From: Solirubrobacteraceae bacterium
Lineage (GTDB): Bacteria; Actinomycetota; Thermoleophilia; Solirubrobacterales; Solirubrobacteraceae
Direction of reading: 5' to 3'
DNA length: 38,074 nucleotides
Assembly (NCBI GenBank): GCA_017882455.1
Contig: JADGPL010000028.1
Location: 1-38,074, forward strand
Shown here: piece after piece, positions 1 through 38,074 of the stretch
Layout: every line of letters starts with the position of its first letter
How positions within the stretch are numbered: the stretch's first letter is position 1
Made by a program: the position numbers and the translations under genes
The notes under the pieces: model-generated
What the model was told of the DNA's origin: nothing
What the model saw: only the letters and a program-made list of their open reading frames with translations
The model's database searches: none

Positions 1-96
1 TGCCCTCACATCTGCTCCAGGGAAGCCCCCGTCCCGATCAGCCGAAGCTACGACCCGGACCGGACGGCTACCCACACGCAGTTTCATGCCAGTAGC

Positions 97-702
97 TCAG
101 GCGCAGAGCCGGCTGTCGTGCGTGTAGAGCGCAAGCGCGCCCGCGCTCGGTGCGGCGCTGATCTGCTGTGGGCTCGTGGCGTTCTGCAGCGCGTCGCCCA
201 CCAGGAAGAAGCAGCGTCCCGTGCGCACGATCACGTTGCCGTATCCGCCGGGGCCGCTCTTGGCGAGATGCACGAAGCCGACGGCGCTCGGGATCCCCGC
301 CACCGAGAAGCGCGTCGCGCGCTGGCCGCGCGCGATTTCGTGGAGGCTGACCGCGTATTCCCAGGCGGCGCCCGCGGGCGAGGAGAACTCCATCCCGAGC
401 GACAGGGCTTCGCCGGCGAGGCCGTCGAAGCCCTCCTGGACGCCCTCGCGAAAGCCGTGGCGATCGAGCGCCACGATCTCTTTGCGCGCTTCCTTGGGGC
501 CGTCCTGAAGGATCTGCTCGGCGTAGCGCCCGGCGGTGGTGGCCGACTGGATTTCTCGTTCGGCGAAATGGAAACCCGGCAGCTCGGCGGGCTGAGCCAC
601 GAGCGCTGCCGCCGGGATCTGTCGGGCTGCTGCCGCCGCCGAAGGCTCGCCGCCGACCAGGGCGCATGCGAGCGCAAGCAGCATCGTCGTCGCGCGGTTC
701 AC
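97..702 (-). CDS. Secreted protein of unknown function
   Basis: A 201-residue protein with an apparent Sec signal peptide at about residues 1-25: a short basic start, a hydrophobic stretch, then an Ala-rich cleavage region. The mature part is mixed alpha/beta in character and has two cysteines, C164 and C200, that could form a disulfide outside the membrane. I do not recognise a family. The GTG start at 702 is chosen because TAGTCT (709-714 on this strand) ends 6 bases before it, the leaderless-promoter spacing seen at many genes here, and there is no Shine-Dalgarno sequence. It stands alone, divergent from the mntR operon. The gene is likely real because of its signal peptide and codon bias; the function is unknown. 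Confidence 0.75.
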   Translation of the reverse strand: MNRATTMLLALACALVGGEPSAAAAARQIPAAALVAQPAELPGFHFAEREIQSATTAGRYAEQILQDGPKEARKEIVALDRHGFREGVQEGFDGLAGEALSLGMEFSSPAGAAWEYAVSLHEIARGQRATRFSVAGIPSAVGFVHLAKSGPGGYGNVIVRTGRCFFLVGDALQNATSPQQISAAPSAGALALYTHDSRLCA

Positions 703-828
703 AGGCGAAGACTATGGCCCTGCGGCTCGCCTGAGAGCCACCGCACGTCCGTTGACGGGGCAGGCGCGCTCCTGTGGCCTGCTCCCCCGTCTGGCGCATG
801 CACATTGCCAAGCACGCCTTGAAGAATC

Positions 829-844
829 TTTTGGCATGCCATAC
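829..844. promoter_or_regulatory. Candidate MntR operator over the mntR -10 element
   Basis: TTTTGGCA/TGCCATAC is an inverted repeat with 6 of 8 matching positions per arm and a GCATGC centre. It overlaps a -10-like TACTCT (842-847) that ends 6 bases before the ATG at 854. DtxR/MntR family operators are AT-flanked palindromes of similar size, so autorepression by the downstream regulator is plausible. The sequence is seen; binding is inferred. Confidence 0.45.
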
Positions 845-853
845 TCTCTTTCC

Positions 854-1588
854 ATGGCTAGCAAGGAGTTGGCGCGCACACCCGCGGTCGAGGATTACGC
901 AAAGGCTATCTTTGCCCTGGAATCTCGCAGCACAGAGCCGGTTTCCACGAACGCTCTGGCCGAGCGGCTCGGCATCACCCCGGGGTCCGTGTCGGCCATG
1001 CTCAAGCGCCTGGGAGAGCTCGGCGTGATCGCACACGAGCCATACAGAGGCGTGCGCCTGACCGAGGACGGGCGACGCATAGCGCTCGAGGTCATCCGTC
1101 ACCATCGCCTGCTCGAGAGCTTTCTCGCCGACGCGCTGGGCATGCCCTGGGATCGCGTCCATGCTGAGGCCGAGGTGCTCGAGCACGTTCTCTCCGAGGA
1201 CCTCGAGGATCTGATCGCCGCCAAGCTCGGGCACCCGACGGTCGATCCGCACGGGGATCCCATCCCGACCGCCGATCTCGAGCTCGAGGAGCCCTCGACC
1301 GCGCGCATGGAGAGCCTGCAGCCCGGCGACGAGGGGCTGTTCGTGCGCGTATCCGACTCCGATCCGGAGATGCTCCGCTACCTGGCAGAGCGCGGGATCT
1401 CGCCCGGCGAACGCTTCGCCGTGCGTGATCGCCAGCCCTTCGGTGGCCCCTTGTTCGTCGTCTTCGGCGAGCAAGAGCATGCGCTCGGCGGCCAGCTGGC
1501 CGGCGCGATGCGCGTCGAAGTGGACCGGTCCTCCTCGAGTGCCGCCGGTTTGATCGCCGGCGAGGAAGGCTCGATTGAGCCTCTCTGA
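854..1588 (+). CDS. mntR: DtxR-family manganese-type metalloregulator (MntR-like)
   Basis: A metal-dependent repressor of 244 residues with an N-terminal winged helix (about 10-70), a metal-binding dimerization domain (71-140) and a C-terminal FeoA/SH3-like domain (about 155-230). By alignment to DtxR and Bacillus MntR, metal-site residues are D14, H84, E88, H103, E107, E110 and H111. Asp at the DtxR Met10 position and Glu at the Cys102 position are the MntR-type choices, favouring Mn2+ over Fe2+. Upstream in-frame ATGs at 836 and a GTG at 752 exist. I prefer 854 because of the -10-like TACTCT six bases upstream, and because the protein then begins just before the first helix of the fold. The gene overlaps the Nramp gene by 14 bases, so the regulator and transporter form one transcript. 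Confidence 0.9.
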   Translation: MASKELARTPAVEDYAKAIFALESRSTEPVSTNALAERLGITPGSVSAMLKRLGELGVIAHEPYRGVRLTEDGRRIALEVIRHHRLLESFLADALGMPWDRVHAEAEVLEHVLSEDLEDLIAAKLGHPTVDPHGDPIPTADLELEEPSTARMESLQPGDEGLFVRVSDSDPEMLRYLAERGISPGERFAVRDRQPFGGPLFVVFGEQEHALGGQLAGAMRVEVDRSSSSAAGLIAGEEGSIEPL

Positions 1589-2936
1589 GGCGACCGCCTC
1601 CCCCCTCCTCCGTCAGCCGCTGCTGAGCGACGAGGACACCGCGCGCTCGCGCGACCGCTCACGCGTACACCACGCCCGCTACAACAACCGGCGCTGGCGC
1701 CTTCTGTGGCTGCTGGTCGGCCCCGGGATCCTCGCCATGCTCGGCGAGAACGACGGCCCGAGCATGATCGCCTATGCCTCCGACGGCGCGCAGTACGGAC
1801 TCGGGTTCTTCGTGCCTGTCATACCGATCCTGTTCGCCATGGCCTATGTCGTGCAGGAGATGTGCATGCGCGTCGGCGCCGTCACCCACCGCGGCTACGG
1901 CGAGCTCGTGCTCCAGCGCCACGGGCGCGTGTGGGGCTGGTTCGGCGCCGGCGACCTCTGCCTGACGAACCTAGTCACGCTGATCGCCGAGTTCGTCGCC
2001 ATCCGCGTCGGACTGGCCTACTTCCACCTCGGCCCCGGCGTGGCCGTCGCCCTCGGCCTCGTGCTGGTGCTGTTCACGCTCAGCGGCGGGCGCTACTGGC
2101 GCTGGGAGCGCACGGTCCTGGGCCTTGCGCTCTTCAATGGCCTCTTCCTCGTGGCTGCGATCCTGGTCAAGCCGCACGTGGGCTCGATCGTCAGCTCCTT
2201 CTCCTTCACGCCGCTGCCGGGCGGGAGCCTGAACACGCTGCTGCTGCTCATGGCCTCCACGATCGGCGCCACGGTCACACCGTGGATGATCTTCTTCCAG
2301 CAGAGCGCCTCTGCGGACAAGGGCATGACCCCCAAGGACGTTCGCCACGGTCGCTATGACACTGCGCTTGGAGCAGTGCTCGCCGGGGTCTTCGGGGTTG
2401 GCGCGCTCATCGCCGGCGCCGCGCTGCTGAATCACGGCTTGGGCATCCAGGGCTTCGCCGGCGCCGGGTTTCCCGCGGCCCTCTCCCACGTCGCCGGGGG
2501 CGCCGTCGGGACGGTGTTCGCACTCGGGCTGATCGAGGCCGGAGCGGTCGCGATCCTCACGATCTCCGCAAGCACCGCCTATGCGGCCGGCGAATGCGTC
2601 GGCGTCTCGCACAGCTTCAACACCTCGCCGCGCAACGCCGCGGTCTTCTATGCAGCCAATGTCGGGGTGTCGCTGCTGGCGGGGCTGGTCATCCTCATTC
2701 CCGGCGCTCCCCTGCTCTCGATCGCGCTGAACGCCAACGTCCTCGCCACGGTGCTGCTGCCCGTGAGCCTCGTGTTCGTCCTGATGCTCGCCAACGACAG
2801 GCCTCTGATGGGCCGCTGGGCCAACCGGCGCTCGACCAACGTGGTCGGGATCGCCGTGATCGTCTTCGTGAGCATCTGCGGCGCTGCCTACGGCATCGAC
2901 TCCTTCCTGCAGAGCGTCCACATCATCGGGTCATGA
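1575..2936 (+). CDS. Divergent Nramp-family metal transporter
   Basis: A 453-residue polytopic membrane protein of the Nramp fold, with about 11 predicted membrane segments and a roughly 40-residue charged cytoplasmic N-terminus. The fold is recognisable from GPG (49-51) and the following first helix. The canonical DPGN of helix 1 reads D60-G61-P62-S63, and the MPH of helix 6 reads T235-P236-W237 within GATVTPW. So the Asp is kept but the Asn and the Met ligand that give transition-metal selectivity are gone. It starts with TTG at 1575, with GAGGAAGG (1562-1569) as ribosome binding site inside the end of mntR. The following small membrane protein overlaps by ATGA. Being downstream of an Mn-type regulator suggests a role in metal homeostasis; the transported ion is not evident. 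Confidence 0.88.
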   Translation: MSLSEATASPLLRQPLLSDEDTARSRDRSRVHHARYNNRRWRLLWLLVGPGILAMLGENDGPSMIAYASDGAQYGLGFFVPVIPILFAMAYVVQEMCMRVGAVTHRGYGELVLQRHGRVWGWFGAGDLCLTNLVTLIAEFVAIRVGLAYFHLGPGVAVALGLVLVLFTLSGGRYWRWERTVLGLALFNGLFLVAAILVKPHVGSIVSSFSFTPLPGGSLNTLLLLMASTIGATVTPWMIFFQQSASADKGMTPKDVRHGRYDTALGAVLAGVFGVGALIAGAALLNHGLGIQGFAGAGFPAALSHVAGGAVGTVFALGLIEAGAVAILTISASTAYAAGECVGVSHSFNTSPRNAAVFYAANVGVSLLAGLVILIPGAPLLSIALNANVLATVLLPVSLVFVLMLANDRPLMGRWANRRSTNVVGIAVIVFVSICGAAYGIDSFLQSVHIIGS

Positions 2937-3181
2937 GCGCCGAGCCCTACGAGCACGACCGGGCCACGCAGTTGCAGGATGTTCCGATCCCCTACGATCC
3001 TGACGCCGACGAGGAGCTGATCATGCACCTCGAGCGCGACCAGCTGGTGGCCGAGACCTTCCGGCCGGTGCCGCGAGCAGAGCTCGGGCGCAGGGCTGCG
3101 ATCGGGCTGTGGGCGCTGCGGATCTTCGTGGTGCTCGTGAGCGCGATGGTGATCTACACGTTCATGGCAGGTCTGCACTGA
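2933..3181 (+). CDS. Small single-pass membrane protein coupled to the Nramp gene
   Basis: An 82-residue protein whose ATG overlaps the Nramp stop as ATGA, so the two are translationally coupled. Residues 1-52 are hydrophilic and acidic in the middle (several Asp/Glu around residues 22-35); residues about 55-79 form one hydrophobic membrane segment, leaving a very short tail. I do not recognise a family. Its position makes it a candidate accessory subunit or stabilising partner of the divergent Nramp. The start is fixed by the overlap, and the gene ends just before a hairpin shared with the convergent zwf gene. Confidence 0.7.
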   Translation: MSAEPYEHDRATQLQDVPIPYDPDADEELIMHLERDQLVAETFRPVPRAELGRRAAIGLWALRIFVVLVSAMVIYTFMAGLH

Positions 3182-3192
3182 GGCCGCCTGAA

Positions 3193-3215
3193 CTGAGGCT
3201 GGGCGCTGGCCTCAG
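3193..3215. terminator. Hairpin between convergent genes
   Basis: CTGAGGC (3193-3199) and GCCTCAG (3209-3215) form a perfect 7-bp stem with a 9-base loop, covering the zwf stop codon and following the small membrane protein. There is no T-tract, so this is a candidate bidirectional terminator without a clear U-run. Confidence 0.4.
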
Positions 3216-4630
3216 GCCGGCACCCACGGCCCGTGCCAGCCACCGAGCCCCTTCGTGAGCTGATCGGCGGCCGCGGGCCCCCACGAGCCCTTCTTGTATG
3301 GGTGAGCGGGCGGCGGGGAGTCGAGCAGTGGCTGCAGGATGCGCCAGCACGCCTCCACGCTGTCCTCGCGGGTGAAGTGGGTGGCCTCGCCCTCGATCGC
3401 CGCGTGCAGCAGCACCTCATACGGCGTCGCCCCCTCCCCTCCCTCCTGCGCGAACTCCATGTCGAGCTCGATCGCCTGCGCTCCCGTCTCATCGGCGCGC
3501 AGGGCGTCCAGCACGATCCTGACGCCGGTGGCCGGGTCGATCTTGACGACGATCTGGCTCGGCTGTGGGCGGCGCCCGGACTCGCTGATGAAGCCGAGGC
3601 GGGGCGGGTGCTTGAAGACGAGCCGCAGCTCCGTCTGGCTCACCGCGAGCTGCTTGCCCGTGCGGATGAAGAACGGCACGCCCGCCCAGCGCCAGTTGTC
3701 GATCTCCAGGCGCAGGGCGGCGTAGGTCTCGGTGCTCGAGTCGGGTGCCACGCCGTCGATCTCGCGGTAGCCCTCGTACTGGCCGCGCACGTAGTGAGCG
3801 GGGTCGGCGTCCGGCATCGAGCGGAAGACCGCGAACTTGGCGTCCTTGATCGTCTCCGGATCCCCGCCCGCCGGCGGCTCCATCGCGGCGGCGGCCAGCA
3901 TCTGCATGAGGTGGTTGACGACCACGTCGCGCAGCGCTCCCACGGGATCGTAGAAGTGGCCGCGGTCCTCCACGCCGAAGCTCTCGGCCATCGTGATCTG
4001 CACGCAGGCCAGGTAGTTGCGGTTCCACACCGGCTCGAGCATCGAGTTGGCGAAGCGCAGGTACAGGAGCTCTTCGAGGCCCATCTTGCCGAGGAAGTGA
4101 TCGATCCGGTAGAGCTGGGGCTCTTCTAGGTGCTCGTGCAGCTCGGCCGACAATGCGCGCGCCGAGGCCAGGTCGTGCCCGAAGGGCTTCTCCACGACCA
4201 CTCGCGCGCGCGTGAGCAGGCCCGCCGTGTGCAGGCCCTTGACGACCGTGGCGAACAGCGAGGGCGGCGTCTCCAGATAGAACACGCGGGTCTCGCCGTC
4301 GCCGTCGCCGTCGCTGTCGCCGAGCGCGGAGGTGAGCCGCTTGTAGGTCTCATTCGAGGTGAAGTCTCCGCTCACGTAGGAGAGGCGAGCCGCGAAGCGC
4401 TCGAAGACCTTCTCCTCCACCGACTCGCCGGCCGCCTCGATCGCTTCGCGCGCGTGCTCGCGCAGGTGCTCGACCGTCCAGTCCTCCACGGCCACGCCCA
4501 CGATTGGGCAGCCCAGAAGGCTCCGCCTCTCCAGCCGGTAGAGAGAGCGCAGCGTCATCTTCTTGGCGAGATCGCCCGTGATGCCGAAGATCACCAGCGC
4601 GTTTGCCTCGGCCTGCCTGTGCTCGTGCAT
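3212..4630 (-). CDS. zwf: Glucose-6-phosphate 1-dehydrogenase
   Basis: Oxidises glucose 6-phosphate to 6-phosphogluconolactone with NADP+, the entry to the oxidative pentose phosphate pathway; cytoplasmic. At 472 residues it is slightly short for the family. Visible motifs are the dinucleotide-binding GITGDLAKK (16-24), EKPFG (147-151) and the substrate-binding signature RIDHFLGK (175-182), which contains the catalytic His. An acidic Gly/Asp run at 104-113 is encoded by a repetitive GAC/GGC tract and is probably a variable loop. The ATG at 4630 has a good AGGAG upstream. No gnd, tal or opcA neighbours are present, so it is a stand-alone gene. Confidence 0.95.
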   Translation of the reverse strand: MHEHRQAEANALVIFGITGDLAKKMTLRSLYRLERRSLLGCPIVGVAVEDWTVEHLREHAREAIEAAGESVEEKVFERFAARLSYVSGDFTSNETYKRLTSALGDSDGDGDGETRVFYLETPPSLFATVVKGLHTAGLLTRARVVVEKPFGHDLASARALSAELHEHLEEPQLYRIDHFLGKMGLEELLYLRFANSMLEPVWNRNYLACVQITMAESFGVEDRGHFYDPVGALRDVVVNHLMQMLAAAAMEPPAGGDPETIKDAKFAVFRSMPDADPAHYVRGQYEGYREIDGVAPDSSTETYAALRLEIDNWRWAGVPFFIRTGKQLAVSQTELRLVFKHPPRLGFISESGRRPQPSQIVVKIDPATGVRIVLDALRADETGAQAIELDMEFAQEGGEGATPYEVLLHAAIEGEATHFTREDSVEACWRILQPLLDSPPPAHPYKKGSWGPAAADQLTKGLGGWHGPWVPA

Positions 4631-4678
4631 CGCTGACTCCTGACTGTTTGATCACATCGCTTCTGCCTGCCCGCTGCC

Positions 4679-5434
4679 CTACACCAGCAGACGCACGATC
4701 GCAAAGATGCCCACCACGACGATGAGCGCCCGCAACGCAGTCGGCGGCAGGCGCCGGCCATAGCGGGCGCCAAGCTGCGCCCCGGCGATCGAGGCCACGG
4801 CGATGATCGCAGCCGGGCCCCAGTCCACGTGGGCGGCAAAGATGAAATAGACGCCCGCCACGCCGTTGACGAGGCCGGCCAGGACGTTCTTCAGCGCGTT
4901 CGTGCGCTGCAGGTCCTGGGCGAGCGCCACGCCGAGGATCGCGAGCAGCAGGATGCCCTGCGCCGCGCCGAAGTAGCCGCCGTAGACGCCCGTGAAGTAG
5001 ACCGCGATCGACGTCGCCGCGCCGGCCCTGCGCCGCTCGAGGTCGATTTCGCGCTTGAGCAGGAGCGCTGCCAGGCGGGGCTGGAGCACCGTGAGGACGA
5101 GCGCCACCGCGATGAACACCGGCACGATCGCCTTGAAGGCCGAGGCGGGCAGCACGAGCAGGAGCACCGCGCCCGTGATCCCTCCCGCCACCGACATCGT
5201 CCCCAGACGCAGCGCACGCGAGCCCTGGCCGGCGAGCTCGCGGCGATAGCCGATCGCGCCCGAGACCGACCCGGGGACCAGTCCGATCGTGTTCGACACG
5301 TTCGCCGTCACCGGCGCATAGCCGAAGGCCAGCAGCACCGGGAAGGTGATCAGGGTGCCGCTGCCCACCACCGTGTTGATCGTGCCCGCGGCCAGCCCTG
5401 CAAGCGCGATCGCGACGAGTTCGCCGGCGCTCAA
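4679..5434 (-). CDS. TauE/SafE-family membrane permease
   Basis: A 251-residue integral membrane protein with about 8 hydrophobic segments in two halves, each beginning with a Gly-rich motif (AAGTINTVVGSGTL near residue 15-28 and TGVYGGYFGAAQG in the second half). This is the hallmark of the TauE/SafE (old DUF81) family, whose members export sulfite, sulfoacetate or related anions, although most are uncharacterised. The TTG start at 5434 is chosen because the protein then begins immediately before the first helix, as is usual in the family; no strong ribosome binding site is visible. The gene is divergent from the nitroreductase. The substrate is unknown. Confidence 0.88.
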   Translation of the reverse strand: MSAGELVAIALAGLAAGTINTVVGSGTLITFPVLLAFGYAPVTANVSNTIGLVPGSVSGAIGYRRELAGQGSRALRLGTMSVAGGITGAVLLLVLPASAFKAIVPVFIAVALVLTVLQPRLAALLLKREIDLERRRAGAATSIAVYFTGVYGGYFGAAQGILLLAILGVALAQDLQRTNALKNVLAGLVNGVAGVYFIFAAHVDWGPAAIIAVASIAGAQLGARYGRRLPPTALRALIVVVGIFAIVRLLV

Positions 5435-5494
5435 CTCACGTCAACTTCTCGGACACGCGACGGACACGACGAGGGGCACCTCTAGGGTTGTGGC

Positions 5495-6013
5495 ATGGAC
5501 GTCGAGAAGGCTATCCGCACGCGGCGCACCCACAAGGCCTTCGGGGCCGCCCCGGTCGAGCGCGACGTGCTCGAGCAGCTGCTTGAGCTCGCAACCTGGG
5601 CACCCAACCACCACCTCACCAACCCCTGGCGCTTCCGTGTGATCGGCTCTCGGACGCGCGAGCGCCTGATGGAGCTGGCCGAGGCCGAGCAGCCCGGGTC
5701 GGCCGTGAAGCTGAGGCGCGCGCCCACGCTCGTCGCCGTCAGCGCCCATCAGGGCGGGGACCCCGCCGAGGATCGCGAGGACCTCCTGGCCACCGCCGTG
5801 GCCGCCTACCTGGTCCTGCTCGGGGCCCACGCGCGCGGCCTCGCCGGCTACTGGCGCACCGTCGGGCTCCTGGACACCCCCGCCGGGCGCCAGGCGCTCG
5901 GGATCGGCGACGACGAGACACCGGTCGGGGTCCTCTACCTCGGTCATCCCGTGCAGGAGCAGCGGGTGCCCGAGCGCGCCCCGCTGCAGCAGGTCCTCTC
6001 CTACCTGGAGTGA
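5495..6013 (+). CDS. Nitroreductase-family flavoprotein
   Basis: A 172-residue member of the nitroreductase/FMN oxidoreductase superfamily. The N-terminal RTRRTHKAF segment matches the FMN-phosphate-binding Arg region, APNHHLTNPWRF the conserved region after the second helix, and GDDETPVGVLYLGHP the C-terminal GxP-type motif. Members usually reduce nitro compounds or quinones, or act as NAD(P)H-FMN oxidoreductases. The ATG at 5495 follows TAGGGT (5483-5488) by 6 bases, indicating a leaderless transcript. It is followed closely by two membrane-protein genes. The fold is secure; the substrate is unknown. Confidence 0.88.
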   Translation: MDVEKAIRTRRTHKAFGAAPVERDVLEQLLELATWAPNHHLTNPWRFRVIGSRTRERLMELAEAEQPGSAVKLRRAPTLVAVSAHQGGDPAEDREDLLATAVAAYLVLLGAHARGLAGYWRTVGLLDTPAGRQALGIGDDETPVGVLYLGHPVQEQRVPERAPLQQVLSYLE

Positions 6014-6041
6014 GCCCAGCCCGAGCGCTACGGTGACGGCT

Positions 6042-6479
6042 GTGTCGCCCTCGAGCATCTCCACGCGTACCGCGTCTGGAGGACTGCTGGCGCTGGCCGC
6101 CATCCACCTCGCCTGGGCGGCGGGCTCCTCCTGGCCGCTGGCAACCCGAGCCGACCTGGCCGACGCCGTGATCGGACGCTCCGGGGGCGAGGTGCCTTCG
6201 CCCGCTGCCTGCCTGCGCGTCGCCGGGCTGCTCGCGAGCGCCGCCGCGACCCTCGGTGCTCCCGATTCGCGCTCGAGGCGCGCCGGCGCGCGCACGCTCG
6301 TCATCGCCTTCGGCGCCCGGGGTACCCTCGGGGCCGCCGGTCGCACCGAGCTGCTCGTGCCCGGCTCCAGCTCGCGGCGGTTTCGCGCGCTCGACAGGCG
6401 CCTCTACTCCCCGATCTGCCTGACGCTCGCGGCGCTCGCGCTCCCCGCGGCCCGCGCAGGCCGGAGCCCGTGGCGATGA
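6042..6479 (+). CDS. DUF3995-family membrane protein
   Basis: A 145-residue protein matching the DUF3995 pattern: a first membrane helix followed by AWAAGSSWP, a middle segment with RSGGEVPSPAACLRVAGLL, then GTLGAAGRTELLVPGS and RRFRALDRRLYSPICLTLA near the end. These are about four membrane segments of unknown function. A GTG at 6033 is also in frame, but the GTG at 6042 follows TACGGT (6029-6034) by 7 bases and matches the local leaderless pattern, so I prefer it. The stop overlaps the next ATG as ATGA, so the two genes are coupled. Confidence 0.75.
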   Translation: MSPSSISTRTASGGLLALAAIHLAWAAGSSWPLATRADLADAVIGRSGGEVPSPAACLRVAGLLASAAATLGAPDSRSRRAGARTLVIAFGARGTLGAAGRTELLVPGSSSRRFRALDRRLYSPICLTLAALALPAARAGRSPWR

Positions 6480-7204
6480 AGGCACTCGCCGAAGTCGCAA
6501 GGACGCTGCGTCCACCGGCCGGCGACAGGCACGGGCCGCTGCCGCCGCTGATGGTGGCCCTGACGTTCGTCACGGGCGTCGTCGACGCCGCCAGCTACCT
6601 GAAGCTCGGCCACGTGTTCGTCGCCAACATGACCGGCAACGTCGTGTTCCTCGGGTTCGCCATCGCGGGCGCCGGTGGGCTCTCGATCGTCACCTCGCTG
6701 GTCGCGATCGCCGCGTTTCTCGCCGGCGCGTTCGGCGGCGGCTGGCTCGGCGCGCGCAGCGCCGAGCACCGCGGGCGCATCCTGCGCGCCTCGAGCGCCG
6801 TGCAGGCCACGCTCATCCTCATCGCCTTCCTCGCCGCCGTGGGCGCCGCCGAACCGCTGCATTCGGGCACCCGCTATGCGCTGCTCGTCCCGCTCGCGCT
6901 CGCCATGGGCGTGCAGAACGCCGCCGCGCAGCGCCTGGCCATTCCTGAGCTCACGACCACCGTCCTCACCAAAACGCTGGTCGGGATTGCCTCCGAAGCC
7001 GCGGTCGCGGGCGGCGCCGGCTCCCAGCTCGGGCGTCGGATAGTGGCTGTCCTCGCGATGCTGCTGGGCGCACTCACCGGTGGCTTGCTCGCGCTGCACG
7101 TCTCGATCGCCGCAACTCTTGCAGTAGCTGGCGTGATCGTGATCGCGGTGTGTTTCGTGGTTCATAACCTCTCGCGCCCTGGTGCCGCTTGGGTTCGAGC
7201 CTGA
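6476..7204 (+). CDS. DUF1275 (YoaK-like) membrane protein
   Basis: A 242-residue, roughly six-helix membrane protein of the DUF1275 family. The signature FVTGVVDAASYLKLGHVFVANMTGNVV-type segment appears in the first 60 residues, and ALAMGVQNAAAQRLAIPELTTTVLTKTL lies in the second half, both typical of the family; its role is not known. An in-frame GTG at 6470 exists, but the ATG at 6476 overlaps the upstream stop as ATGA and has GGAG (6463-6466) at good spacing. It is the last gene of the run before the accessory patch. Confidence 0.85.
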   Translation: MKALAEVARTLRPPAGDRHGPLPPLMVALTFVTGVVDAASYLKLGHVFVANMTGNVVFLGFAIAGAGGLSIVTSLVAIAAFLAGAFGGGWLGARSAEHRGRILRASSAVQATLILIAFLAAVGAAEPLHSGTRYALLVPLALAMGVQNAAAQRLAIPELTTTVLTKTLVGIASEAAVAGGAGSQLGRRIVAVLAMLLGALTGGLLALHVSIAATLAVAGVIVIAVCFVVHNLSRPGAAWVRA

Positions 7205-7218
7205 CTGGCTTCGTTCAA

Positions 7219-7452
7219 CTACGGATAACGACCATGCAGACGCTTGTGGGCGCGCTCATAGACATTGCGAGTTCTCTCGTTGGCGGGGTGACGCTCGCCA
7301 AACGCGATCAGGTTCCAGGCGAGGCTGTCGTCGGGCTTCTGGATCAGCTGAAACACGAACCCGTACGGAGCATGTGAGGCGCCCTCCTTGCCGAGCGGGA
7401 GGTAGAGCTTGCGACAGACTCGATCGGCACGCGTGGCGGGCCACCCGCCGGA
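7219..7452 (-). pseudogene. 5'-truncated remnant, possibly a decayed toxin
   Basis: A 77-codon open frame that ends in TAG at 7219-7221 and is closed upstream by TAG at 7453-7455, with no ATG, GTG or TTG at its head. The translation is protein-like: it contains KLYLPLGKEG, PYGFVFQLIQ and a C-terminal YERAHKRLHGRYP. The hydrophobic strand followed by a G-R-H loop and a helix rich in Arg/His is reminiscent of the C-terminal half of small RelE/ParE-like toxins, but I cannot assign it firmly. It lies 13 bases after the antitoxin-like gene on the same strand, which is where a toxin would sit. Base composition is lower in GC than the flanks. Confidence 0.45.
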
Positions 7453-7465
7453 CTATCTGGCACCT

Positions 7466-7684
7466 CTAGCCCTCGTCGTCGAAGGGGACGTCGACCGAGA
7501 GGCGCTCGAAGTCCTCTGCGGAGGCGGGTTTGGTTCTCCTCCGGGCGTGCAGCTCTGTCGCGGGCGTGATCGACGGCTCGATCGTGACGCCGCCCTCACG
7601 ATCCGGGACGACCTCATAACGACGTCCAGCCACCTCCACAACCTCACCGACCGTCAAGTCGAGCCTCTTCACGACAGTTGCCAT
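7466..7684 (-). CDS. Small antitoxin-like protein
   Basis: A 72-residue protein with a beta-rich start (VGEVVEVAGRRYEVVPDREGG) and a C-terminal tail of acidic and aromatic residues ending DFERLSVDVPFDDEG. Such tails resemble the toxin-neutralising ends of type II antitoxins. The ATG at 7684 is selected because TACCAT (7691-7696 on this strand) ends 6 bases before it; a TTG at 7804 overlapping the PIN stop is possible but adds a sequence that does not look like protein. Its expected partner immediately downstream is decayed, so this may be an orphan antitoxin or belong to the upstream PIN module. The family is not certain. Confidence 0.5.
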   Translation of the reverse strand: MATVVKRLDLTVGEVVEVAGRRYEVVPDREGGVTIEPSITPATELHARRRTKPASAEDFERLSVDVPFDDEG

Positions 7685-7800
7685 GGGCCAATGGTAGCCC
7701 CGAAGGGCGGCGGACACCAGGGTCGTCAAGACGCACCGAAGGTCGAAGGCGGCGAACCACAAGCGGTTGACCTCGAGCGGATCTTGTCCAGCGACGAGCG

Positions 7801-8217
7801 TCAATGAGGCAGTAGTTCGATGGCGTCAGTGTGCTTGGGGCGGATTGTGGTGAAGTGGCGGTGGTCGGGCGTTGCGAGCTTCTGCTCGTTCAGCCGCTCC
7901 ACGATTGCGACGACTGCGGCATCGACGAATCCGGGCTTCAAGTCGGCGTAGCGGGTAAGCAACTCGCGTATACGCACGTAGTCAGCCCGGATCAGGTCCA
8001 CGATCGTCACATCATCGGCCTCGACATCGGCGAGGAACGACGAGAACGGCTGCAGCCCGAGCCTGCTGCTGGCGAGCCACTCCAGCTCGACCACGACGGG
8101 GGCTGGTACAAGCAGGCGCTCAGACGAGTTGGAGAGCAGTTGCCTGCAGGTTTCGTGGTCGGTGTCGGCCCGGTCCATCGCGGCGTAGAGCGGAGCGGTG
8201 TCGCAAATCAACGCCAC
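7801..8217 (-). CDS. PIN-domain ribonuclease toxin (VapC-like)
   Basis: A 138-residue PIN-domain protein. The likely acidic catalytic quartet is D6 (in LICDTAPL), E44 (in VELEWL), D99 (in GFVDAAVVAI) and D118 (in TPDHRHF), which would bind Mg2+ for single-strand RNA cleavage. The GTG start at 8217 lies within the 3' end of the upstream winged-helix gene (10-base overlap), the coupling expected of a toxin behind its antitoxin. It belongs to the VapC-like superfamily; the RNA target is unknown. The partner is not a typical VapB or Phd protein, which makes the module unusual. Confidence 0.8.
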   Translation of the reverse strand: MALICDTAPLYAAMDRADTDHETCRQLLSNSSERLLVPAPVVVELEWLASSRLGLQPFSSFLADVEADDVTIVDLIRADYVRIRELLTRYADLKPGFVDAAVVAIVERLNEQKLATPDHRHFTTIRPKHTDAIELLPH

Positions 8218-8651
8218 GAGCGTGGCTCGTAGCTGATCTCGCCTGCCTGTCGTCCCGTGTCGGCTGGATGCTCCGTCGACGCACCGGCGCCGATGAAGCT
8301 GAGCCTGTTCCGCGTCTGCGTGGTTCCATTGCGCCGCCACGCTTCGACCGCTCTGGCGACACCTTCACGATCCGGCATCCGATAGTAGGCACGCCGGCCG
8401 CCCCTGGTCGAGGCTCCGGACTTCTCCAGTAGCCCATGACTGGCAAGGATCCGTAGGTTCGGAAACCAACCGGGTCCTCCGTGTGCGCGTACCTCGTCAA
8501 GCACCCAGGCGCCAGCGAACTCGCCGCCATGCGGCTCTGACCTCTCAGCTACAGCCACTGCTGCCTCAAGCACGGGCATCCACTCGGGATGCTCGACGGC
8601 GAGACGTCGCACTGCCTCATCTGATGGAGCGAGCAAAGTGATCTTATTCAT
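8208..8651 (-). CDS. Winged-helix protein, probable antitoxin of the PIN gene
   Basis: A 147-residue protein with an N-terminal helical region (residues 1-45) and a central winged-helix-like segment in which WFPNLRILASHGLLEKSG leads to a basic hairpin GRRAYYRMPDREGV. It has an unstructured C-terminal tail of about 40 residues rich in Thr, Gly and Arg. It overlaps the PIN gene by 10 bases and precedes it, so I infer a DNA-binding antitoxin with a toxin-wrapping tail. TAGGAT (8662-8667 on this strand) lies 10 bases before the ATG at 8651, giving a near-leaderless start; an ATG at 8663 is inside that hexamer and so less likely. The role is an inference from context. Confidence 0.65.
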   Translation of the reverse strand: MNKITLLAPSDEAVRRLAVEHPEWMPVLEAAVAVAERSEPHGGEFAGAWVLDEVRAHGGPGWFPNLRILASHGLLEKSGASTRGGRRAYYRMPDREGVARAVEAWRRNGTTQTRNRLSFIGAGASTEHPADTGRQAGEISYEPRSWR

Positions 8652-8688
8652 CAAGCTGAGCATCCTATAAATGGCCGCTGGCCCGATC

Positions 8689-9360
8689 CTAGGGCGCCGC
8701 GGGCACGACCACCAGCGGCGCCTCGCTCTCGGGCAGCTCAGCGGTCTCGAAATGTGTCGAGGGCGGGCGCTCGACGCCTGCAAAGCTCTCCAGGAAGGCA
8801 TCGGCCGTCTCCAGGAAGCTGATGCGCGGGGTGCGGTAGTGCATCGGCACCACCCAGCGCGGCTGCAGGCGCCCGACGACCGCAGCGGCCTGGGCCGCGT
8901 CGATCGTCGGGCCGCCGCCCACCGGGACGATCAGCAGATCGACGCCGCCGATCGCCTCGGCCTGCTCCTCGCGCAAAGCGCTCTGCCCGAGGTCGCCCAT
9001 GTGGCACACCCGCAGTCCCTCCAGCTCGAACACAAAGATCGTGTTGGGGCCGCGGGCGGTGCCCGCCCGATCGTCGTGCTCGGAGGCGATCGCGATCACC
9101 TCGCCGAGCGGCGAGTCCAGCCGCCCGGCGGTCGAGCGGATGATCGCCGGCTCGCCCGCGATCGCCTCCACGCCGTTGTGGTCGGGGTGCTCGTGGGTCA
9201 CCAGCAGCAGCTGCGCCTCCACGCCCGAGATCAGGGGATAGTCGAACTGCATCCCCCGGGCGCGGGCGAGCCCCGACATGTCCGCGAACGGGTCGATCAC
9301 CACAGCTGCCTCTCCCGTGCTCAGGTGAAACGCAGACTGGCCGAACCACTCAACGCGCAT
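8689..9360 (-). CDS. Metallo-beta-lactamase-fold hydrolase (UPF0173-like)
   Basis: A 223-residue MBL-fold protein. The metal motif H56-E57-H58-P59-D60-H61 is intact, followed by the later Asp in CHMGDLGQ and the His in PMHYRTP, enough for a dinuclear Zn site. The size and the MRVEWFGQSAF start fit the UPF0173/YtkL-type group of cytoplasmic MBL hydrolases with unknown substrates. Its start lies inside the end of the MFS exporter gene (11-base overlap), so the two are cotranscribed. Context suggests a link to detoxification, but nothing in the sequence shows the substrate. Confidence 0.85.
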   Translation of the reverse strand: MRVEWFGQSAFHLSTGEAAVVIDPFADMSGLARARGMQFDYPLISGVEAQLLLVTHEHPDHNGVEAIAGEPAIIRSTAGRLDSPLGEVIAIASEHDDRAGTARGPNTIFVFELEGLRVCHMGDLGQSALREEQAEAIGGVDLLIVPVGGGPTIDAAQAAAVVGRLQPRWVVPMHYRTPRISFLETADAFLESFAGVERPPSTHFETAELPESEAPLVVVPAAP

Positions 9361-11068
9361 GCTGCTCCTCTGTGTGTTCGTATTTGGCGCCGCGCATCAG
9401 CGAGGCGGCGGCCGCGATCAGGCAGGCCACGATCGCGAATCCGAACGCCTCGTGCAGGCCCGTGGAGAACGGGCCCGAGATCAGGTGCGGGAAGAAGGAG
9501 CGGCCGGTGAGCGCCGCGTGATTGGCGGGCGAGAGCGAGGAGAGCACGTGCCCGCCCACCAGGTGCTGGACCGGGTTGTAGCCCAGGAAGGCCGCGAACA
9601 GGATCGAGACGGGCGGGATCGCGGAGACCTTGTGCGCGGTCGCGGCAGAGACGCCGTGGGCCTGCAGCCCGCTCGCCAGCGCATGCGGCAGGTTCGAGGA
9701 GAGGCCGAGGATCATCAGCGTGAAGAAGATCCCCACCGAGAGCACCTGGGCGGAGTTCTGGAAGGTCTGGTTCATGCCCCCGCCCGCCCCGCGGTCCTCC
9801 GGCGGCAGGCTGTTCATCACGGCCGCCCGGTTGGGCGAGGCGAACAGGCCCATCGAGATGCCCATCAGCAGCAGGACCCCCGCGAACATGGGGAGCGGGA
9901 AGTCGATCGGCAGCAGGCTCAGCAGCACGAAGCTGAGCGCCGAGCCGAGCATCCCGCCGGTGGCGAACGGCCGCGCGCCGAAGCGGTCCGAGAGGTAGCC
10001 CGAGGTCGGCCCCGCGATCAGCATGCCGAGCGTCAGCGGGAGCATGTAGATGCCCGCCCGCAGCGGCGTGTCGGCATAGTCCACGCCGTGCTGGGGCAGC
10101 CAGATCCCCTGCAGCCAGATGATCAGCATGAACATCAGCCCGCCGCGGGCGATCGCCGAGAGGAACGTCGAGAGCGTTCCGAACGTGAACGCGCGGATGC
10201 GGAACAGCGGCAGGCGGAACATCGGGTTCGCCACGCGGCCCTCGATCACCGCGAAGGCGATCAGGTTCGCCACGCCGACGGCCAGCAGCGCGATCACGCG
10301 CGGGCTCCCCCAGCCGGTGGAGCTCGCGCCGTAGGGACGGATCCCGTAGGTGACCGAGACCATGATCAGGATCAGCCCGAGCGCGAAGGTGACGTTGCCC
10401 CACCAGTCGACCGGAGCGCGGTGGGGCTTTGAGCGCTCCTCGAGCTTCAGGTAGGCCCACACGGTGCCGAACAGCCCCACCGGGACCGAGATCAGGAAGA
10501 CCAGGCGCCAGTCGATCGGGGCGAGCACGCCGCCGAGCACGAGCCCCACGAACATGCCGCTGACGCCCACGATGTTGTTGATCCCGAGCGCCATCCCACG
10601 CTGGCCGGCGGGGAAGGCGTCGGTGATGATCGCCGCGGAGTTGGCCAGCAGGAAGGCCGCGCCGATGCCCTGCACCACGCGGAAGACGATCAGGTAGAGG
10701 GCGCCGGACTGCCCGGTCATCCAGTCGATCGTCAGCAGCAGCGAGGCGACCGTGTAGATGACGAAGCCGAGGTTGTACATGCGCACGCGCCCGTACATGT
10801 CCCCGAGGCGCCCCAGGCTCACGATCAGAACGCTCGAGACCACCAGGAAGCCGAGGATCATCCACAGCAGGTAGAAGCTGTTGGCCGGCGTCAGCGGGTC
10901 GAGGTGGATGCCGCGGAAGATCGCCGGCATCGCGATCAGCGTGATCGAGGCGTCGAGCGTCGCCAGCAGCACCCCCAGCGTCGTGTTCGACAGCGCGACC
11001 CACTTGTAGCGGTCCGGTGCAGGGGCGCCGGCCATGCTCTGCGCCCGGGTCCTCACATCGATCGCCAT
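9350..11068 (-). CDS. MFS drug exporter, DHA2 (14-helix) type
   Basis: A 572-residue major facilitator protein with about 14 hydrophobic segments, typical of DHA2 proton-antiport multidrug exporters such as EmrB or QacA. Visible motifs are motif A-like GRLGDMYGRVR in the loop after helix 2, RVVQGIGAAFL (motif B) and a motif C-like LGGVLAPIDWR near residue 170-180. It is divergent from a MarR regulator 63 bases away, and the palindrome at 11079-11097 overlaps its probable -10 (TACATT at 11077-11082 on this strand), so repression by MarR and induction by an exported compound are likely. It overlaps the downstream MBL gene. The substrate is unknown. Confidence 0.92.
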   Translation of the reverse strand: MAIDVRTRAQSMAGAPAPDRYKWVALSNTTLGVLLATLDASITLIAMPAIFRGIHLDPLTPANSFYLLWMILGFLVVSSVLIVSLGRLGDMYGRVRMYNLGFVIYTVASLLLTIDWMTGQSGALYLIVFRVVQGIGAAFLLANSAAIITDAFPAGQRGMALGINNIVGVSGMFVGLVLGGVLAPIDWRLVFLISVPVGLFGTVWAYLKLEERSKPHRAPVDWWGNVTFALGLILIMVSVTYGIRPYGASSTGWGSPRVIALLAVGVANLIAFAVIEGRVANPMFRLPLFRIRAFTFGTLSTFLSAIARGGLMFMLIIWLQGIWLPQHGVDYADTPLRAGIYMLPLTLGMLIAGPTSGYLSDRFGARPFATGGMLGSALSFVLLSLLPIDFPLPMFAGVLLLMGISMGLFASPNRAAVMNSLPPEDRGAGGGMNQTFQNSAQVLSVGIFFTLMILGLSSNLPHALASGLQAHGVSAATAHKVSAIPPVSILFAAFLGYNPVQHLVGGHVLSSLSPANHAALTGRSFFPHLISGPFSTGLHEAFGFAIVACLIAAAASLMRGAKYEHTEEQHAR

Positions 11069-11078
11069 CCATTAAAAA

Positions 11079-11097
11079 TGTACAGGAAACCTGCACA
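11079..11097. promoter_or_regulatory. Candidate MarR operator between the divergent MFS and marR genes
   Basis: TGTACAGG-AAA-CCTGCACA is an inverted repeat with 8-base arms and one mismatch. It covers the -10 region of the exporter promoter and the -35 region of the marR promoter (whose TATAGT is at 11120-11125). The size and placement are those expected for a MarR dimer repressing both genes. Confidence 0.6.
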
Positions 11098-11131
11098 GTT
11101 TCCCTGCCCTTCCCCCGGTTATAGTCTGGCC

Positions 11132-11557
11132 GTGGCGAGCACCGTCGACACCGCCCACCTCGCGAGCGAGCTGCGCATGGTGCTCGGGCACCTGATGCGC
11201 AGGCTGCGCGCCGAGCACAAGTTCTCGCTCTCCCAGGGCGCCGTGCTGGGGCGCCTGGACCGCCAGGGCACGATGTCGATCGGCGATCTCGCCGTGGCCG
11301 AGCGCGTGCGCCCTCAGTCGATGGCCCAGACGATCGGCGAGATGGAGTCCGACGGGCTGATCGAGCGCCGGCCCGACCCCGCCGACGGGCGGCGAATGCT
11401 CGTCGAGCTGACCGCCCACGGCCGTCGCGTGCTCGAGGAGGATCGCCGCAACCGCGAGGGCTGGCTCGCCCGCGCCATCGCCGAGCAGCTCTCTCCCGAT
11501 GAGCAGCGCGTGCTGAACGAGGCGCTCGCCGTGCTGCGACATCTGTCGGAGAGCTGA
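11132..11557 (+). CDS. MarR-family transcriptional regulator
   Basis: A 141-residue MarR protein. The order is an N-terminal dimerization helix, a winged helix with SQGAVLGRLDRQGTMSIGDLAVAERVRPQSMAQTIGEMESDGLIERRPDPADGRR-type features (the D-P-A-D-G-R-R wing is a MarR hallmark) and a C-terminal helix. The GTG at 11132 is chosen since TATAGT (11120-11125) ends 6 bases before it, making a leaderless message. It is divergent from the MFS exporter with a palindrome between them; it probably represses both and responds to a small phenolic or drug-like ligand, as is common in the family. Confidence 0.9.
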   Translation: MASTVDTAHLASELRMVLGHLMRRLRAEHKFSLSQGAVLGRLDRQGTMSIGDLAVAERVRPQSMAQTIGEMESDGLIERRPDPADGRRMLVELTAHGRRVLEEDRRNREGWLARAIAEQLSPDEQRVLNEALAVLRHLSES

Positions 11558-11561
11558 CCCG

Positions 11562-11774
11562 TCAGGAGTTGTCCACCTTGCTGCCGCTCGGCGCCAGCAC
11601 GTACCAGCTCGCGCCGAAGGCCTTTGCGCCCTGTCCGTACGCGTCCCCGTTGTCCTTGTCCTTGACGAAGAAGTACAGCGGGTGGCCCTTGTAGGTCACC
11701 TGCTTGGTGCCATCTGTGCGCGTGATCGTGCCGAGGTCAGGCGCGATCGCACCCGCCCGGGCCAGCGGCTCCGT
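11562..11774 (-). pseudogene. Remnant of a secreted-repeat (Lipoprotein_15) protein
   Basis: A 70-codon frame with no start codon at its head, closed upstream by TAG at 11775-11777. The translation has a clear family pattern: LGTITRTDGTKQVTYKGHPLY, then FFVKDKDNGDAYGQG, AKAFGASWYVLAPSG. This is one repeat unit of the COG4315/Lipoprotein_15 secreted proteins, which normally have a signal peptide and at least one more repeat. The amino-terminal half is missing, and the remnant abuts the stop of the CDF gene by a few bases, suggesting a deletion joined the two. Confidence 0.7.
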
Positions 11775-11779
11775 CTAGC

Positions 11780-13159
11780 TCAAGGCTCGGTGTGGACGAT
11801 CACGTCGGCGAGGTCTGGGATCCGCCTGCGCAGCTCCTCCTCGAGCTCACCGGCGAGCTCGTGGGCGCCCTTCAGAGACTCGCCGGCGCCCACGTCGAGC
11901 GTGAGGAACAGCACGCGTCCCCCTTCGGTGGAGAGCAGCTTGACGAACAGCGGATCGGCGCCGGTGCGCCCGCGCACGAGTCGCCCGATCTCATGTGTGG
12001 CCTGGGCGTCGGCGCCCTCGTCGGAGCGTTGGGCGCTGAGTGGGAGCTCGAGCGGCTCCAGGTGGGTCTGCACGTCGATCACGCCCGGGCGCTCGCGGAT
12101 CGCCCGCTCGATGCGCTCGGCGACCTCGTGGGCCTCGCGCAGGGCCAGGTCGGCCGGGAACTTGAGGTGCAGCGAGACGCTCGCCGCGCCCCCCTGCTCG
12201 AAGATCGTGATGTCGTGGGCCTCCTTGACGAGGGGTTCGGCCAGCGCGATCGCGAGCACCCGGTCGCGCAGGTCGAGGCCGCGGCGGCGGGGCTCGACGT
12301 GGACGACCACGTCGCTGCCCGGAAGGGCCGCCTCGACGGCGTCCTCGATCTGGTCGGCGGCGCCGTGGCCCTCGACCACGGCCTGCCCTGGCGGCACGCT
12401 GACGACGACATCCGCGAAGTAGCGCCCGGCGGACTCGCGCAGTCGCAGCCGGCTGAGCTCGATGTCGGCGCCGAGCCCTGCGATCGCCCGCTCGGCCGCC
12501 GCTCGCGCCTGCGCGGGGGCGCGGTCCATCAGGACGTTTGCGTTCTCGGTGATCAGCCTGACGGCGGCCCCGAGGATGATCGCCGCGACCACCAGCGCGG
12601 CCACGGAGTCGCCCTGGTGGAAGCCCGCGTGAACGCTCAGCAGTCCCGCGAGCACAGCCATCGAGCCGGCCATGTCGGCGGCGAAGTGGAAGGCGTTTGA
12701 GCGCAGCGCCGGGCTTCCGTAGCGGCGGGCCGCCGCGAGCGAGACCCTCGTGCGGCTCAGGTCGAGGATCACCGCGAGCGCGATCACGGCGAACTGATAC
12801 CAGCGGATGTCGGGTGCCCTGCCGCCGGAGAGGAGGTGCCTGACGGCTTCCACGCTCACCAGCAGCCCGCCGCCGAACAGGATCGCGGCCTCTCCGAGCG
12901 CGCCGAGGTTCTCGGCGCGGCGGTGGCCGTATGGGTGTCCGCGGTCGGCCGGACGTCCCCCCAGCCTCACGGCGAAGAAGGTCAGCACGGCGGCGATCAC
13001 ATCGCCGCTCGACTCGATCCCGGCGGATACGAGGCCGAGGCTGCCCGTTGCCAGTCCCACGCCGAGCTTGATCGCCACGAGCACCCCGGCTACGGCGATC
13101 GACACCAGCGTCGTGCGCTGCTGGCTCAGCGCATGCTCATTGCCCACGGCCCGCGTCAT
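11780..13159 (-). CDS. CDF metal transporter with three C-terminal domains
   Basis: A 459-residue cation diffusion facilitator. The membrane part covers about residues 15-212 with six helices. The transport-site motifs read E49xxxD53 in helix 2 and H158xxxD162 in helix 5, where zinc CDFs have D/H-D and H-D. After it come three tandem ferredoxin-like cytoplasmic units (about 213-290, 297-370 and 385-459), each ending in a strand with a V-H-x-E-P or T-H-L-E-P signature; most CDFs have one. TAGTCT (13166-13171 on this strand) ends 6 bases before the ATG at 13159. It is divergent from a second, canonical CDF gene. It is probably a divalent metal exporter; the ion is not certain. Confidence 0.88.
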   Translation of the reverse strand: MTRAVGNEHALSQQRTTLVSIAVAGVLVAIKLGVGLATGSLGLVSAGIESSGDVIAAVLTFFAVRLGGRPADRGHPYGHRRAENLGALGEAAILFGGGLLVSVEAVRHLLSGGRAPDIRWYQFAVIALAVILDLSRTRVSLAAARRYGSPALRSNAFHFAADMAGSMAVLAGLLSVHAGFHQGDSVAALVVAAIILGAAVRLITENANVLMDRAPAQARAAAERAIAGLGADIELSRLRLRESAGRYFADVVVSVPPGQAVVEGHGAADQIEDAVEAALPGSDVVVHVEPRRRGLDLRDRVLAIALAEPLVKEAHDITIFEQGGAASVSLHLKFPADLALREAHEVAERIERAIRERPGVIDVQTHLEPLELPLSAQRSDEGADAQATHEIGRLVRGRTGADPLFVKLLSTEGGRVLFLTLDVGAGESLKGAHELAGELEEELRRRIPDLADVIVHTEP

Positions 13160-13230
13160 CGCTGGAGACTAGAGCCGTCGCCCCGCCCCCGTGATCGCCA
13201 GCCGGTCCAGTCCCGGCGTATCGTGGGCGC

Positions 13231-14223
13231 GTGGCCCACGACCATGCTGGACACACACACGGACACAGCCATGCCCTGAGCGAGGACGCCGACGGCTCCC
13301 GCCTGATGCTCGTGCTCGTCCTGATCCTCGCCTTCATGGCCGTGGAGGTCGGGGTCGGGGTGATCTCCCACTCGCTGGCGCTGCTCTCAGACGCCGCCCA
13401 CATGCTCACCGACGCGGGCGCCATCGGGCTCTCGCTGATGGCCCTGAGGCTCGCCGCCCGCCCGGCCCGTGGCGCGATGACCTTCGGCCTCAAGCGGGTG
13501 GAGATCCTCTCCGCGCAGGCCAACGGCGTGACCCTGCTGATCCTGGCCGCGTTCGTCCTCTATGAGGCCGTGCGCAGGCTCTTCAACCCTCCCCACGTGC
13601 ACGGATGGCCGGTCCTGGCGGTGGCGCTGGCGGGCGTGGCCGTGAACCTGGCGGCCGCGTGGATGCTGGCCAGGGCCAACCGCCGCAGCCTCAACATCGA
13701 GGGCAGCCTCCAGCACATCCTCACCGATCTGTACGGGTTCATCGCGACCGCGGTCGCCGCGGGGGTGATCCTCGTGAGCGGCTTCCAGCGCGCCGATCCG
13801 CTGGTGTCGCTGCTGATCGCCGCGCTGATGCTGCGCTCGGGCCTCTCGCTCGTGCGGGCCTCGGGGCGCGTCTTCCTCGAGGCCGCCCCCGAGGGCCTCG
13901 ACCCCCAGGCGATCGGGCGGGCGCTCGTGTCCCAGCAGGGAGTCGTGGAGGTGCACGACCTGCACGTGTGGGAGGTCACCAGCGGCTTCCCCGCCCTCTC
14001 GGCGCACGTGCTCGTGGGCGCCGATTGCGATTGCCATCTCGCCCGCCGGCGGATGGAGGCGATGCTGCGCGAGCGCTTCGACGTGGAGCACACCACCCTC
14101 CAGGTCGATCACGCCGGCGGCGAGCGATCGGAGATCGTCCAGCTCGAGATCGCCCCGGGCGCTCCGCGCGCGGGCGGGCGGACCCCTCCCCGGACCCCTC
14201 CCCGGACCCCTCCCGGTGGCTAG
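13231..14223 (+). CDS. Zinc-type CDF exporter (CzcD-like)
   Basis: A 330-residue cation diffusion facilitator of the Zn/Co exporter type. It has a His-rich N-terminus (seven His in the first 15 residues), H57xxxD61 in helix 2 and H162xxxD166 in helix 5, the classic zinc site, and a C-terminal domain with HDLHVWEV that holds cytoplasmic metal ligands. The GTG at 13231 follows TATCGT (13219-13224) by 6 bases. The last residues are three copies of a Thr-Pro-Pro-Arg-like unit encoded by a 12-bp tandem repeat. The stop shares bases with that of the convergent SDR gene. Likely zinc efflux from the cytoplasm by proton antiport. Confidence 0.93.
   Translation: MAHDHAGHTHGHSHALSEDADGSRLMLVLVLILAFMAVEVGVGVISHSLALLSDAAHMLTDAGAIGLSLMALRLAARPARGAMTFGLKRVEILSAQANGVTLLILAAFVLYEAVRRLFNPPHVHGWPVLAVALAGVAVNLAAAWMLARANRRSLNIEGSLQHILTDLYGFIATAVAAGVILVSGFQRADPLVSLLIAALMLRSGLSLVRASGRVFLEAAPEGLDPQAIGRALVSQQGVVEVHDLHVWEVTSGFPALSAHVLVGADCDCHLARRRMEAMLRERFDVEHTTLQVDHAGGERSEIVQLEIAPGAPRAGGRTPPRTPPRTPPGG
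14181..14215 (+). repeat. 12-bp tandem repeat at the 3' end of the CDF gene
   Basis: Two exact copies of GACCCCTCCCCG followed by a third missing one C. The repeat keeps the frame and encodes repeated Thr-Pro-Pro-Arg. A change in copy number would alter only the tail, but a one-base slip in the C-runs would read past the stop. Confidence 0.85.
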
Positions 14224-14966
14224 GCGCCCTGGCCGCTCGGGCGCACGAGCACCTCGTTGACGCTCACGTTGGGCGGCTGGCCGATCGCGTAGAGGATCGC
14301 GCCGGCGATGTCCTCGGAGCTCAGGGGCGTGACGCCGGCGAAGCGCTTGGCCATCTGCTCGAGCACCTCCGGGCGGTTGTGCCCGGGCAGCTCGGTGGCG
14401 ACGGCGCCGGGCTCGATCGTGGTGACGCGCACGCCGATCGGAACGCCCTCCTGGCGCAGGGACTCCGAGAAGGCGCCGACTCCGAACTTGGTGAGGTTGT
14501 AGACGCCCGAGCCAGCCCGCGCGACCCGGCCGGCGACGGAGCTGACGTTGACGATGTGCCCGGAGCCCTGCTCGCGCATCAGCCCCAGCGCGGCATGGGT
14601 GCAGTAGAGGACGCCGAAGACGTTGGCCTCGATCATCCGCCGCCACTCCTCCGTGGGGGCGTTCTCGATCGGCCCGAGCAGCATCACGCCGGCGTTGTTG
14701 ACGAGCACGTCCAGGCGGCCAAGCTCGGCGTGCGTGCGCTCCACGAACACCCGTGCCTGGGACTCGTCGCCCACGTCGGTGGGGATCGCGATCGCGCGCC
14801 CGCCCGCGTCGGCGATCCGCTTGGCGAGGGCCTCGATGCGGTCGGCGCGCCGCGCCGCCAGCGCCACGGCGGCCCCGGCCTGGGCGCAGGCGAGCGCCGT
14901 GGCCTCGCCGATGCCGGAGGACGCGCCGGTCACTGCCACTACCTTGGAGGAGAGATCTATGGTCAT
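14220..14966 (-). CDS. Short-chain dehydrogenase/reductase
   Basis: A 248-residue classical SDR. The cofactor motif TGASSGIG (13-20), NNAG (90-93), catalytic Ser in VSS (141-143), Y156 and K160 are all present, so it should be an active NAD(P)-dependent oxidoreductase. Arg residues after the second strand (AARRADR) suggest NADP(H) preference. Substrate unknown. TAAGCT (14973-14978 on this strand) ends 6 bases before the ATG at 14966, matching the leaderless pattern. It converges with the CDF gene, and the two stops are the two strands of one CTAG. Confidence 0.92.
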   Translation of the reverse strand: MTIDLSSKVVAVTGASSGIGEATALACAQAGAAVALAARRADRIEALAKRIADAGGRAIAIPTDVGDESQARVFVERTHAELGRLDVLVNNAGVMLLGPIENAPTEEWRRMIEANVFGVLYCTHAALGLMREQGSGHIVNVSSVAGRVARAGSGVYNLTKFGVGAFSESLRQEGVPIGVRVTTIEPGAVATELPGHNRPEVLEQMAKRFAGVTPLSSEDIAGAILYAIGQPPNVSVNEVLVRPSGQGA

Positions 14967-15163
14967 TCGCCGAGCTTAGCCATCGGCGCTCACTTCCCCC
15001 GCGGGATGCGACGATAGGCTCCCGGCGCCTCGAAATCGCTCTTTTTGCCGCCTTCGGGGGTTTTAGGCTGCTCCATGGCGGGAAATCCCAATGTGATCCG
15101 CCAGGCAGGGACGCCCGTAGGAAGCGTCGAACGAGCATCGAGGAACCGCGTCCTCAAAGATAA
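14967..15163. other. Intergenic stretch upstream of the sigma factor
   Basis: About 200 bases with no convincing gene. It contains a possible 28-codon minus-strand frame starting ATG at 15076 and ending at 14990 (encoding MEQPKTPEGGKKSDFEAPG and a basic tail) that lacks both a Shine-Dalgarno sequence and the TANNNT motif. A GGCGG/CCGCC inverted pair near 15077-15103 could fold. I cannot assign a function. Confidence 0.4.
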
Positions 15164-15192
15164 TTGACAACGCAACTATCGAGGCGTATAAT
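15164..15192 (+). promoter_or_regulatory. Perfect sigma-70 consensus promoter
   Basis: TTGACA (15164-15169), a 17-base spacer and TATAAT (15187-15192). This is an exact match to the vegetative consensus and optimal spacing. Transcription should start near 15199, giving a leader of about 28 bases before the ATG at 15227 of the sigma-factor gene. It is the only promoter of this kind I see in the window. Confidence 0.9.
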
Positions 15193-15226
15193 TCCGACTC
15201 CAAGCATCGGATTAAGAAGGACGCCA

Positions 15227-16192
15227 ATGTCAGACTCCCCAGTAGACACCACTCTAACGCTCGACCGCGAGGCTCCCGTCCAGGACGCGGAGCACGCCGT
15301 CGAGCCCGCCGCTGCCCCTGAGCGGCTCGACAACCCCATCGAGCGCATCGAAGTCGGCGCAGCCGACACGTTCATCCCCGAGGCGGTGGACCAGCTGCTG
15401 GCCCACTCGCGGCGTTACCCCCTGCTCACCCCCGCTCAGGAGATCGACCTGGCCAAGCGGATCGAGCGCGGAGACCTCTACGCCAAGGAACTGCTCGTCA
15501 ACTCCAACCTGCGCCTCGTGGCATCGAACGCGCGGCGCTACCAGAACCAGGGCCTGCCCCTCGGCGATCTCGTCCAGGAGGGCATGCTCGGCCTGATCCG
15601 TGCCAGCGAGAAGTTCGACTGGCGCAAGGGCTTTCGCTTCTCGACCTACGCAACCCTGTGGATCCGTCAGGCGATCCAGCGCGGCCTGGAGAACTCCGGC
15701 CGCACCATCCGCCTACCCGTCCACGTGGCCCAGCGCTCGCGCAAGGTCGGTCGCGTAGAGCGAGAGCTGTCGGTGCGCCTCGGCCGTGAGCCCACGCTCG
15801 AGGAGCTCGCCCAGGAGACCGGGCTGCCGATCGAGCAGGTCGAAGAGGTGCGTCACCAGCGCGCCGCTCTCGTCAGCCTCGACCAGCAGATCGGCGAGGA
15901 CGGCGACACCGCCCTCGGTGACCTGCTCCCCTCCGACGCCGAGGTGCCGGAGGAGACGGCCTGGGACAACGAGCGCGAGCGGATCGTGCACCGCGCGATC
16001 GAGCAGCTGCCTGAAACGGAGCGCAAGGTGCTCACCCTTCGCTTCGGCACCGGCCGCGAGGAGCCCCAGACGCTCACCGCGATCGGCAAGCGCCTCGGCT
16101 TCTCCGCCGAGCGTGCCTCACAGCTCGAGCAGCGGGCATTGAAGAAGCTCGCAGAGTCGCCCGAGCTGGCAGCGCTCCGCGAGGCCGCCTAG
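15227..16192 (+). CDS. Sigma-70 family RNA polymerase sigma factor
   Basis: A 321-residue sigma factor with region 1.2 (LLTPAQEIDLAKRIERGD, about 66-83), region 2 (NLRLVASNARRYQNQGLPLG through YATLWIRQAI, 94-150), region 3 and region 4 (about 255-312), but no region 1.1. It is close to primary sigmas, yet in the -35-reading helix the Arg residues equivalent to E. coli R584 and R588 are A294 and S298. I infer an alternative (group 2/3) sigma with altered -35 contacts. A TTG at 15164 is in frame but forms the -35 box, so translation must start at 15227, which has GAAGGA upstream. A strong hairpin terminator follows. Confidence 0.92.
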   Translation: MSDSPVDTTLTLDREAPVQDAEHAVEPAAAPERLDNPIERIEVGAADTFIPEAVDQLLAHSRRYPLLTPAQEIDLAKRIERGDLYAKELLVNSNLRLVASNARRYQNQGLPLGDLVQEGMLGLIRASEKFDWRKGFRFSTYATLWIRQAIQRGLENSGRTIRLPVHVAQRSRKVGRVERELSVRLGREPTLEELAQETGLPIEQVEEVRHQRAALVSLDQQIGEDGDTALGDLLPSDAEVPEETAWDNERERIVHRAIEQLPETERKVLTLRFGTGREEPQTLTAIGKRLGFSAERASQLEQRALKKLAESPELAALREAA

Positions 16193-16210
16193 CACCAACC
16201 TCCGATCCGC

Positions 16211-16246
16211 TCGACCCCCGGCACGCGAGAGCTCGCCGGGGGTCGA
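16211..16246 (+). terminator. Strong terminator hairpin after the sigma-factor gene
   Basis: TCGACCCCCGGC (16211-16222) and GCCGGGGGTCGA (16235-16246) make a perfect 12-bp stem with a 12-base loop, followed by a moderately T-rich stretch. It starts 18 bases after the stop. Confidence 0.85.
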
Positions 16247-16270
16247 TGCGGTTCTTCTATGTATGTGCGG

Positions 16271-16336
16271 CTGGCGCATGCGCCAGTCGGCCGGACGCGC
16301 ATGCGCGTCCGGGGAAGGCCCGCATGCGGCCCTTCC
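16271..16336. repeat. Three tandem palindromes with GCATGC centres
   Basis: Three adjacent palindromes: 16271-16286 (CTGGCGCATGCGCCAG, perfect), 16291-16312 (22 bases, perfect, arms CCGGACGCGCA) and 16313-16336 (24 bases, one mismatched pair, arms beginning GGAAGGCCCGCA). Each has GCATGC at its exact centre but different flanks. Centres are spaced 23 bases apart. They lie between the sigma-factor terminator and the Phd-PIN module. Confidence 0.95.
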
Positions 16337-16398
16337 GTGTCCAGTTTGGTGCGCGGCGTCGTAGTAGAACCTATGGCGTCCAGGCTGGGATCCAGGCA

Positions 16399-16416
16399 TT
16401 GGCCAAGCTTGGCCAA
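16399..16416. promoter_or_regulatory. Candidate operator of the Phd/PIN module
   Basis: TTGGCCAAGCTTGGCCAA is a perfect 18-base palindrome that can also be read as two direct copies of TTGGCCAAG. It lies just upstream of TAGGCT (16423-16428), the presumed -10, which ends 7 bases before the antitoxin ATG. This is the usual place for autorepression by an antitoxin dimer. Confidence 0.65.
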
Positions 16417-16435
16417 GATTGCTAGGCTGGGGATC

Positions 16436-16702
16436 ATGAGGGTCAACGTCGGCCAGGCGAAGACGAACCTCTCGAGCCTGCTCGCCCGCGTGGAGGCGGG
16501 CGAAGAGGTGGAGATCGCCCGCAACGGGGTTCCGGTGGCGCGCCTCGTGCGAGTCGAGCCGCAGGTGACACCTGGCGAGAGGTTCCTGGCCACGAGCGGC
16601 GCCCTGGCGGGCAAGATCTGGATCTCTGAGGACTTCGAGTTCAGCGAGCAGGAGCTGGACGAGATGTACGCCGAATGGGACGAGGAGGACAAGCTTCTGT
16701 GA
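16436..16702 (+). CDS. Phd/YefM-family antitoxin
   Basis: An 88-residue antitoxin. The N-terminal VGQAKTNLSSLLARVEAGEEVEIARNGVPVARLV is a typical Phd/YefM DNA-binding and dimerization unit. The C-terminal part, with an acidic helix (ELDEMYAEWDEEDK), is the likely toxin-binding segment. The ATG at 16436 follows TAGGCT by 7 bases, so the mRNA is probably leaderless; further in-frame ATGs upstream would run through the palindromes. Its stop overlaps the GTG of the PIN toxin. It should repress its own promoter through the 16399-16416 palindrome. Confidence 0.88.
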   Translation: MRVNVGQAKTNLSSLLARVEAGEEVEIARNGVPVARLVRVEPQVTPGERFLATSGALAGKIWISEDFEFSEQELDEMYAEWDEEDKLL

Positions 16703-17082
16703 GGCTCCTGCTCGATACGCATGTTCTGCTCTGGCAGCAGGAGGGACGCCTGGATCGCATCGGAGGTGCGACGGAGGCGATCGCGACAGCCGAGGAGCTG
16801 CTGGTCAGCGTCGTCTCGTTCATCGAGGTCGGCATCAAGGCGGCCACGGGCAAGCTCCGCCTCCCCGTTGGCCTCCGCGAGCACGTGCTGGAGAGCGGCG
16901 CGCGGATACTCAGCCTCGCGCCCGAACATGGTCTGGACGTCGCCACGCTCCCGCTGCATCACCGCGATCCCTTCGATCGCCTGCTGATCGCACAGGCGCG
17001 GAGCGAGGGTCTCACGATCCTCACGGCGGACCGGCGCTTCACCGCCTACGACGTCCCGGTCATCCTCGCCGGCGCTTCCTGA
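16699..17082 (+). CDS. PIN-domain toxin paired with Phd antitoxin
   Basis: A 127-residue VapC-like PIN ribonuclease: D6 in LLLDTHVLLW, E43 in SFIEVGIKA, D93 in DPFDRLLIAQA and D111 in TADRRF form the acidic metal site. The DPFDR-LLIAQA and TADRRF signatures match the PIN group usually found next to Phd/YefM antitoxins. The GTG start at 16699 overlaps the antitoxin stop as GTGA, with GAGGAGG at 16682 as ribosome binding site. It probably cleaves RNA when freed from the antitoxin. Confidence 0.9.
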   Translation: MRLLLDTHVLLWQQEGRLDRIGGATEAIATAEELLVSVVSFIEVGIKAATGKLRLPVGLREHVLESGARILSLAPEHGLDVATLPLHHRDPFDRLLIAQARSEGLTILTADRRFTAYDVPVILAGAS

Positions 17083-17172
17083 CCGTCGTTCCAGCGCCCG
17101 CAGGAGATAGAGCCTGCCGACTGGCTAAGCTGGCCCAGGATCACCAGCAGAGCCAGTAGAGGAGGCAGAGCG

Positions 17173-17976
17173 ATGACGCAGAAGACGCTGTGGGAGCGGA
17201 CGGTCGAGCTCACGATCTCGGTCGGCGAACGTATTCTGGCCCCGATCGAGCGCTTCATCGGGCGAAAGTCGCTTGTGGGCGACGCGACGTTCTTCGACAA
17301 CGAGCGCTTTCCCTGGATCGCGCACGTAGAGGAGAACTGGGCGGTCATCCGCGAGGAGCTCGAGCGCGTGCTCGAGGACCGCGAGGGCCTTGCCAACTTC
17401 CAGGACATCTCCAAGGATCAGATCGAGATCACAGACGACGACCGCTGGAAGACGTTCTTCCTCTACGGCTACGGCTTCGAGGCCAAGCTCGGCGTCGAGA
17501 TGTGCCCGCGCACGGCCGCCCTCATGCGCGAGATCCCGGGCATGACCACGGCGATGATCTCGATCCTCTCGCCGCGCAAGCACATCCTCGACCACCGCGG
17601 CCCCTACAAGGGCGTGCTGCGCTACCACCTCGGGCTGATCGTGCCCGAGGACGCCGAGGCCTGTCGCATCCGCGTGGGCGAGCACTTCCGCCACTGGGAG
17701 CGGGGCGGGAGCATGATCTTCGACGACACCTTCAACCACGAGGTCTGGAACGACACCGACGAGACGCGGGTGGTGCTGTTCGTGGACGTGCTGCGCCCGC
17801 TGCCCGAGCCGTGGGCGACGGTCAACAGGCTGATCGTCAAGGCGATCGGCTACTCCCCCTTCGTGCTCGACGCCAAGCGCAACCAGGAGGCCTGGGAACG
17901 GCGCTACCTCGAGCGCAGGCGCACGGCCTCGGCGGCGGCCTCGCAGGAGCGACCCACCGCGCAGAGCGCCGCCTGA
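17173..17976 (+). CDS. Aspartyl/asparaginyl beta-hydroxylase-domain protein
   Basis: A 267-residue protein with an AspH-type double-stranded beta-helix. The metal-binding residues are seen as H152 in LRYHLGL and H189 in TFNHEVWN, and R199 probably binds 2-oxoglutarate; the segment HRGPYKGVLRYH and the FDDTFNHE motif are family hallmarks. As in other AspH proteins there is no third carboxylate ligand. The family hydroxylates Asp/Asn side chains or lipid groups (LpxO-like); the substrate here is unknown. An amphipathic N-terminus (5-33) could touch the membrane. The ATG has GAGGAGG upstream, with a TAAGCT further up. Confidence 0.9.
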   Translation: MTQKTLWERTVELTISVGERILAPIERFIGRKSLVGDATFFDNERFPWIAHVEENWAVIREELERVLEDREGLANFQDISKDQIEITDDDRWKTFFLYGYGFEAKLGVEMCPRTAALMREIPGMTTAMISILSPRKHILDHRGPYKGVLRYHLGLIVPEDAEACRIRVGEHFRHWERGGSMIFDDTFNHEVWNDTDETRVVLFVDVLRPLPEPWATVNRLIVKAIGYSPFVLDAKRNQEAWERRYLERRRTASAAASQERPTAQSAA

Positions 17977-17995
17977 GCCCCTCGCAGCGAGCTCT

Positions 17996-18835
17996 TCAGG
18001 CCGGCAGCTCGGAGAGGAACCGAAGCATCTCCGGGATGACCACGGCGGCCTTCTCCCGGTGCGGCCAATGTCCGGTCCCCTCCACGATCAGCGCCCGGCT
18101 GGGCCCGGGCAGCAGTGCCGCCGTGGCCGCGTACAGCCCCTCCTGGCCGAGCGCGTGATCGCCGCCGATGATCAGACCGGGGACCGCCCCCACCCTCTCC
18201 ACGGCCGGGGCTCCCCCGAGTGGCAGGTCGCGGTAGTAGGAGATCGCACCCTCGAGCGTCGCCTGGGGTGAGAGGGCCTCCTTGGCGCGGCGCAAGGTCT
18301 CCTCGCGCTCCGGGCCCGTCCAGTCGGGTGCCCAGCGGCGGTAGAGGGTGTCGAGGTAGGCGAAGTCCTGGCGCCGGCAGTGCCAGGCGGCCCACGGCAT
18401 CTTCAGCGCGATGAAGTGGCGCACCGCCCACATCGCCTGGGGCGTGTGGCGCAGCACCGCCGGGTGAGGGATGCCCGAGGTGACGATCGCGCGGACGCGG
18501 TTCGGTCCTAGGGCGGCGGCCACGTAGGTGAGCAGCGCGCCCCAGTCATGGCCGATGAGCACGGCGCGATCGATGCCCATCGCGTCGAGCAGCCCCAGCG
18601 CGTCGCGTCCCAGCGTCTCCGGGTCATAGCGGCGGCCGGGAACGATCGTCTCGGGGTGATATCCCCGCAGCCAGGGCACGGTGACGCGCCAGCCGGCGCC
18701 CACGAGCGCCTCGGCGATCTCAGACCACGAGTAGGGCGTGTCGGGGAAGCCGTGCAGGAGCACGATGTCCGGCCCCTCCCCCATCTGCGAGAGGACGTGG
18801 GAGCGCCCCTCATGCGAGATCGTGCGGAACTCCAC
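17996..18835 (-). CDS. Alpha/beta hydrolase, epoxide hydrolase-like
   Basis: A 279-residue alpha/beta hydrolase. HGFPD (28-32) forms the oxyanion region, GHDWGA puts an Asp (D97) at the nucleophile position, and a C-terminal GHWPHRE supplies the His. An Asp nucleophile and HGFPD point to the epoxide hydrolase/haloalkane dehalogenase branch. Substrate unknown. TAGACT (18842-18847 on this strand) ends 6 bases before the GTG at 18835. The gene converges with the hydroxylase-like gene upstream of it. Confidence 0.9.
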   Translation of the reverse strand: MEFRTISHEGRSHVLSQMGEGPDIVLLHGFPDTPYSWSEIAEALVGAGWRVTVPWLRGYHPETIVPGRRYDPETLGRDALGLLDAMGIDRAVLIGHDWGALLTYVAAALGPNRVRAIVTSGIPHPAVLRHTPQAMWAVRHFIALKMPWAAWHCRRQDFAYLDTLYRRWAPDWTGPEREETLRRAKEALSPQATLEGAISYYRDLPLGGAPAVERVGAVPGLIIGGDHALGQEGLYAATAALLPGPSRALIVEGTGHWPHREKAAVVIPEMLRFLSELPA

Positions 18836-18872
18836 GATCTCAGTCTATGGGACGGGGTAACCGTCGCGGAGG

Positions 18873-18910
18873 GGTGACTCGCGCGTGCGCGCACGCGCGC
18901 GCGAGTCACC
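18873..18910 (-). terminator. Long GC-rich hairpin after ccdA
   Basis: GGTGACTCGCGCG (18873-18885) and CGCGCGAGTCACC (18898-18910) form a 13-bp perfect stem; the middle is itself a CGCG-rich palindrome. It lies 4 bases after the ccdA stop on the minus strand, a likely terminator without a U-run. Confidence 0.6.
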
Positions 18911-18914
18911 ACTT

Positions 18915-19688
18915 TCAGACGTTGGACACGTCGAACCCGGTGCCCTGCAGCAGTTCGTTGGCCCGGGCGTTGAGGATCGTGAACTCCCCCGTGAGGATCA
19001 GCACGCCGAGCACGATCATCACGGCGCCGCCGACGCCGATGATCACGGGGAAGTGGCGCTTGACGACCGCCAGCGCCAGCGTCATCCGCTCGAAGGCCAG
19101 CGCGATCAGTAGGAACGGGATCGCCAGCCCGAGCGAGTAGAAGGCGAGCAGCAACGCGCCGTGGGCGGCCGAGTTGGAGATCGCGGCCTGGGTGAGGATC
19201 GCGCCGAGGGTGATGCTCGTGCAGGGCGTCCAGGCGATCGCGAAGGCGGCCCCCGCAACGATCGGCCCGCCCTTCCCGGCGAGGCGCAGCAGCGACTCCG
19301 AGTGCCACTCGCGGTTGAAGATCGCCACGAAGGGCGTGGCAAGGAAGATCAGTCCCATCAGGATGATCACCACCCCGCCGGCCTGCTCGAGCGCGTGTTT
19401 GTGCGCGTTGAGGCTCGAGCCGATCACCGTCGCGCTCATCCCCAGCAGGATGAAGATGGCCGAGAAGCTCGCGATGAACAGCAGGCTCGGTTTGAGCACC
19501 CGCCGCGCCCCCACCCCCCCTTTCAGATCGGCCGGCGTGACCCCGATGACCGTGGAGAGATAGCCGGGCACGAGCGGCAGCACGCAGGGTGAGAGGAAAG
19601 ACACGAGCCCGGCGGCGAGCGCGAGCGGGATGCCCACGCCCGTTGCCGTGTCGGAGGTGGAGGCGATGATCAGATGTGCGCTCGTCAT
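18915..19688 (-). CDS. ccdA: CcdA-type cytochrome c biogenesis/thiol-disulfide membrane protein
   Basis: A 257-residue membrane protein of the DsbD/CcdA family, with about six helices. The two redox cysteines are C35 in LSPCVLPLVPGY and C156 in WTPCTS, in the two pseudo-symmetric halves. It carries reducing equivalents from cytoplasmic thioredoxin to extracytoplasmic partners for cytochrome c maturation or protein disulfide reduction. No ResA/ResB/ResC genes are next to it. It overlaps the yceH-like gene by ATGA, an unusual pairing. Confidence 0.92.
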   Translation of the reverse strand: MTSAHLIIASTSDTATGVGIPLALAAGLVSFLSPCVLPLVPGYLSTVIGVTPADLKGGVGARRVLKPSLLFIASFSAIFILLGMSATVIGSSLNAHKHALEQAGGVVIILMGLIFLATPFVAIFNREWHSESLLRLAGKGGPIVAGAAFAIAWTPCTSITLGAILTQAAISNSAAHGALLLAFYSLGLAIPFLLIALAFERMTLALAVVKRHFPVIIGVGGAVMIVLGVLILTGEFTILNARANELLQGTGFDVSNV

Positions 19689-20368
19689 GGGCTCGGCTGC
19701 CCCACAGCATCGCGCGTCTGGGCACGCAGCTCGGCCACCTCGCGCTCGAGGCGCGCCACCCGCTCGTGGAGATCGTCGATCGGAGCGGCCCGGGAGCCGG
19801 CGAAGTCGGGTTGTGCGAAACCCGTGCCGGGACTGCGTGGCGCCGGCTGCTCCTCCCCGTCGTCATCCTCCTGCTGGAGCAGCTGGGCGTAGCGCTCCTC
19901 CTTCTGTCCCGGACGGCGCTCGAGGCGCCGCACGAGCTCGCGCTTGATCAGCCTGTCGAGGGTCTCATGCACGCCGCCCAGGTCACCGAAGGCGTGCATT
20001 CGCTCTGTGCGCTGCTTGAGCTCTCCCGGGGTCTGCGCTCCGCGCAGCATCAGCACGCAGACGACCGCCTGCTCGCCCGCGTCCATCGGTAGGGCTTCTG
20101 CGAGCAGATGGCGGTACTTGGGCGCGCGAGAGCCCACGCCGCTGGCCAGGCGTGTGATGCCGCGCCGCTCGAGGCGGTGCAGCGCGTCGCGGATGGCGGC
20201 CTCGTCATAGTCGACCACGGGCTCGCGGTTGGTCGACTGGTTGCACGCCAGGCGCAGCGCGTTGAGCGACAGCGGATAGGCGTCGGGGGTGGTGCGCTGC
20301 TTTTCCAGCAGGCAGCCGAGAACGCGCGTCTCAGGCGCGGTCAGCGAGCGGATCCAGGCGGGTTTCAC
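19685..20368 (-). CDS. YceH-like (DUF480/UPF0502) protein
   Basis: A 227-residue protein of the DUF480/UPF0502 family. The N-terminal LTAPETRVLGCLLEKQRTTPDAYPLSLNAL signature is characteristic, followed by two tandem winged-helix units (about 1-85 and 90-170). The C-terminal part (about 170-225) is a linker and a short coiled coil (LHERVARLEREVAELRAQ). Function is not established; the two winged helices suggest nucleic-acid binding. The GTG start lies 9 bases after TACCCT. It is cotranscribed with ccdA by an ATGA overlap. Confidence 0.88.
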   Translation of the reverse strand: MKPAWIRSLTAPETRVLGCLLEKQRTTPDAYPLSLNALRLACNQSTNREPVVDYDEAAIRDALHRLERRGITRLASGVGSRAPKYRHLLAEALPMDAGEQAVVCVLMLRGAQTPGELKQRTERMHAFGDLGGVHETLDRLIKRELVRRLERRPGQKEERYAQLLQQEDDDGEEQPAPRSPGTGFAQPDFAGSRAAPIDDLHERVARLEREVAELRAQTRDAVGQPSP

Positions 20369-20529
20369 GGCTCTTGCAGGGTAGCTGAGGGCATCGCGCC
20401 GCCGCGGGTGCTCACCGGTGCCGGCGGCGAGCCGTGCGAGCGATCAGCGTGGCCGCGGGGCCGCGTGTCGCGCCGCGCGGGCCCACGACCCGCGCCGAGC
20501 AGCCGTGGGAGCGCCGGTAGAGTCACTGT

Positions 20530-22392
20530 GTGAGCAGCCAGCCCTTCGCCCAGGGACGCAGTGGTGGAGGCCACCACACGCCGCCGCCGAAGCTGCGTCC
20601 CGAGGACGTCCCCGACAAAGCCGTCTCGCTGCGGCGGATCGGACGCCTGTTCATCCCCTACCGCGTGCGCCTCGGCCTGCTGCTCGGCCTGATCGTGCTC
20701 GGCTCGGTCCTCAGCATCGCCACGCCGTTCCTGCTGCGCGAAGCGGTCAACAAGGGGATCCTCAAACACGACCTCACGCTGCTGTCGTGGCTGGTGGGCG
20801 GGATGATCGCGCTGGCCGTGATCACCGGCGTGATAGGAGTGGCGCAGACCTGGATCTCGAACCAGGTCGGTCAGCGCGTGATGCACGACCTGCGCGCGGC
20901 GGTGTACGCGCACCTTCAGCGGATGTCGCTGGCGTTCTTCACGCGCACCCGCTCGGGCGAGGTGCAGGCGCGCATCGCCTATGACATCGGCGGCATCGAC
21001 GACGTCGTGACGAGCACCGCGACCTCGACCGTCTCGACGGTGGCGACGGTCACGGCCACAGTCGTGGCGATGTTCGCCCTGAGCTGGCGCCTGACCGTCT
21101 TCTCCCTGATTCTGCTGCCGTTCTTCGTGTGGCTCACGCGCCGGGTGGGCAACGAGCGCCGGCGCATCCAGTCGGTGCGCCAGGGTCGCCTGGCGGACAT
21201 GTCGACGCTGGTCGAGGAGTCGCTGTCGGTCTCGGGGATCCTGCTGGGAAAGACGATGGGACGCTCCCAAGAGCTCGTCGGGCGCTTCTCCTCGGAGTCA
21301 AGCGAACTGGCCGATCTCGAGGTCCGCGCACGCATGGCGGGGCGCTGGCGGATGGCCTCGGTGCAGATGAGCTTCGCGATCATGCCCGCCGCGGTCTACT
21401 GGTATGCGGGCTACAACATCTCCCACAGCCACAACCCGATCTCGATCGGCACGATCGTCGCGTTCACCGCGCTGCAGACGCGCCTGCTGTTCCCGATGCA
21501 GCAGCTGCTGTCGGTGGGCCTGGAAGTGCAGACCTCGCTCGCGCTGTTCGGGCGGATCTTCGAGTACCTCGACCTGCCCGTGGACATCGTCGAGCGCCCC
21601 GGGGCGCGCGAGCTGCACGACGTGCGGGGTGACGTGCGCCTGACCGGCGTCTCCTTCCGCTACGCGCCGGAGTCGCCGTGGACGCTCCAGGAGATCGACG
21701 CCGAGATCCCGGCGGGCACGCGCACGGCGCTGGTGGGCGAGACCGGCTCGGGCAAGACCACGCTGGCCTATCTGGTCGCGAGGCTGTACGAGCCCCAGCA
21801 GGGCTCTGTGAGCATCGACGGCGTGGACATCCGCGACCTGACCCTCGACTCGCTGGCGGCGAACGTGGGCCTGGTCTCCCAGGAGACCTACCTGTTTCAC
21901 TCCTCGATCCGCGAGAACCTGCGCTTCGCCTGCCCCGAGGCCAGCGACGGGGAGATCGAAGACGCGGCGCGCGCGGCCCAGATCCACGATCTGATCTCCT
22001 CGCTTCCCGACGGCTACGACACGCCGGTGGGCGAGCGGGGCTACCGCTTCTCGGGCGGTGAGAAGCAGCGCATGGCGATCGCGAGGACCGTGCTTCGCAA
22101 TCCGCCCGTGCTGATCCTCGACGAGGCGACCTCGGCGCTCGACAACGAGACCGAGCGCGCGGTGCAGCAGGCGCTGGACGACCTCGCCCGCGGGCGCACC
22201 ACGATCGCCATCGCCCACCGCCTCTCGACGATCCGCGACGCCGACCAGATCCTGGTGCTCGACGCCGGGCGGATCGTGGAGCGGGGTGATCATGACGAGC
22301 TCGTTCAGTTGGGTGGCCGCTATGCAACGCTCCTGAGCGGCGCGGAGGTCGGGGACGATCAGGCGATCGCGTCGATGTTCAGACGCACGTAG
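20530..22392 (+). CDS. ABC transporter, fused permease and ATPase (exporter half)
   Basis: A 620-residue type IV ABC exporter half-transporter: six membrane helices (about 40-340) followed by an ATPase. In the ATPase, GETGSGKTTLA is Walker A, VSQETYLF the Q-loop, FSGGEKQRMAIA the signature, VLILDEATSALD Walker B and IAHRLSTI the switch His. It is probably a homodimer that exports lipids, peptides or drugs. TAGAGT (20518-20523) ends 6 bases before the GTG at 20530. The last 34 bases overlap the convergent methyltransferase gene. Confidence 0.94.
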   Translation: MSSQPFAQGRSGGGHHTPPPKLRPEDVPDKAVSLRRIGRLFIPYRVRLGLLLGLIVLGSVLSIATPFLLREAVNKGILKHDLTLLSWLVGGMIALAVITGVIGVAQTWISNQVGQRVMHDLRAAVYAHLQRMSLAFFTRTRSGEVQARIAYDIGGIDDVVTSTATSTVSTVATVTATVVAMFALSWRLTVFSLILLPFFVWLTRRVGNERRRIQSVRQGRLADMSTLVEESLSVSGILLGKTMGRSQELVGRFSSESSELADLEVRARMAGRWRMASVQMSFAIMPAAVYWYAGYNISHSHNPISIGTIVAFTALQTRLLFPMQQLLSVGLEVQTSLALFGRIFEYLDLPVDIVERPGARELHDVRGDVRLTGVSFRYAPESPWTLQEIDAEIPAGTRTALVGETGSGKTTLAYLVARLYEPQQGSVSIDGVDIRDLTLDSLAANVGLVSQETYLFHSSIRENLRFACPEASDGEIEDAARAAQIHDLISSLPDGYDTPVGERGYRFSGGEKQRMAIARTVLRNPPVLILDEATSALDNETERAVQQALDDLARGRTTIAIAHRLSTIRDADQILVLDAGRIVERGDHDELVQLGGRYATLLSGAEVGDDQAIASMFRRT

Positions 22393-23108
22393 TCGACGAC
22401 CACCGGCTCGCCCAGGACCTCGAGCACGTCGTCCATGAAGGGCTCGCGCAGCGCCTCGGGCAGCTGCTGGACGTGGGGCCCGAGCACGATCGTGGAGAGG
22501 TATGCGCGCGGCTCCTCCGGTTGGCGCGGCGCCGGTGCAAGCCAGCACTCGGCGGCGGCGAACCCGGCGGCCAGCAGGCGCTCCCGCGTGACATCCGGCG
22601 ATGCGTAGTGCCAGGGCGCACGCCAGCCCTCGAAGTGGCGCGCATAGGGCTCGCGCTCGATCACGCTGCGCACCCGTCCGCGCAGGCGCGCGATGTTGCC
22701 CTCTCCCCCGCACTGCGCCGCGAGCGCTCCGCCGGGGCGCAGGGCGGCGTGGAGCTTCGAGAAGAGACGCTCGTGGTCGGAGATCCAATGGAAGGTGGCG
22801 GTCGAGAGGATCGCGTCGAGGGGCTGCTCGAGGTCGAGCTCCAGCAGGTCCATGACGCGCACGTCGGCCTGCCCTCCGAGGCGCTCCCTGGCCGCCTGGA
22901 CCATCGAGGGCGACTCGTCGAGGGCGATCACGTGTCCGCGCGGCACCCGCTCGATCAGTGCGGCGGTGATGCGCCCGGAGCCACAGCCTGCGTCGAGCAC
23001 CAGCTCGTCACCGCTCAGCTCCAGGCGCTCGAGGACCTCGAGTCCGAGCGCCTCCATGGTCGCCGAGACGCGGTCGTAGCTCTCGCCATCCCAATCCCGC
23101 ACTGGCAT
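22359..23108 (-). CDS. SAM-dependent methyltransferase
   Basis: A 249-residue class I methyltransferase. The SAM motif VLDAGCGSG (38-45) is followed by ALDESPSM (acidic residue for the ribose) and STATFHWISDHERLF. FHWI after motif II and the C-terminal layout resemble trans-aconitate 2-methyltransferase-like enzymes, though the substrate is not evident. The ATG at 23108 is the first suitable start, 14 bases after the stop of the upstream alpha/beta hydrolase, so it is likely in the same transcript; TAACGT 8 bases upstream could provide its own promoter. Its 3' end runs 34 bases into the convergent ABC exporter gene. Confidence 0.88.
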   Translation of the reverse strand: MPVRDWDGESYDRVSATMEALGLEVLERLELSGDELVLDAGCGSGRITAALIERVPRGHVIALDESPSMVQAARERLGGQADVRVMDLLELDLEQPLDAILSTATFHWISDHERLFSKLHAALRPGGALAAQCGGEGNIARLRGRVRSVIEREPYARHFEGWRAPWHYASPDVTRERLLAAGFAAAECWLAPAPRQPEEPRAYLSTIVLGPHVQQLPEALREPFMDDVLEVLGEPVVVDYVRLNIDAIA

Positions 23109-23122
23109 ACGGGCGTACGTTA

Positions 23123-23965
23123 TCACGTACCAACTTCGGCGACGAGCTCGCTCAGGACCTTCGAGAGCTGTCCTCCCTGCCAGGCGATCGGCGAGCGCGC
23201 CGGCGGCCCCTGATCCTCGACGAGCAGCCGCGCCCCGGGGATCGCGGCGGCGTAGCGCTCGCCCACCGCCAGGGGATGCCCGGGGTCGGCCCCGTCGCGG
23301 CTTGCGACCACGACGACCGGAACCTCGATCGCCCCGAGCTCGCCCATCGCCTCGAACGGGCGCGAGCGGGGAACCACTTCGAGCGCGTCGGCCACCGCCC
23401 CGGGGTGCTCGTGCGCAGACAGGCGCTGGCGCAGCACGCGCTCGAGCGTCGCGCGCCAAGCCTCGGAGACTCCGGCCAGGTCATACGCGTGCACGAACCC
23501 CTCCACCCCTCCCTCCCTGAGCCCACGGGCGAGGGCATCCCAGCCACCGAGCTCGGCGGCCGAGAGCGTGCGCTCGGGGTCGAACGCGGGCGTGACGATC
23601 GCAAGCGCCCGCACGCGCTCGGGGTGGGCGAGCGCGAAGCGCAGCGCCGTGTGTGCGCCCATCGAGGCGCCGGCGATGACCGCGCTCTGCAGGCCCGCGG
23701 CGTCGAGCACCGCCTCGAGATCGAGCGCGAGGTGCTCGTAGCCGTAGGCGTGCTTCGGCGCCGGGCTCGAGCGACCGTGTCCGCGGGCGTCGTAGGCGAT
23801 CACCCGGTGCCCGGAGCGCTCGAGCGCGCGCGAGCCCATGACGACATAGCGGCGCGTGGCGCTGAGCCCGTGCGCCAGCACGATCGCCTGGCCCTCCCCG
23901 CTCTGCTCGCCCGACAGCACGACGCCGTCCGAACGGACGGCCAGCACGCTCGGCTCGGCACCCAC
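23123..23965 (-). CDS. Alpha/beta hydrolase lacking an obvious catalytic His
   Basis: A 280-residue alpha/beta hydrolase. AHGLSATRR is the oxyanion loop, GASMGA contains the nucleophile Ser (S101) and the late ASRDGADPGHP supplies the acid. The usual GxGH near the end is replaced by EDQGPPARSPIAWQGGQLS, so the catalytic His is missing or moved. The GTG start lies 7 bases after the upstream hydrolase stop, and the methyltransferase follows at 14 bases, so all three are one operon. The substrate is unknown; it may not be a standard esterase. Confidence 0.85.
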   Translation of the reverse strand: MGAEPSVLAVRSDGVVLSGEQSGEGQAIVLAHGLSATRRYVVMGSRALERSGHRVIAYDARGHGRSSPAPKHAYGYEHLALDLEAVLDAAGLQSAVIAGASMGAHTALRFALAHPERVRALAIVTPAFDPERTLSAAELGGWDALARGLREGGVEGFVHAYDLAGVSEAWRATLERVLRQRLSAHEHPGAVADALEVVPRSRPFEAMGELGAIEVPVVVVASRDGADPGHPLAVGERYAAAIPGARLLVEDQGPPARSPIAWQGGQLSKVLSELVAEVGT

Positions 23966-23972
23966 GGGCGCC

Positions 23973-24776
23973 TCAGGCGGGGACGGCGGCGAGCGTGCGG
24001 ATCAGCTCGGCCGAGCGCTCGGGCTGCTCCCAGAAGAACAGGTGCCCGACGCCGTCGAGGATCTCGAGCTGCGCGCCCGGGATCAGCGAGGCGATCATGC
24101 GACCGTTCTGCACGGGGAGCATCTGGTCCTCGGTGCCGTGGATCACGAGCGTGGGCATCCTCAGGCCGGCCAGGCGATCGCGCGTGTCATGAGCCAGGAC
24201 GGCCTGCGCCTGCGCCATCACGACGGGCACCGCGACCGCGCGCCGCTGGGCTATCTCCAGGAAGACGGCGTAGGCGTCATCGTCGGCGGCCTTTGCGGCG
24301 GAGACGTTGATCTCCCAGCCGGTGCGAATCGCGCGCTCGCGGTCACCGGAGCTGATCGCCTCGAACAGGCGCTGGAGGATCTCGGGCGCGGCGTGAGAGC
24401 TGCCCTCCCCGCCGCAGTAGGTGCAGCCGAGCGTGAGCGTGCGCACGCTCTCGGGATGGGCGAGAGCGAGCTCCTGGGCGATCATCCCGCCCATCGAGAT
24501 GCCGAGCACGTGGGCCGAGTCGATCTCCAGGGCTTCCATCAGGCCGTGGGCGTCCTCCGCCAACCCGGAGATCGTGAGCTCTCCCTCGAGGCGTGTGCTG
24601 TCGCCGATGCCACGATGGTCGTAGACGATCACCTCGAAGCCCTCGCGCAGGGCTTCCAGGAACGGCTCGCCCCAGTGCAGGGCCGTACCGCTCATGCCCA
24701 TGATCGCCAGCAGCGGCGGCCCGGAGCCGCCGCGTTCGTAGCTGAGCTCGATGTCGCCCACGGGGATCACGGACAC
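23973..24776 (-). CDS. Alpha/beta hydrolase
   Basis: A 267-residue alpha/beta hydrolase with a complete triad: GISMGG holds Ser94, HGTEDQMLPV the acid and GVGHLFFWEQP the His. The sequence YDHRGIGDS after the fourth strand is typical of the 3-oxoadipate enol-lactonase/esterase-like group, but I cannot assign a substrate. TAGGAT (24783-24788 on this strand) ends 6 bases before the GTG at 24776, so the transcript is probably leaderless. It is the first gene of the hydrolase-hydrolase-methyltransferase operon. Confidence 0.9.
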   Translation of the reverse strand: MSVIPVGDIELSYERGGSGPPLLAIMGMSGTALHWGEPFLEALREGFEVIVYDHRGIGDSTRLEGELTISGLAEDAHGLMEALEIDSAHVLGISMGGMIAQELALAHPESVRTLTLGCTYCGGEGSSHAAPEILQRLFEAISSGDRERAIRTGWEINVSAAKAADDDAYAVFLEIAQRRAVAVPVVMAQAQAVLAHDTRDRLAGLRMPTLVIHGTEDQMLPVQNGRMIASLIPGAQLEILDGVGHLFFWEQPERSAELIRTLAAVPA

Positions 24777-24826
24777 GCCTCGATCCTAGCGCGCGCCCGC
24801 GCAGGCACGGCACGCCGAAGCAGGCA

Positions 24827-24854
24827 CTCGCGTTGCTCAGACGGGCAACGCGAG
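24827..24854 (-). terminator. Hairpin around the dinB stop codon
   Basis: CTCGCGTTGC (24827-24836) and GCAACGCGAG (24845-24854) form a perfect 10-bp stem with an 8-base loop that contains the dinB stop. It is a candidate terminator without a U-run, and it also overlaps the codons of the C-terminal clamp-binding motif. Confidence 0.5.
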
Positions 24855-25952
24855 CTGCGCGCGAGCCTCGGCCGCATCCGCGCGCGCGGCGCTCGGGCCG
24901 GCGGAGGCGCCTTCGCCTCCCGGTGCGGCGCTCAGGCCGGCGACGCGAACTCCCAGCAGCCGCACGGGGCGCGGCGGCGAGTAGTCCTCGAGCAGCCGCA
25001 GCGCCTGGGCGGTGACGAGCTCGACGTCGCATGTGGGCTCGGGCACAGTTCGCGCGCGAGTAATTGTGGTGAAGTCGTCGAGGCGTACCTTGATGGCGAT
25101 CGTGCGTCCCCGGCGTCCGTTCGCGGAGAGGCTTGCGCACAGCTCGCCGGCCATGCGCGAGAGCGCTGCGCGCAGCTCCTCGGGATCCTTCAGATCGAGG
25201 TCGAAGGTCCGCTCGCGCGACTCCGAGACGACCTTGTGGGCGGCGCCCACCTCGCCGTCGTGCTCGAAGCGGGCGCGCCTGCGCAGCTCGCGTCCGAGGT
25301 TTGCTCCGAAGCGCTCGACGAGCAGCTGCTCGGGTGCGCCGGCCACTGCGGCGAGCGTGCTCAGGCCCAGCTCGGCAAGCCTCCCAGCCGTCTTGGGGCC
25401 GATGCCCGGCACCAGGCTGGGCGGGGCCGCGGCGAAGCGGGCGCAGGCCTCTTCGCGGGTGAGCGCCACGAAGCCGGCGGGCTTCTCGGCGTCGGATGCG
25501 ACCTTGGCGACGAGCTTGTTGGGGCCGATGCCGACCGAGCAGGTGAGCTCGGTTGCCGCCTTGATCTCGGCCACCAGCCGGCGCATGGCGGTGCGCGGTG
25601 AGAACAGCCCCTCGATGTCGAGGTAGGCCTCGTCGAGACCCACCACCTCGACGCGCTCCACGTGATCCCGCACGATGCCCATCATCTGTGCTGAGGCCGC
25701 GCGGTAGGTCGGGAAGTCCGGCGGGAGGAAGATCGCCTGCGGGCACAATCTCCGCGCGCGCGAGGCCGGCATGGCTGAGCCGACGCCGTAGCGGCGGGCC
25801 TCGTAGCTCGCTGTGGTCACCACCGCGCGCGGGCCGCTGCCGGAGACGACGACCGGCTTGCCGCGCAGCTCTGGGTGGCGGCGCAGCTCGATCGAGACGT
25901 AGAAGGCGTCGGCGTCGAGGTGCGCGACGCGCAGGGACTCTGAGGCGGACAC
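24837..25952 (-). CDS. dinB: DNA polymerase IV (Y family)
   Basis: A 371-residue translesion polymerase. The metal-binding acids are D13/D15 in HLDADAFYVS and D106-E107 in GLDEAYLD; Y18 sits at the steric-gate position. The helix-hairpin-helix (PGIGPKTAGRLAELG) and little-finger domain follow. The C-terminus QLALPV is a beta-clamp-binding motif, so the protein is full length. The GTG at 25952 is preceded by TAGATT (25963-25968 on this strand) with 10 bases between. I see no LexA box upstream, so SOS control is not evident here. Confidence 0.94.
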   Translation of the reverse strand: MSASESLRVAHLDADAFYVSIELRRHPELRGKPVVVSGSGPRAVVTTASYEARRYGVGSAMPASRARRLCPQAIFLPPDFPTYRAASAQMMGIVRDHVERVEVVGLDEAYLDIEGLFSPRTAMRRLVAEIKAATELTCSVGIGPNKLVAKVASDAEKPAGFVALTREEACARFAAAPPSLVPGIGPKTAGRLAELGLSTLAAVAGAPEQLLVERFGANLGRELRRRARFEHDGEVGAAHKVVSESRERTFDLDLKDPEELRAALSRMAGELCASLSANGRRGRTIAIKVRLDDFTTITRARTVPEPTCDVELVTAQALRLLEDYSPPRPVRLLGVRVAGLSAAPGGEGASAGPSAARADAAEARAQLALPV

Positions 25953-26002
25953 GGCCCTTGCGAATCTAGCGCCGCGGGCGGCGGGCGGCGGTCGGCGGGG
26001 CC

Positions 26003-26602
26003 TCAGCCGACGCGCGCCGGGGCCAGCAGCTCGCGGCGTGAGGATATGCCGAGCTTGCGGTAGATGTGGCGGGCGTGGGTGCGCACGGTCTCCACGCTGA
26101 TGCTCAGGTCGGCGGCGATCTGGGCGTTGGAGCGCCGGCGCTGCAACTCGGCCAGCACGTCTGACTCGCGAGCGGTGAGCAGTCCCGAGCCCGAAGGGGC
26201 GCCGTCGGTGCCCCTTGGGATCAGCTGCAGCCCGCGTGAGGCCAGGTGGATGGCGTTGAGGACGTCGCGCTCCTGTGTGTCCTTGGACAGGCAGGCGGCG
26301 GCTCCGAAGGCGAGCAGCTGGGCTGCCTCGACACTCGAGGCGTGGTCGGCGAGCAGCAGCAGATGGGTCGCGGGATGACGGATGGTGAGCTCTCGCGCCT
26401 CGATCGGGCTGCGCAGCGTGCCGGCGTCGAGGATCGCCACGCGCGGATCGTGGCGGCGCAGGACGGCGTCCAGCTGCGCCGGAGCCATGTCGCGGGCCAC
26501 GAGCTCGAGGCTGGGGTCGTCCTGCACCAGTCCCCGCAGCCCGCGGGCGAGGAGGTCTGGAAAGCGCCCGACCGCGACGGTGATCGCTGAGGTCTCAGAC
26601 AT
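26003..26602 (-). CDS. LuxR-type regulator with an atypical receiver domain
   Basis: A 199-residue NarL/LuxR-type protein. Residues about 8-125 have the receiver fold with the central Asp (AILDAGTL) and the Lys (CLSKDT), but the acidic pair at the end of the first strand is replaced by G-R-F-P, so Mg2+-dependent phosphorylation is doubtful. Residues 140-199 are a LuxR helix-turn-helix (LTARESDVLAELQRRRSNAQIAADLSISVETVRTHARHI...). The ATG at 26602 lies 11 bases after TAGGAT (26614-26619). No sensor kinase is near. It faces the secreted coiled-coil gene, a plausible target. Confidence 0.85.
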   Translation of the reverse strand: MSETSAITVAVGRFPDLLARGLRGLVQDDPSLELVARDMAPAQLDAVLRRHDPRVAILDAGTLRSPIEARELTIRHPATHLLLLADHASSVEAAQLLAFGAAACLSKDTQERDVLNAIHLASRGLQLIPRGTDGAPSGSGLLTARESDVLAELQRRRSNAQIAADLSISVETVRTHARHIYRKLGISSRRELLAPARVG

Positions 26603-26637
26603 GACGATGCACCATCCTATCGGCAAACACACGTCAA

Positions 26638-26659
26638 AGGGTGAGCTGCATATCACCCT
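26638..26659. promoter_or_regulatory. Inverted repeat upstream of the LuxR-type gene
   Basis: AGGGTGA (26638-26644) and TCACCCT (26653-26659) are perfect 7-base arms with an 8-base spacer, near the -35 position of the LuxR gene's TAGGAT promoter and about 190 bases from the divergent secreted-protein gene. Candidate regulator binding site. Confidence 0.45.
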
Positions 26660-26849
26660 GCAACCACCCTTTGCCTCCCCCAAAGATCCCCCGTAAAAGG
26701 GGAGCCGCGGGCGGTCGCGGGCGCGGGCATCTCTGCAATCGTCCTGTGAACAACTTCCGGACCGCTGAGGACGGGCCGGGGCGAGGGGCCACGGAGTGCG
26801 CTGCGGCTCGAGAGCGAATGCGACCCACGGAACGGGAGAGGGGTATCCG
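26660..26849 (+). other. Leader region of the secreted coiled-coil gene
   Basis: About 190 bases without a gene between the divergent LuxR and secreted-protein genes. It holds a short CCCC/GGGG hairpin at about 26689-26702 and a G-rich segment before the ATG. I looked for known riboswitch cores, including c-di-AMP, which often precedes cell-wall genes in actinobacteria, and could not match one. Confidence 0.4.
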
Positions 26850-28265
26850 ATGCGCGATAGCCGAGAGCCACAGACCGAGGGATCTGTGAGCAGACTGGCG
26901 CGCGCGGGTCGCCGTCTCCGTCCCACGCGCCGGCTGTGGGCGGGTTCGCTCGCGCTGCTCCTACCCCTCGTCCTCGTGCTCGTGGCGTTCCTCGCGCCGA
27001 TCGGCCAGGCCAAGGAACGCTCACCCGAACGCGAAGCGGCGAGGAACACCCGCCTCGCCGAACGGCTGCAGCGCGCCGAGGAACGCAAGGCCCAGCGCGA
27101 AATGCAGGAAAGGGCGCGCAGGGAACGCTCCGAGCGGGCCAAGACCAAAGAGGAAGAACGCGAGAACGGCGTGGTCAAAATCAGCTGCACCCAGGTGAGC
27201 TGGACCTTCAGGGGCTTCCCGGACCTGCCGGGGAACACGGTCACCGAGAAACTCACGATCGGCCACCTTCCGGCGACGCTGAGGACGTTCACCTTCGATG
27301 GCACGACCGGGACCGACGTGGTGGCGATCAACGCACCCCCCGGTCCCGGAGGTGCGGGCTACAAGATCGACGCGTGGGGAAAATGGACGACCAACGGCTT
27401 CCACGGCGCGTTCGACATCCACGCCAAGGTCACGTGTCCCCCCGCCCCAGCGCTGGCGATCGAAAAGCTCCAGCAGATCGCGGGCGCCGGCGGCTCCTAC
27501 ACGAGCACGCCCGTGACCGGCCAGGTCGGCCAGACCGTCGACTACGAGATCGTGGTGCGCAACACGGGCAACGTCCCGCTGAGCCTCGGCAACTTCAGCG
27601 ACCCCCGCTGCGACGAAGAAACGATCAGCGGCGGCCCCGGGGTGGCGGAACTGGCGGCGGGCGCCTCGACGACCTACCTCTGCAGCCACCTGCTGGGCAC
27701 GGCCGACCGGACATCCGGCAGGTACCTGAACGCGGTGACGCTCACCGCGACCCCGCCCGAGGGCGAAGGCTCGCCGATCTCGGAAACCTCGAACACGGTG
27801 GAAGTGCAGGTGCCACCCGTGACGCCGCCGAGCAAAGAAAAAACGTCCTCGACCACGACCACCACTCCCCCGCCGACCGTGAGCTCCTCGACGCTCGGCA
27901 GCATCACCACCCAGCCCCCCCGATCGGGAGTGCTGGCGTTCCTCTCGGCCAGCGTCCCGAGGCTGAACGGGCCCCAGGGCTGCGTGCGCCGCGGCTTTCG
28001 CGTGACGATCAAGTCGGCGGGAGTGGCGAGCGTGACCTTCTACCTGGACGGGCACAAGCTGAAGCGGTTGACGGCCCACAGCGCGCGCAAAGGCCAGCTG
28101 TCGATCGTGATCGACCCGTCGAAGCTGCGTGTGGGGGCACACCGCCTGCTGGCGAAGATCACGATGGTCAAGGCCCCGGGCGCAGCAAGGGCAGTGACGG
28201 CATCGCGCCGGATGATCGTGCTGCGCTGCGCCTCGGCGGCGCTCACGCCCAAGTTCACCGGCTAG
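26850..28265 (+). CDS. Secreted or anchored coiled-coil protein with Ig-like domains
   Basis: A 471-residue extracytoplasmic protein. A basic N-terminus and hydrophobic helix (about 30-50) act as signal or anchor. A highly charged Arg/Glu coiled coil (about 53-108) follows, then two beta-rich domains, the second (about 215-320) resembling DUF11/conserved-repeat modules (VGQTVDYEIVVRNTGNVPLSL), a Thr/Pro/Ser-rich linker (about 325-365) and a C-terminal Ig-like domain with two Cys. GGGAGAGGGG precedes the ATG. It is followed after one base by an L,D-transpeptidase, implying a cell-wall role. It uses GAA for Glu far more than its neighbours do. Confidence 0.8.
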   Translation: MRDSREPQTEGSVSRLARAGRRLRPTRRLWAGSLALLLPLVLVLVAFLAPIGQAKERSPEREAARNTRLAERLQRAEERKAQREMQERARRERSERAKTKEEERENGVVKISCTQVSWTFRGFPDLPGNTVTEKLTIGHLPATLRTFTFDGTTGTDVVAINAPPGPGGAGYKIDAWGKWTTNGFHGAFDIHAKVTCPPAPALAIEKLQQIAGAGGSYTSTPVTGQVGQTVDYEIVVRNTGNVPLSLGNFSDPRCDEETISGGPGVAELAAGASTTYLCSHLLGTADRTSGRYLNAVTLTATPPEGEGSPISETSNTVEVQVPPVTPPSKEKTSSTTTTTPPPTVSSSTLGSITTQPPRSGVLAFLSASVPRLNGPQGCVRRGFRVTIKSAGVASVTFYLDGHKLKRLTAHSARKGQLSIVIDPSKLRVGAHRLLAKITMVKAPGAARAVTASRRMIVLRCASAALTPKFTG

Positions 28266-28266
28266 C

Positions 28267-29031
28267 GTGCTCGCGCTCCACGCAGCCGGGGCCCCTCGGC
28301 GCCGCGCATCGCTGGCCGTGCTGGGCGCCGGCGTGCTGGTCGCGATGCAGCTCTGCACGCTCGTTCCCCCGGCGCAGGCACAGAGCTCAGTGACTGCGCT
28401 CGTGCGCATCTCAGATCTGCACAGGATCTCCCGCTGGGCCTATCCCACCTACGAAGCGGCCGTTCGCGCGAGCCCCTCCCCGCGTGCGCGCACGCTCGGG
28501 CACCTGCGGTTCCTGACCGGCGACGGGCAGGCGGAGCTGTACGTGGTGCTGGCAGCCGAGCAGCCCCTCTCCGCCGCGGCCTGGGTTCGCCTCGAGCTGC
28601 CGGGCAGGCCCAACGGCAGGACCGGCTGGGTGCCCCGGGACGCGCTCGGCGCATTTCACACGGTCGATGGCTATCTGCTCGTCGACCAGCGCGATCTGCG
28701 CGCGACGCTCTTCCGCGACGGCCGCGCGATCTTCAGCGCGCCGGTGGGAACGGGCAAGGCGAGCACGGTCACCCCCGCCGGGCACTTCTACGTGATGGAG
28801 AAGCTCATCACGCTCAACGCACCCCTCTACGGACCGTTCGCGCTCGGCACGAGCGCCTATGCGCCAACGCTCAACGAATGGCCGGGCGGAGGCGTGGTGG
28901 GCGTGCACGGGACCGACGAACCGCAGCTGATCCCCGGGCGACCGTCGCACGGGTGCATCCGCATGCGCAACGCGGACATCGCACGCCTGTGGCGGATCAT
29001 CTCGGTGGGGACCCCGATCGAAATCACATGA
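28267..29031 (+). CDS. L,D-transpeptidase (YkuD domain)
   Basis: A 254-residue secreted enzyme. The signal peptide covers about residues 1-38, with AQA before the predicted cleavage. Residues about 45-130 form an SH3-like or linker part. The YkuD domain (about 135-254) contains HGT (214-216) and SHGCIRM with catalytic C230. It cross-links peptidoglycan stem peptides through 3-3 bonds or attaches proteins to them. The GTG start lies one base after the stop of the secreted coiled-coil gene, so the two are one operon; that protein could be a wall-bound partner or substrate. Like that gene, it favours GAA for Glu. Confidence 0.93.
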   Translation: MLALHAAGAPRRRASLAVLGAGVLVAMQLCTLVPPAQAQSSVTALVRISDLHRISRWAYPTYEAAVRASPSPRARTLGHLRFLTGDGQAELYVVLAAEQPLSAAAWVRLELPGRPNGRTGWVPRDALGAFHTVDGYLLVDQRDLRATLFRDGRAIFSAPVGTGKASTVTPAGHFYVMEKLITLNAPLYGPFALGTSAYAPTLNEWPGGGVVGVHGTDEPQLIPGRPSHGCIRMRNADIARLWRIISVGTPIEIT

Positions 29032-29125
29032 TCGGTCCTGGGGGCTTGGGGTGTGTCCCGCCGGCGGACCTGCTCGGGCGCGGGACGCTGCCTCGCGATG
29101 GGTGGCCTGGGGATCGAGCCTAGTC

Positions 29126-29135
29126 CAGCATGCTG
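29126..29135. repeat. Short GCATGC-centred palindrome
   Basis: CAGCATGCTG, a perfect 10-base palindrome, sits at the left edge of an AT-rich pocket (about 29125-29195) ahead of the acyl-CoA operon. It shares its centre with the palindrome array near 16300, but such a short match could be chance. Confidence 0.5.
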
Positions 29136-29168
29136 AATATGGGGGCATTACATTCCAACAGCTTGACC

Positions 29169-29189
29169 GACAATTTTAGACGAATTGTC
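29169..29189. promoter_or_regulatory. Candidate repressor operator ahead of the acyl-CoA operon
   Basis: GACAATT (29169-29175) and AATTGTC (29183-29189) are perfect 7-base arms with a 7-base spacer in a locally AT-rich pocket. A TTGACC (29164-29169) overlaps the left arm. This is the architecture of TetR/GntR-type operators that control lipid-catabolic genes. The presumed -10 of the first gene (TAGGCT 29257-29262) is about 70 bases further on. Confidence 0.5.
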
Positions 29190-29275
29190 AATGGCCGTGC
29201 CGCCCTACGCCCGTGCGTGGGGCTTCTGGTCCGCGACGTGGGCAACGCTCCTGGGGTAGGCTTCGCCGAACAACC

Positions 29276-30442
29276 ATGGACCTGACCTTCAGCCCCAAGG
29301 AGATCGCCTTCCGCGACGAGCTGCGCGGCTGGCTGGCCGAGAACCCGCCAGCCCCCGAGCCCGCCGAGGGCGGCGAGGACGAGGGCGGGGAAGGGGCTCA
29401 ATTCAAGTGGCGCCGGGACTGGCAGCGGCGCCTCTACGACGCCGGCTGGGCGGCGCCCGCGTGGCCCACCGAGTACGGCGGGCGCGGGGCATCGCTGACC
29501 GAATCGGCGATCTACTTCGAAGAGATCGGGCGCGCGCGCGTGCCGATGGCGGCCAACGTGCTCGGCCTGCTGCTGGGCGGCCCCACGCTGATGGTGTGGG
29601 GCACGGACGAGCAGAAGGAGCGCCACCTGCCGCCGATCCTCTCGGCCGAGGAGATCTGGTGTCAGGGCTTCTCAGAGCCCGACGCGGGCTCGGACCTGGC
29701 CTCGCTGAAGACCCGCGCGGTCAAGGAGGGCGATGAGTGGGTGGTGAGCGGCCAGAAGGTGTGGACGAGCGGCGCCCAGTACTCGAAGTGGTGCATGCTC
29801 GTGGCGCGCTCGGACAACGAGGCGGCCAAGCACAAGGGCCTGACCTACTTCCTGATGGACATGGAGCAGGATGCCGTGCAGGTGCGACCCCTGCGCCAGA
29901 TCACCGGGGAGGCGGAGTTCAACGAGCTGTTCATCGAGGAGGCCCGCATCCCCGACGCCAATGTCGTCGGTGGCGTGGGCAATGGCTGGAAGGTCGCGCT
30001 GACGACGCTGATGAACGAGCGGGCGGGCCTCGGCTTCGCGCTGCAGATTCGCCTGCGCCAGCTGCTCGACGATCTGATCGCCAAGGCGGCCGAGCGCGGG
30101 CTGCTCGATGACGCGCGCATCGCCGATGCGCTGGCCGAGCTGCATGTGCGCTGCGAGTCGATCCGCCTGCTGGCCTGGAAGGGCCTCACCGACGTCGAGC
30201 GCTACGGCCAGCCCGGGCCCGAGGGGTCGCTCGTGAAGTGGCTGTGGTCGGACACCAACCAGCGTCTGACCCAGCTCGCCGTGGACATCGTCGGACCGGA
30301 GGCCCTGACGGCGGGTGAGAGCTGGAGCTATGAGCTGCTGCGGGCGCGCGGCAACACGATCGAGGGCGGCACCACGGAGGTCCTGAAGAACATCGTGGCC
30401 GAGCGCGTGCTCGGGCTGCCGCGACTCAAGGTGGCGGCATGA
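29276..30442 (+). CDS. Acyl-CoA dehydrogenase, catalytic subunit type
   Basis: A 388-residue acyl-CoA dehydrogenase: N-terminal helical domain, beta domain with the flavin-binding WCQGFSEPDAGSDLASLKT segment, and C-terminal helical domain. The catalytic base is E363 in NTIEGGTTEV. It introduces a double bond next to the CoA thioester using FAD. A partner lacking this Glu is the next gene, a pairing seen in actinobacterial alpha2-beta2 steroid and side-chain dehydrogenases. A Gly/Glu-rich insertion at about 30-42 is variable. The ATG at 29276 lies 13 bases after TAGGCT (29257-29262). Confidence 0.92.
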   Translation: MDLTFSPKEIAFRDELRGWLAENPPAPEPAEGGEDEGGEGAQFKWRRDWQRRLYDAGWAAPAWPTEYGGRGASLTESAIYFEEIGRARVPMAANVLGLLLGGPTLMVWGTDEQKERHLPPILSAEEIWCQGFSEPDAGSDLASLKTRAVKEGDEWVVSGQKVWTSGAQYSKWCMLVARSDNEAAKHKGLTYFLMDMEQDAVQVRPLRQITGEAEFNELFIEEARIPDANVVGGVGNGWKVALTTLMNERAGLGFALQIRLRQLLDDLIAKAAERGLLDDARIADALAELHVRCESIRLLAWKGLTDVERYGQPGPEGSLVKWLWSDTNQRLTQLAVDIVGPEALTAGESWSYELLRARGNTIEGGTTEVLKNIVAERVLGLPRLKVAA

Positions 30443-30491
30443 TCTTTAAGGAGCTCCGCCCTTCGGGCTCCGCTGGAGGGGTTGCCTAGTC

Positions 30492-31514
30492 ATGGACTTC
30501 GGCTTCACGGACGACCAGCGCGACATCCAGCGCACGGCGCGCGACCTGCTGGGCGAGCGCGCCAGGCCGGAGCGGGTGCGCGAGCACGCGGAGTCCGGAC
30601 GGATGGACACGGAGCTCTGGCGCGAGCTGTGCGAGCTCGGCTGGCCCGGTATCGCGATCTCCGAGGAGCACGGCGGAGGCGGTCTCGGATTGATCGAGCT
30701 GGGGATCCTCTGCGAGGAGCTCGGCCGCTCCCTCGCCCCCGTCCCCTTCCTCCCGAGCGCGATGGCGGCAGCGGTGATCGAGCACGGCGGCTCGCCCGAG
30801 CAGCGCGGGCGCTGGCTCCCGAGCCTTGCCTCCGGTGAGAGCATCGGCGCCCTCGGCACGGCGCTCGACGGCACAGCCGAGTTCGTGATCGGCGGCGCGG
30901 ACGCCCAGGTGATCGTGCTGATCGAAGACGACGGGAGTGCACGGGTCCTGGCGGCCGATGAGGCCGAGGTGAGCCCGCTGGCCTCGATCGACCCGACCCG
31001 CTCGGCGGCGCGCGTGAGCGCGGAGGACGGCGGCGAGCTGCTCGCCGATGGTTGCGCGGGCCTCGGACGCGCGCTGGTGGCCGTCAGCTCGGAGCTCGTC
31101 GGCGTGTGCGACAGGGCGCTTGCGATGACGGTCGAGTACGTCAAGGAGCGCAAGCAGTTCGGCGTGCCCGTGGGCGCCTACCAGGCCGTTTCGCACCGTT
31201 GCGCGCAGATGCTGCTGGAAACCGAGAAGGCCCGCTCGACCGCTGCCTTTGCGGCATGGACGGCCGATTCGGACCCCGAGCGCCTGGCCGAGGCGGCGGC
31301 GATGGCCAAGGCGGCCGCATCGGATGCCGGCCGTGAGGTCACCGCCAGCGCGATCCAGGCCCACGGCGGCATCGGCTTCACCTGGGAGGCGGACGTGCAC
31401 TGGCTCTACAAGCGTGCACAGGTCGATGCGGTGCTGCTCGGTGGAGCCGGCCGACACCGTGCCCGCCTCGCGGAGATCCTGGCCGACAAGGTCCGCGCCT
31501 CAGCCGCGGCCTGA
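30492..31514 (+). CDS. Acyl-CoA dehydrogenase, non-catalytic partner type
   Basis: A 340-residue acyl-CoA dehydrogenase homologue. RKQFGVPVGAYQAVSHRCAQM, the FAD-contacting segment, is present. But the region where the catalytic Glu should be reads VDAVLLGGAGRHR, so the base is missing. In Mycobacterium FadE pairs such subunits form one half of a heterotetramer whose other half supplies the Glu, which fits the upstream neighbour 49 bases away. ATG at 30492; the intervening gap contains a small GCCC-TTCG-GGGC type hairpin. Confidence 0.9.
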   Translation: MDFGFTDDQRDIQRTARDLLGERARPERVREHAESGRMDTELWRELCELGWPGIAISEEHGGGGLGLIELGILCEELGRSLAPVPFLPSAMAAAVIEHGGSPEQRGRWLPSLASGESIGALGTALDGTAEFVIGGADAQVIVLIEDDGSARVLAADEAEVSPLASIDPTRSAARVSAEDGGELLADGCAGLGRALVAVSSELVGVCDRALAMTVEYVKERKQFGVPVGAYQAVSHRCAQMLLETEKARSTAAFAAWTADSDPERLAEAAAMAKAAASDAGREVTASAIQAHGGIGFTWEADVHWLYKRAQVDAVLLGGAGRHRARLAEILADKVRASAAA

Positions 31515-31533
31515 GCCTTCCGCTCCTCCTAGC

Positions 31534-32076
31534 GTGTCCCGTTACGCGGCCTTTCTCCGCGGGATGAACGTGGGCGGGCACCGGCTGACAAACGAGGAGC
31601 TGCGCGCGCACTTCGACTCGATGGGCTTCCTCGATGTGGCGAGTTTCCGGGCGAGCGGCAACGTGGTCTTCGCGGGCGAGGCGGCCGAGCCCGAGGATGT
31701 GAGGAGGCGCATCGAGGAGGGTCTCTCAGGCCTGCTTGGCTATGCGGTGCCCGCCTTCGTCCGCAGCGCGGCCGAGGTGCGGGCGATAGCCGCAAGCGAG
31801 CCCTTCCCGGCCGCGCGGCTGGCTGCCTCGAAGGGCAAGCTGCAGGTGGCGATGCTGTTCGAGCAGCCCCCGGCCCCGGCGCGCAGGGAGCTGCTCTCGC
31901 TGGCGAGCGGGCAGGATGGGTTGGTCCTGGATCGGCGCGAGCTCTACTGGCTGCCCAGCGGCGGCGTCCTGGAGTCCGAGCTCGACATGAAGGCGATCGA
32001 GCGGCTGGCGGGAGCGATGACCATGCGCACCAAGGGAACGGTCGAGCAGATCGCGGCCAGGCACTTCTGCGAGTGA
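31534..32076 (+). CDS. DUF1697 protein
   Basis: A 180-residue protein of the DUF1697 family: it begins RYAAFLRGMNVGGHRLTNEELR, the family signature, and has GNVVFAG in the middle and TMRTKGTVEQIAA near the end. Function unknown, though often annotated as a small cytoplasmic alpha/beta protein. The GTG at 31534 is the first start after the previous gene and matches the family's usual N-terminus. It lies 19 bases after the acyl-CoA dehydrogenase and 58 before the CoA ligase, so it is probably transcribed with them; a functional link is not shown. Confidence 0.88.
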   Translation: MSRYAAFLRGMNVGGHRLTNEELRAHFDSMGFLDVASFRASGNVVFAGEAAEPEDVRRRIEEGLSGLLGYAVPAFVRSAAEVRAIAASEPFPAARLAASKGKLQVAMLFEQPPAPARRELLSLASGQDGLVLDRRELYWLPSGGVLESELDMKAIERLAGAMTMRTKGTVEQIAARHFCE

Positions 32077-32134
32077 CCCCGACTGCAGCGAGCGGCGGGT
32101 AGGCTCCTGGAAACAGCGAGAGAGGAGCAGGGCA

Positions 32135-33667
32135 GTGATCGAGCCGTTGCCACGGGGGCGCAATCCGTTCGACGAGATGGGTGTCGCGCGCGACGCGCAG
32201 GGCCGCGCGCATTACCGTGCCCGCCCCGACTCGCTGGTGGCGATGCTCAAGGCGAGCGTCGAGCGTGAAACGCAGGCCAGGGCCCTGGTCGAGGTGGGCG
32301 GCTCGACGATCACCTACGGCGAGCTGTGGGAGCGCGCCACCCGCGTCGCGGGCGGCCTGCGCGGCCTCGGGGTGCAGCGCGGCGATCGCGTGGCTCTGCG
32401 CCTGGCCAACTCGATCGACTGGGTGCTGGCGTTCTTCGGCGCCCAGCTGGCCGGCGCGGTCGTGGTGCCGGTCAACACGCGCTTCACCGAGGAGGAGGTC
32501 GCCTACGTGGTCGAGGACTCAGGGGCGGCGTTCACGTTCGCTCCCGGCGCCGCGCTGCCGGACGGCGCTCCGCTCGTGGTCGAGGACCTCGTCCCCGACG
32601 ATCTCGCGGCGATCTTCTACACGAGCGGTACCACCGGTTTCCCCAAGGGGGCGATGACCACCCACGCCAACTTCCTGACCAACAGCGAGAACGCCTTCCG
32701 CTGCCTGTCGGTCGATCGCTCCGAGGGCCCTGAGATCTCGACGCTCGTCTCGGTGCCGCTCTTCCACGTCACCGGGTGCAACAGCCAGCTGATCCCGGTG
32801 CTCGAGATGGGCGGGCGGGTGGAGATCCTCTCCGGCCCGCTCGATCTCGACGGCTTCTTCGAGGCGGTCGGCTCGCACGGGGTCAACCAGCTCGTCTCGG
32901 TACCGGCGATCTACCACGCCCTCGTGCGCCACCCCAAGTTCGCCGAGCTCGACGTCAGCGGCGTGCGCTGGGTCTCCTACGGCGGCGCGCCGATATCCGA
33001 GAGTCTCGTGGAGCGCATCAAGGAGGCCTTCCCGGGGGCTCGCGTGGGCAACGGCTTCGGCCTGACCGAGACCTCCTCCCTGACCTCGTTCCTGCCCCAC
33101 GAGGAGGCTGCGGCGCATGCAGACTCGGTTGGCTTCGCGATGCCGGTGGTCGACGTGGCGCTGGACGAACCGGATCCGCGGACGGGCGTGGGAGAGCTGC
33201 TCGTGCGCGGCCCCAACGTGGTGGCGGGCTACTGGAACAAGCCCCAGGCCACCGCCGAGACGTTCGTGGACGGCTGGTTGCACACCGGCGATGTGGCGCG
33301 CGTGGACGCCGACGGGCTGATCTACATCGTGGACCGCAAGAAGGACATGATCAACCGCGGCGGCGAGAACGTCTACTCGATCGAGGTCGAAAACGTGCTC
33401 GCGGGCGCGCCGGCCGTGGGCGAGGCGGCGGTGGTGGCGGTACCTGACGAGATGATGGGCGAGAAGGTCGGGGCGGTGATCGTGGCGCTGCCGGGTCGCC
33501 AGCTCGACGTCAACGCCGTGCTCGGGCACTGCCGCGCCCATCTCGCCGACTTCAAGGTCCCCCAGTACATCGCCGTGCGTGAGGATCCGCTCCCGCGCAA
33601 CCCGGGCGGCAAGCTCTTGAAGGCGCACCTGCGCGAGGAGACCCGGTGGGGAAAGCCCCTTCGTTGA
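32135..33667 (+). CDS. AMP-forming acyl-CoA ligase
   Basis: A 510-residue acyl-adenylate-forming enzyme of the FadD type. Motifs are TSGTTG (163-168) with the following FPKGAMTTH, YGGAPIS, GLTETSS, GWLHTGDVARVDADG and DRKKDMINRGGENVYSIEVE, and the C-terminal catalytic Lys K493 in PRNPGGKLL. It activates a carboxylic acid to its CoA thioester at the cost of ATP. GTG at 32135 has GAGAGGAG upstream and a TAGGCT about 30 bases before, so it may have an own promoter. Chain-length or substrate class cannot be told from the sequence. Confidence 0.93.
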   Translation: MIEPLPRGRNPFDEMGVARDAQGRAHYRARPDSLVAMLKASVERETQARALVEVGGSTITYGELWERATRVAGGLRGLGVQRGDRVALRLANSIDWVLAFFGAQLAGAVVVPVNTRFTEEEVAYVVEDSGAAFTFAPGAALPDGAPLVVEDLVPDDLAAIFYTSGTTGFPKGAMTTHANFLTNSENAFRCLSVDRSEGPEISTLVSVPLFHVTGCNSQLIPVLEMGGRVEILSGPLDLDGFFEAVGSHGVNQLVSVPAIYHALVRHPKFAELDVSGVRWVSYGGAPISESLVERIKEAFPGARVGNGFGLTETSSLTSFLPHEEAAAHADSVGFAMPVVDVALDEPDPRTGVGELLVRGPNVVAGYWNKPQATAETFVDGWLHTGDVARVDADGLIYIVDRKKDMINRGGENVYSIEVENVLAGAPAVGEAAVVAVPDEMMGEKVGAVIVALPGRQLDVNAVLGHCRAHLADFKVPQYIAVREDPLPRNPGGKLLKAHLREETRWGKPLR

Positions 33668-33692
33668 CGACCACACCCCGAGGAGAGAGCCG

Positions 33693-34652
33693 ATGGGAAC
33701 CGTAGAGACCGTTCAGGGCGCCGTCGCAGAGGACGAGCTGGGCCTCGTCCTCGTCCACGAGCACGTCCGCTTCCGCGACGAGGCCGTGGCGGCGGAGTGG
33801 CCGGGGCGCTATGACGAGCAGCTCGAGCTGGACGCGGCCCTGGTCGCGGTGAGAGCGGCCAAGGAGCACGGGGTCAGGACGATCGTCGATCCGACGGCCA
33901 TGTTCGGAGGGCGCGACGTGCGCTTCATGAAGCGTGTGGCTGAGGAGACGGGCGTGCAGATCGTGGCGTGCACGGGCATCTACAGCTACGACTATCTCCC
34001 CCACTACTTCGAGAACCGCGACGTGGACGTGATGGCCGACCACTTCGTCGAGGACATCGAAGTGGGCATCCAGGGAACCGACATCAAGGCGGCCTTCCTG
34101 AAGTGCGCTGCGGATGCGGCGGGTGTGACCGAGCACGTCGAGAAGATCCATCGCGCGGTGGCTCGCGCGAGCGTGCAGACGGGCGCGCCGATCATGGCGC
34201 ACTCGATGCCGGCGGTGGTGACGGGACCGCGCCAGGTGGAGATCTTCGCCGAGGAGGGCGTGGACCCGGCGAAGGTGCAGATCGCACACTGTGGCGACAC
34301 CGACGACGTGGCCTACATCGAGGGGCTGATCGAGCGCGGCGTGTACGTGGGTCTCGACCGCTACGGCCTGGAGATGTACCTGCCGATGGACAAGCGCAAC
34401 GCGACCGCCGCGGAGCTCTTGCGGCGCGGGTACGCCGAGCGGCTGCTGATCTCCCAGGACTTCTGCGCCACGATCGACTGGTTCCCGCCGGAGGCCGCCG
34501 AGGTCTTCGAAACGGCGGGAGCGATCCGCAACTGGTCGATGACGCTCGTCTTCGAGGAGGTCGTGCCGGCCCTGCGCGAGCTCGGCGCGCTGGACGACGC
34601 GGGCTTCAACACGATCTTCGTGGAGAATCCGCGGCGCTGGCTGACCGCCTGA
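33693..34652 (+). CDS. Phosphotriesterase-family hydrolase (lactonase-like)
   Basis: A 319-residue TIM-barrel metal hydrolase of the phosphotriesterase family. All metal ligands are seen: H22-x-H24, the Lys to be carboxylated (K137 in AAFLKCA), H170 in IMAHSM, H199 in IAHCGDTDD and D256 in SQDF. Members act as lactonases, phosphotriesterases or amidohydrolases; beside acyl-CoA genes a lactone-opening role is the natural guess. It lies 25 bases after the CoA ligase with GAGGAGAG as ribosome binding site, the last gene of the operon. Confidence 0.92.
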   Translation: MGTVETVQGAVAEDELGLVLVHEHVRFRDEAVAAEWPGRYDEQLELDAALVAVRAAKEHGVRTIVDPTAMFGGRDVRFMKRVAEETGVQIVACTGIYSYDYLPHYFENRDVDVMADHFVEDIEVGIQGTDIKAAFLKCAADAAGVTEHVEKIHRAVARASVQTGAPIMAHSMPAVVTGPRQVEIFAEEGVDPAKVQIAHCGDTDDVAYIEGLIERGVYVGLDRYGLEMYLPMDKRNATAAELLRRGYAERLLISQDFCATIDWFPPEAAEVFETAGAIRNWSMTLVFEEVVPALRELGALDDAGFNTIFVENPRRWLTA

Positions 34653-34677
34653 GAGCCGGAGCCCCGGGCGGGGGCGC

Positions 34678-35367
34678 TCACGCCGGGGCGAGCAGCAGCT
34701 CCGGTCCCTCCTCGACGCCGGCCTTGTTGACCTTGGGGTTGGCGGGTCGCGCAGAGAGCCGCTCTGTGGGGAGCGTCCCGCACAGGGCCAGCGCTTCCCG
34801 GGCGCCGAGCGCGGGATCGAGCCAGGCCCGCTGGGCCTCGGTGTCGGCGAGGATCACGGGCATGCGGTCGTGGATCGGCGCTGCGATGCGGTTGGGGGCG
34901 GCGTCGCAGGTGAGCAGGGTGACGCTCGCGATCCACTCGCCCTCGATCTTGGCGGGCGTCCACAGCGCGGCGAAGGCGAACGGGACGCCGCCGTCGAGCT
35001 GGAAGAAGAACGGCTGGCGGGGCTCTGAGCGCTTCTCGGGCTTCAGCCACTCGAAGTAGCCGTCGGCGATCTGCAGGGCGCGGCGCGAGGACTTGGGGAT
35101 CAGGTCGCGGAAGGCCGGCTTGGTGGCGACGGTCTCCATCCGCGCGTTGATCATCTTGGCGCCGACCTTGAGATCGTTGGCCCAGTGGGGAACGAGGCCC
35201 CAGCGCAGCATCCGCGCCTCGGGCTCGCCCTTTGCCGCCACGATCGCGAGCACCTGTTCGGTGGGCGCGATGTTGAAGCGCCGCGTGCCCTCGGCGCTTT
35301 CGATCGGGACCCGGAAGCGCTCGTTCAGTTCTTCGGGCCCGGCGGTGTTGGTGTAGCGGCCACACAT
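34678..35367 (-). CDS. SRAP-family abasic-site protein (YedK/HMCES-like)
   Basis: A 229-residue SOS-response-associated peptidase family protein. After Met removal C2 is the residue that forms a thiazolidine crosslink with abasic sites in single-stranded DNA; N74 in INARMET, E106 in GYFEW and H166 in IHDRMPV complete the conserved active site. It shields abasic sites at replication forks. TATCCT (35376-35381 on this strand) lies 8 bases before the ATG. The gene is divergent from the LexA-boxed gene, 110 bases from the box, so both could be SOS-controlled. Confidence 0.93.
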   Translation of the reverse strand: MCGRYTNTAGPEELNERFRVPIESAEGTRRFNIAPTEQVLAIVAAKGEPEARMLRWGLVPHWANDLKVGAKMINARMETVATKPAFRDLIPKSSRRALQIADGYFEWLKPEKRSEPRQPFFFQLDGGVPFAFAALWTPAKIEGEWIASVTLLTCDAAPNRIAAPIHDRMPVILADTEAQRAWLDPALGAREALALCGTLPTERLSARPANPKVNKAGVEEGPELLLAPA

Positions 35368-35477
35368 GGGCCCTAAGGATATGAGGGCCGCCGGAGGCGG
35401 TCCGGATCGGCCCCAGGCGCCCGCAGATCACGGTCTGCCAGACGGCAGAGTGAGCACGTGAGCGGCCCGTGAAAGTG

Positions 35478-35491
35478 CGAACATATGTTCG
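35478..35491. promoter_or_regulatory. Perfect LexA (SOS) box
   Basis: CGAACATATGTTCG matches the actinobacterial/Bacillus LexA consensus CGAAC-N4-GTTCG at every position and is a complete 14-base palindrome. It ends one base before the ATG at 35493, where bound LexA would block transcription of that gene; it could also influence the divergent SRAP gene. Confidence 0.85.
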
Positions 35492-35492
35492 T

Positions 35493-35846
35493 ATGGCCAG
35501 GCCCTACCGTCCCGTCCGCGAGCTCGAAGCCCACCTGGAACGCGGCGAGCTGCAATTCGCGCTCGCGCTCGCCAGGGCACTTGCGGTCGAACGCGAGCGT
35601 CCGCTGGACCTCGCGGTGACGATCCGCTTCCTGCCGCTGATCGCGGCCGAGCGGCCGGAGGACTTCGACGTGTGGGCGCTGCGCTGGCTCGAGCGCTGGT
35701 GCGGGGAGCTGCGCAGACGCGCGAGCATCGATGACGCCGTCGATGTGGCGCAGGGTCTGGCCGAGATCCCGATCGACCCCGAGCGCGCTTTGGCGGTGAT
35801 CGAGGCGATCTGCGCCAGTCACCGCGGGCGGCTCAGCGAGCCGTGA
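35493..35846 (+). CDS. Probable SOS-regulated protein of unknown function
   Basis: A 117-residue, mostly helical protein with no family I recognise. It is rich in Arg, Glu and Ala, has a central RWLERWCGELRRR segment with a single Cys, and no membrane or signal segment, so it is probably cytoplasmic. The ATG at 35493 begins one base after a perfect LexA box. An in-frame GTG at 35469 would place the box inside the gene and is unlikely. Its position next to an SRAP gene suggests a part in DNA-damage handling; that is an inference from regulation and context only. Codon bias supports it as coding. Confidence 0.72.
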   Translation: MARPYRPVRELEAHLERGELQFALALARALAVERERPLDLAVTIRFLPLIAAERPEDFDVWALRWLERWCGELRRRASIDDAVDVAQGLAEIPIDPERALAVIEAICASHRGRLSEP

Positions 35847-35850
35847 GGCC

Positions 35851-36684
35851 TCAGCCGGCCGTCCGCACGCGGTAGCGCCTGATCGTCAGCGGCACGACCA
35901 GCACCAGGATCAGCAGGCACCAGCCAAGGGCGCTGAGCACCGGATGCTGCAGCGGCCACGCGGCCGCGGAGGGCAGCGCGGTCGGGTTGCCGAACAGCGC
36001 CCTGACGGCGGCCGCCAGGGCGCTCACGGGGTTGTATTCGGCGACCTGGCGAAGCCCTTCGGGGAGGCTGCCGGCGGGGACGAACGTGTTGGCGATGAAG
36101 GTGAGCGGGAAGATCAGGATGAACGCCACGCCGTTGACCGCATCGGGCGTGCGGGCGAGCAGGCCGAGCAGCATCCCCACCCACAGCATCGCGAAGGCGA
36201 ACAGGACCAGCAGCGCGAAGCCGGCGAGCGCGTGGGGAAGGTCGGAGTGGATGCGCCAGCCGACGATCAGCCCGCTGGCGGTCATGATCACCAGCGCGAG
36301 CGTGGCGGAGGCCAGGTCGGAGATGAGGTGCCCGTACAGGAAGGCCGAGCGCGACATCGGCAGCGAGCGGAAGCGATCGACGATGCCCTCGGTGAGGTCC
36401 GTGGCGATCGAGATGGCGGGGCCGATGATCCCGAAGGTGAGCGTCTGCACGAGGATGCCGCCGAGCAGATATTCGCGGTAGCCGCCACCGCCCACGTGGA
36501 TGGCGCCGCCGAAGACGTAGGCGAACAGCAGCACGAACATGATCGGCTGCACGGTCGCGTCGAGCAGCCGCTCGGGCACCTGACGCACGTGGGCGACGTT
36601 TCGACGCGCCAGCATCAGGCTGTCAGAGAGCTCCCAGCGCAGGCGCGTGGCCAATCCGGGCGCGGCTGTCGAGCTCTCGCTCAT
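35851..36684 (-). CDS. ABC-2 type permease (DrrB-like)
   Basis: A 277-residue membrane protein with about six helices and the ABC-2 permease pattern: an N-terminal amphipathic stretch, REYLLGGILVQTLTFG, EGIVDRFRSLPMSRSAFLYGHLISDL (the coupling-helix region) and IANTFVPAGSLPEGLRQVAEYNPVSAL near the end, typical of DrrB-like exporters of daunorubicin-type compounds. The ATG overlaps the stop of the ATPase gene as ATGA. It probably exports a hydrophobic compound or lipid together with that ATPase. Confidence 0.92.
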   Translation of the reverse strand: MSESSTAAPGLATRLRWELSDSLMLARRNVAHVRQVPERLLDATVQPIMFVLLFAYVFGGAIHVGGGGYREYLLGGILVQTLTFGIIGPAISIATDLTEGIVDRFRSLPMSRSAFLYGHLISDLASATLALVIMTASGLIVGWRIHSDLPHALAGFALLVLFAFAMLWVGMLLGLLARTPDAVNGVAFILIFPLTFIANTFVPAGSLPEGLRQVAEYNPVSALAAAVRALFGNPTALPSAAAWPLQHPVLSALGWCLLILVLVVPLTIRRYRVRTAG

Positions 36685-37691
36685 CGTGCAAGGGCCTCCG
36701 TCGCGGGCGTCTCGGGACTCCCATGCGATCCGGTCACGGCAAGGAAGACGTCGTCGAGCGTGGCTTCGCGGCGATGCACGTCGAGCGCATCGACGCCGGC
36801 CGCGTCGAGCGCGCGCACGACCTCCACCAGCCGTGTTCCGGCCCGCGCTGGCATGGTCACACGCAGCTCCTCCGGCGCCGTCACGGACTGCCCGTCGGCG
36901 AAGGCGCTCAGCGCCTCGGCTGCGCTCGTGAGTCCTTCCTCGCTTGCCAGCGTGACCTCGATCCGCTCGCCCCCCACGCGTGCCTTCAGCTCCTCCGGCG
37001 GCCCGGCCGCCACGATGCGCCCCCGGTCGAGCACCACGATGTTGTCGGCCAGACGGTCGGCCTCCTCGAGGTACTGGGTGGTGAGCACGAGCGTGGTGCC
37101 GCCGTCGACGAGCTCGCGAAGCAGCGTCCACAGGTCGTTGCGCCCCTGCGGATCGAGACCCGTGGTGGGCTCGTCGAGGAACAGCACGGGCGGCTCCCCC
37201 ATCAGGCTGGCGGCGAGGTCGAGGCGGCGGCGCATGCCGCCGGAGAACGTGCGCACGAGGATGTCGGCCTTCTCGAGCAGCCCGAGGCGCTCCAGCAGCT
37301 CGCGCGCGCGAGCACGCGCAATGGCGCGCGGCAGGTGGTAGAGGCGTCCCACCATCTCGAGGTTGACGCGGGCGGAGAGCAGTCCGTCGACCGTGGCGTA
37401 CTGCCCGGCCAGTCCGATGCGCTCGCGCACACGCGCGGCCTCCGCGACCACGTCCAGGCCGGCCACGCTGGCTCGGCCGGCGCTGGGCAGGGCGAGCGTG
37501 GTGAGGATGCGGATCGCGGTCGTCTTGCCGGCGCCGTTGTGGCCGAGCAGGCCGAGCACGCTGCCGGGAGGCACGTCCAGGTCGACCTCACGCAGCGCCC
37601 ACAGCTCGCCGTAGCGCTTGCCGAGGCCTTCGGCCACGACGCCGTCGTGGGCGCCCGTGGGCAGTGCTGTCGATCGGCCGGCGGCGCTCAC
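36681..37691 (-). CDS. ABC exporter ATPase (DrrA-like)
   Basis: A 336-residue ABC ATPase. GHNGAGKTT (50-58) is Walker A, FSGGMRRRLDLAASL the signature, VLFLDEPTTGLDP Walker B; residues after about 235 form the regulatory extension found in DrrA-type proteins, ending in ATLDDVFLAVTG. TAAGTT (37698-37703 on this strand) ends 6 bases before the GTG at 37691, giving a leaderless start. It drives the permease encoded next, likely for antibiotic or lipid export. Confidence 0.94.
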   Translation of the reverse strand: MSAAGRSTALPTGAHDGVVAEGLGKRYGELWALREVDLDVPPGSVLGLLGHNGAGKTTAIRILTTLALPSAGRASVAGLDVVAEAARVRERIGLAGQYATVDGLLSARVNLEMVGRLYHLPRAIARARARELLERLGLLEKADILVRTFSGGMRRRLDLAASLMGEPPVLFLDEPTTGLDPQGRNDLWTLLRELVDGGTTLVLTTQYLEEADRLADNIVVLDRGRIVAAGPPEELKARVGGERIEVTLASEEGLTSAAEALSAFADGQSVTAPEELRVTMPARAGTRLVEVVRALDAAGVDALDVHRREATLDDVFLAVTGSHGSPETPATEALAR

Positions 37692-37747
37692 CCGCCCAAC
37701 TTATCGCCCGCTCGGCGGAGCGCGCAGCGGCGCGCCGATCTGGCGCG

Positions 37748-38074
37748 TCAGGCGCCGAGATGCACCGGAAGTGTCTTCAGCTGGTTGATGAAGGGCGATT
37801 CGACGTAGACGGGGCTGCCTGTGATGTGGATGTTGGGGTGGCGTTTGAGGGTCTCTTCGAGCATGATCTTCAGCTCGAGGCGGGCGAGGGCGGTGCCGAG
37901 GCAGAAGTGGCGTCCACCGGCACCGAAGGCCTGGTGCTCTTCGGTGCGCGTCAGATCGAAGCGGTCGGGTTCAGGGAAGCGCGTCTCATCACGGTTTGAG
38001 GAGACGTACCACATCACCACCTTCTCGCCCTCCTTGATCTTCTGGCCATGCAATTCGGTGTCACAGGTCGCGGT
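37748..38074 (-). CDS. Cytochrome P450, C-terminal part (runs off the window)
   Basis: The last 108 or so residues of a P450, open to the right edge of the window. The heme-binding loop FGAGGRHFCLGTALARLEL contains the Cys thiolate ligand, preceded by the meander region (SSNRDETRFPEPDRFDLTR). The end, NQLKTLPVHLGA, is complete. Substrate cannot be inferred from this part. The gene is upstream of the DrrAB-like exporter's divergent partner space and transcribed toward it from the right; whether they form a pathway is not shown. Confidence 0.9.
   Translation of the reverse strand, partial: TATCDTELHGQKIKEGEKVVMWYVSSNRDETRFPEPDRFDLTRTEEHQAFGAGGRHFCLGTALARLELKIMLEETLKRHPNIHITGSPVYVESPFINQLKTLPVHLGA

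What the first reader, a model, noticed from the sequence alone, without database searches (positions are those of the whole stretch)
35478..35846. Unknown 117-residue gene with a perfect LexA box beside an SRAP gene
CGAACATATGTTCG abuts the start codon of a helical protein with no family I recognise, and the divergent gene is an SRAP abasic-site protector. A damage-inducible gene of unknown function next to a known repair gene is a good candidate for a new SOS component.
Basis: partly seen in the sequence, partly recalled or inferred. Interest (0 to 1): 0.66.

Follow-up and report, generated by a model that had tools for sequence, protein, structure and literature searches.

The report
New SOS gene family in Thermoleophilia
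This small gene of unknown function carries the bacterium's DNA-damage control switch (a LexA box) directly at its start codon, and most of its relatives across a whole class of soil bacteria keep that switch, so it is very probably an undescribed part of the DNA-damage (SOS) response; what the protein does is still unknown.

Summary
A perfect palindrome, CGAACATATGTTCG (35478-35491), ends one base before the ATG of a 117-aa ORF (35493-35846), divergent from an SRAP gene. It is the organism's LexA operator: its lexA and recA carry boxes, and 30 of 30 lexA genes sampled across the class have one.

Of 98 distinct homologues found by protein alone, 85 have the box in the searched start region, against 0.2 expected. 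In about 72 the start codon lies within -2 to +6 nt of the box end. The boxless homologues lie mostly in one other family (f7). The family is confined in my samples to one class (Thermoleophilia) and matches no curated protein family.

The SRAP neighbour is only locally conserved: four genomes of the same genus, one as an apparent operon. 30 of 30 SRAP genes surveyed elsewhere in the family have no box. Six homologues sit next to DNA ligase D instead.

Best reading: a LexA-repressed, probably leaderless gene for a small all-helical (perhaps TPR-like) protein made during SOS. Regulation is well supported by sequence; the molecular function is a guess.

The parts
35478..35491 (+). LexA operator CGAACATATGTTCG, ending 1 nt before the start codon
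   Evidence: same 14-mer at imuB-like and DUF5131 genes in this genome; present in 85 of 98 homologues
35475..35484 (+). GTG + CGAACAT: putative extended -10 element (TGC-GAACAT) overlapping the left half of the operator
   Evidence: TG before the box in 74/83 homologues vs 11/41 lexA boxes; T at box position 7 in 80/83 vs 9/41; assignment as a promoter is inference
35493..35846 (+). 117-aa all-helical protein of unknown family (the finding)
   Evidence: dN/dS about 0.23 against the 73%-identical relative L018, 1.06 in a shifted frame; no Pfam/NCBIfam/PHROGs/PADLOC match
34678..35367 (-). SRAP (SOS-response-associated, abasic-site) protein gene, divergent; may share the operator in this lineage
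   Evidence: PF02586 3.5e-58; adjacency kept in L018/G358, G078 and G362 only

Best explanation
The ORF is an SOS-regulon gene. In undamaged cells LexA sits on CGAACATATGTTCG, which overlaps a probable extended -10 element and the transcription and translation start, and blocks RNA polymerase. When RecA on single-stranded DNA triggers LexA self-cleavage, the gene is transcribed, probably as a leaderless mRNA beginning at or within a few bases of the start codon. The product is a small soluble protein of about six helices, perhaps TPR-like, with a conserved Ala..Arg-Trp..Arg...Glu helix. I think it most likely works as a protein-binding adaptor or inhibitor in damage tolerance. Shown: box, its conservation, and the family. 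Inferred: repression, leaderlessness, fold, function.
For: Box and LexA identity: the lexA gene has CGAACACATGTTCG upstream and recA has GAACAGTTGTTC; 30/30 lexA genes sampled across the class have a GAACN4GTTC box. Conservation: 85/98 homologues have the box against 0.2 expected; the reading frame of the box relative to the gene varies, so selection is on DNA. Negative control: 0/30 SRAP promoters. Architecture: start codon -2 to +6 nt from the box end in about 72 genes; asymmetric extra conservation of TG and T. Same box and layout at the ImuB-like polymerase of this genome. Context: SRAP in four genomes, LigD_Prim-Pol in six loci, one Y-family polymerase. Purifying selection. Fold: six helices, pLDDT 61; weak TPR-like and HEAT-like hints.
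Against: No expression or binding data. Ten homologues in family f7 lack the box and several share another upstream element, so SOS control is not universal. The structure model is low-confidence and no structural match is significant. Most homologues have no repair neighbour.
Confidence: 0.6

Rival explanations
1. SOS checkpoint: the protein is a soluble, class-specific cell-division (or replication) inhibitor, working like SulA or YneA but unrelated in sequence.
For: Consensus operator identical to the one at imuB, as expected of a tightly repressed gene whose product is harmful when constitutive; small, single-gene, lineage-specific and multi-copy in some genomes, as known SOS division inhibitors are lineage-specific (general knowledge).
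Against: Neighbours, where recurrent, are repair genes (SRAP, LigD), not division genes. No similarity to known inhibitors in Pfam/NCBIfam.
Confidence: 0.25
2. Direct partner of lesion-processing proteins: it recruits or modulates SRAP, the ImuB/DnaE2 mutasome or LigD.
For: SRAP next to it in two arrangements within one genus, including an apparent operon in G362 (about 21 bp gap) and beside a different paralogue in G078; LigD beside it in six loci; one downstream Y-family polymerase.
Against: Adjacency is confined to a few genera; SRAP is present but distant in the others; LigD cases are from two genera and may be one event.
Confidence: 0.3
3. The operator serves the divergent SRAP gene and the ORF is incidental or not a gene.
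For: SRAP is known as an SOS-associated protein and its ATG lies about 110 bp from the box.
Against: 0/30 SRAP genes elsewhere have a box; the box follows the ORF family wherever it goes; dN/dS 0.23 in frame.
Confidence: 0.02
4. The box is a chance palindrome and the gene is not in the SOS regulon.
For: One GAACN4GTTC in 38 kb is not rare in shuffles (20 of 100); boxes of this loose form are only about 1.8 times commoner than the reversed control pattern in this genome (44 vs 25).
Against: 85/98 homologues vs 0.2 expected; the exact 14-mer occurs at only four places in the genome, next to SOS-type genes or this family.
Confidence: 0.02
5. It is a RecX-like regulator of RecA (small, helical, SOS-linked).
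For: Size, helices, LexA control; no RecX match found in this genome.
Against: RecX is found separately in many genomes that also carry this family, e.g. G005, G027, G101, G111; no RecX match among 83 members.
Confidence: 0.05

Closest known systems
LexA (SOS) regulon of Actinomycetota, e.g. Streptomyces venezuelae (PMC9380542: tCGAAC-N4-GNNCGa)
   Same: Operator sequence and position near the start; same repressor family present, with boxes at lexA and recA.
   Different: This gene family is not among the Pfam/NCBIfam-known SOS genes and was not found outside the class in a phylum sample.
ImuB-like Y-family polymerase gene of the same genome
   Same: Identical 14-mer, with TG just before it and the start codon just after it.
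   Different: Encodes a polymerase-family protein; no protein similarity.
SRAP/YedK/HMCES abasic-site proteins
   Same: Genomic neighbour in four genomes of the genus.
   Different: Unrelated protein; SRAP promoters elsewhere lack the box.
TPR / HEAT-like small helical repeats
   Same: Predicted helical hairpins; among the best Foldseek TM values are small TPR domains; HEAT_2 weak in 7/83 members.
   Different: No significant hit (best E 0.79); model pLDDT only 61.

Membership tests
LexA (SOS) regulon | LexA-type operator overlapping the promoter/start | tested here: met
   Perfect box 1 nt before ATG
LexA (SOS) regulon | Organism encodes LexA and uses this motif | tested here: met
   lexA found, box upstream of lexA and recA; 30/30 sampled lexA genes in the class boxed
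LexA (SOS) regulon | Operator conserved upstream of homologues | tested here: met
   85/98 homologues; exceptions mostly in family f7
LexA (SOS) regulon | LexA binding and induction by DNA damage | not testable with these tools
   Needs EMSA/ChIP and expression data
TPR-like proteins | Recognisable TPR sequence repeats | tested here: not met
   Only weak TPR matches in single members (best E 0.0087)
TPR-like proteins | TPR fold | tested here: inconclusive
   Six helices, pLDDT 61, no significant Foldseek match
RecX | RecX profile match | tested here: not met
   None of 83 members; RecX coexists in genomes carrying the family
Anti-phage defence or phage protein family | PADLOC or PHROGs match | tested here: not met
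   (one stray HEAT-ARM match in one member); no relative in viral contigs

The most novel reading that the evidence does not exclude
A class-specific SOS effector family: a leaderless, LexA-gated small helical protein that carries out a damage checkpoint or abasic-site/translesion step in Thermoleophilia by a mechanism unrelated to any known SOS protein.
Probability: 0.35. Interest if true: 0.75.

Novelty: new member of a known kind. Interest (0 to 1): 0.6.

Why it matters
It adds a conserved, testable family to the SOS regulon of a large, hardly studied class of soil bacteria; I found no paper in the held library on the LexA regulon of Thermoleophilia. The operator fused to the start codon gives a clean prediction (leaderless mRNA, tight repression) and a way to find SOS genes in these genomes.

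Tried and rejected
PDB sequence search with the profile: best E 0.14, chance. Viral contigs: no relative. Reading the conserved RTG before the box as the start codon: rejected, because it is out of frame with the gene in many members. TTGAC at a fixed place before the box as a normal -35: rejected, spacing does not fit a start codon at the box end. Systematic neighbour analysis: only LigD and SRAP recur among repair genes.

Full report
What is there. CGAACATATGTTCG lies at 35478-35491 and the ATG of a 117-aa ORF at 35493 (stop ends 35846). On the other strand SRAP (PF02586, 3.5e-58) starts at 35367. The protein has no match in Pfam or NCBIfam. The window is contig C8 of a 3.3-Mb assembly; its nearest named relative is a Solirubrobacterales MAG contig, class Thermoleophilia.

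Is the box a LexA box here? The genome's lexA gene (C41:2901) has CGAACACATGTTCG about 40 bp upstream of its start; recA (C2:19679-20464, minus) has GAACAGTTGTTC upstream. The exact 14-mer of the finding also stands at an ImuB-like Y-family polymerase (PF00817), a DUF5131 gene (PF07505) and a paralogue of the ORF on C6. Across the class, 30 of 30 sampled lexA genes have a GAACN4GTTC box upstream. The published Streptomyces venezuelae motif is tCGAAC-N4-GNNCGa (PMC9380542).

Is it conserved with the gene? Homologues were collected by protein similarity only. A profile finds the family in 114 of 399 genomes of the class (probably a lower bound, since only 12 candidates per genome were scored) and essentially nowhere else in a phylum sample of 396 genomes: only two marginal, partial matches outside the class. 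Of 98 distinct, near-full-length homologues, 85 have a perfect GAACN4GTTC in the searched start region (about 165 bp; tree groups); 0.2 would be expected from the density of the pattern in this genome. In about 72 of them the start codon lies -2 to +6 nt from the box end. The frame of the box relative to the gene differs between members, so the DNA and not a peptide is conserved. Negative control: 0 of 30 SRAP genes in the same family of bacteria have a box within 300 bp. The exceptions are informative: 10 of the 13 boxless rows belong to family f7; several share a different upstream element (TAGACT ... CCCCAGCGGC), and they cluster on the tree with boxed f7 members, so the box has probably been lost or gained more than once there. 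The tree rests on few columns and is poorly resolved.

Promoter architecture. Anchored on the box, 83 upstream regions show extra conservation on one side only: TG just before the box (74/83) and T at the seventh box position (80/83), much more than in lexA boxes (11/41 and 9/41; Fisher p about 4e-12 and 4e-18; sequences are related, so these p values overstate). My reading, which is inference, is an extended -10 element TGC-GAACAT laid over the left half-site, which puts the predicted transcription start at the last base of the box or just after it: a leaderless mRNA whose promoter LexA covers completely. A TTGAC at offset -12 in 17 of 83 is not explained by this.

Is it a gene? Against L018 (73% identity) dN/dS is about 0.23 (0.172/0.756) and about 1.06 in a shifted frame. 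Some genomes have two or three boxed copies.

Context. In the same genus SRAP is adjacent in this genome, in L018 (identical to G358 over the 900 bp compared), beside a different paralogue in G078, and downstream on the same strand with a gap of about 21 bp in G362. In other genera SRAP is 82-102 kb away in G005, G101, G111, G138, G144 and G387. LigD_Prim-Pol is the neighbour in six loci and a Y-family polymerase in one. Most members have no repair neighbour.

Fold and function. A two-sequence AlphaFold model has six helices with pLDDT 61; Foldseek finds nothing significant, small TPR domains being among the best TM values; 7 of 83 members touch HEAT_2 weakly. No phage or defence family matches. 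RecX exists separately in several genomes that hold the family. I therefore commit to a LexA-repressed small helical adaptor or inhibitor used in SOS, with a lesion-processing partner slightly favoured over a division checkpoint, and hold the regulatory part at about 0.9 and the molecular function at about 0.3.

Novelty. The regulation is of a known kind; the family appears undescribed in Pfam, NCBIfam and the papers searched (open-access papers only).

Noticed in passing
G000:C20:23971 (L099:2768-3988, minus): ImuB-like Y-family polymerase gene with the identical LexA box and the same box-then-start layout.
   Followed up: partly
G000:C39:20231 (L100): DUF5131 gene beside a perfect LexA box; another likely SOS gene.
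   Followed up: no
G000:C9:87136 (L103) and G000:C43:44215 (L104): LexA-type boxes about 77 bp upstream of dnaB and about 111 bp upstream of an EPSP-synthase-family (MurA-like) gene.
   Followed up: no
Box-anchored upstream regions of homologues, offset -12: TTGAC at one fixed offset in 17 of 83 members, spacing not fitting a normal -35 with the observed start codons.
   Followed up: partly
f7 homologues, e.g. L126, L133, L157, L176: Boxless members share an upstream element TAGACT/TAGAGT and CCCCAGCGGC-like sequence, suggesting a different control.
   Followed up: partly
L004 (G125) and L170 (G078:C56): Copies that look frameshifted, by decay or assembly error; L059 (G078) has a degenerate, box-like sequence at its start.
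   Followed up: no
G000:C21:15752 (L101:3754): Perfect box CGAACATACGTTCG at the start of a short minus-strand ORF upstream of a probable HTH regulator.
   Followed up: no
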